Below are positions 1 to 63,278 of a stretch of DNA of 63,278 nt, one piece after another. The stretch covers positions 1-63,278 of the forward strand of contig JAFGPC010000065.1 of assembly GCA_016926155.1 (NCBI GenBank). The letters run 5' to 3'. The notes under the pieces were generated by a model. The model did no database searches, was not told where the DNA came from, and saw nothing but the letters and a program-made list of their open reading frames with translations. The DNA comes from Sedimentisphaerales bacterium. Its GTDB lineage: Bacteria; Planctomycetota; Phycisphaerae; Sedimentisphaerales; Anaerohalosphaeraceae. The translations under genes were made by a program, and so were the position numbers. Position 1 is the first letter of the stretch, and every line of letters begins with the position of its first letter.

Positions 1-87
1 ACCACGCTGTTTTATTCCATGTCTTACATTAATTCACCTATACCATCGGCTCGAAAGAAATTCCAATCAAATCCGTCAGGAGGAGTG

Positions 88-750
88 TCAGGACAGCAAG
101 GTCAAGATTTCGCCGGGTGTATCGATGATGCAGTCAGCGCCCATGGCGGCCAGTTCATCGCGGCCGCGGTAGCCCCAGGCAGCGCCGACGAAGGGGACGG
201 AGGCATTGCGGGCGGTTTCGAAATCGACATCGCTATCGCCGAGGAAGAGGGCCTGGACTGCGACCAGGCCCATGCGGTCGAGGGTGCGGAGGGCGCCGGC
301 GGGATCGGGCTTGACGGGGGTGGATTCGTCAGTGCCGACAACGAATTCGAAGAGGCCGGGGGCAAAGTAGTGGGCGATGACCTGTTCGGCGTGGAGCTGT
401 TCCTTGTTGGTGACGACGGCGAGGCGGATGTGGCGGGATTGGAGGATTTCTAGCGCCTCGGTCATGCCGTCGTAGATTCGGCTGTGCTCCATGCAGTGAT
501 CCATGTAATAGGGCAGCATGAGTTGGATCAGGTCGTCTAGGAGGTCCCGGCGATCCGGGGGAAGCGCGCGGGCGGCGAAGGTGCGGACGCCGTTGCCGAT
601 CATGCGGCGGCAGACCTCGGGCGGGTGCGGGGGCAGGCCCATGGCGACGAGGGCATGATTCATGGCATTGGTCAGGTCGAGCAGAGTGTCGATGAGCGTA
701 CCGTCGAGGTCAAAGAGGACGGCGGCGATTTGTGATTTTTGATTTTTCAT
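88..750 (-). CDS. HAD-superfamily phosphatase, phosphoglycolate phosphatase-like
   Basis: A 220-residue cytosolic HAD hydrolase. The N-terminal motif FDLDGTL (nucleophile Asp14, general acid Asp16) is followed by a helical cap (about 20-85), the VVTNK motif (about 114), a Lys in the VKPDP motif and the acidic LGDSDVDFETA motif near the C-terminus, all four HAD signatures in order. The size, the C1-type cap and the motif spacing fit Gph/PGP-like enzymes that dephosphorylate 2-phosphoglycolate or pyrophosphate; the exact substrate cannot be read from sequence. The ATG at 750 lies in an AT-rich stretch with only a weak ribosome site. It stands alone; the neighbouring gene on the same strand is 207 nt away. 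Its DNA is more GC-rich than most of the window. Confidence 0.85.
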   Translation of the reverse strand: MKNQKSQIAAVLFDLDGTLIDTLLDLTNAMNHALVAMGLPPHPPEVCRRMIGNGVRTFAARALPPDRRDLLDDLIQLMLPYYMDHCMEHSRIYDGMTEALEILQSRHIRLAVVTNKEQLHAEQVIAHYFAPGLFEFVVGTDESTPVKPDPAGALRTLDRMGLVAVQALFLGDSDVDFETARNASVPFVGAAWGYRGRDELAAMGADCIIDTPGEILTLLS

Positions 751-956
751 GTTCGGTTTTCTATCGGGTATCGTTTTTAGAAAAAGGGAACAGGTACAAC
801 CATCCTAAAGGATGAACGTACCAGTGGCCACTTTTTCTTTTGGAGGGGATATTGTTCGGGGATTGAAAGAATGTGCAAGGGAAAAATTTTGTTATGGAAA
901 ATAAAGCCCTTCGGGAGACTCAGGATATGGAGAGATACTACGAACTCAGATTTGCT

Positions 957-1391
957 TTACTGCCCGACCATCTGTACCTCGGTGTACTCTTCAAACTCAG
1001 CTGGATCGAAGTTGATTAAAACGCCATTGCGAAATTGTAGGTAGAGTTGTTCGCCCGGCAGTCGAAAACCCAGAAACTCGTCGTCTTCCTCGCAACCCTC
1101 GGGATATCCGGATGGATTTATCGCTGCGAATTTCTTTGACACACTGTATATCTTCGCATCCGCCTTTTGGCCCGGTCCCAGCAAATTTTCGACCTGCTCA
1201 ATCGTGTCCCCGTTCTTAACGCCGTTCTTGAGCGTCGAGTACAACCATTTTCCACTGCCCGTATAGCGATATATTACCGCTGAAAACCGTCCCCTTTCGT
1301 AGACATATGCAAACATTACAATGACCGCTATCGCGAGTACCATACCTCCGATCATAAACAGATCTTTTCGATATTTTCCATGTAACTTCAT
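957..1391 (-). CDS. small membrane-anchored hypothetical protein, BamE/SmpA-like
   Basis: About 144 residues. I place the start at the ATG at 1391 because a clear AGGAG ribosome site lies 8 nt upstream; an upstream in-frame start at 1421 lacks one. A short basic N-terminus precedes one transmembrane segment (about residues 11-30, MIGGMVLAIAVIVMFAYVY), leaving a soluble C-terminal domain probably outside the membrane. That domain has the pattern VKNGDTIEQVENLLGPG followed by a strand-rich segment LYLQFRNGVLINF, which resembles the SmpA/BamE-type fold. No catalytic motif is visible. It is not in an evident operon. The BamE resemblance is pattern-based inference; the membrane anchor is directly visible. 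Confidence 0.6.
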   Translation of the reverse strand: MKLHGKYRKDLFMIGGMVLAIAVIVMFAYVYERGRFSAVIYRYTGSGKWLYSTLKNGVKNGDTIEQVENLLGPGQKADAKIYSVSKKFAAINPSGYPEGCEEDDEFLGFRLPGEQLYLQFRNGVLINFDPAEFEEYTEVQMVGQ

Positions 1392-1544
1392 AATTGGCAC
1401 TCCTGCACGCGATGCGGTCAATCATAACACACTCAGGGCCTCGATTTCAAGGTGTCTGGTCATTAACATGGCCGTTACATCTTCTAGAAACGCCCCCCAA
1501 TATGCCGATGTGCCGAGAATCCAGCATTTTAGCACAGTTTCGAA

Positions 1545-1582
1545 GTGACAGGTCTGGATCCCGGATCAAGTCCGGGGTGACA
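1545..1582. repeat. REP-like palindrome flanked by GTGACA
   Basis: The segment contains CCCGGA-tcaag-TCCGGG, a six-base-pair hairpin, bracketed by two direct GTGACA copies (1545-1550 and 1577-1582). Sequences of this form (a ggatcccgg...ccggggtgaca core) are familiar as interspersed palindromes in many bacterial genomes; that comparison is from memory. It sits in the gap between two minus-strand genes. Confidence 0.5.
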
Positions 1583-1586
1583 ATAG

Positions 1587-1620
1587 AAACATGCCCACGC
1601 TGGGGTGGGCATGTTTTTCT
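1587..1620. terminator. strong hairpin terminator
   Basis: A 12-bp perfect stem (AAACATGCCCAC / GTGGGCATGTTT) with a 6-nt loop is followed on the plus strand by a T-rich tract. It lies 53 nt downstream of the minus-strand gene ending at 1673, so it probably ends that transcript, with a weaker T tract in that direction; it could act in both directions. Confidence 0.65.
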
Positions 1621-1672
1621 ACTTCCGATGCAAGTCAGAGTTCGAATAGCACGTTGTAACATGGAAGCTTGA

Positions 1673-2251
1673 CTAATTGCCGTAGAGAATCCTCAGTTGC
1701 TGCTCGGTTGGCATGGCCGCGTAGTATTCACCTCGTGGGCCGACAAAGTTGGGGCCTTTACGGATTAAGATGACGGCTTTCATGGCTCCGTTGAGGGTCT
1801 TGATCCAGACGGTGACCGTGGCTTGTTCGTGGGGCATAGGCCCGAGGCCGTAGAGTGCCCGCAGTTGTGCCTGGGTGGGCATGCCGAGGTAGCGTTCGCC
1901 CTTGGGGCCGATGTACCAGATGCCGTCTTTAATCAGTGTGACCTGGATTCGGGAGCCGTTGTAGTTATCGATCCAGACAGTGACGACGGTTGGGACGGGG
2001 GCGATAATCTTGGGCGGTTGGACAACGAAGACGGGTGGCGGTGCGATGATCGGCCAGTAGAGACGTGGGGGGCTAACGATTCTGTAATTGTATGTTTCTT
2101 GTCGTGGTGCGTGGTGATCAAAGGATCTTCCGATGGGGTGGCCGATGGCTCGACCTCGTCCATGAGCGACCATGGGTTGTGCAGAAAGGTCCGCTGCCAG
2201 GCAGGCGACGATCAGAAGTGCCGGAATCCAGATTGTTGCTCTCGTTTTCAT
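1673..2251 (-). CDS. secreted protein with two tandem homologous domains
   Basis: 192 residues. The start at 2251 has a good AGGAGA site. Residues 1-24 form a signal peptide ending near LSAQP. A Pro/His-rich linker (about 25-85) leads into two copies of a ~48-residue domain: the first from about VVTVWIDNYNGSRIQVTLI to MPTQAQLRALYG, the second from TVTVWIKTLNGAMKAVILI to MPTEQQLRILYG. Each copy has a VTVWI strand, a GP[KR]GE turn and a MPT.QLR.LYG helix, so the gene arose by internal duplication. I do not recognise the family; the glycine turn and W/I strands suggest a small beta domain of an exported or surface protein. No operon partner. Confidence 0.7.
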   Translation of the reverse strand: MKTRATIWIPALLIVACLAADLSAQPMVAHGRGRAIGHPIGRSFDHHAPRQETYNYRIVSPPRLYWPIIAPPPVFVVQPPKIIAPVPTVVTVWIDNYNGSRIQVTLIKDGIWYIGPKGERYLGMPTQAQLRALYGLGPMPHEQATVTVWIKTLNGAMKAVILIRKGPNFVGPRGEYYAAMPTEQQLRILYGN

Positions 2252-2698
2252 CTTTGGTCTCCTTTCTTCATTCAGTTTCCATTTTCTGACCTATTGGTCG
2301 CTTGGACAGTGCGGATTGTTGCTTGAAAGTAACATATTTGTCAGAAAATATTTGCTTTTTTCTTATAAAGACCAATTAAAATGCGTTTTTAGGCGAAAAA
2401 TGTGGATTTGGAGGAATCCGTGGATTTTAAAAATCGATGTGATTTTGAAAGAACGAATTCATCTTAGTGAAAGGGATTATGATATAATGGCATTTCACTT
2501 TCAAAGTGAAGCATACCCATTTACCGCGTTGCCATTATCGGGTAGGAAAGCTTGACTTTTTTTGCATGAATTGGTTATAATATACCGATAATTTTGCAGG
2601 AGTAAGGTGTTTTGCGCTTTTCCGGCAACTTTTGCCCTTCATTTTTTGAACAAATTGCTGGAGGAGTTTGTCTGCATTTATTTCGGAAAGGGAGCTTT
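2252..2698. other. 447-nt noncoding region with palindrome and promoter
   Basis: No credible gene is present. The region is AT-rich and holds a perfect 8-1-8 palindrome, TTCACTTT-c-AAAGTGAA, at 2494-2510, preceded by a TATAAT hexamer at 2483-2488, and a near-consensus promoter at 2552-2581. The palindrome lies 41 bp upstream of the -35 box and could be an operator for the large secreted protein gene downstream. Confidence 0.6.
2552..2581 (+). promoter_or_regulatory. sigma70-type promoter for the C25-like gene
   Basis: TTGACT at 2552-2557 and TATAAT at 2576-2581 are separated by 18 bp. The expected transcript start near 2588 leaves a ~110-nt 5' leader before the ATG at 2699. Confidence 0.7.
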
Positions 2699-5600
2699 AT
2701 GAAATGGTATCGGTTCAGGGTGGTTTTTTTATGCGCAGTTTTATCCCTGTTATCTTGTGTTCTCCGGGGGGGGCCTGATCTGATTATTACGGATGTATGG
2801 CCGGATAACGGTGTGATTCGATATCAGATTCAGAACATCGGTGACGTTTATTCCCCTTCGGGACACGATACGGTCCTGACAATCGACGGTCTTTACGCCA
2901 TGACGGACTGGAATCTGCCTACACTGAAACCGGGGGAACGAGCCGACCGTTATTTTGATAAATACACATGGCACTGCGGACAGAGTGTGGATGATATCGT
3001 TGTTACCGCGGATGCGGACCATGACGTCAAAGAAGACGACGAAAACAACAACGTACGCACGGAACGGTGGAATTGCGACCAAGAGCCGCCGGTGATCCTT
3101 TCCGGTCCGACGGTTTCGGATATTACAACCAACACGGTTAAGATCACCTGGCAGACCGATGAACTCGCCCGCGGGGTAGTGCGATACGGTCGTTTCGCGG
3201 GTGTGTATGAAGATACGGTTACCGAAACCAAGGTGGAAAAGGACCATGAAATTCATCTTTCCGGATTGTCTGCCGGGACGACATATCATTTTATTACGAT
3301 TTCCGTCGATACGGGAAGCAATCAAACGACAACGGATTCGATGTGGTTTACGACGGACGTCAAATCGGACGGCCAGCCCCCCAGCGTATCGAAAGCCAAG
3401 GCGGCCAGTTCGGAAGCGCCTTTCCGTTTTATAGCCGATGCCATCGATTCTTCGGGAGTGGACTATCTCAGGTTCTATATGGACGGTCGATTAATTGAGA
3501 CGGATTATTCGGCACCGTTTGAATGCCGTCTGTATCCGAACGAACTGGGGTTAAGCCCGGAAGAGTTTTTCGACACGCATGAGATTACAGCCGAGGCAAC
3601 TGATTCGGGCGGTCTTTCGATCTCGCAAGCCACTCAGGTTGCCTTTCTAAGTCCCTGCTGGCCGGCCGTGTTTGAATGTGAATTCCCTTATAACGGATAT
3701 AAGATTCTGATTCCGGGATCTACGGCGCCGGCCGATCAGTTTCCCTTGTGGATTCGTGTCAATGCGAGCGCCTCGCCCTGGCGTGAAGTCGTACGTTTCG
3801 GAGAACTGATCGAAATTGGTGAACCGCTGGATAAAATTGAATTGTACGTCAACGATGTTCTTTTTCACACCGAATATGATACGACGGAACTGCGTCATCC
3901 GATCGATATTGTTGGCTGGCCTCTCGGGGAATATCGTGTGAAAGTAACCGGATATACAAGCGACTGCATTCCGGTCTCTGCAATCCGGACCGTGTATATT
4001 GCCAATCCAACCCCGGAGCTGCGTCTTTGTTCCCGGACTATCACCCGGGACGGCACCCGTTTTACGGTCGAATTGGAATTTTACAATGCCGGCTCGGCCG
4101 ATGCCGAACTGCGGCGTGTTATCGATAATGTGACCGGTTTTCAGGTGGTTCCTTCCGCAGATGGAAGCTACGGCAGAATCTATGATATCAACTCACGGAA
4201 AACGACCGTGCGATGGGACTGGCCGGACGGTGAAATAATCCAACCACAACATGAGCTGACGATTTCCTATGAAATGATTCCGGTTCTCTATCAGGGATTC
4301 GATTCGTATTGTGCAGGAGAGGACGCCGTGCGGTTTGACTGGGGAGATACGTCCGGACACGGTAATGAAACCCGTACAGATATGCCACATTCGGGTCGGA
4401 CGTTTCGCGATGAAGTGTATGCGGCTTTTCGTGAATCGGACTATTTGATGATTACCAGTCCGGCCAATCTTCGCAAACATGATAATGCGGGACGGGTGCG
4501 GTCGCTACTTCGCAAGATGACGGAACTGGCCAAAGCCCGCAACGCCGTGTTCGGTTTCTTTGAATCCAACGTCCTCATGAGCACGCCCTTCGACAAAAAC
4601 GACATGATTGCCGCAGGAAGCATTTTCGGCTCTCCCGACAGCGGTGAAATCTATCTTGCCGACGAAGAGAACGATCGTATTCATTGCTATGACGCCACGG
4701 AAGAGAGAAAGCTGAACGATGGCGACGACTGCCTGATCGAGCATGAGGGACTTGATGTTAATGACCGGCTTCTCGTTGCTAATTTTATTGGAAGCGGAGG
4801 CGGTGTTTCCCACCGTCCGCATGAGATTCTTGTCATGAGCGGAAGTCCTTCAGCGCCCGGAGAAGAATCGATCCTGTACAAATATAAACCGGATCTAAAC
4901 AGGTTTGATCATTGGCATATTGATACGGACTTTGAAGCGGGCGATCCGGTTGCGGCCGGGAACGTCTACTATAACGCCACATTTACGGAAGATGAGCTGA
5001 TGATCGCCAAGCCGGACGGAAGGATTCTAATTTATTCGGATTCATTGAGCGAGATGGAGGAGTTTTCCAGTGTGTATGTGCCCGGCGATCTTCTGGCGGC
5101 GGGCGACGTCATCGATGATTTTTATGCGGAAATCATTGTCGGAGATGTTTCCAGCAACCGGTTGTACATCTATGACCATGAAGGAAATGTCCTTCGATTT
5201 TACACGCTTCCCCATAGCCGAGACCTGGCCACAAACGATCAACTCGTGATTGGGGATGTATCCTATGACGACCGATGCGAGATTCTTGTCGTCGATGATT
5301 CGGAGGAACGTGTTTATCGTTATCGCTATTATGAAGACATGGGCGCCTTCATGACGGGAGGTGATTTTGCCATGGCCAATCACCCGGACGACAAGGTGCT
5401 GCTGGGCAATCCGATGGGGCTGGCCAAAAACCAGTTCATCTATGCCTGCGGGGAACGCCGGGACGGACGGATGCGCGGAGATCTTGAGATCGGTCCGTTC
5501 TCCGAATCGTCGGTTTCGCCCGGTGACCGTCACACGCTGGACAGTCTGCTGGAATGCGACGGGGCATGGGCCACGAAGCTTTGCCCCGGCTGGTGCGACG

Positions 5601-7717
5601 GCGGGTATCTTCTGATCGTCGGAGAAACACGGATCATCCCGGCCTTTTCCGCCAAATATGGAGACGTCGGCAAGGGAGACAAGATCATCGAGTACACAGA
5701 TAATTTTTACGCCAACACAGCCGGGCATGAGAAAAAACCGGAGTTGTGTATCGGCCGTATTATTGGAAATGATGTGGATGCCATGTTAAAACCTCTCGAA
5801 ACCACATTACGCATCTTAAACGGTACACGCGACTTCAATCAGTCTCATGCCTTGATCGTCAGCGGGCAACCCCGGGGAGCCAGCGGCGAGGCAACCACTA
5901 TTAATTTTAATAAGGAGCGCAACCACATCGAACGACGGATCGATGATAACTGGAGCCATACAACGGAACTGGATGAGCCAAGTGAATCGAACTGGATTTC
6001 CAACATGGTAGGCAAGGATGTGATTCACCTGGCGGCCCATGGCTGGGAGAACGGCATGGACGTGCTGCGTGACACCACAGTGCGAGATTCCTGGGATCCC
6101 GGTGCAGGTGCACCACTGGTGTATGCCAATTCGTGTCTGACCGGACGTTATCCTCCGACCAAATGCCTGGGAGAACGATTCCTTTATAAAGGGGCCAGCG
6201 CCTATATCGGGGCGACCGAAGTAAGTTACAGCCCTTATAACCGATGCCTGGCGGAGGGCTTCTGGGATCGATTTGATATAGGCTATACGGCGGGAGAGGC
6301 TTTGAAGAACGCCAAGCGAAATCGGATGGGGGACAAAAGTTATGGCAAGTATAATTCGGCTATTTACCATTTATACGGAGACCCGAAGCTGGAGCCGGTT
6401 ATAGCAGCTCCCAGTGAAAAGCAGACTGCCGTACCACCGCCCGCCGAGGATTTACAGGGTCCATTGAGTTCGGTTCATGTCACGGTTCCAATGTACGAAG
6501 TGGTTTACACCCAAGATGATCCCCTGCCGGATGTATCCATTCCCGGCGGAACGATGCTGATGGTTCCCGACAAACCGCTTGTACCTGGTTTCGATGTCTA
6601 TATTCGTTTCCCCGCCGGATATCGTGTACAGAATGTGGAACTTGTTGAAAAAGGCGGTTTGCTGGAGGATACATTGAGTTTGCCGGTTGTTACGCCGGCG
6701 GAAACCGGTACGACAAGTCCTCCTCCTGCGTCTCCCGCAACAGAGGGCTGGTGGCCAGAGGAGGAATTCGGATGGTCGAGTATTGAGGAACCCGGGGATG
6801 AAACGACGCTGGTCATTCATGTGTATCCTTTCCACACGAATCCCAGTACAACCCATGTACGATTCTATCAGAGCTTCGACTTCGACATCGACTACATTCA
6901 AACCGACGTGGCCATTCGTAATCTCCAGACGACGCAGACCATGTATCGATTGGGTGAAACAGTGCGATGGGACCTCCTGCTTCAAAACAGCGGTAAAAAA
7001 CCTGTCGACCTTCTGGTTGAAACGGCGATCCATACCCCGGACGATGAAGTTCTGACCGGCCTTCCGATTCGCCGGCTGCATGATGTCGAAGGCCTGGCAA
7101 CTCTCGAACAGAGCTGGGACAGCACAGGATACGATCCGAACAGCCTGACTCTTGAAGTGCTTATACGGAATATGTCAGGCGCCATACTGGATCAAGAAGC
7201 CACTGTTTTTTCCCTTGGTCAAACGGATATTAGAATGGGCGGAATCAATGTAAGCCCAAGATGTTTTTCCGTACAGGAAAGCGTCACCATCAAAAGCAAA
7301 TTTCAGAACATGGGAGATCAGCCGGTTTCGGGAACACTTATGGTCGAAGTACTGGACATGGAAGAGGCTGTACTGGAAAGTTTCGAAGAGGAATTTGAGG
7401 ATCTGGAGCCGGATGACACACTCATTCCTGCATTTAAATGGGACGCTACGCAGCCGCGCGGTGCATGCCGGATTAAGGCATATGTTCTATACGACGGAAA
7501 AATGTCCGAGATTGCCTCCTGGCCCAGTCCCTCTCTCCGGGCGGACGGGGATTTGAATGACGACGGTCGGATTGGCCTTGAAGATTTTGCCGTTGTCGCC
7601 GAGTGCTGGCTTACGGATGACACCACCGCGGATATCGCACCAGACGGCGGAGACTGCCGTGTCGACTGGCAGGATCTTTCCGTTTTATTAGATGACTGGA
7701 CATCTGTTCTGGAATAG
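2699..7717 (+). CDS. giant secreted gingipain-like (C25) protein with CARDB, FN3 and dockerin-like tail
   Basis: 1672 residues from the ATG at 2699, chosen because a GGGAG site and a signal sequence (MKWYRFRVVFLCAVLSLLSC) begin there; a TTG 87 nt upstream gives an implausible extension. LLSC could be a lipobox, so it may be a lipoprotein. Domains in order: CARDB-like (about 24-125), fibronectin III (about 130-220), Ig-like (about 225-320), a long middle with FG-GAP-like beta repeats (about 640-900), a C25 peptidase-like region (about 960-1230) with the pattern LIVGETRIIP, a His in HLAAHG (His1114), a Cys in YANSCLTG (Cys1146) and the YGDP end motif, a second CARDB-like region, and two EF-hand/dockerin-like motifs (DLNDDGRIGLEDF, about 1617-1672). 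The His-Cys spacing of 32 is close to gingipains. Probably a cell-surface or secreted cysteine peptidase or peptidase-derived sorting protein; activity is inferred. Confidence 0.8.
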   Translation: MKWYRFRVVFLCAVLSLLSCVLRGGPDLIITDVWPDNGVIRYQIQNIGDVYSPSGHDTVLTIDGLYAMTDWNLPTLKPGERADRYFDKYTWHCGQSVDDIVVTADADHDVKEDDENNNVRTERWNCDQEPPVILSGPTVSDITTNTVKITWQTDELARGVVRYGRFAGVYEDTVTETKVEKDHEIHLSGLSAGTTYHFITISVDTGSNQTTTDSMWFTTDVKSDGQPPSVSKAKAASSEAPFRFIADAIDSSGVDYLRFYMDGRLIETDYSAPFECRLYPNELGLSPEEFFDTHEITAEATDSGGLSISQATQVAFLSPCWPAVFECEFPYNGYKILIPGSTAPADQFPLWIRVNASASPWREVVRFGELIEIGEPLDKIELYVNDVLFHTEYDTTELRHPIDIVGWPLGEYRVKVTGYTSDCIPVSAIRTVYIANPTPELRLCSRTITRDGTRFTVELEFYNAGSADAELRRVIDNVTGFQVVPSADGSYGRIYDINSRKTTVRWDWPDGEIIQPQHELTISYEMIPVLYQGFDSYCAGEDAVRFDWGDTSGHGNETRTDMPHSGRTFRDEVYAAFRESDYLMITSPANLRKHDNAGRVRSLLRKMTELAKARNAVFGFFESNVLMSTPFDKNDMIAAGSIFGSPDSGEIYLADEENDRIHCYDATEERKLNDGDDCLIEHEGLDVNDRLLVANFIGSGGGVSHRPHEILVMSGSPSAPGEESILYKYKPDLNRFDHWHIDTDFEAGDPVAAGNVYYNATFTEDELMIAKPDGRILIYSDSLSEMEEFSSVYVPGDLLAAGDVIDDFYAEIIVGDVSSNRLYIYDHEGNVLRFYTLPHSRDLATNDQLVIGDVSYDDRCEILVVDDSEERVYRYRYYEDMGAFMTGGDFAMANHPDDKVLLGNPMGLAKNQFIYACGERRDGRMRGDLEIGPFSESSVSPGDRHTLDSLLECDGAWATKLCPGWCDGGYLLIVGETRIIPAFSAKYGDVGKGDKIIEYTDNFYANTAGHEKKPELCIGRIIGNDVDAMLKPLETTLRILNGTRDFNQSHALIVSGQPRGASGEATTINFNKERNHIERRIDDNWSHTTELDEPSESNWISNMVGKDVIHLAAHGWENGMDVLRDTTVRDSWDPGAGAPLVYANSCLTGRYPPTKCLGERFLYKGASAYIGATEVSYSPYNRCLAEGFWDRFDIGYTAGEALKNAKRNRMGDKSYGKYNSAIYHLYGDPKLEPVIAAPSEKQTAVPPPAEDLQGPLSSVHVTVPMYEVVYTQDDPLPDVSIPGGTMLMVPDKPLVPGFDVYIRFPAGYRVQNVELVEKGGLLEDTLSLPVVTPAETGTTSPPPASPATEGWWPEEEFGWSSIEEPGDETTLVIHVYPFHTNPSTTHVRFYQSFDFDIDYIQTDVAIRNLQTTQTMYRLGETVRWDLLLQNSGKKPVDLLVETAIHTPDDEVLTGLPIRRLHDVEGLATLEQSWDSTGYDPNSLTLEVLIRNMSGAILDQEATVFSLGQTDIRMGGINVSPRCFSVQESVTIKSKFQNMGDQPVSGTLMVEVLDMEEAVLESFEEEFEDLEPDDTLIPAFKWDATQPRGACRIKAYVLYDGKMSEIASWPSPSLRADGDLNDDGRIGLEDFAVVAECWLTDDTTADIAPDGGDCRVDWQDLSVLLDDWTSVLE

Positions 7718-7762
7718 AATATTTCCGGATAGGTCAGAAAATACTACGGTCTGGAGGACTCT

Positions 7763-9199
7763 ATGATGAATCAATGGACTCGTCGAAGCTTTTTGAAGAG
7801 TACAGCGTTTGGAATATCGGCTGTATTACTTCCGTTTTCCAATGTGCTCGGGGCCAACGATAACATCCGCCTTGCCGTCATCGGGCTTCATAATCAAGGC
7901 AGCAATCATGTCAATTGGTTTGGCAGAATTCCAGGAGTGAAAATTGCAGCGCTTTGCGATCCGGATCAAGCTGTCCTAGCTCGTGAGGCAAAGAAATTCG
8001 CCGAACGGAATGAAACAGTGGCAACCCATACCGATCTGCGGCGGATTCTGGATGATACGAGCATTGACGCGGTTGTGATCGCCGCTCCGAACCACTGGCA
8101 CGCACTGGCGACGATCTGGGCCTGTCAGGCGGGTAAGGACGTGTACGTCGAAAAACCTGTCTGTCATAATATCACGGAAGGTCGACGAATGGTCGAGGCC
8201 GCCCGGAAATACAACCGGATCGTACAATCCGGGATGCAGCGGCGCAGCGATTCTGGCTTGCAGGAAGCCATTCACTATCTGCAAGCCGGCCATCTGGGCA
8301 AGATTATCCTGGCCCGGGGATTGTGCTATGTGCGACGAGACAGCATCGGAAAGATCGTAGGGCCCCAACCGATTCCGGATTCATTAGATTATAATCTCTG
8401 GACGGGACCGGCGCCGCTGGCACCCCTGCTGCGTACACGGCTTCATTATGACTGGCATTGGGTGTGGCCTACAGGCAATGGCGACCTGGGAAACAATGGG
8501 ATCCACTTCATGGATGTGTGTCGCTGGGTGATCGGGCAACAGCGTCTGGCGGATCGTGTGTATTGTGTGGGCGGACGATTTGGTTATGTCGATGATGGAG
8601 AAACACCCAACACACAGGTTGTGATGCTGGAGTATGACGATGCTCCACCGATTGTTTATGAAGTACGGGGATTACCTCGGGCCAAGGGCGATTCGGCCAT
8701 GGATCATTATCGTGATATTCGCATCGATGTGGTGATTCATTGCGAGGGGGGATATCTGGCGGGTGGCTGGATCTATGACAAGGACGGCAAAAAGGTCAAA
8801 GCATTTCCTCGCGACGGCGGCGGCGGACATCATGCCAATTTTATCCAGGCAATTCGAAGTCGCAAGAGCAGCGATTTGAACGCCGACGTGCTGGAGGGGC
8901 ATTTGTCCAGCAGTCTTTGCCACATGGGCAATATTTCCTACCGGCTTGGCAGGCAGGCATCCGTCGATGAGGTCCGTGCTTCCTATTCCGACAATTCGAT
9001 TCTACAGGACTGTGTCGAACGAATGGAATCGCACCTGGCAGCCAACCAGGTGGATTTAAAAATTACACCACGCATTTTGGGTCCCCTTTTAGCGTGTAAT
9101 TCTCAAACGGAACGATTCTCAGGGCCTTTGAGCAAACGGGCCAACGCTCTGCTTTCGAGGGAGTATCGAAAACCCTTTATGGTTCCGGAGCAGGTTTAA
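7763..9199 (+). CDS. Tat-exported Gfo/Idh/MocA family oxidoreductase
   Basis: 478 residues. A twin-arginine signal (TRRSFLKSTAFG, Arg7-Arg8) directs export of a folded, cofactor-loaded enzyme. The Rossmann domain starts with LAVIGLHNQGSNHV (about 37-50), has the conserved EKP motif (VEKPVCHN, about 128) with its catalytic-site Lys, and is followed by the alpha/beta C-terminal domain. Such planctomycete proteins are NAD(P)-dependent sugar or inositol oxidoreductases; the substrate is unknown. A GGAGG site 5 nt before the ATG supports the start. Its stop overlaps the stop of the convergent cation transporter gene (shared TTAA at 9196-9199), leaving no room for a separate terminator. Confidence 0.88.
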   Translation: MMNQWTRRSFLKSTAFGISAVLLPFSNVLGANDNIRLAVIGLHNQGSNHVNWFGRIPGVKIAALCDPDQAVLAREAKKFAERNETVATHTDLRRILDDTSIDAVVIAAPNHWHALATIWACQAGKDVYVEKPVCHNITEGRRMVEAARKYNRIVQSGMQRRSDSGLQEAIHYLQAGHLGKIILARGLCYVRRDSIGKIVGPQPIPDSLDYNLWTGPAPLAPLLRTRLHYDWHWVWPTGNGDLGNNGIHFMDVCRWVIGQQRLADRVYCVGGRFGYVDDGETPNTQVVMLEYDDAPPIVYEVRGLPRAKGDSAMDHYRDIRIDVVIHCEGGYLAGGWIYDKDGKKVKAFPRDGGGGHHANFIQAIRSRKSSDLNADVLEGHLSSSLCHMGNISYRLGRQASVDEVRASYSDNSILQDCVERMESHLAANQVDLKITPRILGPLLACNSQTERFSGPLSKRANALLSREYRKPFMVPEQV

Positions 9200-10110
9200 T
9201 CGCTACGAAGTTCGGGGATGTCCGGCTCGATATGCACCATGATATTCAAAGGCCGCGACATTTGATCGTGCAGAGAACGTTCGAGGTTGTCGGCAATCGC
9301 ATGCGCTTCGGTAATGCTCAGATCCGGATCGACCAGGATATGCAGATCAAGAAAGATTTCCCGTCCGACGGTTCTTGTCCGAAGTTTATGCCAGTTACGG
9401 ATGCGCTCTTCGGACGCAATGATTTGACAGATCTGTTCCATCGTTTTTGCATCGGCAGAGCGTTCGGTCAGTTCCTGGAAACAACCTCCAATCACCTTGA
9501 CTCCTACCAATATGATCATCAAACCGACGGCAATAGCGGCAATTTGATCGCCGTGTTCATATCCGAACAGCATGGCAATAAAACCGATGAAAACCGCCAC
9601 GGAGCTGAGAGCATCACTTCGATGGTGCCAGGCATTTGCATATAACGCCGTGCTATGGGTGACAATCGCCACGGAACGAGTCATCCAGTATAAAAGTTCC
9701 TTGGCAAGAATGGAAAGGACTGCGACCAGGATCACCCACGGTCCCACCTGAAAAGCAGGTTTCAATCCACCGTGGACCCTGGCAATCGCCAGACTGGCCT
9801 GTTGAATCATGCCTGCTCCTACGGCCATAAGAGCCAATCCAACAAACGCAGTAGCAAAGGTTTCAAATCGTCCATGCCCATAGGGATGCTCCGAATCCGG
9901 CTCCTTGGCGCTGAAATGTGCTCCCAGCAGGACAGCAACATCGGTCGCCATGTCCGAAAACGAGTGGATTCCATCGGCGGCAAGGGCCATGGAACCGGTA
10001 AAGAATCCCATAGTCAGCTTCAAAGCGGCCAAGGCAATATTCACCCATAATCCCAAAAAGGTGATTTTCTTAATCTTCCGGTTGGCTTGTTGGAGTTTGC
10101 TACCGTCCAT
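9196..10110 (-). CDS. cation diffusion facilitator (CDF) metal transporter
   Basis: 304 residues, six predicted membrane segments and a C-terminal cytosolic metal-sensing domain (about 215-300, ending VHIEPD). The membrane metal site is visible as H49-x3-D53 in TM2 (DGIHSFSD) and a second HxxxD in TM5 (WHHRSDALSS), the pattern expected for Zn2+/divalent-cation:proton antiporters. It exports metal from the cytoplasm. It is the last gene of a tight minus-strand run: 10 nt separate it from the phosphohexomutase gene, and the upstream run starts with topoisomerase VI B. The start ATG at 10110 has an AGAAGAG site. Confidence 0.9.
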   Translation of the reverse strand: MDGSKLQQANRKIKKITFLGLWVNIALAALKLTMGFFTGSMALAADGIHSFSDMATDVAVLLGAHFSAKEPDSEHPYGHGRFETFATAFVGLALMAVGAGMIQQASLAIARVHGGLKPAFQVGPWVILVAVLSILAKELLYWMTRSVAIVTHSTALYANAWHHRSDALSSVAVFIGFIAMLFGYEHGDQIAAIAVGLMIILVGVKVIGGCFQELTERSADAKTMEQICQIIASEERIRNWHKLRTRTVGREIFLDLHILVDPDLSITEAHAIADNLERSLHDQMSRPLNIMVHIEPDIPELRSD

Positions 10111-10120
10111 TATACTCTTC

Positions 10121-11479
10121 TCATCCGATCTGATTTCGGATCTGTTCCACGGCGCTGATATACTGTTTTGTTAACTCGGGATTACGGGTTTCAATAATCG
10201 ATCGCATGACCGGCTCGGTATTACTCGTACGGAGATGAATCCAACCATCGGGCAGGTCGAACCGACATCCATCCGATTCATCGACTTTTGCATTGGTAAA
10301 GGTTTCTTTCGCCTTTTCGATGATCCGGCAGGCCTGCTGCATGTCGGCGGGAAATTTGCTCTTGTGCATGTCATAGCCGCCGATTTCATCGGCCAGGACG
10401 CCGACCGGTTTTCCGGTTTTAGCCATCAGTTGCAGGACCATTGCCATCGCTACCAGGCTGTCCCTTACCGGCCCGATCCGCAGATCGATCACGCCACCAT
10501 TGCCTTCACCGCCTATGATACATTGATTTTCGATCATTGCCTGGGCCACGTTGGCCTCTCCGACCGGGGTGCGAATCACCCTGCCTCCCCTTTTTGACGC
10601 AATATCATCAATCATCCGGGACGTGGAAAGATTGGCAGCGGCAGATCCTGTTTTCTCCATATAGACCAACTTTGCGGCCAAAGCCAGGGTGTATTCTTCG
10701 CCGATGTAGCGTCCGGCCTCGTCGACAATCGCCAGTCGATCGGCATCCGGGTCCTGGGCAAAACCGATGCCCGCCTGCGCCTGTGTGACCTGGGTACATA
10801 AATCTTTAAGGTTTTCGGCCGTCGGCTCAGGGGTATGGGCAAAAATACCGGTTGGTTCAGTATTGACCTGAGTGATTTGGCAACCCAGACTTTGTAACAG
10901 GTGAACACCCGGCCGGCCGCCGGCTCCATTGACGCTGTCCAGTACGACTTTGAAACCACAGGCGGCAATTGAATCGACATCGACGATAGACAGCACTTTA
11001 TCAATATGGATCGAATCCGGATCTTCGACCAAAGTGATCTTCCCACAATCGATAGAAGAAACCGGTTTGGATTTGCCTTCCAGATACTTCGAACGAATCT
11101 GTTCGGCCAGAGGTTTAGCCGGGGCAATCCCATTGTCCAGTAACAGTTTGATCCCGTTGTATTCGATTGGATTGTGGCTTGCGGTGATGACTACTCCGCC
11201 GGCACAGCCAAGACGGCGAACCATGATTCCGACGGTGGGCGTTGTAACGATGCCCAGATCGAGTACGTTCAACCCGATACTCATCAATCCCGATGCCAAT
11301 GCCGAAGCCAGCATGGATCCGGATGGGCGGGAGTCCCGTCCGATACAAACCGGGGCGTTCTTACCACTCTCCTTTAAAAAGGTTCCAAATGCGGCACCAT
11401 ACCGCGCAGCGATTTCCGGATGCAGATTGTCTCCGATAATTCCACGCATCCCACTAATGCTGATGATGAGTTCGGGCAT
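10121..11479 (-). CDS. phosphohexomutase, phosphoglucosamine/phosphomannomutase type
   Basis: 452 residues, the usual length of the alpha-D-phosphohexomutase family. Visible: N-terminal SGMRGIIG, the catalytic phosphoserine in TASHNP (Ser101), the Mg-binding loop DPDADRLAIVD, the sugar-binding GEGNGG loop and the C-terminal phosphate-binding RTSNTEPVMR. The short SISGMRG start and overall look are closest to archaeal-type GlmM/ManB enzymes, so the role is likely isomerisation of glucosamine-6-P or mannose-6-P to the 1-phosphate for cell-envelope sugar nucleotides. An AGGAAAAC site precedes the ATG and lies just after the stop of the upstream topoisomerase gene, so translation is probably coupled. 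Confidence 0.85.
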   Translation of the reverse strand: MPELIISISGMRGIIGDNLHPEIAARYGAAFGTFLKESGKNAPVCIGRDSRPSGSMLASALASGLMSIGLNVLDLGIVTTPTVGIMVRRLGCAGGVVITASHNPIEYNGIKLLLDNGIAPAKPLAEQIRSKYLEGKSKPVSSIDCGKITLVEDPDSIHIDKVLSIVDVDSIAACGFKVVLDSVNGAGGRPGVHLLQSLGCQITQVNTEPTGIFAHTPEPTAENLKDLCTQVTQAQAGIGFAQDPDADRLAIVDEAGRYIGEEYTLALAAKLVYMEKTGSAAANLSTSRMIDDIASKRGGRVIRTPVGEANVAQAMIENQCIIGGEGNGGVIDLRIGPVRDSLVAMAMVLQLMAKTGKPVGVLADEIGGYDMHKSKFPADMQQACRIIEKAKETFTNAKVDESDGCRFDLPDGWIHLRTSNTEPVMRSIIETRNPELTKQYISAVEQIRNQIG

Positions 11480-11488
11480 GTTGTTTTC

Positions 11489-13297
11489 CTAGACTTTTCG
11501 AGAGCGTTCCAATGTTTCTTTTAATTTTTCCACGACCCGTTCGACCTGATTTTCCTTGAGTGCGAGGATGTCTCGAAGGGCTTCCCCGATCGGCGGCAAG
11601 TACGTCTCGATATAGGATCGTTTTTTCATTTCTTCGCGAACGCGCCGCTGTCGCCGGACATGCAGTCCGAGCTTGCGGCCACATTCCTGAACGGCCAGCT
11701 TGATCTCCTTGATGATCTCAGGGTAATGGGCGATGGCTTCCTTGCTTTCGGACGTGAAAGGCACCCAGACCGAAGCAACGTGCACCATCAGGACCATTGG
11801 GCCGGTGGGCAACGCTCCCCGGCTTTGTGACAGTCCGTAGTTGCGCCAATTCGTGTCCAGGACCGCTTTATAAATCGCTCCGGCCGACTGCTGATATAAC
11901 AGCGGTACACGATTGGCAATTCGCACCAGCCGCAACAAGGGTTCCTTGTCGGAGTCGCCATTGGATTTGCCGGTGTCCTCCTTAAATCCATACGCTAAAG
12001 CCGCCTCCACCAGGAAGGGATTGCCGCGGTATACAGAAGGCTTACGAGTACAGGCGGTGTAAAACTGGGCTTCGACCACACGCTGCAGGCCTTCCACGAG
12101 CTTCTCTTCCCCGATCGGTCCGATACAATCGCTGGACGGGGCCATGATCTTGGTGGAGTTGATTGCATCATGCAGTTTTTCTATCTCTTTAACCGTCACC
12201 TTGTTCGGTCTAAGCCGGGAAGAAAGCCTGGCTTTTTTGACAATTTCCGTTGCCAACCGGGGGCTGATTCGGGAAAAATCGCGGCGTAGGAATTCCGACA
12301 AGGTTTTTGTGGGGCTTTGTCGGGCCATCTTAAAGAGCACGCCTATTTCGACACCGTATGGATGCGGTTTGATTTCTATCGGGATAAACGGCATTTCATG
12401 GCTTTGTCGTTCATACGAATTCGTCGTCCCATCCGGCGCTTGATATACGATGGCGGCATGGGGATTGGCCATGGCAGTCTGGGCAATGTATTCATCGACC
12501 GATTGTTTGCCTTTCTGGTACCGCCCTTCCAGTGATATGGTAACACTGGTACCGGTAGGCAGATCGAACTGGCACTCTTCATCCAGAACCACTTCCGGGC
12601 GGTTACGGGTGGTATCGATTTGTACGTGATAATGCACGGCCATCTTCGAAGCATTGGTGCGAGTGATAATCTGCACCGGCGCTCCGGTGGTTAACAGACC
12701 ATACATGCCCGCTGCGCTGATTCCGATGCCCTGCTGGCCACGGCTCATCTTTAATGTATGGAACTTGCTGCCATACAAAAGTCGTGCAAAGATATTGGGC
12801 ACCTGGGCTTTGATGATCCCCGGCCCATTATCCGTAACGTTCAAGACGAACTTGTTTTCAGAGTTCTCAATCGAAGCGATGGTAATTCGAATATCCGGCA
12901 GAATATGAGCATCTTCACAAGCGTCCAGCGAATTGTCTACCGCTTCTTTTACCGCGGTTAACAATGCTTTTCGCGGATTGTCAAATCCCAGCAAGTGGCG
13001 ATTTTTGGCAAAGAATTCGCTGACGCTGATGTCCCGCTGCTTGGCGGCCATGGATTCAGCCGTTGCAGCTTCATGCTTTCTGCTGCGTTTGGAAACGGAA
13101 GCAGCCCGGGCCCGAGGGGCCCGAGCTGCTTTTTTAGGAGTTTTTGTTTTCGTAGTTTTCTTTTTTCTCGCCTTCCGCGTTCCCGCCTCAGAGGAAGTTT
13201 TCGATATGCCCTCTGTCTGTTTTGTTTCGGCTTCGGGTGTATCGGCTTGGTCAAAACCAAAACTTAATTGGTTGGTTTTTCTGGCCTTCCGTGCCAT
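11489..13297 (-). CDS. top6B: DNA topoisomerase VI subunit B-like GHKL ATPase
   Basis: 602 residues from the ATG at 13297 (AAGGAG site 8 nt upstream; a TTG two codons earlier is possible). ATP-clamp motifs of the GHKL fold are clear: KEAVDNSLDAC (Mg-binding Asn, about residue 122), VTDNGPGI (about 155), and SRGQQGIGISAAGMYGL. An H2tH-like segment and the transducer domain with VPFTSESKEAI follow. In archaea this subunit pairs with the DNA-cleaving A subunit (Spo11-like) to relax and decatenate DNA. No A subunit is adjacent or anywhere in the window. An unusual 95-residue N-terminal extension is rich in Lys, Arg, Ala and Thr (about 40-75), resembling histone H1-like tails. It shares a run with glmM-like and CDF genes (9-10 nt gaps). 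Confidence 0.88.
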   Translation of the reverse strand: MARKARKTNQLSFGFDQADTPEAETKQTEGISKTSSEAGTRKARKKKTTKTKTPKKAARAPRARAASVSKRSRKHEAATAESMAAKQRDISVSEFFAKNRHLLGFDNPRKALLTAVKEAVDNSLDACEDAHILPDIRITIASIENSENKFVLNVTDNGPGIIKAQVPNIFARLLYGSKFHTLKMSRGQQGIGISAAGMYGLLTTGAPVQIITRTNASKMAVHYHVQIDTTRNRPEVVLDEECQFDLPTGTSVTISLEGRYQKGKQSVDEYIAQTAMANPHAAIVYQAPDGTTNSYERQSHEMPFIPIEIKPHPYGVEIGVLFKMARQSPTKTLSEFLRRDFSRISPRLATEIVKKARLSSRLRPNKVTVKEIEKLHDAINSTKIMAPSSDCIGPIGEEKLVEGLQRVVEAQFYTACTRKPSVYRGNPFLVEAALAYGFKEDTGKSNGDSDKEPLLRLVRIANRVPLLYQQSAGAIYKAVLDTNWRNYGLSQSRGALPTGPMVLMVHVASVWVPFTSESKEAIAHYPEIIKEIKLAVQECGRKLGLHVRRQRRVREEMKKRSYIETYLPPIGEALRDILALKENQVERVVEKLKETLERSRKV

Positions 13298-13372
13298 CCG
13301 CAATACTCCTTTTCAGCCCATAGCGCCCTTCCATTCTCATTGGCAAGAGCCGCGGGACATATTTCTTTCATG

Positions 13373-14962
13373 TCAACTGAGTTTACAAACATACAACTCA
13401 TTGACGAAGTCAAGCTGCGTAATCGCCTGTACCGCCGCCTTGTCGGGAGTCTTATCCAGGCTGACGGCCAGAACGGCTTTTCCCTCACCCAGTTTCTGCC
13501 CTACACCCATTGTACTGATATTGATCCCGTATTTGCCACATACAGTACCGACGGAGCCGATTACACCGGGTTTGTCGTCATTGAAGATTACCAGTAAGGT
13601 TCCTTCCGGGGTAACTTCCACATTAAAGCCATCGATTTCAATGATTCGCAGCAACCCGTGGGCAAAGACCGTACCTCGAACCGATCGTTTGACCTGGTCT
13701 GTTTCCACCCTGGCGGTGAAACTGCTTACGACATCCTTCACATCGGCATTTTTGATCTCATCGATACTGATTCCCCGTTCTTTTGCCATCAATCCCACAT
13801 TGACCATATTGATCGGCATGTCAAAATGCGGCTGCAGCAGACCGATGGAGAAAGAGGTGGTTACGGCGGTGATTTCCTTATCGGCGATTTCCCCTCGATA
13901 TTCCACCTGTACGGCTTTGATATGACCTGGAGCCAGAGTGCTGATAATGGTTCCGATCCGTCGGGCCAGTTCGGCATAGTTGGTTACGATCGGCGGCGCT
14001 CCCGCACCAACGGCCGGAGCATTCAGAGCGTTCTTGATCGGCCCGCCCTTGATAGCGTCACAGAGAATTTGCGCCGCCTCGACAGCTACCTCGGTCTGTG
14101 CTTCTTCCGTGCTGGCACCCAGATGAGGCGTTACCAGGCAGTTTGGAATTTCCTGGAACCCTATATTGTCGGGAGGCTCTTTGGTAAAGACGTCCAAGGC
14201 GGCTCCGGAAATCGTGCCTTTTTTGATCGCTTCATACAAATCATTCTCGTTGACGATGCCGCCCCGGGCCACGTTGATGATTCGACATGTGGGTTTCATC
14301 ATTTTCAATTGCTCGGCACTGATCATGTTGAGTGTTTGCTCATTCCTGGGGACATGCAAGGTGATGAAGTCGGCTTCCCTGAAGATTCGCTGCAGGTCTT
14401 CCGTGACCGTAATTCCCAGTTCTTCGGCCTCCTTAGGGGCGGCAAAGGGATCGTATCCGATCACCTTCATGTTAAAGCCAATGGCCATTTTGACAACCGC
14501 CATGCCAATCCGGCCCAATCCAATTACGCCGAGTATTTTATTATTGAGTTGGTTACCCATATATTTCTTTCGGTCCCACGCCCCTTGTTTAAGGCTGTTG
14601 CAGGCCGGGACCACACTGCGGCTCAAAGCCAGCATCAGGGCCATTGTGTGTTCGGCGGCGCTGAGTGTATTTCCGCCAGGCGTATTCATTACCAGCACGC
14701 CTTTTTTGGTCGCGGCGGGGATATCGATATTGTCCACCCCCACACCAGCTCTGGCTACGCCTTTGAGCTTGCCGGGTTTTTCCATGACTCTGGCTGTAAC
14801 TTTGGTCCCGCTGCGGATAATCAAACCGTCGAAATCACCGATAATGGAAGCCAGTTCGTCCTCGGGAATCCCCGTTTTAACAACCGCTTCAAATCCATCG
14901 GTGCTGTTAATCAGATCAATGCCCTCCCGGGCCAATTTGTCCGTAATTAAAATCTTATACAT
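13373..14962 (-). CDS. serA: D-3-phosphoglycerate dehydrogenase, long form
   Basis: 529 residues, the length of type-1 enzymes carrying a regulatory domain. NAD-binding motif LGVIGLGRIGMAV (about 146), catalytic RGGIVNE Arg, a Glu about 29 residues later and the catalytic His in LVTPHLGAST are present. Next come the allosteric substrate-binding domain (about 320-450) and a C-terminal ACT domain (about 455-529), which usually binds serine for feedback inhibition. It catalyses the first step of serine synthesis from glycolysis. GGAG precedes the ATG at 14962. It lies 75 nt upstream of top6B on the same strand. Confidence 0.95.
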   Translation of the reverse strand: MYKILITDKLAREGIDLINSTDGFEAVVKTGIPEDELASIIGDFDGLIIRSGTKVTARVMEKPGKLKGVARAGVGVDNIDIPAATKKGVLVMNTPGGNTLSAAEHTMALMLALSRSVVPACNSLKQGAWDRKKYMGNQLNNKILGVIGLGRIGMAVVKMAIGFNMKVIGYDPFAAPKEAEELGITVTEDLQRIFREADFITLHVPRNEQTLNMISAEQLKMMKPTCRIINVARGGIVNENDLYEAIKKGTISGAALDVFTKEPPDNIGFQEIPNCLVTPHLGASTEEAQTEVAVEAAQILCDAIKGGPIKNALNAPAVGAGAPPIVTNYAELARRIGTIISTLAPGHIKAVQVEYRGEIADKEITAVTTSFSIGLLQPHFDMPINMVNVGLMAKERGISIDEIKNADVKDVVSSFTARVETDQVKRSVRGTVFAHGLLRIIEIDGFNVEVTPEGTLLVIFNDDKPGVIGSVGTVCGKYGINISTMGVGQKLGEGKAVLAVSLDKTPDKAAVQAITQLDFVNELYVCKLS

Positions 14963-14988
14963 ATATCATTCTCCAAATCGTTATGACG

Positions 14989-15660
14989 TTACCGTATTTC
15001 CGTCGGAACGTCGGTTTGTTCTTCGGCGCTTTTGTACGTGTCACGAGGACAATCATACAGGTTGCGAACAATGCAATGTGCTGTCGCCTTTGCCAGGCGA
15101 TCCAGTGCACTTTTTTGCCCTTTTGTTTCAACTTCCACTTTCACTCGAGTCACATGCCCTTGCGATTCCATCGGCCATATAACCTGATCAGCGGCCGAAT
15201 CAATCAACATGGCCCGGCTTGTCATGGAAGCGGCCAGAAAATCCGGCCGGCTCATGTGATCTACTCGATAGTCTTCCACACGTACGTATAATACAAATCC
15301 CGCATTGACTTCCCGACCAATCTGATCGGGTGATTTCTGTTGGAGTACTTCTATATTCGCCCTTTCGGGCGAGTCGGCGGCGGCTACAAGATACCGCTTG
15401 TTGATGCGAGCCCGCTGTACCAGATATCCGTTAATAACATGGACCAGATCATTCTGTATGGAAGGAGGGGCTTTGGACGTATAGGCCAGATCGACGATAA
15501 CAACGACGTTTTTTTCCTGCACGTCGCGCAGTCTGAATTGGGCAGGGATCTTTTGCTCGTGTCGTGTTGGAGCAACAGCCCATCCAAAGATGTTACAGCC
15601 ACAAGCAAAAACCATTGCCGCCACGGCTATCCAGCACATGATTATCCAGAACCATTTCAT
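14989..15660 (-). CDS. predicted lipoprotein of unknown function
   Basis: 223 residues. The N-terminus is hydrophobic and ends in MVFACGC, a probable lipobox with Cys at about 21-23. The mature part contains a region VVVIVDLAYTSKAPPSIQND and a later IGREVNAGFVLYVRVEDY pattern that looks like a Rossmann-like or TolB-N-like envelope domain, but no family is recognised. It begins 3 nt after the stop of the upstream DUF2752 gene, so the two are translationally coupled and probably function together at the membrane. No catalytic residues are evident. Confidence 0.65.
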   Translation of the reverse strand: MKWFWIIMCWIAVAAMVFACGCNIFGWAVAPTRHEQKIPAQFRLRDVQEKNVVVIVDLAYTSKAPPSIQNDLVHVINGYLVQRARINKRYLVAAADSPERANIEVLQQKSPDQIGREVNAGFVLYVRVEDYRVDHMSRPDFLAASMTSRAMLIDSAADQVIWPMESQGHVTRVKVEVETKGQKSALDRLAKATAHCIVRNLYDCPRDTYKSAEEQTDVPTEIR

Positions 15661-15663
15661 CGT

Positions 15664-16134
15664 CTACGGATACCCCTGCACCCATGCTCTTGCCAAGGTT
15701 ACTGCCCATCCGGCCAGAATAACGATCACGGCTATGAAAATCCCATACTGGATAAGCCGTATCCGGAGCGGCGGATGAAGAAACCGGAATTTTACTCCTC
15801 TCCATGCTATAAGTAAAGCAAAAAACGCCGTTATGAGCAACATCGTGCAGAAGAAAGCGGCCGCCGGCTGGGTGATAAAAGCCGAGAAAATCCGTCCCCG
15901 GGCATATAACCGGGCCGCCGTCGTCCAGTAACACCCGGCACAAGGCAGTCCGTACTTCTGTTTGAATCCACAGATTCCGAACCAGTCGGTCAAATCAATC
16001 CGGCCGGAAGCTGCCAGGTTCAGTACAATAAAGAGGCACAGGATGGCGACAAACACCATTCCCGCAAGAATTCGCCCTCGAACCGAAACCCTGGATCGAC
16101 ATACAACGGAATTTGACTGTTGGCTTGTCTGCAC
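15664..16134 (-). CDS. DUF2752 family membrane protein
   Basis: 156 residues with about three transmembrane segments (about 25-45, 85-110, 125-150). The hallmark of DUF2752 is visible: Cys-rich CGFKQKYGLPCAGCYWTTAAR, in which the usual CPxCGxTR motif is slightly altered (PCAGCYWTTA). Function of the family is unknown. Translation seems to begin at a GTG (16134) with no Shine-Dalgarno site and lies only ~10 nt from a good -10 box, suggesting a nearly leaderless mRNA. Coupled to the downstream lipoprotein gene. Confidence 0.7.
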   Translation of the reverse strand: MQTSQQSNSVVCRSRVSVRGRILAGMVFVAILCLFIVLNLAASGRIDLTDWFGICGFKQKYGLPCAGCYWTTAARLYARGRIFSAFITQPAAAFFCTMLLITAFFALLIAWRGVKFRFLHPPLRIRLIQYGIFIAVIVILAGWAVTLARAWVQGYP

Positions 16135-16143
16135 AATTTCGGT

Positions 16144-16172
16144 ACAATAATAGGGTAACAGGAAATTGTCAA
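16144..16172 (-). promoter_or_regulatory. promoter for the DUF2752-lipoprotein pair
   Basis: On the minus strand TTGACA (16172-16167) and TATTGT (16149-16144) are 17 bp apart. The predicted start of transcription at about 16137 almost coincides with the GTG start codon at 16134. Confidence 0.6.
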
Positions 16173-16186
16173 GGAACAGGTGCCAA

Positions 16187-17002
16187 ATGAAATTGGAACA
16201 CAGTGATATTCGCGCAATGCTTGAAACGGCGGTGGTCGCGGCCCGGCTGGCCGGTCAACGGGCCATGGAGGAAATCAAATATCTTAAATCCTCCCTGAAA
16301 AACGAGAACGAAATGGTCAGTCATGCCGACACTCTCTGTCAGAAACTGATCATATCGCGTATTAAAGAGAACTACCCGGACCACGGTTTCCTGGCCGAGG
16401 AAGGGGAAAACGGAACTCTATATAAACAACCCCCCCGCTCCCAGGAGGATTTCTGGTGGGTCATCGATCCTATCGACGGAACAAATAACTATTGTCACGG
16501 ACTATTATGTTTTGCCGTGAGCATCGCGGTGCTGTATCAGGGGCAGCCGGTGGTGGGTGTGATTTTTGACCCAGCCAGCGAGTGTATGTATACCGCCGCA
16601 CAGGATATGGACGCTCAACTGAACAATTCTTCTATTACTGCGAGCGAGGAAAAAGTAACTCCGTTTGCCAGTTTCGGGATTGACAGTCATTTTCAAATGG
16701 AGCAGACTGCGGCAGTTAATAAAGTTATGCAGGCAACACGATTTCGAAATCTGGGGACCACAGCCCTTCATATGGCCTATGTTGCCAAGGGAGCGATGGT
16801 AGGGATGGTCTCTTATGACACAAAATTGTGGGATATTGCCGCCGGAGCCATGCTCGTCGAAACGGCCGGCGGAATTGTCTGTGATCTATCGGGTAACCAC
16901 ATCTTCCCGGTCGATTGCAATGCCTATCAGGGTCAGAAGTATTCGATTCTGGCCACCAATCAAAAAACCAAAGAGGAATTTCTAACACTTTTCGGCAACT
17001 GA
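16187..17002 (+). CDS. inositol monophosphatase family protein
   Basis: 271 residues from the ATG at 16187 (AAGGA site upstream; an upstream TTG is less likely). The metal and phosphate-binding signatures of the IMPase/FBPase-like superfamily are present in order: GFLAEEGE (Glu pair), WWVIDPIDGTNNYCHG (catalytic DPIDGT) and WDIAAGAMLVETAGG. It hydrolyses a small phosphate ester, such as inositol-1-phosphate, histidinol phosphate or 3'-phosphoadenosine phosphate; which one is not decided by sequence. The secreted-protein gene follows 42 nt later. Confidence 0.88.
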   Translation: MKLEHSDIRAMLETAVVAARLAGQRAMEEIKYLKSSLKNENEMVSHADTLCQKLIISRIKENYPDHGFLAEEGENGTLYKQPPRSQEDFWWVIDPIDGTNNYCHGLLCFAVSIAVLYQGQPVVGVIFDPASECMYTAAQDMDAQLNNSSITASEEKVTPFASFGIDSHFQMEQTAAVNKVMQATRFRNLGTTALHMAYVAKGAMVGMVSYDTKLWDIAAGAMLVETAGGIVCDLSGNHIFPVDCNAYQGQKYSILATNQKTKEEFLTLFGN

Positions 17003-17044
17003 TGTGAACTTGAATCTATGAATAAGAAAACCGGGAGATGTAGT

Positions 17045-18664
17045 ATGTTTTCCAATCGATTCCGAACAGCAATCCTGAGTGTATTATTAATAACGATCAC
17101 CCTTGGAACAACGATAGCCCAAGTGGGCAGTCAGGATATTGGTCGCAAAACCATGGAGATGTTCCGCCAGAAGCAAACCGGCCAGACGGAGCTTAAAGCA
17201 CGTCACGAACCGGCCAAAGGAGCTCCCCGACGGATCTGGCAGGTTGAACGTGACCGGCAGCTTCAAAAAGAACAACCGGCGCAACTTGTCATGGAACCGA
17301 TTCCGCCCAAACCGGTCGAACCAAACACTATGATAATCCCTCCTGTCAAAGCCGATACCGGTCTGCCGATGGTTGAACCGATCGAGGTGACTCCGTTAAC
17401 GGAACAGCCCGTTCCAACGGCAACTGTTGGTTCAGCCCCGGAAGTGCTCAGTCTGGTCCCGGCCGAGAGTCTGTTCTGTGTAAAGATCCACAATTTCGAT
17501 TATGCCATGGGCCAGTTGGACAGCTATCTGAAGGGAATCATTCCGATCCCGATGGGTCTGACCTTAACGGTTCGAGGACTGGCCGGGGGGGCACTGGGAG
17601 ATCCCATGCTTACGAATATCCAAACCAATGGCGACCTTGCTGTTTTTGCCGTGATGGCCCAGGCACCCGGCACCCAGATGCAGGTTCCGCAAATTGCGGT
17701 TCTTACGCCTTTAACCGATTTTGAACAGTTTGCATCTCAAAACCCAAACGTCGGTGCCCCTGATCCAGCTAATATTTACCGTATTAAAATCCCCAATTCT
17801 CTGGTTGCCGAATTAGTTTGCACTCCTGTCGCAAAGGGAAAATATGGCCTGTTTTCAGCCGTTGATACAGGTACCCAATTGGAAAGTATCCTACCCCTCA
17901 TGCAGGGGCAGACCATCCCGAACACACTTTCTCCCGATCTACAGAAGCAATTGCAGGAAGCTCCATTCTGGGCATACGTTAATACAGGTCAGGTATCACA
18001 ACTGGTTTCTACGTTGTCCCAGGCTCAGCAAGCCCAGGGGCAAGGCTCCGGTCAGATGCAAATGGTTTTACAGCAAAGTCAGGGTCTTGTTGATTTCCTC
18101 TCTCAATTACAATGGCTCACCCTTGCACTGGAACCATCGGCACAAATGCTGAATGCTCACATCTGTATGGAAACCATACCGGATTCAGACCTTTCCAAGG
18201 GGATCAATAAGAATATGTTCAACTTACAGGCCGGTCCCAATGCCCCGCCCGAAACGGCTCAATTGATCACTCTTCTCAAGCAAATGAAAGAGACTGCTCA
18301 AACCGCCCCGGCGGCTCAGGCCCTCCAAACGGCAGATACAGCCGATTTTGTAGGAGCTTTTAATATTCTTGAATTGATCGGCACAATCGCCACAATCGGC
18401 ATGCAACAGGCACAAAATCAGGATCCTCAACAACAACAGGCCATGATGAGTGCTATGATGATGGTCGGGATGCTCAGTCAGATGGGACAGCAACTTAAGA
18501 CCAAGATGGCGGTAGCTATTACGGTTCAGAATAATACTATGAATTATGAGTTTGCGATTCCAAAGGACCATCTTGTGGAACTTATCAACTTATTTAAAAC
18601 ATTGAATCCCCAGGGTGGAGGTGTGCCGAATGCGGGTATGATGCCTCCCGGTACAATGCCCTGA
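17045..18664 (+). CDS. secreted Gln/Pro-rich hypothetical protein
   Basis: 539 residues from the ATG at 17045, chosen for the GGGAG site and the signal peptide that starts there (MFSNRFRTAILSVLLITIT, cleavage near TIAQ). Residues ~45-130 are a charged/Pro-rich linker (PPKPVEPN, TPLTEQPVPTATVG). The rest is a soluble domain with the segment LVPAESLFCVKIHNFDYAMGQ, which resembles the repeated-domain exported proteins of planctomycetes whose members are annotated as hypothetical or DUF3352-like. Long Gln/Met-rich helices appear from about 300 onward. The last transcript before the trp leader; no terminator hairpin seen before the trp promoter. Confidence 0.65.
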   Translation: MFSNRFRTAILSVLLITITLGTTIAQVGSQDIGRKTMEMFRQKQTGQTELKARHEPAKGAPRRIWQVERDRQLQKEQPAQLVMEPIPPKPVEPNTMIIPPVKADTGLPMVEPIEVTPLTEQPVPTATVGSAPEVLSLVPAESLFCVKIHNFDYAMGQLDSYLKGIIPIPMGLTLTVRGLAGGALGDPMLTNIQTNGDLAVFAVMAQAPGTQMQVPQIAVLTPLTDFEQFASQNPNVGAPDPANIYRIKIPNSLVAELVCTPVAKGKYGLFSAVDTGTQLESILPLMQGQTIPNTLSPDLQKQLQEAPFWAYVNTGQVSQLVSTLSQAQQAQGQGSGQMQMVLQQSQGLVDFLSQLQWLTLALEPSAQMLNAHICMETIPDSDLSKGINKNMFNLQAGPNAPPETAQLITLLKQMKETAQTAPAAQALQTADTADFVGAFNILELIGTIATIGMQQAQNQDPQQQQAMMSAMMMVGMLSQMGQQLKTKMAVAITVQNNTMNYEFAIPKDHLVELINLFKTLNPQGGGVPNAGMMPPGTMP

Positions 18665-18693
18665 GAAAAATTCAAATTTTCTAATTTTTGGCT

Positions 18694-18722
18694 TTGACTT
18701 GAATTGGTAAATATGGCATAAT
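18694..18722 (+). promoter_or_regulatory. trp operon promoter
   Basis: TTGACT (18694-18699) and CATAAT (18717-18722) are separated by exactly 17 bp. The predicted transcript start (about 18729) falls at or next to the leader-peptide ATG at 18730, so the leader mRNA is probably leaderless. Confidence 0.75.
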
Positions 18723-18729
18723 TGTTTCT

Positions 18730-18780
18730 ATGAGCAGAAACATACGAGCACGTTTTGGATGGTGGTGGCCTGTCGTGTAA
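18730..18780 (+). CDS. trpL: trp leader peptide
   Basis: A 16-codon open frame, MSRNIRARFGWWWPVV then TAA, with three consecutive TGG Trp codons at 18760-18768. Tandem regulatory codons in a short ORF upstream of trpE are the hallmark of a ribosome-mediated attenuation leader. There is no Shine-Dalgarno sequence, in keeping with leaderless translation from the promoter at 18694-18722. The last codons (Trp-Pro-Val) overlap RNA segment 1 of the attenuator, so a ribosome stalled for Trp-tRNA masks it. Confidence 0.9.
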   Translation: MSRNIRARFGWWWPVV

Positions 18781-18865
18781 TCCGGCAGGCAACGGTGGTT
18801 CTGTTCTCGAGTTGAAAGTCCGAAACGAAATCGCAGCCTGTCGCAGGATGGGTTGCGATTTTTTT
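18768..18865 (+). promoter_or_regulatory. transcription attenuator of the trp operon
   Basis: Segment 1 GCCTGTCG (18768-18775), segment 2 CGGCAGGC (18783-18790) and segment 3, again exactly GCCTGTCG (18836-18843), are present. Segments 1 and 3 are identical and both pair with 2 over eight positions (one G-U). Segment 3 lies in the arm and loop of the terminator hairpin, so 2:3 pairing breaks the terminator. Ample tryptophan: ribosome reaches the leader stop, 1:2 or masking leaves the terminator to form. Low tryptophan: ribosome stalls on Trp codons, covers segment 1, 2 pairs with 3 and transcription goes on into trpE. Confidence 0.88.
18828..18865 (+). terminator. attenuator terminator hairpin
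   Basis: An 11-bp stem (AAATCGCAGCC with GGTTGCGATTT, one G-U pair), a 12-nt loop, and a run of seven T (18859-18865). It is the 3:4 structure of the trp leader and precedes trpE by 50 nt. Confidence 0.9.
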
Positions 18866-18915
18866 GTATCCCGCCTGTGAACGTTCCCGGAAATTGAACA
18901 GGAGAATGAAAAACA

Positions 18916-20517
18916 ATGGAAGATTACAGAAAATCAATTGAAAATGCCCAACCCGGACAGATTATCCCGATCGTCAAAGAAATCGAGATGAGCGATCCCC
19001 TGGAATTTTTCAGTAAACTCAGTGATTTCGGTCGAAATCCGCACTCCTGCCTGTTTGAATCGCGGGATTATCTGACCAATGGAGGAGGCGGCGAGTTGAC
19101 TTTCGGCACGGCTCGACCGGCTCTTTACCTGACCGGCAAGGGCGAGGAATTTTCCATCCAGGCCCTGACCGACACGGGTAGGCGGATGCTGCGGTATCTG
19201 GCCCGGAATAAAGATCGATTCGGCTTCTGCAAATCCGTTACATTCGGTGAAGACACCATCACAGGCACTCTCAAAGAATCCGAGGGTATCATTGACGAGC
19301 AAGCACGTCTGAAGGCCGTCAATCAGATGGATGTCCTGCGGGCCGTCGCATTTTCTTTTACTCTTGCCAGTCATCCGTTCCGGGTCACTTGCGGGCTTCT
19401 GGGGGCGTTAAGCTATGATTTTATCGATCAATTTGAAACGCTGCCTCCCAACAAGAGCGATATTCTAAACAATCCCGATTATGAGCTTTATTTTGCGGAC
19501 AACATTTTCCTGATGGATCACACGGCCAACCAGGCGTATGTCGTTGTCAATGTCATGGTCACGGATGATGATCGGGATACGATTCTGGAACAGGCTGGGA
19601 ATTGTTTCGATCATTACTATCAAACCGCCGCATCACAGGGGAGAAAAGCCCAAAAAGAGCCTTTGCCCGCCTTCGCCGGAGGGACTGACACGCCGCGTCA
19701 GGACTATGAAAAAATGGTGGAAACGGCCAAGCAGCATATTCTGGACGGCGATATCTTTCAGGTGGTTCTTAGCCGGACGATTGCCGAACCCTGTCCGGAT
19801 GAGCCACTGGATGTCTATCGTCGTCTGCGAAAGCTCAATCCATCGCCTTACATGTTCTATTTGAACACACCCACGACGATTCTGACCGGGGCCAGCCCCG
19901 AACTGAATCTGCGGGTTCGTGGCACCGAGCAAAGAACCGTCGAAATCCGACCGATTGCCGGCACCAAGCCCAGGGGGCGGGCCGATGGACAAATCGATCC
20001 GGAAACCGACCGTCGTTACGAGGCAGAGTTGAAGCTGGATCATAAAGAACTGGCTGAGCATATGATGTTGGTTGATCTGGCAAGAAATGATATTGCCCGC
20101 GTCACCAAACCGGCGTCACGGCTGGTGACCGAAATGCTGATAACGGAAAAATACGAGTCGGTCCAGCACCTGGTCAGTAACGTCCGGGGATTTCTGCGGG
20201 ATGATCTGGACGCCCTGAGCGCCTATCTGGCCACGATGAATATGGGCACCCTGACCGGGGCTCCAAAGATTGAAGCCATGAAGATCATTCGGCAACTGGA
20301 AAAGAACAAACGCGGATACTACGGAGGTGCTGTGATGTACCTTACGGTAGATGGGCAGTTCGATAGCTGTATTACGATTCGCAGCATTCAAATCCGCAAC
20401 AAGACGGCATTTATCCGGGCCGGGGCCGGGATCGTCCACGACAGCGTACCGGCAACCGAATTTGATGAAACCGAACACAAGGCTGCCTCGTGTCTGCGGG
20501 CGGTCCGAGGTCAATAG
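18916..20517 (+). CDS. trpE: anthranilate synthase component I
   Basis: 533 residues, full length for TrpE. N-terminal tryptophan-binding region (about 25-230) carries an altered LLES-like element (CLFESRDY); the chorismate-binding domain (about 270-525) shows the family motifs DGDIFQVVLSR, PSPYMFYLN, GASPELNLRV, RPIAGTKPRG, HMMLVDLARND, GTLTGAPKIEAM and the C-terminal RAGAGIVHDS. With TrpG it converts chorismate and glutamine to anthranilate. First structural gene of the operon, 50 nt after the terminator; an AGGAGA site precedes the ATG. trpG starts 10 nt after its stop. Confidence 0.97.
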   Translation: MEDYRKSIENAQPGQIIPIVKEIEMSDPLEFFSKLSDFGRNPHSCLFESRDYLTNGGGGELTFGTARPALYLTGKGEEFSIQALTDTGRRMLRYLARNKDRFGFCKSVTFGEDTITGTLKESEGIIDEQARLKAVNQMDVLRAVAFSFTLASHPFRVTCGLLGALSYDFIDQFETLPPNKSDILNNPDYELYFADNIFLMDHTANQAYVVVNVMVTDDDRDTILEQAGNCFDHYYQTAASQGRKAQKEPLPAFAGGTDTPRQDYEKMVETAKQHILDGDIFQVVLSRTIAEPCPDEPLDVYRRLRKLNPSPYMFYLNTPTTILTGASPELNLRVRGTEQRTVEIRPIAGTKPRGRADGQIDPETDRRYEAELKLDHKELAEHMMLVDLARNDIARVTKPASRLVTEMLITEKYESVQHLVSNVRGFLRDDLDALSAYLATMNMGTLTGAPKIEAMKIIRQLEKNKRGYYGGAVMYLTVDGQFDSCITIRSIQIRNKTAFIRAGAGIVHDSVPATEFDETEHKAASCLRAVRGQ

Positions 20518-20527
20518 GAGCCTTTTC

Positions 20528-21133
20528 ATGCAAGCCAAACCAATTAATGTGTTATTTATCGATAACTTCGATTCGTTTACGTATAACCTGGTCGATGAAT
20601 TCGCCAGACGCAATTGCCCGACTTTGGTTTATCGGGCCGACACCCCCCTGTCGGAGCTGATCAAGGTTGCCGCGGATTTCGCCCCACAATTGTTATTGAT
20701 TTCACCGGGACCGGGGAATCCCGATACGGCAGGGGTAACGCTGGAAGCCATCGGGCATTTCAAAAATACACTACCGATCTTTGGAGTCTGTCTGGGGCAT
20801 CAGGCCATTATTCAGCATTTCGGCGGAAAGATCGGGCATGCTCCGCAGGTTATGCACGGGAAGGCTTCACGTATTATCCATACAGGCAAGGGAATCTTCA
20901 AGGATTTGGAAAATCCACTGCACGCCGGTCGGTATCACAGTCTTTGTGCGACGACTTTGCCGGAGTGTCTTGAAGAGACAGCAAGTTACGAAGGGATCGT
21001 TATGGGCATTCAGCATAAACAATTGCCTATCCATGGTGTACAATTTCATCCGGAAAGCATCCTGACGCCCGCGGGAGGAAGGATCATCGAGAATATGATC
21101 CAGATTGCGATTAGCAGCTCGGAAAAGGTATAG
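20528..21133 (+). CDS. trpG: anthranilate synthase component II (glutamine amidotransferase)
   Basis: 201 residues from the ATG at 20528 with a TAGGAGC ribosome site at the end of trpE; longer in-frame open sequence upstream overlaps trpE and is not coding. Class-I amidotransferase triad: nucleophile Cys in GVCLGHQ, and His/Glu in QFHPESIL. The ISPGPGNPD oxyanion motif is also visible. It supplies ammonia to TrpE; a monofunctional TrpG separate from TrpD. Confidence 0.96.
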   Translation: MQAKPINVLFIDNFDSFTYNLVDEFARRNCPTLVYRADTPLSELIKVAADFAPQLLLISPGPGNPDTAGVTLEAIGHFKNTLPIFGVCLGHQAIIQHFGGKIGHAPQVMHGKASRIIHTGKGIFKDLENPLHAGRYHSLCATTLPECLEETASYEGIVMGIQHKQLPIHGVQFHPESILTPAGGRIIENMIQIAISSSEKV

Positions 21134-21166
21134 AATTAAGGTATCACTTTCTACAGGAGGCATGAG

Positions 21167-22189
21167 ATGGCGCAAATCAACGAATATCTGGAAATCCTTG
21201 TTTCGAGGAACGATCTGAGTTTCGAACAAGCGACTGCATTACTCGATACGATTTTTGGGGGAGAAGTGTCCGAGATACAGGTTGCCGCCTTCCTTACAGC
21301 CATGCGTACCAAAGGAGTCACTGTGCCCGAACTGGCGGGATTGGCTGGATCTTTGCGAGAACACGCCGTTCGTGTTGAGACCGGTCTGGATGACATGATC
21401 GACGTTGTGGGAACCGGCGGAGCCAAATTGAAAGTATTTAACATCAGCACCGCGGCAGCGATTGTGGCAGCGGGTGTCGGTGCCCATGTCGCCAAGCACG
21501 GCAATCGTGGCATTACAAGCAAGTGTGGTGCGGCCGATGTCCTGACAGCCCTGGGTGTAAACGTTTCTCCCGGGCCGGATGTGGTCGCCGAATGCATCCG
21601 GACTGCAGGTGTTGGATTTATGTTTGCACCCAGTTATCATCCGGCTATGAAATATGTCCAGCCGGTCCGCAAGGCGCTGGGTTTCCGTACGGTGTTCAAT
21701 ATTCTGGGGCCTCTGGCCAATCCCGCTCGTGTCAAACACCAAATGACCGGTGTTGCCTCGGAACCACTGATGCGGCAGGTCATGGAAGCCCAGCAGATGC
21801 TCGGGATGGAACGCGGCATGGTTGTTCACAGCGAAGGGTTGGACGAGATCAGCACAATGGCCCCTACCAAGATTTTGTCCCTTCAGGATGGGAATATCAC
21901 CGAGTTGACAATCCAGCCGGAAGACTTTGGAATGGCCAAGGCAGAATTTGATGTCCTTAAGGGGGGGGATGCAGAGACCAATGCGGCAATCCTCAAAGCG
22001 ATTTTTTCGGGTAAGGATACCGGGCCTCGAAAAGATATCGTGGTGCTCAACGCCGCAGCCGCTATAATAGTCGCCGGTCGGGCCGAAGATTTTGCTTCCG
22101 GAATTGAACAGGCCGATGCGACAATCCGGAACGGCAAGGCGCAAGCGGCGTTGGAGAAGCTCGTGGAGATTTCAAACCAGGCGGGATAA
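21167..22189 (+). CDS. trpD: anthranilate phosphoribosyltransferase
   Basis: 340 residues, usual length. The PRPP-binding DVVGTGGAKLKVFNIST motif (about 80-95), the KHGNRGITSKCGAADVL loop and the NPARVKHQMTGV signature are clear. It joins anthranilate to PRPP to give phosphoribosyl anthranilate. GGAGG precedes the ATG. No trpC-like (indoleglycerol phosphate synthase) gene follows; trpF comes next after 11 nt. Confidence 0.96.
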   Translation: MAQINEYLEILVSRNDLSFEQATALLDTIFGGEVSEIQVAAFLTAMRTKGVTVPELAGLAGSLREHAVRVETGLDDMIDVVGTGGAKLKVFNISTAAAIVAAGVGAHVAKHGNRGITSKCGAADVLTALGVNVSPGPDVVAECIRTAGVGFMFAPSYHPAMKYVQPVRKALGFRTVFNILGPLANPARVKHQMTGVASEPLMRQVMEAQQMLGMERGMVVHSEGLDEISTMAPTKILSLQDGNITELTIQPEDFGMAKAEFDVLKGGDAETNAAILKAIFSGKDTGPRKDIVVLNAAAAIIVAGRAEDFASGIEQADATIRNGKAQAALEKLVEISNQAG

Positions 22190-22200
22190 GGATCAGACGA

Positions 22201-22830
22201 GTGTCTATATTGTCAGTAAAAGTCAAGATATGCGGGATTACCAACCAAGAAGACGCACAGGCTGCCGTCGATATGGGAGCAGATATCCTGGGATTCAATT
22301 TCTACCCGCGAAGTCCCCGTTATATCGAAGTCTCCAAGACTATGGAAATTATCAACCAGATCCCAACCTATGTCGATACCGCCGGTATCCTGGTTAATCC
22401 GACCGAAGAGCAGATTGGTGATATTTCCGAGATCGGTTTTCTCAACTGGATTCAGTTCCATGGCGATGAGACACCTGAATTCTGCAACTCATTGACCTGG
22501 CTTCATGCCAAGACGATCAAGGCCCTTCGCATTCGAAACCGGAAGGATCTGGATCCGGTTAAGGAGTATCGGACCGATGCAATCCTTCTGGACTGTTTCA
22601 ATCCCAAAGCCTACGGGGGAACGGGGGAACGATTCGACTGGGACTGGATTGACAACGGCTATTATCGTTTCTTTCTAGCCGGAGGCATCACTGCCGACAA
22701 CGCCGCCCAAGCTATCGAAACCGGCGTGTTTGCCATCGATGTCTGCAGCGGGATTGAGGCTACTCCCGGCCGCAAAGACCATCAAAAGATGAAACAATTA
22801 TTCGAAAACATCAAGCACTTGATCCATTAA
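22201..22830 (+). CDS. trpF: phosphoribosylanthranilate isomerase
   Basis: 209 residues, a TIM barrel. Starts at a GTG with an AAGGA-type site inside the end of trpD; catalytic Cys in VKICGITN (about residue 10) and Asp in [16 protein letters not shown] (about 130), phosphate-binding [14 protein letters not shown] and DVCSGIE near the end. It performs the Amadori rearrangement of phosphoribosyl anthranilate. Its product needs TrpC, which is not encoded here. trpB begins 8 nt after its stop. Confidence 0.95.
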
Positions 22831-22838
22831 GGTTTTTC

Positions 22839-24014
22839 ATGAAACACAAAGGCAGATTTGGAACATTCGGAGGTTTTTACGTACCCGAAGTGCTCATCCC
22901 GGCCCTGGAAGAGATTGAGGTCGCTTTTGATCGCTGGAAAGACGATCCTCAGTTTATCGCCGAGTTGGATGGATTGTACCGTTTCTACGCCGGTCGGCCA
23001 ACACCGCTCTATCGTGCCAAGCGGTTCAGCGAGCTAGTCGGTTTTAATGTCTATCTCAAGCGGGAAGACCTGCTCCATGGTGGCGCTCATAAAGTAAACA
23101 ACACTCTTGGACAGGGGCTTTTGGCTCGATACATGGGCAAGACCAAACTCATCGCCGAGACCGGCGCCGGGCAGCATGGTCTAGCTACTTCCATGATCGG
23201 CGCTCTGTTCGGTATGGAAACCAAAATCTTCATGGGAAAGACCGACATCGCCCGTCAGAATGTCAACGTCCACAAAATGAAACTCTGTGGCGCGGAAGTC
23301 ATTCCTGTCGAAGGCGGAACCGGGACGCTTAAGGATGCGATCAATGATGCTCTGCGATACTGGACGGCGCATGTTGATGATACGTTTTACCTATTCGGAA
23401 CGGCGGGCGGACCGCATCCTTATCCGACGATTGTCAAACATTTTCAAAGTCCCATCGGCGTAGAAGCTCGAAAGCAATGTCTCGAACAGATTGGAAAACT
23501 TCCCGATATCGTCACGGCCTGTGTCGGCGGCGGTTCTAACGCCATCGGCATTTTCTGTGGTTTCGAAGCGGATCCACAGGTCCGACTCGTCGGAGTGGAA
23601 GGCGGGGGTAAAGGACTGGATACGCATGAACATTGCGCGACCCTTGTCACGGGATCGGTCGGTGTTCTTCACGGAGCGCAAACGTACTTACTTCAGGATG
23701 AAAACGGACAGATTCGTGAAACCGAATGTATCAGCGCCGGTCTGGACTATCCCGGGGTTGGGCCGGAGCACGCCTACTTAAAAGAGACGGGTCGGGCCGA
23801 ATACGTTAGCGCCGACGATGAGTCGGTACTTGATGCGTTTGCGGCTCTGATCCGTACGGAAGGGATTATCCCCGCGCTGGAAAGCTCTCATGCCCTTGCC
23901 TGGCTGATGAGCATGAAAGGCAAACTGCCACATGAAACCAACATCGTCGCCAATCTTTCCGGCCGGGGTGATAAAGACGTGGGTATCGTCGAATCGTACC
24001 GACCGCTGGAATAA
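22839..24014 (+). CDS. trpB: tryptophan synthase beta subunit
   Basis: 391 residues, the usual TrpB1 size. PLP-binding Lys in [14 protein letters not shown] (about residue 86), the GAGQHG motif and the phosphate-binding GGGSNAIG loop are present, as is the C-terminal ALESSHALA. It condenses indole with serine; the serA gene in the same window provides the serine route. AAGG site before the ATG; trpA starts 9 nt later. Confidence 0.97.
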
Positions 24015-24023
24015 GGAATCAAC

Positions 24024-24815
24024 ATGACTACATACAAAGAAACGTTCGGCAAACTCAACCGGGCCGCCCTGATCCCGTTTTTTGTCATCGGCGATCCCGA
24101 TTATGATACCTGCCTGGAACTGGTTAAGGCAGCCATTGATACCGGGGCAGATATCCTCGAACTCGGGATACCCTTTTCCGATCCTATCGCCGACGGCCCC
24201 ACGATCCAGAAGGCGGACATTCGCGCCCTGGCCAATGGCATGACACCACAAAAGGCTCTCGAATTCATCGGCAAGGTTACGGAATACAAACCAGTTCCGA
24301 TCGGCCTGCTGGTCTATTACAATCTGGTCTGGCAGTACGGAATCGAGAGGTTTTTTAAAGACTTCAAGTCTGTTGGCGGCTCATCGGTCCTGATCGCCGA
24401 TCTCAGCATCGACGATGCCGATGAAGTCCTCGCCCCCGCGCAGGCCGCCGGTCTGGAGACGGTGTTCATGACAACTCCCATCACCGCCGAGGACCGCATG
24501 CAGCGGATTTGCGAAAAGACCACCGGTTTTATTTACACCGTTTCCACACTCGGGGTTACCGGGGCCCGCGATACGCTTTCGGACAGGGTGAAACCGCTTA
24601 TCGGCAAGCTCAAGGCCATGACGGATACACCTGTTTGCGTGGGTTTCGGGATCAGTAGCTCATCCCAGGCCAGGGAAGTCGCCGATGCCGGCGCCGATGG
24701 CGTGATCATCGGCTCGCGGATCGTAAGGATTATCGAGAATAACCTTGGTAACAAAGCCGCAATGAAGTCCGAACTTACCGATTTCATTAAAAACGTTCAC
24801 GAGGTCTTGCAATGA
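24024..24815 (+). CDS. trpA: tryptophan synthase alpha subunit
   Basis: 263 residues, full length. Catalytic Glu in LELGIPFSDPIADGPTIQ (about 48-66) and the conserved Asp in that loop; GVTGARD and the phosphate-binding GFGISSSSQ and GVIIGSRIV motifs follow. It splits indole-3-glycerol phosphate to indole for TrpB. The stop overlaps the start of the following VOC gene by four nucleotides (ATGA). Confidence 0.97.
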   Translation: MTTYKETFGKLNRAALIPFFVIGDPDYDTCLELVKAAIDTGADILELGIPFSDPIADGPTIQKADIRALANGMTPQKALEFIGKVTEYKPVPIGLLVYYNLVWQYGIERFFKDFKSVGGSSVLIADLSIDDADEVLAPAQAAGLETVFMTTPITAEDRMQRICEKTTGFIYTVSTLGVTGARDTLSDRVKPLIGKLKAMTDTPVCVGFGISSSSQAREVADAGADGVIIGSRIVRIIENNLGNKAAMKSELTDFIKNVHEVLQ

Positions 24816-25195
24816 GATTAGAACATATCGGTTTGAATGTGCCCGATGCCCTCGCAATGGCAACATGGTATACCGAACATCTGAACATGCAGTCAGTCCG
24901 CTCCATGGAGGAACCTCCCTATGCCCATTTTCTCGCAGATGCCACCGGCCGGACAATCCTCGAGATCTACACCAATCCAAACGATCCGATCCCTGATTAT
25001 ATCCAACAACACCCGCTTCGATTTCATATTGCCTTTGCCGTTGAGAATCCCACTACGACCAAAGACAAGCTCCTTTCCGGCGGGGCTACACTGATTTCCG
25101 ACGGCATCATAGAAGACGGCTCTCACATGGTTGTCCTTCGTGATCCCTGGGGGCTGGTTCTGCAATTCGTCAAACGAAAAACGAGCCTACCCTGA
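24812..25195 (+). CDS. VOC-family (glyoxalase/dioxygenase fold) protein, trp-operon linked
   Basis: 127 residues, one complete vicinal-oxygen-chelate unit of two beta-alpha-beta-beta-beta modules: begins LEHIGLNVPD and ends VVLRDPWGLVLQFV. A His in LEHIGLN, a Glu in ILEIYTN and a His in LRFHIAFAV could be metal ligands, but the usual last Glu is replaced by Gln in LVLQFV. Family members are lyases, dioxygenases or binding proteins. The 4-nt ATGA overlap with trpA puts it firmly in the trp transcript; its role there is unknown. Confidence 0.8.
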   Translation: MRLEHIGLNVPDALAMATWYTEHLNMQSVRSMEEPPYAHFLADATGRTILEIYTNPNDPIPDYIQQHPLRFHIAFAVENPTTTKDKLLSGGATLISDGIIEDGSHMVVLRDPWGLVLQFVKRKTSLP

Positions 25196-25231
25196 TCAGA
25201 CGCCAGACCGTATTTTCAATCTTTCCGGTCG

Positions 25232-25648
25232 TTATCTAGTTTTCAGGATATCCCGAATTTCCGTCAGGATTTTCTCTTCCGCCGAGGGCGCCGGAGGTGC
25301 TGCGGGAGCGGCTTGTTCTTTCTTTTTCATGGAATTCATGGCCTTGATAACCATAAATATCGAAGCTGCAATGATTAAGAAATTGATAACGGTATTGATG
25401 AACATCCCATACCCAAGGGTAACTGCAGGAACCACAGCACCTGCAGTGTCTATGCTTTCCTTCTTCAGCACAATCGCCAACTGGGAAAAATCCATATTAC
25501 CCAGAAGCAGACCGATCGGAGGCATTATGACATCATTGACCAGCGAGGTGATAATCTTGCCGAAGGCTCCACCGATAATGATACCCACGGCCATATCCAC
25601 AACGTTGCCCCGCATCGCAAATTCTTTGAATTCTTTTACCAGACTCAT
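25232..25648 (-). CDS. mscL: large-conductance mechanosensitive channel
   Basis: 138 residues, two transmembrane helices (about 15-45 and 75-100), with the MscL signature [20 protein letters not shown] in TM1, and a C-terminal cytosolic coiled bundle ([10 protein letters not shown]). It opens as a pentamer on membrane tension to release solutes on hypo-osmotic shock. AAAGGG site before the ATG. Convergent with the trp operon, 36 nt between stops. Confidence 0.96.
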
Positions 25649-25875
25649 TCTGTGCCCTTTCCTAATAATGGTTTTTCCGAAAAACCTTTGATTTCAAATG
25701 AATGATTACCGTTTTTCCCTATTATACAAATGTAAAGCTGTAGGAAATCAATCATAATCCGATGAAGTCCTACAAATTTCCAATCCATAGTTGGAATCCG
25801 TAAGGCTGACGCCGATAATGGGCCGATACACAGATGAGGTACCCATAAATCCTTTTGTTTATAGGACTTAAAGTT

Positions 25876-26310
25876 TTGAAACGGCATGCTTTCAAAAAGC
25901 GAATGCGATTAGCCAAAAACAGCGATTTTCGAGCTGTTCTCGCTCGTAAATGCTCTTCAAGTAATGGCTTAGCCTGTCTTTATGTGGCCGAGAATTATCT
26001 CAATTACTCCCGTTTCGGCGTATCAGTCCCGAAACGCTGCGGCTCGTCTGTTTTCCGCAATCGCCTGAAACGGCTGGCCCGCGAAGCCTTCCGGCTGGAA
26101 CAGCAGAATCTGCCCTGCGGCAGAGACTATTTCTTAATCTTCACCTTGAAATCGCCGAAAAAGGCAACATCGGAGAGTCCGCCTAAGTGCGGTCCTTATC
26201 ATAGTTTAACGTTTGATCGTATGCGGCAGTGGCTGTTGGATCTGACTGCTCGAGCCGGAAAGCGTCTGGATCGCATCCAGCATGATAAAACGGATGGATG
26301 CGATGAATGA
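25876..26310 (+). CDS. rnpA: ribonuclease P protein component
   Basis: About 144 residues. I start at the TTG at 25876 (AGGA about 9 nt upstream), giving MKRHAFKKRMRLAKNSDFRA, a typical RnpA opening; the frame extends to an earlier TTG at 25855. The RNA-binding RNR motif FRNRLKRLAREAFRL (about 62-76) is clear, preceded by GVSVPKRCGSSV. The C-terminal ~40 residues are longer than usual. The usual neighbours rpmH, yidD and yidC are not present; a MerR-type gene follows instead. Confidence 0.85.
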   Translation: MKRHAFKKRMRLAKNSDFRAVLARKCSSSNGLACLYVAENYLNYSRFGVSVPKRCGSSVFRNRLKRLAREAFRLEQQNLPCGRDYFLIFTLKSPKKATSESPPKCGPYHSLTFDRMRQWLLDLTARAGKRLDRIQHDKTDGCDE

Positions 26311-26348
26311 AATCCATGGATGGAGCATGGGAGGCAGTGTAAAAGCCA

Positions 26349-26609
26349 GTGGCTGAGAAGGAACTTATGCAGATCGGGGCGGCAGCCAAAGAAGCCGGCA
26401 TCAGCCGCCAAAGCGTACAATATTATCTGATGCTGGGATTGCTGGAACCAACGAAAGTAACAGCCGGCGGGCATCGTCTCTTCGATGCGGAAGCCGTAGA
26501 GCGGATCAAACTGATTCGAAAGCTCAATAAGAGCGGGTATACGCTGCGGGGTATTCGGGAATTGTTTGTCGAAGGTCGGCTGGGCAAAAAGGGAACTGAG
26601 AATGGTTGA
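26349..26609 (+). CDS. MerR-family transcriptional regulator, short
   Basis: 86 residues, essentially only the DNA-binding winged helix: IGAAAKEAGISRQSVQYYLMLGLLEPTK, then HRLFDAEAVERIKLIRKLNKSGYTLRGIREL. No ligand-binding domain or long dimerising coiled coil follows, so it is a minimal form. The GTG at 26349 or the ATG at 26367 (AAGGA nearby) may be the start. Its stop overlaps the start of the MlaD-like gene by 8 nt, so both are translated together; it may act on lipid-transport genes, which is inference. Confidence 0.75.
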   Translation: MAEKELMQIGAAAKEAGISRQSVQYYLMLGLLEPTKVTAGGHRLFDAEAVERIKLIRKLNKSGYTLRGIRELFVEGRLGKKGTENG

Positions 26610-27519
26610 TTATAATACGGCACAACGACGTCGCAATGTGGTGGTCGGGGCGTTTGTGGTGATTGCATTTGCGGGCTTTCTGGGTATGGTGTACTTGTTC
26701 GGCGAACTGCCCGTGGCGGTGGCGCGGATGAATTCCTTTACTGTGATCGTCGAGTTTCCCAGCGCACCGGGTATCCAGCAGAACACGCCAATCTACTATT
26801 GTGGATACCAGGTGGGCAAGGTGATTCATGTCATGGCACCAGAGACCGTGGAGGACCGTGAAACCGGTCAGCCACACCATAAAGTGACGGTCACGATGGC
26901 AATCGATAAAGAATACCAGACGATCCCCTCCAATACCGATATCGTGGTAATGAAGCGGTCGATGGGCAGCAGCTTTATCGAGCTTCAGGTCGATCCGGAA
27001 CGGGAACCGGTGTTTTTGATGCCAAGCAATCCAAACAGCATGTATCTATGCGAGGGATTGCCTCCTTTGAAGGGGGAAGTGAGCATGAGCAGCGAGTTTT
27101 TCCCGAAAGAAACCCGGCTCAAGCTCGAGGGGCTGATGGATTCGATCAAGCGACTGGCAGATAATGCCAATGATGTGGTCGGGGATAACGAGAACAAACA
27201 GAGTGTCAAGGAAGCGCTGGCCAATCTACGGGATGCGACGGCCCGGGCCAAGGACACGCTGGCATCGATCAAGGGCTTTACGGATAGCGGTGCAGTGGCT
27301 ATCGAAGATGTGGCCGAGGACTTGAACGCGACACTACGCGATATGCGGGATCTGCTTTCACGTGTGCGGGATGGAGACGGAACGGCTTCCCGTGTGCTCA
27401 ACGACGGACGACTCTATGAGAACCTGTTGGACAGCAGCCAGGAACTGGAGATGGCGCTGGAACAGCTTAAGAAGCTGGCGGCCGAGGCACGCGAAAAAGG
27501 CATCAAGCTCAAGCTATAG
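26602..27519 (+). CDS. MlaD/MCE-domain protein
   Basis: 305 residues from the ATG at 26602 (GGGA site inside the MerR gene). A basic N-terminus, one transmembrane segment (about residues 11-30, VVVGAFVVIAFAGFLGMVYLF) and one MCE domain (about 40-145: VEFPSAPGIQQNTPIYYCGYQVGKV) are followed by a long helical region (about 160-300) with repeated heptads. MCE proteins form hexameric rings in the periplasm that carry phospholipids with an MlaE permease and MlaF ATPase; neither partner is here. Confidence 0.85.
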   Translation: MVDYNTAQRRRNVVVGAFVVIAFAGFLGMVYLFGELPVAVARMNSFTVIVEFPSAPGIQQNTPIYYCGYQVGKVIHVMAPETVEDRETGQPHHKVTVTMAIDKEYQTIPSNTDIVVMKRSMGSSFIELQVDPEREPVFLMPSNPNSMYLCEGLPPLKGEVSMSSEFFPKETRLKLEGLMDSIKRLADNANDVVGDNENKQSVKEALANLRDATARAKDTLASIKGFTDSGAVAIEDVAEDLNATLRDMRDLLSRVRDGDGTASRVLNDGRLYENLLDSSQELEMALEQLKKLAAEAREKGIKLKL

Positions 27520-27533
27520 AATCTAAGTCAAAC

Positions 27534-29648
27534 TCATTCCCAGACGGAGAGGAGTTGCCAGATTTCCAGGGATTCGACACGGATAGCGGTGGATGAAGAG
27601 AAGAGCTTGACGGTTTTATCCTCTTCCGGCAGTATGCCTCCAATGGGCATATAGATCCGACCAACGTTGGCAAAGATCTCGATGCTGTTTCGATCGATGA
27701 GTAATTCCAATTGAGTCTTTCCCTCGATAGGTTTGAGGGGGGCTTTTTTATCCAAGCAGGACAATTCAGCGTTTTCTACATCGTAGGACACTTTCATGCC
27801 TCGGATGATAAAACCGAATTCCTTCGCATCCTCGACCAGAAAAGAGGCTTTGATGTGGAACAGGTCACCAGACAATTCCGACAGGATTCTCTCTCCCGCC
27901 TGAACCGATATCTTGTTCCAGGTGTGTTTGCTGTCATAGATTGTTTCGATCTCACGGACAGGCTCGGCAAACATGCGGACGCCCTCGTCCGTAGTCCGCA
28001 AGGTTAGTTCCACAGGGAAGAGCATGCATTGGTTAAAAGGCATACCGGGCGTGTCGATACGGCCCCAGGCGATCTGGATACGGCGACCATCCGATTCGGG
28101 AATGTTGTTATATGTCTGTGAGGCATAGAAGCAGTTGCCGTACTGGAATTGACGCTTGGGGCCATCGGGGGTAAATGTTTTGCCGTCGAAATCTCCGAGA
28201 AGGTAATTTCCATCGGCCGCATAGAGGACCCAGCGGGTATTGTCCCTGTCGTCATCGATAGGAAGATCGAAGATTTCCGGACATTCAAAAAAGCCATCGA
28301 TATGGCTTTGATATTTCCAATCCTTTAAATCAGGCGAGGTATGGAAAGCGATGGTTCGTTTGCCGTCGATCTCACTGTAGAGGGCCATCACCCAGTGCTT
28401 GCCCGGTTTATACCAGATGACTTTCGGGTCACGACCTCTATGCCTGACGACGGGATTACCGGAGTAGTCGGTAAAGGTTCGGCCCCGGTCGTTGCTGTAG
28501 GCGATGGCCTCTCCACGGCCTGTGCTGGTATAGGCGGCGACAATGACATCCTCGGCATTGATTTTAAAGCCGGCGGTATTGTCTTTGTCGAGAACCGCGC
28601 TGCCGGAATAGACCCAGTCGCCGAATTGATGGGGATAGATCGCGATGGGCAGTTCTTTCCAGTGCACCAGGTCCGTGCTGACGGCGTGGCCCCAGTGCAT
28701 ATTGCCCCAGGCCCAGCCGTAGGGATTGTGCTGGTAGTAGAGGTGATATTCGCCTTTGTAGTAAATGAGTCCGTTGGAATCGTTGTTCCAGCCGCGGCGA
28801 GAGGAAAAATGGAACTGCTGGCGGTTTTTTTCCTGATACAGATTTTCGGTTCCGGTGATCGTATCGGCCTGGTGGATCTGCTTTAATGCTTTCGATTTGG
28901 ACGCCAGAGTGTTCACCTGCAGCGTGGCACTTTTTCCCTGGAACGGAGTCAGATCCAGAAATACCCAAAAATCCGGCTCTTCATCGGCCAACTCGATTTC
29001 AAACTCGCGAACCGTTTGTCCATCGATGATAACTTCCATCCGCCGTTTGGGGGCACCGGTTTTGACAGGCAGGTTCAGATACTGTTTGGTAAATCGCATC
29101 TGCCGACTTCTTTCCTCCGCCATTTTTGTATTGCTTTGCATAATGTGATCGATGTTGATATGTCCCCAGCCCCCCTTCTGTTGATCGACAATCTGAATTC
29201 GAACGGTCTTACCCATCATATCGGAGACATCCCACGTAGCCCAATCGAGGGCTTCGCTTCCGCCGGGGCGATCGTTGGGGCCGGTGGCGGTACGAACAAT
29301 TGTGTCACCCAGAAGAAGGTTTATACATGCCTTGGCAGGGTGCATGCCGCCGCCGATGAGGAAGTTAATGTAGTTGCGCTGAATGATAAACGGCGGCGAG
29401 GTTAATGTGCCGGTGGAATCGTCGCCATTCGTGAAGCTATTGACCAACCCATTGCCCAGGTATCCAGTGACGTTCATTTGATTCGGGAGTGTTCCCTTTG
29501 CCGGGCCCGAACCGAAAGCCTGCCCTTCGATAAGCCAATCACCATAGGTCGAGCTTTCAAAATCAGCGACCAAAATAACTTCCTTCTCCTCGCCTGCAAT
29601 GCTCATAAGGAAACAAAAAGCCAGTATGCCAGCCGATGTAATACCCAT
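27534..29648 (-). CDS. secreted GH32 beta-fructosidase-like protein
   Basis: About 704 residues from the ATG at 29648 (AGAGGA 6 nt upstream; further ATGs at 29654 and 29672 are possible), with a hydrophobic export signal. Residues ~15-200 are a lectin-like extension. The GH32 five-blade propeller starts near 260: nucleophile motif WNNDSNG (normally W-x-NDPNG; the Pro is Ser here), then YYQHNPYG, SGSAVLD, GRDPKV (RDP, stabiliser) and FECPEIF (EC, acid/base), then the C-terminal beta-sandwich. It probably hydrolyses fructans such as levan or inulin, or sucrose. A CBM-like role for the N-terminus is inference. Confidence 0.85.
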   Translation of the reverse strand: MGITSAGILAFCFLMSIAGEEKEVILVADFESSTYGDWLIEGQAFGSGPAKGTLPNQMNVTGYLGNGLVNSFTNGDDSTGTLTSPPFIIQRNYINFLIGGGMHPAKACINLLLGDTIVRTATGPNDRPGGSEALDWATWDVSDMMGKTVRIQIVDQQKGGWGHINIDHIMQSNTKMAEERSRQMRFTKQYLNLPVKTGAPKRRMEVIIDGQTVREFEIELADEEPDFWVFLDLTPFQGKSATLQVNTLASKSKALKQIHQADTITGTENLYQEKNRQQFHFSSRRGWNNDSNGLIYYKGEYHLYYQHNPYGWAWGNMHWGHAVSTDLVHWKELPIAIYPHQFGDWVYSGSAVLDKDNTAGFKINAEDVIVAAYTSTGRGEAIAYSNDRGRTFTDYSGNPVVRHRGRDPKVIWYKPGKHWVMALYSEIDGKRTIAFHTSPDLKDWKYQSHIDGFFECPEIFDLPIDDDRDNTRWVLYAADGNYLLGDFDGKTFTPDGPKRQFQYGNCFYASQTYNNIPESDGRRIQIAWGRIDTPGMPFNQCMLFPVELTLRTTDEGVRMFAEPVREIETIYDSKHTWNKISVQAGERILSELSGDLFHIKASFLVEDAKEFGFIIRGMKVSYDVENAELSCLDKKAPLKPIEGKTQLELLIDRNSIEIFANVGRIYMPIGGILPEEDKTVKLFSSSTAIRVESLEIWQLLSVWE

Positions 29649-29776
29649 TTCCATTCCTCTTTTCAATATCATTATGCATCTTGCAGCAATCGAGCCAAAC
29701 TACAATATACATGATCGTAACAAAGTCGATTGAGTTTTGCAATGGACCAAGCACCAAGGTAAGATTTTCGAAGGAC

Positions 29777-30463
29777 CTAATCCAGGATTTGTGCAAATTC
29801 GTGCATTACTCGTTGTGCTTCAGCACTCAATGGATCGGACCATTGATCGACAGCGTCTTCTCCGACAGGATTGACAATGATATGGTCGTATTCCCTGCCG
29901 GCCTGGATTTCGCCCCAGGCATGGGCGGCGCGGTCCTCGATTTTTTCGGGGGCATCCTCGCCACGCCGTCGGAGTTTGGCCTTCATGATTTCGTACACAA
30001 TTTCTTCGCAGGTCTTACCTTGCTTTTTCGCTCTTTCCTGGATTTCACTATCGCTCAAGGGCGAAAGGAAAATTCGAACTACTTTCACGTCAGGCCGGTT
30101 GTTCACCATCCAATCCTTCAGCATTTTTCCCAGCGTTGTGTGTAATTCAACGAGAACCAAGTCGTGCTCGGAAAGCATTTCATCGAGCAGATCCAGATCG
30201 ATTGCCTGTATAACACTGCGGACATCGGCAACCAGAAAATGCTTCGGATCCATGGTTGTAAATAATCCTCTTGGCAGGAAATAATAATCCCGTCCATGGA
30301 CCTCATACTGGCTGTTGTGTTTCTTGAGACGAGGCTTGCGGCTGGTGGAAAGAACCAGGGGCACCCATGAAATCTGCGGATAGTGTCTTTGCATGGCGGC
30401 CAGTAATGGCCCTTTGCCAACACAACTGGGACCGCTGAGGATTACAACACGCTTGTTTTGCAT
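29777..30463 (-). CDS. guanylate-kinase-like P-loop protein
   Basis: 228 residues from the ATG at 30463 (AAGGAAAGG site). The P-loop is GPSCVGKGPLLAAM, and the substrate domain contains VLSTSRKPR and VHGRDYYFLP, reminiscent of the guanylate-kinase GMP site (S-x-x-x-R-x-P-R and Y...F). The lysine of the P-loop is followed by Gly rather than Ser/Thr, unusual for an active kinase. C-terminal helices have a long charged segment. It may be a diverged nucleotide-binding protein rather than GMP kinase. Confidence 0.65.
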   Translation of the reverse strand: MQNKRVVILSGPSCVGKGPLLAAMQRHYPQISWVPLVLSTSRKPRLKKHNSQYEVHGRDYYFLPRGLFTTMDPKHFLVADVRSVIQAIDLDLLDEMLSEHDLVLVELHTTLGKMLKDWMVNNRPDVKVVRIFLSPLSDSEIQERAKKQGKTCEEIVYEIMKAKLRRRGEDAPEKIEDRAAHAWGEIQAGREYDHIIVNPVGEDAVDQWSDPLSAEAQRVMHEFAQILD

Positions 30464-30559
30464 GAATGTGCCTTTCCTTGTTATTGATCGATTTGACACG
30501 AAGAAGTATACTATATTCAAAGGTGTTTTTGGAGAATCATTTGATAAGAAGACAATTCT

Positions 30560-30997
30560 ATGAAGATTTTTAAAAGGAATGAGAAGGGGGAGCCAATCAA
30601 CCTCCTCGCCGTTGTTGGACTTACACTGACAGTGCTTGGTTTAATTGGTTTAATCATTCTAATGGGAAAGTCCTGGATGACAGCCTTTGTCGGTGTTGTA
30701 TATTTGTACTTTTTTGATGTCATCTTGGATTTGATTTGTAATCTTCTTTGTCCTTTACCAAAAAAATCATTACATAACAACTTGCCAATGAACAATTCGT
30801 CTTTGATCAATCATGTTGGAATCTGTTTGACATCGTTACGGCCTTCGGGATTTGTGGAAATTGAGGGCAATAAGCACAATGCTCAGACTGAGGGGGATTT
30901 CCTTGAGGGTGGGACTGAGATCGTTGTCGTATCACACAATGGCACTAAACTGGTCGTCAGGCAGAAAATAAATCCAACCTTGAACAAGAATTGCTGA
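30560..30997 (+). CDS. small membrane protein with NfeD-like C-terminal OB domain
   Basis: 145 residues. Two membrane segments (about 14-36 and 40-62) precede a soluble domain with GICLTSLRPSGFVEIEGNKH followed by EGGTEIVVVSHNGTKLVV, the pattern of the NfeD C-terminal OB fold. NfeD-type proteins partner with membrane proteases or stomatins. Divergent from the kinase-like gene. Confidence 0.7.
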   Translation: MKIFKRNEKGEPINLLAVVGLTLTVLGLIGLIILMGKSWMTAFVGVVYLYFFDVILDLICNLLCPLPKKSLHNNLPMNNSSLINHVGICLTSLRPSGFVEIEGNKHNAQTEGDFLEGGTEIVVVSHNGTKLVVRQKINPTLNKNC

Positions 30998-31031
30998 TCG
31001 TTTTTCCTGCAATTAAACAGAAAAGCCCCTT

Positions 31032-32609
31032 CTATTTTTTTGTTCCTGGCAGATTGACGGCCTGGTTACATTTTCGGGCCCATTGCATGGTTGGCATGAA
31101 TTTGGGCGATTGAGCCGGATCTTCATCATAGTACTGCAACAGGCCCCAACTGCCCCACTTGCTCCATTTGCTGACCGATGAAAAATAGCAGAACAGGTCC
31201 CCGCCGGCATCTTCCCATGCGGCATAGTACTTTGCGTAAATATCCGCCATGCGCGGATGGGCATTGGCTTTATGCAGCAACTCGGTGAGTTGCTCGATAT
31301 TTTCCCCGCCGCCGACACCGACCATATGCTGTCCACCTTCATACGTCATCAGCTTGAGTCCGTATTTGTCGGCGATTTTTTTACTGTCCTGAATCCACTT
31401 GATGGATTCGGGAAGGGCCTTATTCTCCAGGTAGTCCAATACCTGTTCGACGCTCCAGTTGGCCACCTGCTTTGCATCGGGTTTTCCGCCGGGGCTCAGA
31501 TTCATGCTGATATAGGGAGCAATCGCCAGGGCATCGGCATGTTTGTAGGCATCCTGCCATTCAACAACCCGCTCGGAAACATAAGGATTGGCCGCCTGGG
31601 AGGGGAGAATGCGCACCAGACGCTCGGAACCACCGAAGACCTGCTCCCAGATCCTGAACACCTGTACGGAACGATAAGCCGTATACCTCCAAGCCGCTTC
31701 CCACGATTTTTCGGCAAAGCCCAGCTTGATTCCTTCCTGGCCGGCAAATTTACTCTGCTGGAACATGCCGTTCCATACTTCATTGGAATATTCCACAACA
31801 ATCTTGCGTGACGGATCGAGCTGCGATTTAACCATCTGTGCAAAATTGCGGATATATTCATCGTCGGCCAGATGCGGCATACAGAACCAGGGATCGGCTC
31901 CGAGACGATTGCACAGATCAATCAATAACTCCAGCGCGATCCCTTTCTGGCTGAAAGTCGCATCCTGCAATGTCGGCCGCTGGGACCAGTGAGCAATCCT
32001 GCTGTTGTTGGTATGCATAAAATCCATAAAGCGCAGGCAGGCCATTCCCTTCCAGCGATTCAGAAAGACCGGATGCCAGGGATTGGTCTTGTAAGTGTCT
32101 TCAAAGCCCGGCATAATCACACGGATGTTGCGGATGTAATCATTTGGGTCGGTTTCCAGCAACCGCAGGAAGAAGGCTCCTTTGGAAGCATCCAGTTCCA
32201 CGATGAGCCGGCCGGGTTCGTCGGAGACGATTGTGCCTGCGTTCCATACGCCGAGCTTGCCTTTGCCGTCATAGAAAATGGCATATCGGCCGGATGGATA
32301 GTGACCACCCTCGATGGTACACATAAGCGTTTCCGCCCAGCAATCGGGTTCCAGCCGTCGGATCCAGCCATGCTCATCCAGATCGAGTTCGGGTCCCTTT
32401 CCCCAGGATTTATCCTTCTGCTGGCTGATCCAGGAGCGGCTCATCCGAAACACATCCACAAAGGGCAGTTCGGTATTCCAGTCGGCCGGTCCGGCGAGGT
32501 TCATGCCCAGTTGCGGAATCGGCTCCGAGAGGGCTTTTCCTATCGATGAGATCAAGAGGAGACAAACAAGAACCATCAAACTAAAGTGCTTTTTGTTTCG
32601 ATAGAACAT
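31032..32609 (-). CDS. secreted clan GH-A-like glycoside hydrolase
   Basis: 525 residues with a signal peptide (residues 12-28). Resembles planctomycete proteins often called cellulose-binding. A TIM-barrel is suggested: GADPWFCMPHL, IVVEYSNEVWNG (Asn-Glu at the end of strand 4, the clan GH-A acid/base motif) and KLMTYEGGQHM (candidate nucleophile Glu). A beta-domain lies at the N-terminus (about 50-150). It could cleave a beta-linked polysaccharide; no substrate can be told. It is the last gene in a four-gene minus-strand run (gap of 22 nt). Confidence 0.65.
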   Translation of the reverse strand: MFYRNKKHFSLMVLVCLLLISSIGKALSEPIPQLGMNLAGPADWNTELPFVDVFRMSRSWISQQKDKSWGKGPELDLDEHGWIRRLEPDCWAETLMCTIEGGHYPSGRYAIFYDGKGKLGVWNAGTIVSDEPGRLIVELDASKGAFFLRLLETDPNDYIRNIRVIMPGFEDTYKTNPWHPVFLNRWKGMACLRFMDFMHTNNSRIAHWSQRPTLQDATFSQKGIALELLIDLCNRLGADPWFCMPHLADDEYIRNFAQMVKSQLDPSRKIVVEYSNEVWNGMFQQSKFAGQEGIKLGFAEKSWEAAWRYTAYRSVQVFRIWEQVFGGSERLVRILPSQAANPYVSERVVEWQDAYKHADALAIAPYISMNLSPGGKPDAKQVANWSVEQVLDYLENKALPESIKWIQDSKKIADKYGLKLMTYEGGQHMVGVGGGENIEQLTELLHKANAHPRMADIYAKYYAAWEDAGGDLFCYFSSVSKWSKWGSWGLLQYYDEDPAQSPKFMPTMQWARKCNQAVNLPGTKK

Positions 32610-32631
32610 ACCTTTCTCCCTATATTATACT

Positions 32632-33618
32632 TTACCAACTGACCGATATTTTGCCGACTGCCGAATGGGATTCCAAAAGTTTGTGTGCTTCGGCGATCTC
32701 TGTGATGGAAAATCGCCGGGAATCGATCAAGGGACGAATCCGGCCTTCATCCACCCAACGCGCGAGCCGGCGTAGAATGGATCCGTGCCTCTGCCTGTCT
32801 ATGTTGAACATCAAAGGGATCAACATAAAAGTTGTATGGAGGCTCAGCCCGCGACTATAAACCGGCTTCAGATCAATCGTTACCCTGCCGTTGATAACGA
32901 GCACATGGCCGTTATATCGTGTCGCTTCAATCGCCTGAGACAAGACCTCACCGCCAACCGTATCAAAGACCGCGTCAAAACCTTCTCCATCCGTATATTT
33001 TTTCACATAGTCCCGGACACTTTCGGTTTTATAGTGGATTACACCGTCAGCTCCGAGACCGTGAGCAAAGTCGGCTTTTTCCCGGCTGCCGCAGGTGACA
33101 TAGACTTTTGCGCCTTTGGCTTTAGCAATCTGGACGGCCATATGACCGACACCGCCTGTGCCGCCATGGATCAATACCTTCCAACCCGGCTGAATTTGAG
33201 CATGATCCACCAGGGCCTCCCATGCCGTAATGCCTACCAGCGGCAGGACAGCGGCTTCAGTAAAGGACAATGACTTTGGTTTGGGCGCGAGCAGATGGGC
33301 ATCGGCCAGCATATACTCGGCCAGTGCGCCCTGGTATTCGGTCAATCCTCCGGCACAGCCGTAAACTTCGTCGCCAACCTTGAACTGTTCCATATTGTCG
33401 GCCACCTGTTCGATCACTCCCGCCACATCCATACCCAATACGGCCGGGAATGGGGGATTGATCGGGACCTCGCCGCGTCGAATCTTCCCGTCGATCGGAT
33501 TGACACTGCTCGCGGCTACCTTGATCAGCACATGTCCGGGGCGAAGCTCAGGGACCGGTATGTCCGCCTCACGAAACACCTCCGGTGTTCCGTATTCGTT
33601 AATCACCATCGCACGCAT
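32632..33618 (-). CDS. zinc-independent MDR quinone oxidoreductase-like protein
   Basis: 328 residues, medium-chain dehydrogenase/reductase. Begins MRAMVINEYGTPEVF, has the Rossmann motif HGGTGGVGHMAVQIAKAKGA (about 150-168) and no Cys/His zinc set, so it resembles NADPH:quinone reductase (qor type), reducing a quinone or enone. It sits in the carbohydrate run between two secreted glycosidase-like genes, which is unusual for a cytosolic enzyme (gap 32 nt upstream, 22 nt downstream). Confidence 0.85.
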   Translation of the reverse strand: MRAMVINEYGTPEVFREADIPVPELRPGHVLIKVAASSVNPIDGKIRRGEVPINPPFPAVLGMDVAGVIEQVADNMEQFKVGDEVYGCAGGLTEYQGALAEYMLADAHLLAPKPKSLSFTEAAVLPLVGITAWEALVDHAQIQPGWKVLIHGGTGGVGHMAVQIAKAKGAKVYVTCGSREKADFAHGLGADGVIHYKTESVRDYVKKYTDGEGFDAVFDTVGGEVLSQAIEATRYNGHVLVINGRVTIDLKPVYSRGLSLHTTFMLIPLMFNIDRQRHGSILRRLARWVDEGRIRPLIDSRRFSITEIAEAHKLLESHSAVGKISVSW

Positions 33619-33650
33619 AGTGTGTTCTCCCTACACTCTTCCTCACCCAT

Positions 33651-35648
33651 TTAAGGCAAGATACTGACTTTGAAATACCGTTTTTTCCCTGATTTAACCT
33701 GTACGTCCAATCCGTTTGTAAGTTCCTCGCCAGATGCAATTTTATGTGGGCCTGAGATTTCCTGTATCTTATACTTCTGCAGATCATCCACTGTAAACCA
33801 TTCCGGGAACTGATTGATCCGGGGCCAGTCGATAGGCATGTGCATGATCTTTTTATGGCGCAGAACATCGAAAAGGAGTTTACCCTTCCATGCTTTCTGT
33901 GCAGAGAGAGTAATGTACAACTCATCATCGCTCTGAACCGCTCCGAAAATCACATCTTCACGCCATGGCTGGACGGTTATGCCCTGGGTTTTCCAAAGGC
34001 AGTACATGATCGTCGTACGGGCAAAATTGCCGTCACCATGCCAACCTTCTATAACACCGTCCTCTTTCTGAATGGCCCACATGACCTGCATATCGGCATC
34101 GATCCACTTGGCTGTTTCGGGCATCGGTTCACGATTGTACAGATTCAGGGCGCTTTCGATGGAGTCGGCATGTCCGTCACTGCCGGACCCTTCCCATGCA
34201 TAGTTGTAGTAATTACTAATCTCCCGGAGGGCCTTGCGAGTCGCATCGCGATAGGCCGAAGTTCCGTCGATCAGGTAGACCGTATAATACCCGTTATACG
34301 TATATCCCCATGTATCGGCAATATCGGAATCATGCTGTCCTGTCGCGGGATCGATCCAGTTATAGAACATCCCATGCTCGTTTCGCCCGATTTCGAGGAT
34401 GTGATCCAGCATGTCATGAATGGGCTTTCGGTATTGCTGTTTCTTCTGAGGCCGGGCAAAGTGGACGGCGGCATATAACTCGCAGAGACCGGAAACAATT
34501 TCACAGCCGTGGTCCCGGAGTCGTAATCGGTTCCCCCGAGCGGAGCCTCCGACAGACCATCTTGTATTCGGATTTTCGTCAATACTATTTTCGGGTGTAT
34601 TCGGCTGTTGAAAACCGCTCGCAGAGATTTTCACAATCTTCACCTTCTCGGTGTCAGTATCATACACAACAAGGTCGGCAATATTGGTCCAGTCGTTTTC
34701 GTTATTGCCGTATCCGGTAATCCTAAGGTGATTGGCCTGGAAAACGGGAAATGCAACTTTTTCAAGCTCATTTGTCGTTCCGCTGGAGGCACCTTTATAG
34801 ACAGTCTTCCATGCCTTGCCATCCTTTGAAACAGAGATATCAAACCGGTATTTTCTCCGGTCACCATAGATCCAGGCAATGTCCACATGGGCAATGGAAG
34901 TCAATCCGGCCAGATCAAGCTGAATCCATTGTCCGGAATCACGTCCGGTATAGGTGGGATGATTGTCGGTCAGGAGATAATAATCCCCCAGGCGGATCGC
35001 CCAGTCCAGGTATTTCGGATCGCCCGTCATCCAATAGATGCGACTGAGTACCTGGAGCATCTCACCGTTGACTTCCACATTTGTCGAAACAATTCTGCCA
35101 AATGGGGTGTCGACCGGGGCATGCTTCCACATGTCGTCCAGTATGGAAATCATACGCTCGGACCAGGGGCTAGGACCGAGCCACTCGGTCAGCGGCAATA
35201 AGCCGTCTTTAATGTATTCCGAAGATCCAAAGAGGATCGAATCAAGATTGGGCGAACCGGAAGTAAAACCTTTCCTGGAAAAGGAATAAGTATCCGGTAA
35301 TGCATCAATGCGGCTTGTTAATTTTATCTCCGTATGGAGCATATCGAGCATATGTCCATGGAATCGGTCCGGGTTACAAATCGCGCTGGTCAAGACCATG
35401 AAAGGATAATTGTCGGCAGCGGCATCCTGTGCATTCCATATGTCCTTGCCGGAAGTCAGATTACGGGGAATCAAGCCTGTTTCCGAATCCGCCTGCTTGA
35501 GCCAGCCTTCTACAAAACGATCACATCGCCGAAATCCTTCGTTGGCCAGTTTGCCATTGATTGTTGCCTGTCTGAATAAAACCTCCGCAGGCTCGGCCTG
35601 GACGACGAATATTGCCAATATTATAATAATGCATAATAAAATTTTCAT
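33651..35648 (-). CDS. secreted (alpha/alpha)-barrel-like protein with F5/8C domain
   Basis: 665 residues with a signal peptide (MKILLCIIIILAIFVVQA). An (alpha/alpha)-helix rich region with WAIRLGDYYLLT and ISNYYNYAWEGSGSDGHAD is split by a discoidin/F5-8C-like beta-sandwich (about 230-350: DSGQWIQLDLAGLTSIAHVDI, VSKDGKAWKTV). This combination is common in glycosidase or lyase families of planctomycetes. No catalytic residues can be assigned. AGAGGTG site before the ATG; the next gene downstream on this strand starts 32 nt away. Confidence 0.65.
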   Translation of the reverse strand: MKILLCIIIILAIFVVQAEPAEVLFRQATINGKLANEGFRRCDRFVEGWLKQADSETGLIPRNLTSGKDIWNAQDAAADNYPFMVLTSAICNPDRFHGHMLDMLHTEIKLTSRIDALPDTYSFSRKGFTSGSPNLDSILFGSSEYIKDGLLPLTEWLGPSPWSERMISILDDMWKHAPVDTPFGRIVSTNVEVNGEMLQVLSRIYWMTGDPKYLDWAIRLGDYYLLTDNHPTYTGRDSGQWIQLDLAGLTSIAHVDIAWIYGDRRKYRFDISVSKDGKAWKTVYKGASSGTTNELEKVAFPVFQANHLRITGYGNNENDWTNIADLVVYDTDTEKVKIVKISASGFQQPNTPENSIDENPNTRWSVGGSARGNRLRLRDHGCEIVSGLCELYAAVHFARPQKKQQYRKPIHDMLDHILEIGRNEHGMFYNWIDPATGQHDSDIADTWGYTYNGYYTVYLIDGTSAYRDATRKALREISNYYNYAWEGSGSDGHADSIESALNLYNREPMPETAKWIDADMQVMWAIQKEDGVIEGWHGDGNFARTTIMYCLWKTQGITVQPWREDVIFGAVQSDDELYITLSAQKAWKGKLLFDVLRHKKIMHMPIDWPRINQFPEWFTVDDLQKYKIQEISGPHKIASGEELTNGLDVQVKSGKKRYFKVSILP

Positions 35649-35682
35649 TTCACCTCTGTATTAATTCAGCAGTATCTACCTT

Positions 35683-37833
35683 TTATTCATGGATTTCCAC
35701 GGTTATGCCCTCAGGATGATTGGGGAATTTCAGGAGAGTTGTATTACTGTCGGGATCGGTTTTTATGGCCACTTTCACATGTTTTCCCTTGGCATCCGTG
35801 GCAGTGACTTTTGGTTGCTCCTTCTTCGGGAAGAATACTCTGGCCACAGCCGGGGTTTCGGCCGGACCACGAACCAGGAACCGCAATCTTCCTTTGATCA
35901 ATTCCTGCTCCATCAAACGATGTGTTGTATGGAGAACGATCGGCTTTGTTCCCTGAACTTGTTTTTTGATGTTTCTATAGAGTCCGCTTTGACCGGGATC
36001 AAGCTTGATCCGGTCTATGACCTTCAGAGCCGGATCAAATACATCAATCCAAAGTCCCTCTTTGTTAAAAGGTTGGGATTCAGCATGAGCCACCAGAAAC
36101 GGTCCGCGCCGGAGGGCAAAGGTACCCGGCCCATAGAGAGAAGGCAAGGCTTCGTAATTCGGCCACATTGTATGCCCTAGCGATGTTAGATATTCCTGTC
36201 GAATTTTATCGGAACGTGCAATCTTTCTGGAGGATACATCCAACTGTGTTACACGACCTTTTCCCAGAATCCAATCCTTCCTTGTCCCTTGAGAGGATAA
36301 CAAAGACAGCAGGTGTTCCCGAGCAGAGGTAAATCCGGCCTTTTGCCACCACATGTTGGGACAGTGGTCCAGTTCATCCGGCTCCGAGCTCAAGAGAATG
36401 AGTTTGCCGCCCTGTTTAACCCACTCGACAAGATTTTCGTGCCAGGAAACATCCAGTGGTTTGAAATCCTCATACGACAGGACAATCATATTAAAGCGTG
36501 ACATATAACGCTGATCTGCCGACCGTTCGAGAATACAGGAGGAGACAGGAATGCCCTGTCCAATCAGGGGAAGAAGCATTCCGTACATGCCCTGCAGCCA
36601 GGGGCCTTCGTGCCGCTGCCACATGAGAGTATCGGACACAGCAATTCCAATTTTTTCGCTTTGACGTGAAGATTCCGAACGCCCGCCGGATTCCCAATAT
36701 CCCCCCTTGGGAATCTCCTGGAGCACCTGCGTAACGGATAAAATCGTAATGCGGTACTCTTCCGGAGCGGGTGTACTGCCGCCGGTCTGGTAGCCGGGCA
36801 GAAAGATGCGGTCCGGCCAGGGCATGATTTCGTAGGAATCCACATCCTCCATCAGGAGCATCGCCGCGATACAATGCTTGTACCATTCGGTAAACTCTGC
36901 CCATGTGTGAGCGGGATTATCCTCTACCGGATCGACCAGGAGCCAGAGTTTTTTATCACTCTCGACCGTAAGCTGTGTAAAGTAATCATAGAGGGTATAG
37001 GCGGATGCGAAAAAGCTTTTGTCGGGAGCATCATAATGGCCTAACGCCCAGTTGACCGGTCCGGTCCAGATCTGCCCGATATATCCATCCACTCCATTCA
37101 GATTGACCGAAGTCCCCAGAGGCGCCACAAGTTGGGCGGCAATGTTGCTGTAAATCGAGTGGATCGGCAATATAAAACCAAGTTCCTTGCTATGCTCGCG
37201 GGCATACTGCAGCGTTTTGTCGGCAAGTCTTTTTTCCAGCTTAATGTACAGCTCGTTTTTCAGTTGTGCAGTCAACCAGCGAGTTTCGGCATCCTCGTGC
37301 TGGCCGCGCCAGGGAATATCGTAACGCTGCCGCCAGAGGTCTTTAAAACTTTCTTCATAACCGGTGAAAACATGGGCCAGCGGCTCTTCCGGAAGGATTG
37401 CTATCGCGCCGGCATCAAGGGAACGAATCGTATTTTCTTCCAGGAACCGAATCCAGCCCTCAGTGGGCAGCATATATGGGCGGACATTGGCACACTTGAC
37501 CACCTGCCCATCCTGACGCCGCTCCACATCGCCGGGATATTCCTTACCATCCCAGTTCCCTGTCCAATAGATATTGCCTGCATCCGAGTCAGCAAAGAAC
37601 ATCCGTCCAACGGCAAATCCATGATCCTGCCAGGAATCAATCAGTCGTGTCGGATCATTGGCATGTTGATGCATGACGACCGCATCGACGGCAATGGCAA
37701 TACGCGGATCATAATGGGAATTGGTCTGGAATAAAGTTTTGGACCGGATAACTTCATTTTTTCCGGATTGTGCAAAGACAGCGCCGATACACATCCAAAA
37801 CAGGAAAGATAAGAAACATATTCGCTGCATCAT
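35683..37833 (-). CDS. secreted TIM-barrel/glutamine-amidotransferase-fold glycosidase-like protein
   Basis: 716 residues with a signal peptide cut near VFAQS. The N-terminal ~380 residues look like a TIM barrel (WIRFLEENTIRSLDAGAIAIL, KLWLLVDPVEDNP), followed by an alpha/beta domain with LVEWVKQGGKLILLSS, similar to the beta-galactosidase trimerisation domain, and a C-terminal beta-sandwich ending GITVEIHE. First gene of the four-gene run. A 25-nt palindrome lies within it at 35991-36015. Catalytic identity is not readable. Confidence 0.6.
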   Translation of the reverse strand: MMQRICFLSFLFWMCIGAVFAQSGKNEVIRSKTLFQTNSHYDPRIAIAVDAVVMHQHANDPTRLIDSWQDHGFAVGRMFFADSDAGNIYWTGNWDGKEYPGDVERRQDGQVVKCANVRPYMLPTEGWIRFLEENTIRSLDAGAIAILPEEPLAHVFTGYEESFKDLWRQRYDIPWRGQHEDAETRWLTAQLKNELYIKLEKRLADKTLQYAREHSKELGFILPIHSIYSNIAAQLVAPLGTSVNLNGVDGYIGQIWTGPVNWALGHYDAPDKSFFASAYTLYDYFTQLTVESDKKLWLLVDPVEDNPAHTWAEFTEWYKHCIAAMLLMEDVDSYEIMPWPDRIFLPGYQTGGSTPAPEEYRITILSVTQVLQEIPKGGYWESGGRSESSRQSEKIGIAVSDTLMWQRHEGPWLQGMYGMLLPLIGQGIPVSSCILERSADQRYMSRFNMIVLSYEDFKPLDVSWHENLVEWVKQGGKLILLSSEPDELDHCPNMWWQKAGFTSAREHLLSLLSSQGTRKDWILGKGRVTQLDVSSRKIARSDKIRQEYLTSLGHTMWPNYEALPSLYGPGTFALRRGPFLVAHAESQPFNKEGLWIDVFDPALKVIDRIKLDPGQSGLYRNIKKQVQGTKPIVLHTTHRLMEQELIKGRLRFLVRGPAETPAVARVFFPKKEQPKVTATDAKGKHVKVAIKTDPDSNTTLLKFPNHPEGITVEIHE

Positions 37834-37965
37834 TTCATCTCCAAATCACCCATGTAACAGGTCCACATTATAGACGAAATGACGAAACAACTCAATCGGC
37901 CGATCTGTAATTCGCCAATAACAAGTAAAAGAGGGGGCACAAGAACGTGAAAGGAATTCGCCTGT

Positions 37966-39132
37966 TTATCCCCGCGAATAGCGTTTGGACAAGCAGACAA
38001 CAAACAGGGACATGAGGCAGGCACCCGAAATGGCCTCGCCCATTGCCATCGATCGGGTTAACAGGTTCGTGCCCTCCGGATATAAATCCCCAAATCCGAG
38101 GGTTGTAAAGGTGATCGTACTGAAATACATTCCATCCATTAAGGAAAGTCTTTCCACTGCCTGTGCACCACGCCCATGCACGGCAGCATAAGGAGAAGCA
38201 TAGAAAAAACCACAAACTAGGATGACTGAGAGACTTGCCAGTAGGACACGAATCGGTCTTTCCCCGTATCCAAACAACAATCGCCCAAGAACAAACTCCG
38301 GAAGTAATCGAACGCCCGAGATCCAGCGAAGTATTTTTCGCCAGGTAGGGAGTTCATCATATCCCAGGCCGCGAAAACGGCGCCAGAAAGCGGAACACCG
38401 CTCATTATAAAAACTTTCTCCCGCTAACTGATAATAACCGGCCTCTTGTGAGGCTTGTTTGATGAACCTCCAGAATGACTCGTCATCTCCATAGCTCTTT
38501 CGCAGGAAACGGACCGATTCATAAATCGGCACGCTTTTGCTCCGGGAATAGACTCCGGCAAAATCTGTCCTTCCTTTGAAGAACACCCGTGTGAAATTGC
38601 CTCCCTTGCTGAAGCACGTATTGTTGAAAAAGGCCTCATGTTCAAACACGGCCCCATTGAACAGGCCATATCCATCGAATGTCACGGTCCGGAACATCCC
38701 CCTGCCTACAAAGTGCGCTCCGCGAAAACAGGATACCCGGTCAAAGGTACAACCATCAAAGCTGCCGATTCGGTTGAATATCGCTCCACTGAAACGCGCC
38801 TGCCCGCTGAATCGCGATGAATTGAACACGATTTCCCGCTGAAAAATAACAGACAACTCGCCCGGTCGGTCCCAGGGCGGGGCAAAAAAAACATCGTTCT
38901 CGAAGGTACAGGAATTCATAGCAATCGGCATCGAAAGGGTAATGGTTCTCCGTACGCCTTCCAACCGAATGGATAAAGCAGAGGTGTCAAAATCCTCCTC
39001 TTTAACGAAAAGCCGGTTGAGGTCCAGCTCCCCGGAAATCGTACAACGATCCAGCTTGATCTCTTCCCCGCTAGCGATGGCCTGCAGGAGGTCGCTTGAG
39101 GTTACACGCTGATTTTCTCGATGAAAGGCCAT
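37966..39132 (-). CDS. pentapeptide-repeat-like protein fused to a potassium channel
   Basis: 388 residues. N-terminal ~200 residues contain pentapeptide-like elements (SRFSGQARFSGAIFNRIGSF, RGAHFVGRGMFRTVTF), a right-handed beta-helix. The C-terminal third has two transmembrane helices around a pore loop with the selectivity filter TTLGFGDLYPEG (about 345), which is a K+ channel signature. Such fusions are known and may be ion channels gated by a beta-helix. Starts 24 nt after the PfkB gene stop, so is co-transcribed with it. Confidence 0.8.
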   Translation of the reverse strand: MAFHRENQRVTSSDLLQAIASGEEIKLDRCTISGELDLNRLFVKEEDFDTSALSIRLEGVRRTITLSMPIAMNSCTFENDVFFAPPWDRPGELSVIFQREIVFNSSRFSGQARFSGAIFNRIGSFDGCTFDRVSCFRGAHFVGRGMFRTVTFDGYGLFNGAVFEHEAFFNNTCFSKGGNFTRVFFKGRTDFAGVYSRSKSVPIYESVRFLRKSYGDDESFWRFIKQASQEAGYYQLAGESFYNERCSAFWRRFRGLGYDELPTWRKILRWISGVRLLPEFVLGRLLFGYGERPIRVLLASLSVILVCGFFYASPYAAVHGRGAQAVERLSLMDGMYFSTITFTTLGFGDLYPEGTNLLTRSMAMGEAISGACLMSLFVVCLSKRYSRG

Positions 39133-39156
39133 TGTTTGTTCGTGTACTCCTCCAGG

Positions 39157-40125
39157 CTACTCATCCGGCATTGTTTGCAGTATTTCGATAATCTCGGCCT
39201 TTTTCGGTAGGGCTTCGATCCCTCCGAATCGGCTGCACGCCAGTGATCCGGTTACACAGGCAAATTTTGCCGCCTGTACCGGTGTATCTCCGGCTCCGAT
39301 CGCCGCGGCCAGAGCACCGGCAAATGCATCTTCACAGGCCGTCCGATCTACACGTTTACATTCCGGGACAGACACATGAATTGGACCATTGCGGTCCACA
39401 ACAACTCCGCCCCGTGATCCCATAGTAAGCATGACGGCCGAAAAGCCTTTGGCGACCAATTCGGTCCCGATATATTTCATTTCACTAACGGTGCCTGCAC
39501 TGGATTCGGTGCGGGGAACAATCCACATCAATTCCGGAACCAAAACATCCACCAGGAGATATTCCTTGGGCCAGTCCTGAGCAACCAGTTGTCCATTTTC
39601 CTCGACGCGGACTTGGATCTGTAAAATCACTTTGGTTTTATTAAGTTGAGCGGTTCGAATCGCGGTTCCGGCCGCCTCATATCCCACTTGACCGCTGATG
39701 ATGCAGACATCGGCCGAACCGATCAATTGCTCGGCGAGAGCACACCCAACCTCATCATAACACAGAGCCCGATTGGCGCCCTGAGAAATGCAACCGCTAT
39801 TTTCACCCTGCGCATCGACCATCGTGACAATAATGCCAGTACTGATGGCCGGGGCTTTGTAAATAAAGTCGGTATTGACGTGATACCGCTCCAGACTCTC
39901 GCAGGCCAAGGCGCCGAATACATCATTCCCCACCTTACCAAGTAAATGTACTTCGCAATCGCAAATCGCCGCCTGCACTGCAATCAAGGGACCTGACCCA
40001 GTGGCGACACACGAAAAACCTGACCCTTCCACGATCTGGCCGGGTTCTGGGAATTTCCGGCACCGGACGGCCATATCCACATAAATCGGCCCCAGCACGA
40101 CGACTTTCGGAATCCTTCCTGCCAT
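39157..40125 (-). CDS. PfkB-family sugar kinase with altered catalytic motif
   Basis: 322 residues. The ribokinase fold begins VVVLGPIYVDMAVR and includes FSCVATGSGPLI and GKVGNDVFG. The C-terminal signature normally reads DTxGAGDAF; here it is DRTACEDAFAGALAA (about 265-280), so the two glycines of the anion hole are replaced while the catalytic Asp remains. It may still phosphorylate a sugar or nucleoside, or act as a binding protein. AGGAAGG site before the ATG. In a run with the channel gene. Confidence 0.8.
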   Translation of the reverse strand: MAGRIPKVVVLGPIYVDMAVRCRKFPEPGQIVEGSGFSCVATGSGPLIAVQAAICDCEVHLLGKVGNDVFGALACESLERYHVNTDFIYKAPAISTGIIVTMVDAQGENSGCISQGANRALCYDEVGCALAEQLIGSADVCIISGQVGYEAAGTAIRTAQLNKTKVILQIQVRVEENGQLVAQDWPKEYLLVDVLVPELMWIVPRTESSAGTVSEMKYIGTELVAKGFSAVMLTMGSRGGVVVDRNGPIHVSVPECKRVDRTACEDAFAGALAAAIGAGDTPVQAAKFACVTGSLACSRFGGIEALPKKAEIIEILQTMPDE

Positions 40126-40217
40126 GGCTACCTTCCTGTAACTTAACGTTCGTGCGTTCGACAGTATAGCTTTCGCTTTGAGCCATGCAATCTCTTTTTT
40201 CCATCTTTCAGAAGCAT

Positions 40218-40246
40218 TTGGACTGTCCTGACAGGATAGGTATAAT
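40218..40246 (+). promoter_or_regulatory. promoter of the lipid kinase gene
   Basis: TTGGAC (40218-40223) and TATAAT (40241-40246) are 17 bp apart. A CTGTC-ct-GACAG palindrome lies in the spacer (40223-40234) and could be an operator. Confidence 0.65.
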
Positions 40247-40290
40247 TAGAAGCCGGAAAAAGTTCCAAAGGAATACAAAATACTCGAACC

Positions 40291-41157
40291 ATGAAATATG
40301 GAATCGTCATAAATCCGGCTTCAGGCCCTATGAATTTGAAGGCCAAAAGGGCTTTGGTTGACACAATAGGGCGTATCCTTGGTAACGATTGTCGTATTCT
40401 CGGTCTTGATACATCATCCAAACTCCAACTCTGTGATGCGGCCCGGGAACTGGCCGCTCAGTCTTCGATTCTAATTATCGCCGGAGGAGACGGCACTTTT
40501 TCTCATATCCTCAATTCACTCGGGACCGAACCCACATACGCCCTGCTGCCGATTGGCTCGGCCAATGCCCTTGCTCAGACCCTTGGCATGCCCAGGAATC
40601 CCCTCCAGGCAATCCAACGGATTCAGGAAGGGCAGGTCCGAAAGATTGATTTGATTCGTTGTGACGGCCGACGTTTGGGAGTACTGACGGCAGTCGGTAT
40701 CGAGGCGGATATCCTGCGCAGACGAGATCGGCTCCTGGCCAAAGGACTCCGCGGAGCAACGCCTTACTTCATCGCAACGGCACAATCCATCTGGCAATAT
40801 AAACGAACGGACATGATTCTCACCTTGGACGATCAGGTTCAACATATCCCCCGCGCCGTATCGGTGATCGTAGCCAAGATTCCCTCCTATGGTTTCGGTT
40901 TGAACCTGATTCCTCAGGCCAGAATGGATGATGGATTGTTACACATTCTCACCGGAAACATCGGAAAACTTCATCTGACATGGGCGATTTTCAAATCGTT
41001 ATTTGTTCCCAATCATACAGGGCTTTATTTGAGAGGTCAAAAACTTATCATCGAAACCGCCCAGCCCCGATGGCTTCAGACCGAAGGCGAATTATATCAG
41101 GAAGGCACCCGCTTTGAACTTGAGGTACTCCCGGGCGCATTGAAGATCATCCGCTGA
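40291..41157 (+). CDS. diacylglycerol kinase/sphingosine kinase-family lipid kinase
   Basis: 288 residues, length of YegS/DgkB-type enzymes. Nucleotide-binding GGDGTFSHILNSL (about 72) and the PIGSANALAQTLGM motif (about 90) are clear; the C-terminal beta-sandwich ends with LEVLPGALKIIR. It phosphorylates a lipid such as diacylglycerol using ATP. It is monocistronic, with the promoter above; the ribosome site is weak. Confidence 0.85.
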   Translation: MKYGIVINPASGPMNLKAKRALVDTIGRILGNDCRILGLDTSSKLQLCDAARELAAQSSILIIAGGDGTFSHILNSLGTEPTYALLPIGSANALAQTLGMPRNPLQAIQRIQEGQVRKIDLIRCDGRRLGVLTAVGIEADILRRRDRLLAKGLRGATPYFIATAQSIWQYKRTDMILTLDDQVQHIPRAVSVIVAKIPSYGFGLNLIPQARMDDGLLHILTGNIGKLHLTWAIFKSLFVPNHTGLYLRGQKLIIETAQPRWLQTEGELYQEGTRFELEVLPGALKIIR

Positions 41158-41261
41158 CCAGGGTTGCAATCAAGGGGACCAGTGCCTATGATACACCAAT
41201 ACATACGTTTTAATGAAACGACCTAACAGAAAAAGCTTGATTCGGGGAAAAGGGAGGATCT

Positions 41262-41987
41262 ATGAGTTCTGCAGACGACAAGATGAATTGTTTGAAAAAT
41301 CTGGTTGCGGTCATGTGCTGTGACGGCACAATAAGCAATCCGGAGAAAAAATTTCTGGCCAAAGCCGCCCGACAATTGGAAGTCCAGGTGGACGATTGGA
41401 ATGCCCTTCTAAAACAGATCCAGAGCGAAAATTTTCCCGTTTACCCTCTTCTTACGCAGAACAAAGCCATCGCCACGCTGCAAGCGATGATCCTGATGGC
41501 CAAGGCTGACAAAAAGGTGGACGAAAAGGAAAAACTCTGCCTGATGCAATTCGCTAAGTCCATCGGCATCAGCCCTGCGCAGTGGAATCAACTGATTCAA
41601 AACATCAATGGAGTAACCCTCTTTGAACCGTTTCAAACCATACCAAGAGGCTCCATCACCGTACTCAAGGATGATTTTGAACAAATTGACAGATTTCTGC
41701 AAACCGCTCAAGAGAACGGCGCCCAGGTTCAGATCATCGAAATGAAACATTATCTGCAAGATTCTGACCATCCTGCCGATCTTATTTGTTTTCATGCCGC
41801 ACCGGATTACTGTACCTCGGTGAGTCGATGTCAAACATTGCTGGAGAAGGCCGGCGAGAAACTTATTTGTCTGCTCACCCGGTGGCAGGGCATGCAGGTT
41901 CAGTACTTGCTGGAAACAGGTCTACGCAAATGTGTCATTGAGCCGGTTTATCCCCGCGATATCGAAAAAATGTTGCAACGCAGATAA
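41262..41987 (+). CDS. TerB-like helical protein
   Basis: 241 residues. The first 115 residues have the pattern of TerB: VAVMCCDGTISNPEKKFLAKAA and MILMAKADKKVDEKEKLCLMQFA, each with an acidic segment following a helix (possible metal or metabolite site). The C-terminal ~110 residues, with LICFHAAPDYCTSVSRCQ, look like a divergent receiver-type alpha/beta fold. No partner tellurite genes nearby. Role unknown. GGGAGG site. Confidence 0.65.
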   Translation: MSSADDKMNCLKNLVAVMCCDGTISNPEKKFLAKAARQLEVQVDDWNALLKQIQSENFPVYPLLTQNKAIATLQAMILMAKADKKVDEKEKLCLMQFAKSIGISPAQWNQLIQNINGVTLFEPFQTIPRGSITVLKDDFEQIDRFLQTAQENGAQVQIIEMKHYLQDSDHPADLICFHAAPDYCTSVSRCQTLLEKAGEKLICLLTRWQGMQVQYLLETGLRKCVIEPVYPRDIEKMLQRR

Positions 41988-42052
41988 TCGTTTTACCTTT
42001 TGTTATCCTTCGGCTCTGTGTGTTTCGGTTTCGTCGAACGACTTTCAATGGA

Positions 42053-43519
42053 TCACCTCTCAAAGTACACGTTATCTTTTTCCAGCGTGGTTCGCAATTC
42101 GATATAGGGTAATTTCCTTAGACCGCACGCTCGACGCGCACTTAATGCCGCTGCGGTTCCTGCCCCCTGTCCCTGGCCCATACTGCACACTGTATTTCGT
42201 GTAGACATATGGGCCCTATGATCGGAAGTGATCATCATACCGCAGGCCAGCAGGTTATCGATTCCCTTAACACACAGGGCCCGATAGGGAATTCCATAGG
42301 TGCCTCCATTCCGGATCTGCAAACGAGGCGCCAAATCATGGAATCCATAGACCATCACCTCATCATCGAAATGCCTTCCTTCAATCACATCCAGATGCGT
42401 AATATCGTAATCACAGGTAATCAAACGTCCACGACGAATGTTAAGCGAAGGGCTGGTCCGGGCAATGAAGGCTTTCTCACAGCCGGGCACATATTTACGG
42501 AACAGTTCTACTGCACGAGCCTGCCGTTTACGCAATTCCAGTTCCGCTTTGGCAACCGTATCACGATCAGTCGGACTTACAGGCAGTTTCAGATTGAGCT
42601 TGATGAACATGAAATAGTCATCGTGTACCGTTGTCGTCGTCATGGACATTCCGATCTTGTTTGCCTCCCGGCCAAAGGCAGCAGGAAGCTCGGCCAACGT
42701 TCCCTGGAGACGGACGATCTGTCCTTCCTGACCGCTGCGAAGCCCTTCGGCACGCTGCACCAGAGCATTATGATCCTGCAGATAGGCATGTAGCTTCTCT
42801 ACATTCACATTCGCCACACCGATGCTGTTGCAAACCGGATAGTCATTGGGCTCCGAATAGTCCGCTCCCGCCCGGGCGCATAAATCACCATAGGCCGTAC
42901 AATCAACAAACGTTTTGGCAAAAATTGCCTCCCGGCCGGAGCGACTCTCGGTTATTACTCCACGGACGTAAGGACCGTCCATGATCGCATCGGTCAAGAG
43001 CGTATTCACCGTTATAAACACGCCGGCCTCATCCAGCATTTCAAACGTGACTAACTTGTACATTTCCGTATCGATCGCAGTGCATACCGAATCATAATTG
43101 AAACCCCTGGACATCTCCGCATGACCGCTGCAGGCGCCCACCTCAATCAGTCGATCCACGATTTGCTGTGGAATGCCTCTGACTACCTGCCTTTTTGGCA
43201 CACCGGGAAACGCCTTCCAGAGATTGTAAAAGCTATGCAGGGCCGTTCCACCTTCGCTTATCGTCCCTCCGGGATAGCCCTTGGCTTCGATGAGGATCGT
43301 CCTGGCCCCCTGCCTAGCAGACGCCAATGCGGCCACAACCCCCGCTGTACCGCCGCCGGCTACAACGACGTCGAATTCACGAACAGGCAGTTTACGGGAT
43401 GGTTCTTTATAATACTCTAATGTGGTCTTTGCACCTTTACGATGTTCTCCCGTCTGACAACCGGCCACTACACCAGCCCCCATCAACATACTGTATTTGG
43501 AAAAATCGCGACGATCCAT
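42053..43519 (-). CDS. Tat-exported FAD-dependent oxidoreductase
   Basis: 488 residues. RRDFSKYSMLMGAGVVAGC is a Tat-type lipoprotein signal. The FAD dinucleotide fold starts VVVAGGGTAGVVAALASARQ (about 52) with E at ILIEAKGYPGGT; later TFVDCTAYGDLCARAGADYS is typical of the FAD-dependent oxidoreductase (PF12831-like) family in Planctomycetes. These are linked to sugar or aromatic oxidation; substrate unknown. GGAGACAGAT before the ATG. Confidence 0.85.
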   Translation of the reverse strand: MDRRDFSKYSMLMGAGVVAGCQTGEHRKGAKTTLEYYKEPSRKLPVREFDVVVAGGGTAGVVAALASARQGARTILIEAKGYPGGTISEGGTALHSFYNLWKAFPGVPKRQVVRGIPQQIVDRLIEVGACSGHAEMSRGFNYDSVCTAIDTEMYKLVTFEMLDEAGVFITVNTLLTDAIMDGPYVRGVITESRSGREAIFAKTFVDCTAYGDLCARAGADYSEPNDYPVCNSIGVANVNVEKLHAYLQDHNALVQRAEGLRSGQEGQIVRLQGTLAELPAAFGREANKIGMSMTTTTVHDDYFMFIKLNLKLPVSPTDRDTVAKAELELRKRQARAVELFRKYVPGCEKAFIARTSPSLNIRRGRLITCDYDITHLDVIEGRHFDDEVMVYGFHDLAPRLQIRNGGTYGIPYRALCVKGIDNLLACGMMITSDHRAHMSTRNTVCSMGQGQGAGTAAALSARRACGLRKLPYIELRTTLEKDNVYFER

Positions 43520-43647
43520 ATCTGTCTCCTACAATAACTATTTCTCAATCTTGCCAGCAAGGTATTGAAAACTTACCTTGTTCAGGGATAAAATCAGTAT
43601 ATAGGAACGTATCTCTCATTGGCAAGCGGCAAGGATCTGGAACTACA

Positions 43648-45459
43648 ATGGCCTCCAAAGCGATTGTTTCTTCTTACAAATGGTTTCAACCGACGTATTA
43701 TACCGGTCCAATCCTGGATAAGGAGATGCGGGTTTCCTCTCGACGACGCCGGCACTATTTCCTACGCAGTCTGTATCTGGGTCTGCTCATGCTGCTGATC
43801 GTCCTGTTCTGGTTTGAAGCCATGCAATCGTTCGATCCCAATGCTCTAATGACCTCGACGATGTCTGAAACAGGGAAATTTATCATCGCATGCATTACAT
43901 GGTTTCAGTTTATCGTCTTGCAGATCATCACTGTCATTCTTCTCAGCACAGCGATCAGCGAAGAGATCGCCCACAGAACCCTCTCGGTGTTATTAACCAC
44001 TCCGATTAACAGTCATCAGATCGTCACGGGAAAACTGTTAAGTAAATTATTGCAATTGTTCCAATTGTATGCCGTCAGTATCCCATTATTGCTTCTGCTC
44101 CGTGTGTTTGGGGGGGTTCCCTGGAATTATCTAATTTCCTCCACATGCATTACCCTGACCATGGTAGGTTTTCTGGCCTGTATTACTCTGTTCTTTTCCA
44201 TTTATTTTAAAGAAGCATATGTTGTCATGATCTTTTCCGTTATTACGACAGGACTTCTATTTGGCCTGATTCCGATAGTTCTATTTTTTATTGGAGAATC
44301 GTACAGATACCCAGTTATTCATACTATCGATCTCAATGAGATTGTACAAATTACAAACAAACATATCTGTCCTTATGTGGCTTTTTTTGTTGAAACAGAA
44401 ACCATGTTTTCTCCGACCTGGAGAGGAGGAGTTTCTTTTTATTGGCCCATCCATTGTGTTCTGATGATTGGATTAACGATCCCCGTTTACCTACTGGCTT
44501 GTGTCAAGGTTCGTAAGGCATCCCGAAAACATATGACAGCTCATACGCAACGGAAGGAATACAAAATCCCCAAACAAAAACGCAAATCAGATATCCTGTA
44601 CCGTCCCATTTTTCTGCATGCTCTAATTCAAAAAACAATCGGTTCCGGCATGATCTGGAAGGAATTTCTGGTGCCCGTTCTCGGACGCTGGCGATTTGCT
44701 GTATATGGGATTTTCCTTGTATTCCTGATTCTCCTGGTAGCGGGTGTATTACTGACGATCTTTCTGGAACAGATTGAGCTGATCGGCTTTGTTATGGTAA
44801 CTTCCGTGCTGGCCTTCTTTGGATTGGCAGTGATATTCACAATGACCGTCCCAGCCGCCTGTATTACCCAGGAAAAGGAGTCTCGCTGCTGGCCGGTCCT
44901 GCTGACCACCTGCATATCGGATTGGCAAATCCTTGGCGGAAAGATGGCCGGAGTGTTACGACGAATCGTACTGGCCTGGTCTCCATTCCTCTTTATTTTT
45001 GTCTTGATAGCATGCGCAGCTGATTTTCCCTGGCCGGCTGTCTTTCAAGTCAGCACATTAGTTCTGACGGCCATTTTTTTTCTCATCAGTTCGGGCCTCT
45101 ATTTCAGCGCCCGACTTCGGCGAACCACACCTGCCGTCATCTCAAATCTGGCACTGGTCGGGATTCTCTGGGGCTTGATCCCCCTGGTCTTCGCTGTGCT
45201 GTATGATTTATATGGCTGGGGCGGCAGCGGCTATACAGCAGAAATCCTGAAAAACATTCATTTAATCACCTGGAAACTGAATCCGATAGGGCTTGGAACA
45301 ATTATGATTGACAATCTCAGCCAGAACCATAACTACAGTCGGGGATATACACATTTCCATGTTCTGAAATATTGGATCGTTTATCTCGCCTTGTACGAAT
45401 CGGTCTCGTTCCTGTTCCTGTTCCGCGCCAAGGCCAACTTGCGGAGACATATAGTATAA
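43648..45459 (+). CDS. ABC-2-type permease, two-module
   Basis: 603 residues from the ATG at 43648; the open frame continues upstream over the divergent FAD gene, but that stretch has no site or domain. About 12 membrane helices form two similar halves: each begins with a long cytosolic segment (ILDKEMRVSS, MIWKEFLVP) and has an EEIAHRTLSVLLTTP or QEKESRCWPVLLTT amphipathic helix, the coupling helix of ABC-2 exporters. No ATP-binding subunit is encoded nearby. Confidence 0.7.
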   Translation: MASKAIVSSYKWFQPTYYTGPILDKEMRVSSRRRRHYFLRSLYLGLLMLLIVLFWFEAMQSFDPNALMTSTMSETGKFIIACITWFQFIVLQIITVILLSTAISEEIAHRTLSVLLTTPINSHQIVTGKLLSKLLQLFQLYAVSIPLLLLLRVFGGVPWNYLISSTCITLTMVGFLACITLFFSIYFKEAYVVMIFSVITTGLLFGLIPIVLFFIGESYRYPVIHTIDLNEIVQITNKHICPYVAFFVETETMFSPTWRGGVSFYWPIHCVLMIGLTIPVYLLACVKVRKASRKHMTAHTQRKEYKIPKQKRKSDILYRPIFLHALIQKTIGSGMIWKEFLVPVLGRWRFAVYGIFLVFLILLVAGVLLTIFLEQIELIGFVMVTSVLAFFGLAVIFTMTVPAACITQEKESRCWPVLLTTCISDWQILGGKMAGVLRRIVLAWSPFLFIFVLIACAADFPWPAVFQVSTLVLTAIFFLISSGLYFSARLRRTTPAVISNLALVGILWGLIPLVFAVLYDLYGWGGSGYTAEILKNIHLITWKLNPIGLGTIMIDNLSQNHNYSRGYTHFHVLKYWIVYLALYESVSFLFLFRAKANLRRHIV

Positions 45460-45511
45460 CCATCTTTGAAAAAGGTACAGTAAACCGCAAACAGAGAATT
45501 GACTTTAAATT

Positions 45512-46534
45512 TCAAGCAATAATATTATTTACAAGCCGTTTGCCGAGAATCGCATACCCCAGGACGCCCAGCAGCACAATTGCCGAGACATGCCCCCACC
45601 AGGGTGTAGCCATTTGATGCCAGTGAGACTGGACCGCCAGTCCCAGATCCGGAAAAACGAGATCCATTGCTAATCCGGCACCCAGTGCGCAACCGGCGAC
45701 GGTTATTAGATAAACAATAGCAGTGCGTGGGCCCAGTGTGGACCAGATCGTCATAAAACCGGCTGCATTGGTAGCAGGACCGGTCATCAAAAAGACCAAC
45801 GCGGCGCCTGGGCCGACCCCTTTGGCAATCAAGGCCACGGCCACCGGCACCGAAGCGGTTGCACAGACATACACCGGGATACCCACAATCATCATCGCCA
45901 GCATCGCCAGCAGGCCTGTCCCGAGTACATCCGTAAAGAAATCATCCGGCACAGCGGCCCCGATCAATGCGGCAAGCACCAGGCCGATCAGCATTGCCTT
46001 TCCGATATCCCTCGGCAAAGTTACAAATCCATGGTGAAAAATACGTACGATGCGAGGCGAAGATTCGGAATTGCTGTCTTCGTCAGAATCCTGATCGACA
46101 GATTCGACCTGTTGTCTATCTCGATCCACGAGTTCGACAAGTCCCCCACCAATCAAGCCCGTGATCAAAGCCACGAGCGGACGAACGATCATAAAAATCG
46201 GCCCCATCAGACTATAAGTTACTAAAATCGAATCAACTCCCGTTTGCGGTGTTGACAAGAGAAAGGCAATCGTGGAACCCTTACCGGCTCCGCTTTTTCG
46301 CAGTGACATCGAAACAGGAATCACTCCGCACGAACAAAGCGGCAGCGGCACTCCGAAGGCTGAGGCTTTTAGAAGCGGCCATAATCCTTTACCGCCCAGA
46401 TGACGTCGCACCAGTTGTGGAGAGATAAAAACTGACAAAAGCCCCGCAACCAGGAATCCAAACAATAGATACGGAGACATCTCCGCCAATGTCGCCCAGA
46501 AATCCGCTCCCAGATTTTTCAAAAAATCAATCAT
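45512..46534 (-). CDS. SO_0444/ArsP-like permease
   Basis: 340 residues, eight to ten membrane segments in two halves. The motif PLPLCSCGVIPVSMSLRKSG (about 60-80) and STPQTGVDSI are the signature of the permease family that includes Cu/Zn and organoarsenical exporters. The second half has a similar VYVCATASVPVAVALI plus GPATNAAGF. The central cytosolic loop is acidic and rich in Asp/Ser (about 135-160). It likely exports a metal or metalloid. AGCAGGGG before the ATG. Confidence 0.82.
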   Translation of the reverse strand: MIDFLKNLGADFWATLAEMSPYLLFGFLVAGLLSVFISPQLVRRHLGGKGLWPLLKASAFGVPLPLCSCGVIPVSMSLRKSGAGKGSTIAFLLSTPQTGVDSILVTYSLMGPIFMIVRPLVALITGLIGGGLVELVDRDRQQVESVDQDSDEDSNSESSPRIVRIFHHGFVTLPRDIGKAMLIGLVLAALIGAAVPDDFFTDVLGTGLLAMLAMMIVGIPVYVCATASVPVAVALIAKGVGPGAALVFLMTGPATNAAGFMTIWSTLGPRTAIVYLITVAGCALGAGLAMDLVFPDLGLAVQSHWHQMATPWWGHVSAIVLLGVLGYAILGKRLVNNIIA

Positions 46535-46650
46535 GAAATACCCCTGCTGTAGGATAAGATCAAACTTCCACCCTTGATCCTTCCTTTCTGTACTGATTTG
46601 GTGAGACTTGGTTCACATGGAAATATTGCATTTCCCTGTGGTTCGACGGA

Positions 46651-48201
46651 TCATGAATGGTGCAAAGATCGCCATTGACGTCCGTCCGACTCAATCAAAT
46701 GGTCGGCTTCGGGAAAGCTTTCACTCCCGGCCGAATAAGCATACAGCGGAAAGTCCTCGTGGGACCATACTTCCAGAATGGGATCGAGCAGTTGCCATGC
46801 AATCATCACATCATCCTGACGGGCGAACAAGGTCTGGTCTCCCAACATACAATCCAGCAAAAGACGCTGATAAGACTCGGGGGCTTCGGATCCAAAGAGA
46901 TCGCTATAATTGAAGTTCATATGCAGTGTGCTCATACAGGTCTTGGCCCCGGGACGTTTGGCCTGAAAACTGAGGTTGATGCCTTCATCCGGCTGGATTT
47001 TCAATACCAACACATTCGGCGGCATTTCCTCCAATCCAACCGAGGCGAACAAAGAATGCGGCACTTGTTTGAATTGGATGGCGATTTCCGTTCGCTTGGC
47101 GGCCAGACGTTTGCCCGTACGAAGATAAACCGGCACATCTTTCCAACGCCAGTTATCTACGAATATTTTTGCCGCCACAAATGTTTCTGTTTTTGAGTTT
47201 TTACTCACATCCTTCTCTTGCGTGTAGCCCTGCACTTTCACTCCATTGACTGAACCGGGGGCATACCGGGCCCGAACGATATCGCTGTTCCATGGTCCGG
47301 CGATCTGTAAAGGGCGAATGGACCGAAGGAGTTTGACTTTCTCATCCCGGATCGCCTCGGCATCGAAAGAAGACGGAGGCTCCATCATCGCAAGCGACAT
47401 CATCTGAAGCATGTGATTTTGAAACATGTCCCGCAATGCGCCGCTTTTGTCATAATAACCGGCCCGATGTTCCACTCCGACCGATTCGGCAATTGTGATC
47501 TGAATGTGATCGACATAATTGCGATTCCAGATCGGCTCAAAGATGGCGTTGGCGAAACGCAACATTAGAATATTCTGGACGGTCTCCTTACCCAGATAAT
47601 GATCAATGCGGTAAATCTGAGACTCATCAAAGTGACGACGAATCTTTCCATCCAGTTCCCTCGCGGAAACAAGATTGTGGCCAAACGGTTTTTCCACAAC
47701 CAGCCGAGGCGGATATTCACAGACATCCTTTCCGCACTGGTTCAGGCCCGAAGCGCCAAGCTGCTCGGTAATGCTACCATAAATCATCGGAGGCACTGAC
47801 AGATAGAAGATATGGCATTCCGATACGTTGTGCGTCTGATCCAGTTCGCCCAGCCGCTTTCGGATTGACGCGTAAAAAGCCGCATCGGTATAGTCCCCAG
47901 CGAGATAATAAAACGAAGACAAAAACCTGTCTATCGCATCAGGATCAATATCCCCCGTTTCGATCGATTCCCGAACCGTCTGGCGATACTGCTGCTCCGA
48001 AAATTCCGACCGACCGCTGCCGAGGAAATAAAAATGAGGCGACAGAAGATCCCGCCGAAACAAGTCGAAAAGACTACCCACTATTTTACGCCGGGCCAGA
48101 TCCCCGGAAGCCCCAAAAACCACCAGTCCACAAGGTCGACCCTGCGTTTCAGCGCACAGGATTTCCTCTCTGGAAATCGAAGGTTGAATCTCCGGTATCA
48201 C
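46651..48201 (-). CDS. zwf: glucose-6-phosphate 1-dehydrogenase
   Basis: 516 residues, the usual length. NADP-binding GASGDLARRK (about 30), the G6P-binding RIDHYLGKETVQN (about 197) and the structural FFAN-related segment are present. It makes NADPH and 6-phosphogluconolactone. Starts at a GTG with an AAGGAG site 37 nt after the rubredoxin stop, so it belongs to the oxygen-defence run and may provide reducing power for it. Confidence 0.95.
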   Translation of the reverse strand: MIPEIQPSISREEILCAETQGRPCGLVVFGASGDLARRKIVGSLFDLFRRDLLSPHFYFLGSGRSEFSEQQYRQTVRESIETGDIDPDAIDRFLSSFYYLAGDYTDAAFYASIRKRLGELDQTHNVSECHIFYLSVPPMIYGSITEQLGASGLNQCGKDVCEYPPRLVVEKPFGHNLVSARELDGKIRRHFDESQIYRIDHYLGKETVQNILMLRFANAIFEPIWNRNYVDHIQITIAESVGVEHRAGYYDKSGALRDMFQNHMLQMMSLAMMEPPSSFDAEAIRDEKVKLLRSIRPLQIAGPWNSDIVRARYAPGSVNGVKVQGYTQEKDVSKNSKTETFVAAKIFVDNWRWKDVPVYLRTGKRLAAKRTEIAIQFKQVPHSLFASVGLEEMPPNVLVLKIQPDEGINLSFQAKRPGAKTCMSTLHMNFNYSDLFGSEAPESYQRLLLDCMLGDQTLFARQDDVMIAWQLLDPILEVWSHEDFPLYAYSAGSESFPEADHLIESDGRQWRSLHHS

Positions 48202-48237
48202 ACCGGCTCCTTGTGGATTGGCGGCACGGTTGCCAAC

Positions 48238-48399
48238 TCAATCCATCGGCTCAAATTCGTCTTTACCGACGCCGCAATCCGGGCAGGTCCAATCATCCGG
48301 CAGGTTGTCAAACGAAGTACCCGGTTCGACTCCATTTTCAGGATCTCCCGCTTCCGGATCATATATGTACCCGCACATCAGACATCTGTACTTCTTCAC
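48238..48399 (-). CDS. rubredoxin
   Basis: 53 residues, starting at a GTG (48399) with AAAGGAG upstream. All iron ligands are visible: Cys6 and Cys9 in [13 protein letters not shown], Cys39 and Cys42 in [12 protein letters not shown]. It is a one-electron carrier for flavodiiron protein, superoxide reductase and rubrerythrin in anaerobes, matching the neighbouring genes. Confidence 0.95.
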
Positions 48400-48518
48400 A
48401 TTGTGCTCCTTTGAATTTGGCTTCCTTGGTGATATCCCTGTCTACTACAGACCCTAATGCAAACACACTCTGATTCTCGATTGCACTGCAGAGTTGTTTC
48501 GTGATAACGGAGAATCAA

Positions 48519-49013
48519 TCAGTTTCGCAATTTAACTAACTTGCCCTTCAGATCGGCCAGATGTCCAATCTCTTCTTTAATAATGACCTCGATCTTGTCC
48601 TGACCCGCCTTGGCAGGAACCATTTCCTTGATTCCGGTATAAAACGCCACCGAATCGGCCTCAGCCCGGACAGCGGCTTCCAGCACTTCTTCAATGCTCT
48701 CATTGCCCGTAAGCATTTCGGACGGACTTTTTTTACCCTCGGTACCGTGACTGTCGGCCATTGCCTGCAGGTACATCGCTGCCTGGCCTTGTGGATCGAA
48801 GATATTGTTTTCCTTTTCCGAAGTAGATAGATCCTTGCGCATCGCAGCGAAGGCGATCTTATGATTATCTTCCATAGCCGCCATAGTAAGGAACATTTTC
48901 TTCGTCGCATCATCCGGGGCATGTTCCGCCGCCTTGCGATAAAATGTTGCTCCCTGATGTTCTATTTCTTCGGCCATTTCAAATATTTCGTCTGCATTAA
49001 ATGTGATTGCCAT
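48519..49013 (-). CDS. ferritin-like/rubrerythrin-domain protein without rubredoxin domain
   Basis: 164 residues forming a four-helix ferritin-like bundle. Di-iron ligands: EIEHQGATFYRK (Glu-x2-His helix), MEDNHKIAF, RAEADSVAFY and IKEEIGHL with ExxH. The rubredoxin tail of classical rubrerythrin is missing. Probably peroxide- or oxygen-reducing. It begins 5 nt after the ferritin stop, in the oxygen-defence run. Confidence 0.85.
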   Translation of the reverse strand: MAITFNADEIFEMAEEIEHQGATFYRKAAEHAPDDATKKMFLTMAAMEDNHKIAFAAMRKDLSTSEKENNIFDPQGQAAMYLQAMADSHGTEGKKSPSEMLTGNESIEEVLEAAVRAEADSVAFYTGIKEMVPAKAGQDKIEVIIKEEIGHLADLKGKLVKLRN

Positions 49014-49018
49014 GCTCG

Positions 49019-49534
49019 TTAATCTCCTTCCGCTGCAGGGGGGGTAAAGGTTCGTTGTCCCAGTTCTTTATTCAATCCAAATAAGGCTTGGGGGTGATCC
49101 TTGATCCACTCTAACTGTCCAAGGATCGTATTTACATTATCTTCCTCTTCCACCTGTTCCGTAACAAACCACTGCAGAAAAATCTCGCTGGCATTGTCTT
49201 TTTCGTTACGAGCCAGATAGACCAGGTCATTAATCAGGCCGGTCACCTTCTGTTCGTGTTCGAGCGTGGCCTCCATGGCATCCAAGGGGGAATTCCAGGC
49301 GGTTTGAGGAGCCTCAATGGCCGTCAAGGTAACCGTGCCACCACGCTCCAGAATATAATCATAAAACTTCATGGCGTGGAATTGCTCTTCCTGGAACTGG
49401 ACGCACATCCAGTTGGCAAAACCCGACAGGTTTTTTGATTCGAACCATGCCGCCATGGAAAGATACAAATACGCAGAATACAGTTCCGCATTCACCTGCC
49501 CGTTTAGGGCTTTTTCCATTTTCTTTCCGATCAT
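49019..49534 (-). CDS. ftn: ferritin (non-haem)
   Basis: 171 residues from the ATG at 49534 (GGAAGGG 8 nt upstream; an in-frame extension to 49588 overlaps the superoxide reductase gene). Ferroxidase motif: NGQVNAELYSAYLYLSMAAW, EEQFHAMKFY, TEQVEEEDNV. It oxidises and stores Fe2+, limiting Fenton chemistry. Only 4 nt separate it from the superoxide reductase gene. Confidence 0.93.
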   Translation of the reverse strand: MIGKKMEKALNGQVNAELYSAYLYLSMAAWFESKNLSGFANWMCVQFQEEQFHAMKFYDYILERGGTVTLTAIEAPQTAWNSPLDAMEATLEHEQKVTGLINDLVYLARNEKDNASEIFLQWFVTEQVEEEDNVNTILGQLEWIKDHPQALFGLNKELGQRTFTPPAAEGD

Positions 49535-49538
49535 TGAA

Positions 49539-49913
49539 TTAACCCTTCCATAATCCATGTACATTACAATATTCCCGAGCGCTGACATTTTCGGCCGTCA
49601 CACAAAAAACCGCTTCGGCCGGTTTACCGGGTTCGAGGAATTGGAAATACGATTTACCGTCGGCCAGGAGTTCGATCCACTGAATGTAATGCTTCGGTTC
49701 CATCGGATGGGGGATTGAACCGACCTTGACCTTATATCCGCTGTCTGTTTTTTCAATCACCGGTACATGCTTTTCCGTCTTGGCATCGGCCGTTTTTTCC
49801 TCCAGCCGTTTCATAGACTGATTGCAGCATACCAGTTCCCCATCGCCGGCATTGAACACTTCTACAATGTTTCCACAAATCTCACACTTATACACTTCCA
49901 GTTTCTTTGCCAT
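49539..49913 (-). CDS. dfx: desulfoferrodoxin / superoxide reductase (2Fe type)
   Basis: 124 residues. N-terminal desulforedoxin domain with Cys10, Cys13, Cys29, Cys30 ([17 protein letters not shown]), and a C-terminal SOR domain with the His-rich [11 protein letters not shown] and the CNVHGLW motif (Cys-x2-His) forming the active iron site. It reduces superoxide to peroxide without making oxygen, using rubredoxin. AAAGGG upstream of the ATG. Confidence 0.96.
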
Positions 49914-49964
49914 TATGTCTCCCTTTCCCTTTGACAGGTCTTCAACTTGTAATCCAACCTCCGT

Positions 49965-51146
49965 CTAGGCCGCCATTCCCGCATTTTTATGTTTTGCCAG
50001 AATGCGATCCGCCAGAGCATCCAGCTCCGTATAATTTTCATCATGGGCCAATCCTTTTACCACTACCGGCTCGAGGAATTCGGCCTTGAGCCCGGAAAGG
50101 ATCTGCTGCAACTGATCAGGCATCTTACCGGCCCATCCATACGATCCAATTACCGTGAGATATTTGGCCTTGGGCCGAAGAGCGTTTATCAATGTCGCCG
50201 CATAGGCCGCCATCGGATGCGGCCCCACCAACACTGTCGGCGAACCGATGACCACTGTTGCCGAATCCACAAGGCTCATCGCCAATTCTCCCAGGTCGGC
50301 ATGCGTCAGATCAAACCGCTCCACTTCAATTTCCCGTTCCATCAGGGCTTCCGTGAAGTGGTCTACCATCTTTCGGGTGCTTTCATGCATGGATACATAC
50401 GCCAACGTCACTTTATTACCCGGCTCAGCTTCAACCCATTCGTGATACGCATCGACGATCAACGCCGGTCGATTGTATACCGGACCATGGCTGGGAGCAA
50501 TCATCTCAATTTTCAAGTCAGCAAGCTTTTTCAGGTTGCCTGTAATCGCCGAACGGAACGGCATCATGATCTCAGCATAATACCGCTTGGCATCCTGCAG
50601 CACCTTCGCTTCATCCTGCACAAACAGATGGCTAGAGGCCAGATGGGAGCCGAAGAAATCACAGGAAAAGAGAATGCCGTCTTCCTGCAAAAACGTGCTC
50701 ATAGTTTCCGGCCAGTGGACCCACGGCGTATAGATAAACTGCAGGGTCTTATCGCCCAAGGACAGGATCTGACCGTCCTCGACGGTAATAAATCGATCCT
50801 CTTCGATATGAAGATGGTCGATCAGCATCTGCCTGCACTTGGGATTGGTTACCACTTTCGCCTCAGGATGCAAGAGCAGCATGTCGGGAATCGAACCGGA
50901 ATGATCCTGCTCGGCATGATTAGAAATAATGTAATCAATACGGTCGGCGCCGGTATCGATCAGGTGCGACATCAGATCTTCAGTTTTGCTGAAATCAACA
51001 GTATCAATCAGCGCGGATTTCTCGCTCCCTTTGATCAGGTAGGAATTATAAGTTGTACCATCCGGCAACGGAATTAATTCGTCAAAAAGACGCCGTTCCC
51101 AGTCGATAGCCCCGACGGAAAATACATTTGGTTTTAACTGTCGCAT
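49965..51146 (-). CDS. flavodiiron protein (oxygen/NO reductase)
   Basis: 393 residues. N-terminal beta-lactamase-like di-iron domain with the H-x-E-x-D-H pattern (NHAEQDHSGS) and further His ligands, then a flavodoxin domain (about 250-390) that begins VTLAYVSMHESTRKMV with GSPTVLVG. It reduces O2 to water (or NO to N2O) with electrons from rubredoxin. The start is near a possible PerR box at 51183-51199. Confidence 0.95.
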   Translation of the reverse strand: MRQLKPNVFSVGAIDWERRLFDELIPLPDGTTYNSYLIKGSEKSALIDTVDFSKTEDLMSHLIDTGADRIDYIISNHAEQDHSGSIPDMLLLHPEAKVVTNPKCRQMLIDHLHIEEDRFITVEDGQILSLGDKTLQFIYTPWVHWPETMSTFLQEDGILFSCDFFGSHLASSHLFVQDEAKVLQDAKRYYAEIMMPFRSAITGNLKKLADLKIEMIAPSHGPVYNRPALIVDAYHEWVEAEPGNKVTLAYVSMHESTRKMVDHFTEALMEREIEVERFDLTHADLGELAMSLVDSATVVIGSPTVLVGPHPMAAYAATLINALRPKAKYLTVIGSYGWAGKMPDQLQQILSGLKAEFLEPVVVKGLAHDENYTELDALADRILAKHKNAGMAA

Positions 51147-51182
51147 TGGATCGTTCCCGCTGCAATAACTTACGCATGCACT

Positions 51183-51199
51183 ATTACTATTTATAATAA
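51183..51199 (-). promoter_or_regulatory. possible Fur/PerR operator upstream of the flavodiiron gene
   Basis: TTACTAT-tt-ATAATAA, an imperfect 7-2-7 inverted repeat, overlaps the tpx stop codon and lies 37 nt from the flavodiiron start. It shares the 11-mer ATTACTATTTA with the palindrome upstream of perR (53013-53023). Confidence 0.4.
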
Positions 51200-51790
51200 G
51201 GCTTTTGCCGCCTTGATTGCCGCCTGGTAATCCGGCTCGGTGGTCACTTCCGGTACAATCTGCACATATTGAACTGTGCCGGCCTTATCCACTACCAGAA
51301 CAGCCCGAGCCAGCAGGCGTAATTCTTTAATCAGAAGGCCGTACGCCTTGCCGAAAGATGCATCGCGATGGTCCGACAGGGTCTGCACCTTATCCACACC
51401 CGCCGCACCACACCAGCGTGCCTGGGCAAACGGCAAATCCATACTGATTGTCAGGATCACGATATCTTCACCCAGTGCTGCCGCCTGTTCATTGAACGTC
51501 CGTGTTTGCGTATCGCACACAGGGGTGTCCAGAGAGGGCACAATGGAGAAAATCCGCACCTTGCCCGCCGAAGAAGAAAGCGTTACCGGAGAAAGATCGT
51601 TGGCCAGCACCGTAAAATCGGGGGCCTTCCGGCCTACTTTGATATCCGGACCGATCAGCGTCAATGGCCCGCCTTTAAAGGTGACCACGCCGCTTCGTTC
51701 CACTGCTTTGTCCGTCATTTCAGGACTCCTTTCACAACCCGCAAAGCATAACAACAATGTTGCCAGGATAAATTTGAAATTAATTCTCAT
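51191..51790 (-). CDS. tpx: lipoprotein-type thiol peroxidase
   Basis: 199 residues. The Tpx core (VTFKGGPLTLIG, AP DFT-like, peroxidatic Cys92 in SLDTPVCDTQTR, resolving Cys127 in ARWCGAAG) is complete. It carries an added N-terminal lipoprotein signal (LLLCFAGC, lipid Cys19), which is unusual: most Tpx are cytosolic, while this one would sit in the membrane facing the periplasm. Reduces peroxides. Confidence 0.93.
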   Translation of the reverse strand: MRINFKFILATLLLCFAGCERSPEMTDKAVERSGVVTFKGGPLTLIGPDIKVGRKAPDFTVLANDLSPVTLSSSAGKVRIFSIVPSLDTPVCDTQTRTFNEQAAALGEDIVILTISMDLPFAQARWCGAAGVDKVQTLSDHRDASFGKAYGLLIKELRLLARAVLVVDKAGTVQYVQIVPEVTTEPDYQAAIKAAKALL

Positions 51791-51837
51791 TTTTAAAACT
51801 CCTGACCGCTCCGGGGTATTTCCTACGATTTCAGAGA

Positions 51838-52410
51838 TTAGAAGTTCGTTGCTTCCAGTTCAAAATAGGCCTGTGGATGCGTACATGCCGGACATACCTT
51901 CGGAGCGGTGGGCCCTTCATGCACGTATCCGCACTTGCGGCACACCCAGCGGACAGGTTGGTCTTTCTTGAACACAGATCCGTCAACTACGTTCTTATCC
52001 AGCGCCAGATAGCGATCACGGTGCCGGGCTTCTGCAACGGCAATGCTGCGGAACAGTCCGGCGATTTCCTTGAATCCTTCCTGGTCGGCAACGTTGGCAA
52101 ACTCCGGATACATTTCGGTTGTTTCATAATTCTCCCCGGCGGCGGCATGCTTCAAATTGTCACTGGTCGAACCGATTACACCGGCCGGAAACGCCGCCGA
52201 AATCTCCACCTCGCCGCCTTCCAGATACTTGAACAGCCGCTTGGCATGCTGACGTTCCTGGTCGGCCGTCTCCTCAAAAATAGCGGCAATCTGCTCATAC
52301 CCCTCTTTTTTGGCAGTAGCCGCAGCGAAAGTATAACGGTTGCGAGCCTGTGATTCCCCTGCAAATGCCGTCAATAAATTCTTCTCTGTCTGTGTTCCCT
52401 TCAGTCCCAT
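51838..52410 (-). CDS. rbr: rubrerythrin
   Basis: 190 residues. Ferritin-like di-iron domain (about 8-145, with EETADQERQHAKRLF, RSIAVAEARHRDRY) followed by a rubredoxin-like domain with CRKCGYVHEG and CPACTHP. It reduces hydrogen peroxide in the cytosol with electrons from the rubredoxin domain. Second gene of the perR run. Confidence 0.95.
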   Translation of the reverse strand: MGLKGTQTEKNLLTAFAGESQARNRYTFAAATAKKEGYEQIAAIFEETADQERQHAKRLFKYLEGGEVEISAAFPAGVIGSTSDNLKHAAAGENYETTEMYPEFANVADQEGFKEIAGLFRSIAVAEARHRDRYLALDKNVVDGSVFKKDQPVRWVCRKCGYVHEGPTAPKVCPACTHPQAYFELEATNF

Positions 52411-52457
52411 TCGTTCACCTTTCTTACATTTCCTACCATCTATCTATTTCCCGATTT

Positions 52458-52937
52458 TTATTGGGATACATTACCGATTTGGTCTGCTGAACATTGATCG
52501 CAATATCCTTCCAGACAGACCGTCTTGTGCATGACAATGAACCGCCCAACCAACGTATCGGGAACGGCGACATTGTCAAACGGGTCATGATGGAAGTCAA
52601 CGATTCTTTTGCACTTTATACATCGAAAATGCTGATGATCGGATAAATTCCCGTCAAAATGCCGGACATTGCCCGTCCCGGGCACCACAAAGGCCGCCCC
52701 GATCTCACACAGCGTATTGAGTGTGCGGTTGACCGTATCGAACGAGATATGCGGCATCTGACTGCGAACCTGTTGATAGACACTCTCGGCTGTGGGATGG
52801 TCCGTGGAATCGACTAAAGCACAAAATACAGCCTCCCGCTGGGGAGTGATCCGCAATCCGCTTTTCTGGCATTGTCGCCGGAAGTACTCCATTGGATCGG
52901 ACTCATGGCCATGTTCGTGTTTATCCTGGTTTTGCAT
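52458..52937 (-). CDS. perR: Fur-family regulator, PerR-like
   Basis: 159 residues. Winged helix (about 25-90, GLRITPQREAVFCALV, ISFDTVNRTLNTL) and C-terminal zinc/metal domain with CIKC and CDQC pairs. His-rich HDPF and N-terminal H-rich segments may bind a regulatory metal. Its position at the head of the oxygen-defence run fits PerR-type peroxide sensing by metal-catalysed oxidation; Fur function is not excluded. Confidence 0.8.
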   Translation of the reverse strand: MQNQDKHEHGHESDPMEYFRRQCQKSGLRITPQREAVFCALVDSTDHPTAESVYQQVRSQMPHISFDTVNRTLNTLCEIGAAFVVPGTGNVRHFDGNLSDHQHFRCIKCKRIVDFHHDPFDNVAVPDTLVGRFIVMHKTVCLEGYCDQCSADQIGNVSQ

Positions 52938-53326
52938 TCTAGGATTTCCTCAAACCGGATATCCATAACTCGAGCAAATATCGAATCATGGGCATTAACA
53001 AGAATAGTTTTAATTACTATTTAGTATGAAATACTATAAAGACGAACATAAAGATCAAGTGAAAATCTGAAAAAACACTACGAAAGACAAAAAAAGCGTG
53101 TAAGCCTTTATATTATAAGTTTTTATGGAAGTACAAAAGAATGGAAAATTGGTGATTCCAATATTGGGAGAAAAAGTATTCTTCTGTGAAAAAATTCTTG
53201 AAACCGATGGCTCCGGGTGGGATTATCGTGTTTTGGAGGATTGGATTTGAACTTTGGGAAGGTTCAGACGTCATAAAAAGGCGGTGAGGAAGAAACCAGA
53301 ACCATCAAACAGGAAAGGGGCTTCTT
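52938..53326. other. 389-nt intergenic region between divergent genes
   Basis: Very AT-rich. It holds the operator-like palindrome at 53013-53036 and, on the plus strand, a 41-codon open frame (53125-53250, starting MEVQKNGKLV and ending VLEDWI) with no ribosome site. I do not claim the small frame as a gene; it reads protein-like and might be a remnant. Confidence 0.5.
53013..53036 (-). promoter_or_regulatory. possible Fur/PerR operator upstream of perR
   Basis: TACTA-tt-TAGTA (53015-53026) overlaps TAGTAT-gaa-ATACTA (53022-53036), giving three half-sites about 7-9 bp apart, the pattern of overlapping Fur-type dimers. It lies in the AT-rich region upstream of the regulator, 76 nt before its start, in keeping with autoregulation. 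Confidence 0.5.
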
Positions 53327-53971
53327 ATGCGATTTTATCTGTTAACAGTGGGTATACTGGCAATGATGTCAGGCTTTCCGAAGATGCGGAGTTGGGATTT
53401 CGAAGAGATTCCGGAAGGAAAGGTCGCTCCCGGCTGGATCGTTGAGGCAACGGGCCAGGACAAGCCGACGGCTACCTGGCAGGTCACGAATGAAGCCGAT
53501 GCCCCGCTGGCCCCCGGCGTGCTGGCCCTGACAGCAACCAACCACACCCAACGCAGCGTGTTCAATCTCTGCTGGACCCGGGACTTCAGCTTTTATGAAG
53601 GCCAGATTGCTGTCTTCCTCAAGGCCCACTCCGGCAAAATTGACCAGGGCGGCGGGATCATCTGGCGGGTGCAGGACCGCAACAATTACTATATCTCCCG
53701 CTACAATCCGCTCGAAAAGAATGTAAGCACCTATTACGTCAAGGACGGCAAACGCGTGATGCTGGGCTATTCCGGCACGCTGGAGCTGGACGATGGCTGG
53801 CACCTGTTCAAGATCCGTCATCAGGGCGGCCGGATACGATCCTATGTCGACGGCAAGATGATGCTGATGGTCAACGCCGGCGACTACATCCCCGAACGCG
53901 GAGGTGTGGGACTGTGGACCAAGGCCGACGCCGCCACCTCATTCGACAACTTCACCGTCGTGCATGAATAA
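53327..53971 (+). CDS. secreted concanavalin-like (DUF1080-type) protein
   Basis: 214 residues, with a short hydrophobic N-terminus (MRFYLLTVGILAMM). A jelly-roll pattern runs throughout: SWDFEEIPEGKVAPGW, VFNLCWTRDFSFYEGQIAVF, IIWRVQDRNNYYISRYN, DGWHLFKIRHQGGRIRSYVDGK and GGVGLWTKADAATSFDNF. This matches DUF1080/3-keto-disaccharide hydrolase-type domains common in Planctomycetes. An AAGGGGC site precedes the ATG. Binding or hydrolysis of sugars is inferred. Confidence 0.75.
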   Translation: MRFYLLTVGILAMMSGFPKMRSWDFEEIPEGKVAPGWIVEATGQDKPTATWQVTNEADAPLAPGVLALTATNHTQRSVFNLCWTRDFSFYEGQIAVFLKAHSGKIDQGGGIIWRVQDRNNYYISRYNPLEKNVSTYYVKDGKRVMLGYSGTLELDDGWHLFKIRHQGGRIRSYVDGKMMLMVNAGDYIPERGGVGLWTKADAATSFDNFTVVHE

Positions 53972-54027
53972 TCCCCGATGAACTGATGGAAAAGAGTAAA
54001 AAAAGGTTGTGTATCCAAGAAAAAGGC

Positions 54028-54056
54028 TTGAAATTAATAGGATTGAGCAGGATTAT
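54028..54056 (+). promoter_or_regulatory. possible promoter of the HTH/HEPN pair
   Basis: TTGAAA (54028-54033) and GATTAT (54051-54056) at 17 bp spacing, in an AT-rich stretch. Confidence 0.4.
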
Positions 54057-54097
54057 CGTATTTGGATGTATCATAATATAAGAGCAGAGGTGCGAAA

Positions 54098-54820
54098 ATG
54101 GCTAGTGACAAATTCAAGCTTCCACGAAGTTCGTATGAGGAATTATGCAAAATAATCATTGCTTACAAGCTACATCCTACAGGGGCAAGCTTGGAGGATA
54201 TGGAAAAAAGCAGCGGAGTTAGTCGTACCGTTGTAAGCGCTAATAACTCATTTTTAGCTGCTGTTGAGATTATTGAAGGAGGCAATAAAAAGAAACCAAC
54301 AGAAATTGGCTCGAATCTTGGGAATGCGCTTGAACACTCTGTCCAAAATGATATCCAACGCTATTGGGAGGAGGTCATAACAAAAAATGAATTCCTTAAT
54401 AAAATGGTTATGGCAGTACGTGTACGAAAGGGAATGAGTTCAGAAGATCTCACTGCACATATTGCATATTCTGCTGGGGAAGCTAAAACCAAGTCCGTAG
54501 CAACTGGAGCTAGGGCGGTCGTTGATATTCTTAGAAATTCGGACTTGGTTCTTGAAAGAGATGATAAAATTATAGCTGCTAAACCGGAAAAAGTAGAATC
54601 AACTATTATTAACGAAACTCAGACAGAAAAGACTCAGGAGTATAACAAAATCATTGGAAAAGAGCCGCAAGTTAAACTTATAAAGACTAAATATCGGCAG
54701 CATGATGTAATTGTCCAACTAGAAATAAAGATTAATGCAAAACCTGAAGAGCTTGATACTTTAGGCGTAAAGGTTAAGAAGTTGCTTGATGAGATAAGCC
54801 TAGAATCAAACAGTGATTGA
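54098..54820 (+). CDS. tandem winged-helix-like protein of an AT-rich two-gene module
   Basis: 240 residues. The N-terminus (about 10-70) reads as a winged helix: YEELCKIIIAYKLHPTG, then LEDMEKSSGVSRTVVSANNSFL and PTEIGSNLG. A second helix-turn-helix-like segment (about 105-165) contains SEDLTAHIAYSAGEAKTKSV and AVVDILRNSDLVLERDDKI. A C-terminal basic stretch (about 195-215) is followed by a strand/helix pair. No enzymatic motif. Base composition is much more AT-rich than the flanks, suggesting acquisition. Its stop lies 29 nt before the partner start. Could bind DNA or partner toxin; not recognised. AGAGG site before the ATG. Confidence 0.6.
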   Translation: MASDKFKLPRSSYEELCKIIIAYKLHPTGASLEDMEKSSGVSRTVVSANNSFLAAVEIIEGGNKKKPTEIGSNLGNALEHSVQNDIQRYWEEVITKNEFLNKMVMAVRVRKGMSSEDLTAHIAYSAGEAKTKSVATGARAVVDILRNSDLVLERDDKIIAAKPEKVESTIINETQTEKTQEYNKIIGKEPQVKLIKTKYRQHDVIVQLEIKINAKPEELDTLGVKVKKLLDEISLESNSD

Positions 54821-54849
54821 TTACACTGGTAGTAGGGAAAGGGCAGACT

Positions 54850-55809
54850 ATGCATTATGAAGTCCTGAGAACCAGTGCTGAACACGTTGTTGGGGCTGTT
54901 GACGCAACGTTACAAATGAAGAATAATGCAGATGCAAAAACTGTTGCTGATTTTCTAGACACTACCGAAGATAACGCAGAGAATGCACTCAAAATGGCTG
55001 TAGAACTAGGTTTTTTAGAGAAGTCTCCTAAAGGATATTCTTCAGCTTTTCCTCTTGCCGAATATTTGATTACAAGTCGTCAAGAACAGAAAGCAACAGT
55101 TTTTCGATTTGTCCTTGAGAAATATGAGCCATACAGGATTTTCAAAAATCGGCTCCAACTGAGTAATCGAGGTGCTGATGCAGCGAGAGAGACAAAAGCG
55201 CTTCTAAAACTCAAGACTCATCAAGAAGACATAAAAGACACCTTAGTAAATTTTGGAACATACGCTAGTTCTCTGGTAGTTGGTGCGGGAGGACAACATC
55301 AAATAAGATTGGGGGAAGCATGGGATTTTATTAAGACACTAGATAATGCAGCTAATGATAGACAGACAGCAGCAAGTTTCGTGCGTGAGAGGCTTGGTAA
55401 TGTTGCTGTCGAGTGGGTAAACCATGATGACGTTCTGGAAGAATTAGTGACAGCCTATCAAAAAGCTTGCTCCGATGATAGAGATAAACGATCTGTAGTG
55501 GTACATGCAGGCAATGCTGTGGAATCGTTTTTTTCTCAGCTTGCAACACATCATAGAATTAATGTTTCTAATGCACCTGGAATTAACGCAAAGGCTCAAA
55601 AATTAGCCAATCAACAGCATTTATCCAAGAAACACTTGGGGATATCGAAATATCTTGGTCACGTTAGAAATGCTGCTGATCATGGGATAGATCCTGAGAT
55701 TGGAAATGCTTGGGCTATTTCAGAAAACACAGCTACTGAATATATCTATGTAGCAATCTCTATGATAAAAAGTGTTATCGCAAAAGAGAATGCACACTTT
55801 CAACTTTAA
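54850..55809 (+). CDS. winged-helix plus HEPN-like protein of the same module
   Basis: 319 residues from the ATG at 54850 (AAAGGG nearby; a TTG start at 54817 overlaps the previous gene). The N-terminus is a winged helix (about 25-75: TVADFLDTTEDNAENALKMAVELGFL, then KGYSSAFPLAEYL). A middle region (about 130-215) lacks motifs. The C-terminal all-helical domain has LGHVRNAADHGID, giving R273-x4-H278, the R-x4-6-H signature of HEPN ribonuclease/abortive-infection domains. This is a motif-level match, not a proven family assignment. Confidence 0.6.
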   Translation: MHYEVLRTSAEHVVGAVDATLQMKNNADAKTVADFLDTTEDNAENALKMAVELGFLEKSPKGYSSAFPLAEYLITSRQEQKATVFRFVLEKYEPYRIFKNRLQLSNRGADAARETKALLKLKTHQEDIKDTLVNFGTYASSLVVGAGGQHQIRLGEAWDFIKTLDNAANDRQTAASFVRERLGNVAVEWVNHDDVLEELVTAYQKACSDDRDKRSVVVHAGNAVESFFSQLATHHRINVSNAPGINAKAQKLANQQHLSKKHLGISKYLGHVRNAADHGIDPEIGNAWAISENTATEYIYVAISMIKSVIAKENAHFQL

Positions 55810-55954
55810 TTTCTCACTTAAGCCACATGACTTAAAACTGGATATGAATCACTTCTAGTAGTCCGGGATTTTTATGTAAGCCAATAACGCATGTATCGAT
55901 GGGGGCAAATCCGAGTTTCAGGATCGGTGAATTGGGGCATAAGACGGACCTTTG

Positions 55955-55976
55955 ACTCTTCGACAGGCTCAGGACA
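55955..55976. repeat. REP-like interspersed sequence
   Basis: A short stretch including CTTCGACAGGCTCAGGACA resembles an element dispersed in many unrelated bacterial genomes (a CTTCGACA-n-GCTCAGG core). It lies between two convergent genes. The resemblance is from memory. Confidence 0.4.
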
Positions 55977-55989
55977 ACATTACCCAATA

Positions 55990-56730
55990 CTATTTTTGTT
56001 TTCTTTTCTTTTCCCGGAGGATTTGGCGGATTCGGACGATGCGCTCGGCGAACGGCGGGTGGCTGGCAAAATATTGCCCCAAGCCGGATGGGTCCTGAGA
56101 GCGTCGGGCCAGATGCAGGAACAGCCGCTCCCCTCCGCTCGGATCGAAGCCCGCCGCCAGAGTCAGCAGCGTCGCCAGCCGGTCGGCTTCGGATTCCACA
56201 TCCCGGGAATACGCCCCGCTGAGGAACTGGATGCCCACCCGCTTGATCCAGCCCGACAAGGCTCCGCGCATCGGCGTCATCCGGGAGGCAGCCTGCAGGG
56301 CCGAACTGGTCATGATCCGCTCCATGGCGTGGCCTTTGATCACATGGGCCATTTCGTGAGCGAGTACATAGGCGATCTCATCGGTGTCCCATTCGCACAA
56401 TTCCAACAGGGATCGCGTGACAAAAATCCTCCCGCCCGGCAAGGCGAAGGCGTTTGGCTGATTGCCGCGGATGACTTCGAAGCGAAATTTCCGCTTTTTA
56501 TTGGCTACTTTTCCGGTCAGGACGGCACCGATCTGTCTGACCTGATGACGGATTTCCTCCGTCTGGTCCATCTGCACCTGGGCGCAGACCTCAGCAGCCA
56601 GGTCGACCCCGACAGCTTCTTCGGCGGCGATCATTTCCGCTTCGGTGCCGACAGCCGACTTCCACATCCATTGGCCCCGCCGTACTTTCGGCCCCAGCTT
56701 CTTGCCCAGATGATAAAATAATCCGCCCAC
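55990..56730 (-). CDS. M48-family zinc metalloprotease
   Basis: 246 residues. Catalytic HExxH in AYVLAHEMAHVIKGH (about 123-137), a third zinc-ligand Glu in SEADRLATL (about 190) and the ALPGGRIFVTRSLLEL segment upstream are typical of the HtpX/Oma1/BepA group. No obvious transmembrane helices, so it may be soluble, or periplasmic with a weak signal. It degrades or processes proteins; targets unknown. Confidence 0.9.
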   Translation of the reverse strand: MGGLFYHLGKKLGPKVRRGQWMWKSAVGTEAEMIAAEEAVGVDLAAEVCAQVQMDQTEEIRHQVRQIGAVLTGKVANKKRKFRFEVIRGNQPNAFALPGGRIFVTRSLLELCEWDTDEIAYVLAHEMAHVIKGHAMERIMTSSALQAASRMTPMRGALSGWIKRVGIQFLSGAYSRDVESEADRLATLLTLAAGFDPSGGERLFLHLARRSQDPSGLGQYFASHPPFAERIVRIRQILREKKRKQK

Positions 56731-56950
56731 GTATTCTTATCCGTACCTGGTAGTTGCACCTTTGTTTCCTTATCCACAAGAGAACCGCTATTGTAGCAAA
56801 AAGTTATAGCAAAGTCGAACTTCTCTTCGGAAAGACCTTTATGCAGGATTGAAATATCGACTCATTCTGATACCCTGTTGTCACCGTCGAACAGAATACC
56901 GAGACCAAAGTCGCTTTCGATCTACGATCTATCTCGTTCAGGATGGCTTT

Positions 56951-57937
56951 TTGAAACGTAAAACTACAAAGCAAAACCGCCAGAACCGTCTGCGGCATCT
57001 CCGGGCCAAGGGCAAGACCGTTCCCGGTACGCATAAACCGGTGCTTGTTCAAGAAGTGCTGGCGGCTCTACAGCCCAAGCCGGGCGAAACCATTCTCGAT
57101 TGCACGGTTGGTTTTGGGGGCCATGCGCAGGCGTTTTTAGAGCAGATCGGACCGGAAGGTCTACTTATCGGCATGGATATGGACGACAACGAACTGGAAC
57201 GAACTCGATACCGGATGAAAGATTATGATAATGTGCATTTACACCATGCTAACTTTTCCGAAATACAGGATGTCCTTCACAGGGAAGGCCTGGAAAAGGT
57301 CGATGTGATCTTTGCCGACCTTGGCGTATCCAGCATGCAGATTGACGATGCTACTCGCGGTATCAGCTATAAGGCTGATGGACCGCTGGACATGCGTATG
57401 GATCCGACTCTAGAGAAGACCAGTTCCGATCTGCTTGCCGAGATGAGTGAGTCCGAACTGGGCCATGCCTTATGGGAATTAAGCGATGAGCCGGACCACG
57501 CCATAATCGCCCGATTCATTGTAGGCCAGCGACAAGCCGAGTCCATCACGACCGTCGATCAGCTTGTCCGCCTGGTGCTTAACGCAAAAGGACTTACACC
57601 CAGAACATGGAAACAGCAACTGAAGCGCTCCGGTTTCGGTTCCCTGCATCCGGCCGCCCGTACGTTTCAGGCCCTGCGAATATTGGTTAACGATGAGCTC
57701 GGCAGTCTCAGCAGACTGCTTGAAACAGCGCCGAAAAGTCTTGTCCCCGGCGGGCGCATCGGAATTATCAGTTTCCACAGCGGGGAGGATCGTCTGGTTA
57801 AAAATTCCTTTCGTGATGGATACAAGAAAAAGATCTACTCGGCAATCCGCCCTCAAGTCACCACCCCGCGAACTTCAGAGATTGTGCGAAATCCGCGCTC
57901 GGCATCGGCCAAATTCCGGTGGGCACAAAAAACCTGA
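56951..57937 (+). CDS. rsmH: 16S rRNA (cytosine-1402-N4)-methyltransferase
   Basis: About 328 residues from the TTG at 56951 (AGGA upstream); in-frame sequence continues to an earlier TTG at 56849 without a domain. Diagnostic motifs: HKPVLVQEVLAAL, LDCTVGFGGHAQAFL, DVIFADLGVSSMQ and DGPLDMRMD. It methylates C1402 in the P site of 16S rRNA with SAM. Not located in the cell-division (dcw) cluster. The basic N-terminal stretch KRKTTKQNRQNRLRHLRAKG is unusual. Confidence 0.92.
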   Translation: MKRKTTKQNRQNRLRHLRAKGKTVPGTHKPVLVQEVLAALQPKPGETILDCTVGFGGHAQAFLEQIGPEGLLIGMDMDDNELERTRYRMKDYDNVHLHHANFSEIQDVLHREGLEKVDVIFADLGVSSMQIDDATRGISYKADGPLDMRMDPTLEKTSSDLLAEMSESELGHALWELSDEPDHAIIARFIVGQRQAESITTVDQLVRLVLNAKGLTPRTWKQQLKRSGFGSLHPAARTFQALRILVNDELGSLSRLLETAPKSLVPGGRIGIISFHSGEDRLVKNSFRDGYKKKIYSAIRPQVTTPRTSEIVRNPRSASAKFRWAQKT

Positions 57938-57956
57938 TTGACTGCACTTCTCCTCG

Positions 57957-58592
57957 TTACGTCAATTCGACCGACCAGTAGGCATGATCCAGAAACTGTT
58001 TCCAGCTCTTGTACCGGTCATGATTCAAGTGGACATGAATAACCGGATTACGCCGTGGTTTTGCCGGCACGGTAATCAATGTCATATTAGCCTGCTTGGG
58101 AGTCCGGCCGCCCTTGTTACTGTTGCAGTCGGTGCATGCACATACGATATTATCCCACGTGCTCTTGCCCCCCATCGTACGCGGAATGACATGATCCAGC
58201 GATAGTTCCGAAGTGGGAAATTTTTTTCCGCAATACTGACAGTGGTTACGGTCACGGGCAAAAATGTTGCGTCGATTGAACTTGACCGACTGACGGGGAA
58301 GGCGATCATAAAACAGAAGCCGGATGATCCGCGGCACGGCGATGTCAAAATTAACCGTGGTGATCCAATCGTGCTGATGTACTTCGAACTGCTGCTTAAA
58401 TGCGCTCAACTGTCTCCAGCTTTGAAAATCGTAATTGTTATAGGAGCCGTCCTCGCAAGAAATAACTTCCGCCAGGTCGCGGAATAAAAGGGAAAACGCT
58501 CTGCGTACTGAGACGACACGGACAGCCATGTAGTGCTTGTTCAGGACGAGCACTCTGCAGTTAAGAGCGGATTGGGAAGTGTCCACAATCAT
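57957..58592 (-). CDS. HNH endonuclease
   Basis: About 211 residues from the ATG at 58592 with GGAG just upstream. The C-terminal HNH domain has CQYCGKKF, ELSLDHVIPRTMGG (catalytic His) and CACTDCNSNKGG; four Cys coordinate structural zinc. The N-terminal part has ALNCRVLVLNKHYMAVRVVSV, typical of the common stand-alone chromosomal HNH family whose role is unknown. Convergent with rsmH. Confidence 0.9.
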   Translation of the reverse strand: MIVDTSQSALNCRVLVLNKHYMAVRVVSVRRAFSLLFRDLAEVISCEDGSYNNYDFQSWRQLSAFKQQFEVHQHDWITTVNFDIAVPRIIRLLFYDRLPRQSVKFNRRNIFARDRNHCQYCGKKFPTSELSLDHVIPRTMGGKSTWDNIVCACTDCNSNKGGRTPKQANMTLITVPAKPRRNPVIHVHLNHDRYKSWKQFLDHAYWSVELT

Positions 58593-58791
58593 ACATCTCC
58601 GAAGAAAAACCAACCTCTTTTTGGATTTTCTCTATTTGTACAAATATCACAAACCAGGCCGAAGATCAAGTATAAATCGTCAATTCATAAGTGCCAATTT
58701 ATTGGAAACGAACGGTATTTCTTGCTTATCGGGCCTTTTTGCTCTATCTTGTTTACAAGTGTAATAATAGAATATTGATAAGGAGCATACG

Positions 58792-59739
58792 ATGCGATGG
58801 GAGCGGATTTTTCAATATTGGTTCCGGATGAAAATAGTTGCCTTTACCTTGGTCTGCGGGATCGTCATTTCGTGGCTAAATCCCGGATTGGGATGGACAG
58901 CCGACACGGAAAAACCGCTGGATGTTAAGGTAATGACATTCAATATCCGTTATGGTACAGCCAATGACGGGGACAACCGATGGGAAAATCGCCGAGAAAT
59001 GGTCTTCGAGGTAATCCGGGATTCCAAAGCGGATGTGATCGGTCTGCAGGAAGCCTTGCTGTTCCAAATCCAGGAGATTCTGGCTGCCGTCAAGGGTTAT
59101 GATTCCGTAGGAGTCGGACGGGATGATGGCAAGGAAAAGGGCGAATTCAGTAATATCCTCTATCGAAAAGACCGGTTTACTATGGATACGTCCGGCACAT
59201 TCTGGTTGTCGGATACTCCGGAAGTACCCGCTTCACGATCCTGGGGAAATTCCATTCCTCGGATCTGCACATGGGCCAGACTGGTAGACAAAAAAACCAA
59301 AAAGGCATTCTACGCCTATAATGTGCATCTGGACCATCAATCACAGCCATCTCGTGAAAAGAGCGTTGTCCTCCTTTCACGTCGGATCGCCGACCGTGAG
59401 AAGAAAAACGAGCCATTTTTCCTGACCGGTGATTTCAATGCGGGTGAAGACAACCTGGCGATCCAATATCTCAAGGGAGACGCCTATCTGGCAGAGGTCG
59501 GCACCACGCCACAGATTATGATCGATACATTCCGCGTCCTGCACCCAAACGATAAAGAGGTGGGTACATTCAATGGTTTTACGGGCCGGAAGGATGGGGA
59601 TAAAATTGACTATATCTTCACTTCTTCTGAAATGGAAGTCGTCGAAGCAGCTATCCATCGAACAAACCAGGAGGAACGATACCCTTCAGACCACTTCCCT
59701 GTATCGGCCAAGCTACAGTTTATAACCTTATCAAAATAA
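58792..59739 (+). CDS. secreted endonuclease/exonuclease/phosphatase-family protein
   Basis: 315 residues with an N-terminal hydrophobic segment (about 14-36) for export. EEP motifs: KVMTFNIRYGT, DVIGLQEALL, LTGDFNAGED and YPSDHFPV (catalytic Asp-His). The family hydrolyses phosphodiester or phosphoester bonds in nucleic acids, lipids or inositol phosphates; the substrate is not readable. AAGGAG site before the ATG. Confidence 0.9.
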   Translation: MRWERIFQYWFRMKIVAFTLVCGIVISWLNPGLGWTADTEKPLDVKVMTFNIRYGTANDGDNRWENRREMVFEVIRDSKADVIGLQEALLFQIQEILAAVKGYDSVGVGRDDGKEKGEFSNILYRKDRFTMDTSGTFWLSDTPEVPASRSWGNSIPRICTWARLVDKKTKKAFYAYNVHLDHQSQPSREKSVVLLSRRIADREKKNEPFFLTGDFNAGEDNLAIQYLKGDAYLAEVGTTPQIMIDTFRVLHPNDKEVGTFNGFTGRKDGDKIDYIFTSSEMEVVEAAIHRTNQEERYPSDHFPVSAKLQFITLSK

Positions 59740-59750
59740 CGTTTAGTCGC

Positions 59751-60011
59751 TTACCCGGCCTTTGATGCCTTCATGCCACAACGGCGAAGGATTCGGTCAC
59801 GGCATTGTCGGGCACGTAAAGCTGTATGGGCACAGATTATACGGATTTTTCGGTCCTGTATAGCGAATCGAGCTTGTTTAAGTCGGGCGATAGTATGATT
59901 CAGTGGGGTCAGTTCGATCTGCCATGGGATCAGCGTGCCGGCTCCTAAAAATAAAGCCTCTTCGATCTCGTTGACATAGGCGACAACTTGCCTAAGTTCT
60001 TGTTCTTTCAT
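59751..60011 (-). CDS. small hypothetical protein
   Basis: 86 residues from the ATG at 60011 (GGGAGG site upstream; the open frame extends to 60059). Nearly all helical, with AYVNEIEEALFLGAG and RFAIQDRKIRIICAHTALRARQCRDRILRRCG, a basic C-terminus. No family recognised. Confidence 0.5.
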   Translation of the reverse strand: MKEQELRQVVAYVNEIEEALFLGAGTLIPWQIELTPLNHTIARLKQARFAIQDRKIRIICAHTALRARQCRDRILRRCGMKASKAG

Positions 60012-60217
60012 CACTTCTGCCTCCCGACCCGTTCTGAGGGAATTGGAGCATCTTACCATAAAAGAACCTATTTTGTCAAGTCTAAGACGTTTTTATTTTC
60101 CCCAGAACCCCGAAACCTCATTTTCAGAGTTATAGTGAGGATTTTCAGTTGTCAGAAACCTAGACGTACCAAGCCGGCTATTTATCGCATAAGAAATTAA
60201 GAAATCGCGGACAACTC

Positions 60218-60247
60218 TTGACATGACCGGTTAAAACCTGCTTTAAT
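60218..60247 (+). promoter_or_regulatory. tRNA-Val promoter
   Basis: TTGACA (60218-60223) and TTTAAT (60242-60247) at 18 bp spacing, ending 10 nt before the tRNA 5' end. Confidence 0.75.
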
Positions 60248-60257
60248 ACACTTTCTT

Positions 60258-60331
60258 GGGCGTTTAGCTCAGTTGGCTAGAGCGTACGGATCACACCCGT
60301 AAGGTCACAGGTTCGAGTCCTGTAACGCCCA
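60258..60331 (+). tRNA. tRNA-Val (CAC)
   Basis: Full cloverleaf: acceptor GGGCGTT/AACGCCC, D-arm GCTC/GAGC, anticodon stem TACGG/CCGTA with loop ATCACAC (anticodon CAC), T-arm ACAGG/CCTGT with loop TTCGAGT. No encoded CCA. Its 3' half is overlapped by the antisense end of the integrase gene, marking the integration site. Confidence 0.96.
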
Positions 60332-61613
60332 CATTATCTTTTTTGTCTAGAATTGAATGGGCTTGAATAGTGCGCTTAAGTGTTGAATTATCTTTCACTT
60401 GTGGCGTTTTTGAGTTCTTATCGTTCCTTTCCATGTCCCCCGGTGCGGCTGGATTCTGCATTGTTTTTTGCGTTGAGTGCGTTGCGTTTTGCGTTGCGTG
60501 AATTGCCTGTTCAAAATGATCGTCGGTAACTTGTAAATAGTTTTTCATGGCAATTGGGATCGAGTTCCCGATCCAGGCACAAACGACATGAACGGGATAA
60601 ATCTCACAAAGTTCTGTTTCCCGGGTGCTACGTAAATTCTGAAATAATTTCGGCCAGGTTTCAATATGGGCCCTGCGGAGTATCCTCTGAAATTGTGTCC
60701 TCAGATTCAAATTTTTCAATCGGTATCGAGTGATAATCCATTGCGTACCCGGTTCAGCCTGCTCATATACATCCATAAGATAAGGCCGGATCTCCGGAAA
60801 TAAAGGTATGATCCTGAATTCATGACCTACATGATGGGCAGTCTTGGGGCTCGTAACTTTGATTCTGCTGCGTTCCCAGTCGATATCCTGCCATTGCAGG
60901 GATAGGACTTCAGATGGGCAACGGAGACCCCCATAGCGGCACAGAACAAAGATCAAACGCCACTGGGCATCTGGACAGGCTTCCAAAACCTGATCAGCTT
61001 CTTGTCGGCTGATAAAATAGTGCCTGGATTTATTCTCTCGTAGGGCGGCAGGGATATCGTCAAACGGATTCGCCGGGATTAAGTGTGACCGGACAGCGGC
61101 TTTGAAAAATTGTCGGGCTTTGCCGATAGTCCGGCGCACCGTGTTTTCTGCTAATCCCATTTCCCCCAGCATGAACAGACGGAAATCATCGGCCTCCCCC
61201 GGAGTGATTGTATCCATTGGTCGATCTTTACCAAAGAAACGGACTAAACGGTTTCGCCCCTGTTCTAATGATACCTTTGTACCTTTTTTGAGATCAATCC
61301 GCTTATCGATATAGGTATCAATGAACGCCTTCAAAGTAACAGATCCTTTGCTCCGTTGTTTCTGCTGGGCCTGGATCAATCCAATCCGCTCCAGCTTCTG
61401 CCGGAGTACATTATCAATCGATCCGATCCATGCGGAGGTTTCATCCGGTACAGCCCTACCAGATAATCGGGCAGAGATCAACCGCTCAACATGTATTTGG
61501 ATCTGCTGGGCATCCCGGATGGATACTTTCCCCAAGTATAGAGTCAACCTTTTTCCATCCAGAGAAAATAACAAGCGTTTTGTTCCATTTGAGTACTTTG
61601 CTAGGCTTGCCAT
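60291..61613 (-). CDS. tyrosine recombinase (integrase), planctomycete type
   Basis: 440 residues from the ATG at 61613 (AAAAGG site). SAM-like N-terminal domain (about 90-185), catalytic domain with Arg in YGGLRCPSEVLSLQ, the HxxR box as FQNLRSTRETEL (His replaced by Asn) and Tyr in MKNYLQVTDDHF. HVVCAWIGNS is a group typical of planctomycete integrases. It inserts the element into the tRNA-Val 3' end. The last residues (VGVTGLEPVTLRV) are translated antisense to the tRNA and the stop codon lies inside it. Confidence 0.9.
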   Translation of the reverse strand: MASLAKYSNGTKRLLFSLDGKRLTLYLGKVSIRDAQQIQIHVERLISARLSGRAVPDETSAWIGSIDNVLRQKLERIGLIQAQQKQRSKGSVTLKAFIDTYIDKRIDLKKGTKVSLEQGRNRLVRFFGKDRPMDTITPGEADDFRLFMLGEMGLAENTVRRTIGKARQFFKAAVRSHLIPANPFDDIPAALRENKSRHYFISRQEADQVLEACPDAQWRLIFVLCRYGGLRCPSEVLSLQWQDIDWERSRIKVTSPKTAHHVGHEFRIIPLFPEIRPYLMDVYEQAEPGTQWIITRYRLKNLNLRTQFQRILRRAHIETWPKLFQNLRSTRETELCEIYPVHVVCAWIGNSIPIAMKNYLQVTDDHFEQAIHATQNATHSTQKTMQNPAAPGDMERNDKNSKTPQVKDNSTLKRTIQAHSILDKKDNVGVTGLEPVTLRV

Positions 61614-61692
61614 GATTTCACCTTTTCCTTTCACTCTTCATATATCCATAGCTCCAAAACATTTCAATCCTCAAATCCTAATTGCGCAACAG

Positions 61693-62202
61693 TTAAGTTC
61701 TCGATTTAGCTCGGTCGGAGCGATTTTGCCTTCCCTTAAAAGCACCTCCTGAAATCGACGTTTTTGATGTCGAAAAAGGGGGTGTTTTTCGGTTAACTGT
61801 TGCGCTTGAACCTGTTTTTTTTCGGGCTTGCCGATACGTCTGTTTCCGATGGCGTAACTGGCATTTATCACAGTATCGCCGTCTCGGTTGCAGCGGCACT
61901 CCACAAGCACACAATCGGGGGGATTCATCCTTGTCGGACACCACAAGATTCTTGTCAATCGCTTGATACTGCCCAAGTAAGGTTTCATATTGACATGTCT
62001 CTGTAGCGAAAACATAGGCAGGATCACAAATCGGCCAGACATATTTTTTGAAATACTCACAGGATTTTCCCTCTGCAATGCGGCAACCAGTACGGAAGAT
62101 ACAAGAGTTCTCACTAGGATTCCAGTTCGCACAATACGTCTGGGCAAAAACAGCTAGCTTACATAGGTTTCTAACTCGATTCCGTACGTTCATAAGTTTC
62201 AC
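61693..62202 (-). CDS. Cys-rich zinc-finger-like element protein
   Basis: 169 residues from a GTG at 62202 or the ATG at 62193. The N-terminal half has an NSCIFRTGCRI and CEYFKKYVWPICDPAYVF with spaced Cys, and LCACGVPLQPRRRYCDKCQ (Cys-x-Cys ... Cys-x2-Cys) is a zinc ribbon followed by a basic tail (RHRKQTYRQARKK). It is between the integrase and another small gene in the mobile element, so it may be a DNA-binding accessory factor. Family not recognised. Confidence 0.6.
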   Translation of the reverse strand: MKLMNVRNRVRNLCKLAVFAQTYCANWNPSENSCIFRTGCRIAEGKSCEYFKKYVWPICDPAYVFATETCQYETLLGQYQAIDKNLVVSDKDESPRLCACGVPLQPRRRYCDKCQLRHRKQTYRQARKKTGSSATVNRKTPPFSTSKTSISGGAFKGRQNRSDRAKSRT

Positions 62203-62210
62203 GAATAAGA

Positions 62211-62669
62211 TTATCCTTCTTCCAATAATTGCTTTGCTTGCTCGGTCAATTTACGTTTTCTTTCTTTCATGTTTGTCCGGCTTGGCTGGAAGGATTTCCC
62301 AGTCGTATTAATCATGTTGTCAAGTATCTTGCGGGTTTCTTGGTTAACGTGTGGTTGCAGTTCAGGTTCAGCTTGTAGCGGTCGGTTGGCCTGCCCCTCG
62401 GCAGGCAGAGGCTGACCGGCCGCGCCAGTTTTTTTATTTATTACTGTAGAAGTGAGAGATTTATCAGTAGTTGGACAAGTATGGTCATTTCGGTTAGACA
62501 CATCTGTCCTTCCTGCATAGACAGGGGTGTCTAACCGGCCTAGACAATCTTGTCCAACCGGATTGAGTTTTTGCCGATCATCGCCTTTATTAGTAGTAGG
62601 ACAAGTTTGTCTATCCACAAAGAGAAAGCGGGATAATGAGCTGTTTACCTGTCCTGTCTTTTTCTTCAT
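62211..62669 (-). CDS. hypothetical mobile-element protein containing an iteron-like repeat
   Basis: 152 residues from the first ATG. Low-complexity, with TCPTTNK and TCPTTDK repeated 42 codons apart. The reading frame stays open for 44 further codons upstream (to 62801) with a protein-like stretch (TCKNQWRTIWAKNHPDVAKK) but no ATG/GTG/TTG; a CTG lies at 62754-62756. The start is therefore unsure. A basic C-terminus (RTNMKERKRKLTEQAKQLL) may bind DNA. The downstream gene uses a ribosome site inside this gene's end. Confidence 0.4.
   Translation of the reverse strand: MKKKTGQVNSSLSRFLFVDRQTCPTTNKGDDRQKLNPVGQDCLGRLDTPVYAGRTDVSNRNDHTCPTTDKSLTSTVINKKTGAAGQPLPAEGQANRPLQAEPELQPHVNQETRKILDNMINTTGKSFQPSRTNMKERKRKLTEQAKQLLEEG
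62472..62613. repeat. iteron-like array of TGTC palindromes
   Basis: Five copies of TAGACA-n4-TGTCYA-like palindromes: 62472, 62495, 62518, 62541 (exact 23-bp steps) and 62598. The third, TAGACA-gggg-TGTCTA, is a perfect palindrome. Copies three and four extend with an ACCGG stretch. The 26-bp blocks at 62461 and 62587 share 20 bases. 23 is not a multiple of three, so the four-copy series is not a protein repeat. Confidence 0.6.
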
Positions 62670-62801
62670 GTAATAAATGGCTGTTTTTTTAGCTACATCC
62701 GGATGATTCTTAGCCCAAATGGTTCGCCATTGGTTTTTACAGGTCCGGATTGTCAGGGGATTTGTTCTAGGCGTGTAATTTATCGTTTTAATTCTGAAAG
62801 C

Positions 62802-63191
62802 TTATATAAAGTTTCTTATTGCTCTTTCTCTGATCCTTCATGTTCTCCTTAATACCTACAGAAAACAGCCCTATTAAAATGTTTTTCTGAAATGGAATGA
62901 TAATTACCTGTAGGTAGAACAGTACCAAAAGAACAAAGAGTAATCGAAAATAAATTCATATGCAGATTATTTTCTCATAATGTGCACACGTCCATTGAAT
63001 AATGGCATAATGAGGACAGTTTGAGGACAGTGGGCCAGTTAAAAATAGTGAAGAACCCGCAAGTGCTTGAATTACAAGAAGTTATAGACGTGTTTTTAGC
63101 AATTCAAAAAAAGGGCGTAGAATGCTATACTCTCTTTGTGGTATATCGTAACTGCTTTATTTAAAACAAGTTATGAAGCAATATAAAGAAG
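62802..63191. other. 390-nt AT-rich noncoding tail
   Basis: No gene seen. Features: inverted repeat TACCTACAG (62853-62861) with CTGTAGGTA (62908-62916), the second itself part of a TACCT-gt-AGGTA palindrome (62905-62916); a tandem TGAGGACAGT repeat at 63011-63020 and 63022-63031. Confidence 0.45.
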
Positions 63192-63278
63192 CGGAGAGGG
63201 CGGGATTCGAACCCGCGGTAGGGACAAGCCCTACACAGCCTTTCCAAGGCTGCTCGATAAGCCACTCCGACACCTCTC
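63192..63278 (-). tRNA. tRNA-Ser (GGA), 5' base cut by window end
   Basis: Reverse-strand cloverleaf with long variable arm (class II). Anticodon arm GCAGCC-TTGGAAA-GGCTGT gives anticodon GGA; T-arm GCGGG/CCCGC with TTCGAAT. Acceptor 3' strand CCTCTCC pairs with GGAGAGG, whose first G is beyond the window edge. Confidence 0.93.

Follow-up and report, generated by a model that had tools for sequence, protein, structure and literature searches.

A probable ribosome-mediated trp attenuator, with a predicted leaderless leader peptide, upstream of trpE in a planctomycete order

Background

The trpEGDFBA operon of a bacterium of the planctomycete order Sedimentisphaerales is very likely under the control of a transcription attenuator of the classical, ribosome-mediated kind, with charged Trp-tRNA as the signal that it senses. 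In E. coli, trpL encodes a leader peptide with Trp codons, its RNA can form the mutually exclusive helices 1:2, 2:3 and 3:4, and an intrinsic terminator precedes trpE. The switch described here probably works like this textbook attenuator, with which it shares the leader peptide, the three exclusive helices and the terminator before trpE. It differs in that it lies in another phylum, its leader is predicted to be leaderless, and it has no match to the Rfam family of the E. coli element (RF00513) at E<=10.

Has amino-acid attenuation been described in Planctomycetota before? A preliminary description of this locus was aware of no such case, and our text searches, which covered few subscription journals, found none. 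A paper on leader-peptide reinitiation takes in Planctomycetes, but its topic is ORF spacing. The probable attenuator represents a classical mechanism in a phylum for which no earlier report was found, and its predicted leaderless start has precedent elsewhere.

Earlier proposals that some planctomycetes have internal compartments left open whether transcription and translation are coupled there. Leader-peptide attenuation needs a ribosome close behind RNA polymerase, and an order-wide attenuator would therefore be indirect evidence of such coupling. The order also offers two natural comparisons, one of leaderless with conventionally started leader peptides and one of three types of TrpE that follow a switch of one kind. 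The switch is present in a single-contig genome of the family studied here (G287), so an isolate may be available.

The leader upstream of trpE

The following features make up the leader region of the window, by which we mean the whole 63,278-nt stretch of DNA that was analysed.

18694..18722, + strand: sigma-70-type promoter, -35 TTGACT, 17-nt spacer, TG-extended -10 CATAAT
18730..18780, + strand: trp leader peptide ORF MSRNIRARFGWWWPVV, 16 codons and a stop, predicted leaderless, without a Shine-Dalgarno sequence
18760..18768, + strand: three consecutive Trp codons (UGG), the regulatory codons, as read from the sequence
18768..18775, + strand: segment 1, GCCTGTCG, spanning the end of the third Trp codon and the Pro and Val codons
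18783..18790, + strand: segment 2, CGGCAGGC, partner of segment 1 or segment 3
18836..18843, + strand: segment 3, GCCTGTCG, within the 5' arm of the terminator
18827..18865, + strand: intrinsic terminator, a 16-pair hairpin (18827-18862) that holds segments 3 and 4

The promoter scan matched 10 of 12 consensus positions, with TG preceding the -10 box, and the T7 tract located by the terminator scan at 18859-18865 overlaps the 3' arm of the terminator. The leader ORF MSRNIRARFGWWWPVV is the sole short ORF with a WWW run on either strand of the window. Its 177-nt leader folds with z = -3.75 relative to shuffled sequences. Immediately upstream of the attenuator is a 548-aa ORF (17018-18664) that has no NCBIfam match.

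The preliminary description is accurate to the base, and all the coordinates that it states are right. Segments 1 and 3 had been described as identical 8-mers, each complementary to segment 2. They are identical, and the complementarity stands with the correction that it runs through one G.U: the exact complement of GCCTGTCG is CGACAGGC, and in the window 1:2 and 2:3 each consist of seven Watson-Crick pairs and one G.U. An identical pair of 8-mers with a pairable 8-mer between them is present in 27 of 5000 dinucleotide shuffles of the window leader (0.5%). The identity had further been taken to make the two pairings equally strong, as a device for clean competition. This has to be given up on both counts, since 2:3 extends further (window duplexes of -16.8 for 1:2 and -18.8 kcal/mol for 2:3) and the identity is the usual pattern, also in actinobacterial trp attenuators (PMC1262725). 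Segments 1 and 3 are identical because both pair with segment 2; we rejected the identity as a special feature, as it is the ordinary outcome of a shared pairing partner.

Proposed mechanism

Transcription would start at the AUG of the 16-codon leader ORF or no more than about 3 nt away from it, and the ribosome is predicted to begin at the 5' end of the RNA without a Shine-Dalgarno sequence. When Trp-tRNA is scarce, the ribosome would stall on the UGG codons at 18760-18768 and cover segment 1; segments 2 and 3 would then pair, the terminator hairpin would not form and trpE would be transcribed. When there is enough Trp-tRNA, the ribosome would reach the stop codon at 18778-18780 and cover segment 2, leaving segments 3 and 4 to form the terminator, and transcription would end before trpE. 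If the leader is not translated, 1:2 pairing would leave the terminator free.

Conservation among relatives

A TrpE search of GTDB genomes returned 80 loci of 68-83% identity, most of them on metagenome assemblies. They are labelled Phycisphaerae, Phycisphaerales, Sedimentisphaerales, Anaerohalosphaeraceae or Planctomycetota, plus a few others that include one labelled Kuenenia and one labelled merely uncultured bacterium. Of the 79 loci with enough upstream DNA, the window included, 76 have a short Trp-run ORF no more than 500 nt ahead of trpE, as against one of 30 hisG loci of the same order that served as a control. A terminator follows the leader ORF in 75 of the 76 leaders examined (median -19.8 kcal/mol), L008 being the single relative in which the same detector called none. 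All 75 leaders with a called terminator have a run of 2-4 Trp codons. The putative trp attenuator is conserved throughout the planctomycete order.

Our covariance model of the element, R1, matches 29 of the 39 genomes from the window's family and has a single match in the window's own genome, and wherever the position of trpE is known the matches sit, as a rule, just upstream of it. Searched across the phylum with strict filters and eight candidates scored per genome, R1 is convincing in the window's own family only. The hisG upstream regions of 30 genomes from the order contain no His leader peptides, so there is no sign of histidine attenuation at these loci. In three relatives (L016, L080 and L082) long inverted-repeat insertions lie between the attenuator terminator and trpE; these are possibly small mobile elements.

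Mutually exclusive helices

Helix pair counts were based on a plain MAFFT alignment of 68 leaders (A1). On this alignment, RNAalifold itself chooses the antiterminator 2:3. The proportion of paired cells is 88.4% for 1:2, 86.8% for 2:3 and 89.8% for 3:4, against 24-51% in slid controls, and for each of the three helices the cells in which both sides have changed exceed all 500 shuffles. Tested leader by leader against dinucleotide shuffles, 2:3 stands out (p<=0.05) in 66 of the 75 leaders and 1:2 in 40, or about half. The 1:2 and 2:3 sites overlap on segment 2 in nearly every one of the 75 leaders, with mean duplex energies of -16.3 and -18.2 kcal/mol, respectively. Covariation indicates that the mutually exclusive helices 1:2, 2:3 and 3:4 are conserved.

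The preliminary description had named the comparison of leaders upstream of trpE in relatives as a test by which its reading could be refuted. In that comparison the Trp codons and the segments are conserved, and the reading as a ribosome-mediated trp attenuator is strongly supported by a Trp-run peptide, a terminator, covarying helices and a spacing compatible with stalling, all of which recur in relatives.

Geometry and folding

In every one of the 68 aligned leaders, the core of segment 2 has its first base 19-26 nt after the last Trp codon. A stalled ribosome would leave it uncovered, and a ribosome at the stop codon would reach segment 2. The peptides have two layouts: in one, that of the window, the stop comes before segment 2, and in the other a longer peptide is read into or past segment 2. 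In two of the 68, the segment 2 core begins over 20 nt ahead of the stop codon.

Constrained folding of the nascent RNA up to segment 3, with an assumed ribosome footprint of 30 nt, gave a probability of 2:3 in the window of 0.10 with no ribosome, 1.00 with a ribosome stalled at any Trp codon and 0.02 with a ribosome at the stop codon. In this model, the folding of the window behaves as the textbook scheme asks. The corresponding means over 75 leaders are 0.61 untranslated, 0.97-0.99 stalled at Trp and 0.41 at the stop, and in two thirds of the 75 the untranslated RNA prefers 2:3 at equilibrium. Since 2:3 is favoured without translation in many relatives, their default state would either depend on the order of folding to keep the untranslated RNA in 1:2 or be leaky.

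A stem closing the 1:2 domain

A further possible stem (0:0') encloses the 1:2 domain, and in the window sequence it is as follows.

18732-18739 with 18799-18806, + strand: possible closing stem, 8 pairs including G.U

In 45 relatives with leader peptides of the MKQI type, codons 2-6 pair with the stretch that immediately follows segment 2 on its 3' side; the paired cells amount to 80%, against 30-48% in slid controls, and changes on both sides are above all 1000 shuffles. Most relatives, the window's subgroup excepted, appear to carry a covarying stem that closes the 1:2 domain, a conclusion supported by these counts. Pairing of codons 2-6 implies that the conserved MKQI/MRQI start of the peptide is at least partly RNA structure. 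In the window's own subgroup the stem is 46% paired, which is the control level. The stem of the window itself is not above shuffles, and in one per-sequence test the segment 2 site took in the 0' arm, so that this test carries no weight for or against the family-wide stem. Run on four subgroups separately, RNAalifold did not predict a closing stem. For the window's own switch the stem was rejected as unproven, the window's subgroup being at the control level.

Start of the leader peptide

In each of the 75 leaders the best promoter has the end of its -10 box 6-13 nt ahead of the leader ATG, with modes at 9 and 7; in scrambled sequences the best promoter falls 3-12 nt from the ATG in 10%. Transcription starts about 7 nt after a -10 box. 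In most leaders, the 5' end of the RNA would therefore coincide with the AUG or lie no further than about 3 nt from it. From promoter position alone, the leader peptide is predicted to be leaderless, a point that the preliminary description had overlooked.

An attenuator of the kind proposed could also have a conventional 5' UTR, the RNA starting further upstream from an undetected promoter. In relatives of families f2 and f3 the leader ATG is 20-50 nt or more from the -10 box, and several have a Shine-Dalgarno-like site. We nevertheless consider a conventional 5' UTR improbable in the main clade, where the promoter is in the same register in every one of the 75 leaders and no Shine-Dalgarno sequence is seen, anti-Shine-Dalgarno pairing being weak (median -2.2). 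Planctomycetes belong to the phyla in which few genes have a Shine-Dalgarno sequence and in which there are signs of leaderless or S1-dependent initiation (PMC5397173).

Other explanations concern the signal rather than the start. Might the peptide act as in TnaC, with the nascent chain and free tryptophan arresting the ribosome and this arrest controlling termination? In 62 of 75 leaders the Trp run is followed at once, or almost at once, by a Pro codon, and relatives have similar N-terminal residues; both would suit such an arrest. The Pro codons, however, provide bases of segment 1, and the N-terminal conservation of the MKQI type is at least partly RNA pairing. The peptides vary from 16 to 28 residues and are highly variable outside the Trp run; the 2-4 Trp codons of that run are the regulatory feature, as they are in attenuators that respond to Trp-tRNA. 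Together these make nascent-peptide stalling very unlikely. It is hardly credible that the terminator, strong as it is and placed between promoter and trpE, is constitutive or under the control of a T-box or a TRAP-like protein, with the Trp codons incidental. Trp runs precede trpE far more often than hisG in the counts given above, they also occur in relatives with other types of TrpE, and an Rfam scan of the locus at the gathering threshold and at E<=10 found nothing relevant, neither Trp_leader (RF00513) nor T-box (RF00230).

Comparison with known attenuators

A precedent for the predicted leaderless start is the trpL (rnTrpL) of Sinorhizobium meliloti: the 5' end of the attenuator RNA is the trpL ATG, so that it is leaderless (PMC7298713), and it shares with the window a leader peptide with Trp codons and a terminator before trpE(G). 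This alphaproteobacterium has TrpE(G), whereas the window has a gamma-type TrpE and a separate TrpG, and a closing stem is not reported in the passages of that source that were consulted. The actinobacterial trp attenuators of Corynebacterium and Streptomyces have double or triple UGG codons, GC-rich terminators and a gGCC-rGCy-GGCC triple (PMC1262725). In these, as in the window, segments 1 and 3 agree; the core of the window, GCCTG/CAGGC/GCCTG, differs from theirs in sequence and comes from another phylum. In mycobacteria a leaderless poly-Cys short ORF acts as an attenuator (Canestrari et al. 2020, as cited in PMC9031893). Such ORFs resemble the window's leader ORF in being short with a run of regulatory codons, and they have the leaderless start that is predicted for it; they sense cysteine, unlike the Trp of the window. 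The regions upstream of mycobacterial cys operons yielded no conserved terminator hairpin (PMC1262725).

The operon and its kinds of TrpE

The genes downstream of the terminator are as follows.

18916..20517, + strand: trpE, gamma-proteobacterial type, over the NF010079 cut-off
20351..21133, + strand: trpG ORF, mechanical start, trpG homology from about residue 66
21167..22189, + strand: trpD
22201..22830, + strand: trpF
22839..24014, + strand: trpB
24024..24815, + strand: trpA

The trpC gene (IGPS) is outside the operon, on another contig (G000:C168:25476-26258; L221). A 127-aa ORF at 24812-25195 has weak matches to lactoylglutathione lyase and methylmalonyl-CoA epimerase models; it overlaps the trpA stop by 4 nt (ATGA) and may therefore be the last gene of the operon.

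The best solved relatives of the window TrpE are 1i1q and 1i7q, the enzymes of Salmonella and Serratia. In a set of 99 planctomycete genomes, the NF010079 cut-off is passed by only two proteins, one of them the window TrpE. Within the order, gamma-type TrpE is found in families f1 and f101-f104 and in part of f3. Three of the other genomes were typed: two from f2 have TrpEG fusions, over the cut-offs of both NF010081 and TIGR01815, and G311 (f3) scores best with trpE_most, just below the cut-off. Two further separate TrpEs, in G127 (f3) and G417 (f2), were recognised by reading the sequence. The presence of three kinds of TrpE in one order (window 18916-20517; L222, L223 and L225) suggests gene replacement or horizontal transfer.

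Leaders containing Trp codons and terminators are present at all five of these loci and in other genomes of the order with divergent TrpE. Some of these leaders have spaced Trp codons only. Their ATGs are mostly 20 nt or more from the -10 box where measured, and several have a Shine-Dalgarno-like site. The attenuator might be older and more persistent than its enzyme, having been kept or rebuilt during replacement by three kinds of TrpE, and the main-clade switch might be obligatorily leaderless, with the ribosome of most relatives opening the closing stem of codons 2-6 and initiation and stalling together setting the outcome. We put this forward as a tentative and rather doubtful proposal. 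About 40 divergent trpE loci from outside the order yielded three candidates in other planctomycete families (L150, L157 and L178), each a putative trp leader peptide with a terminator and unrelated in sequence to that of the window, as well as some weaker ones. The leader of G127 (L132) is apparently followed by two terminator-like hairpins in tandem.
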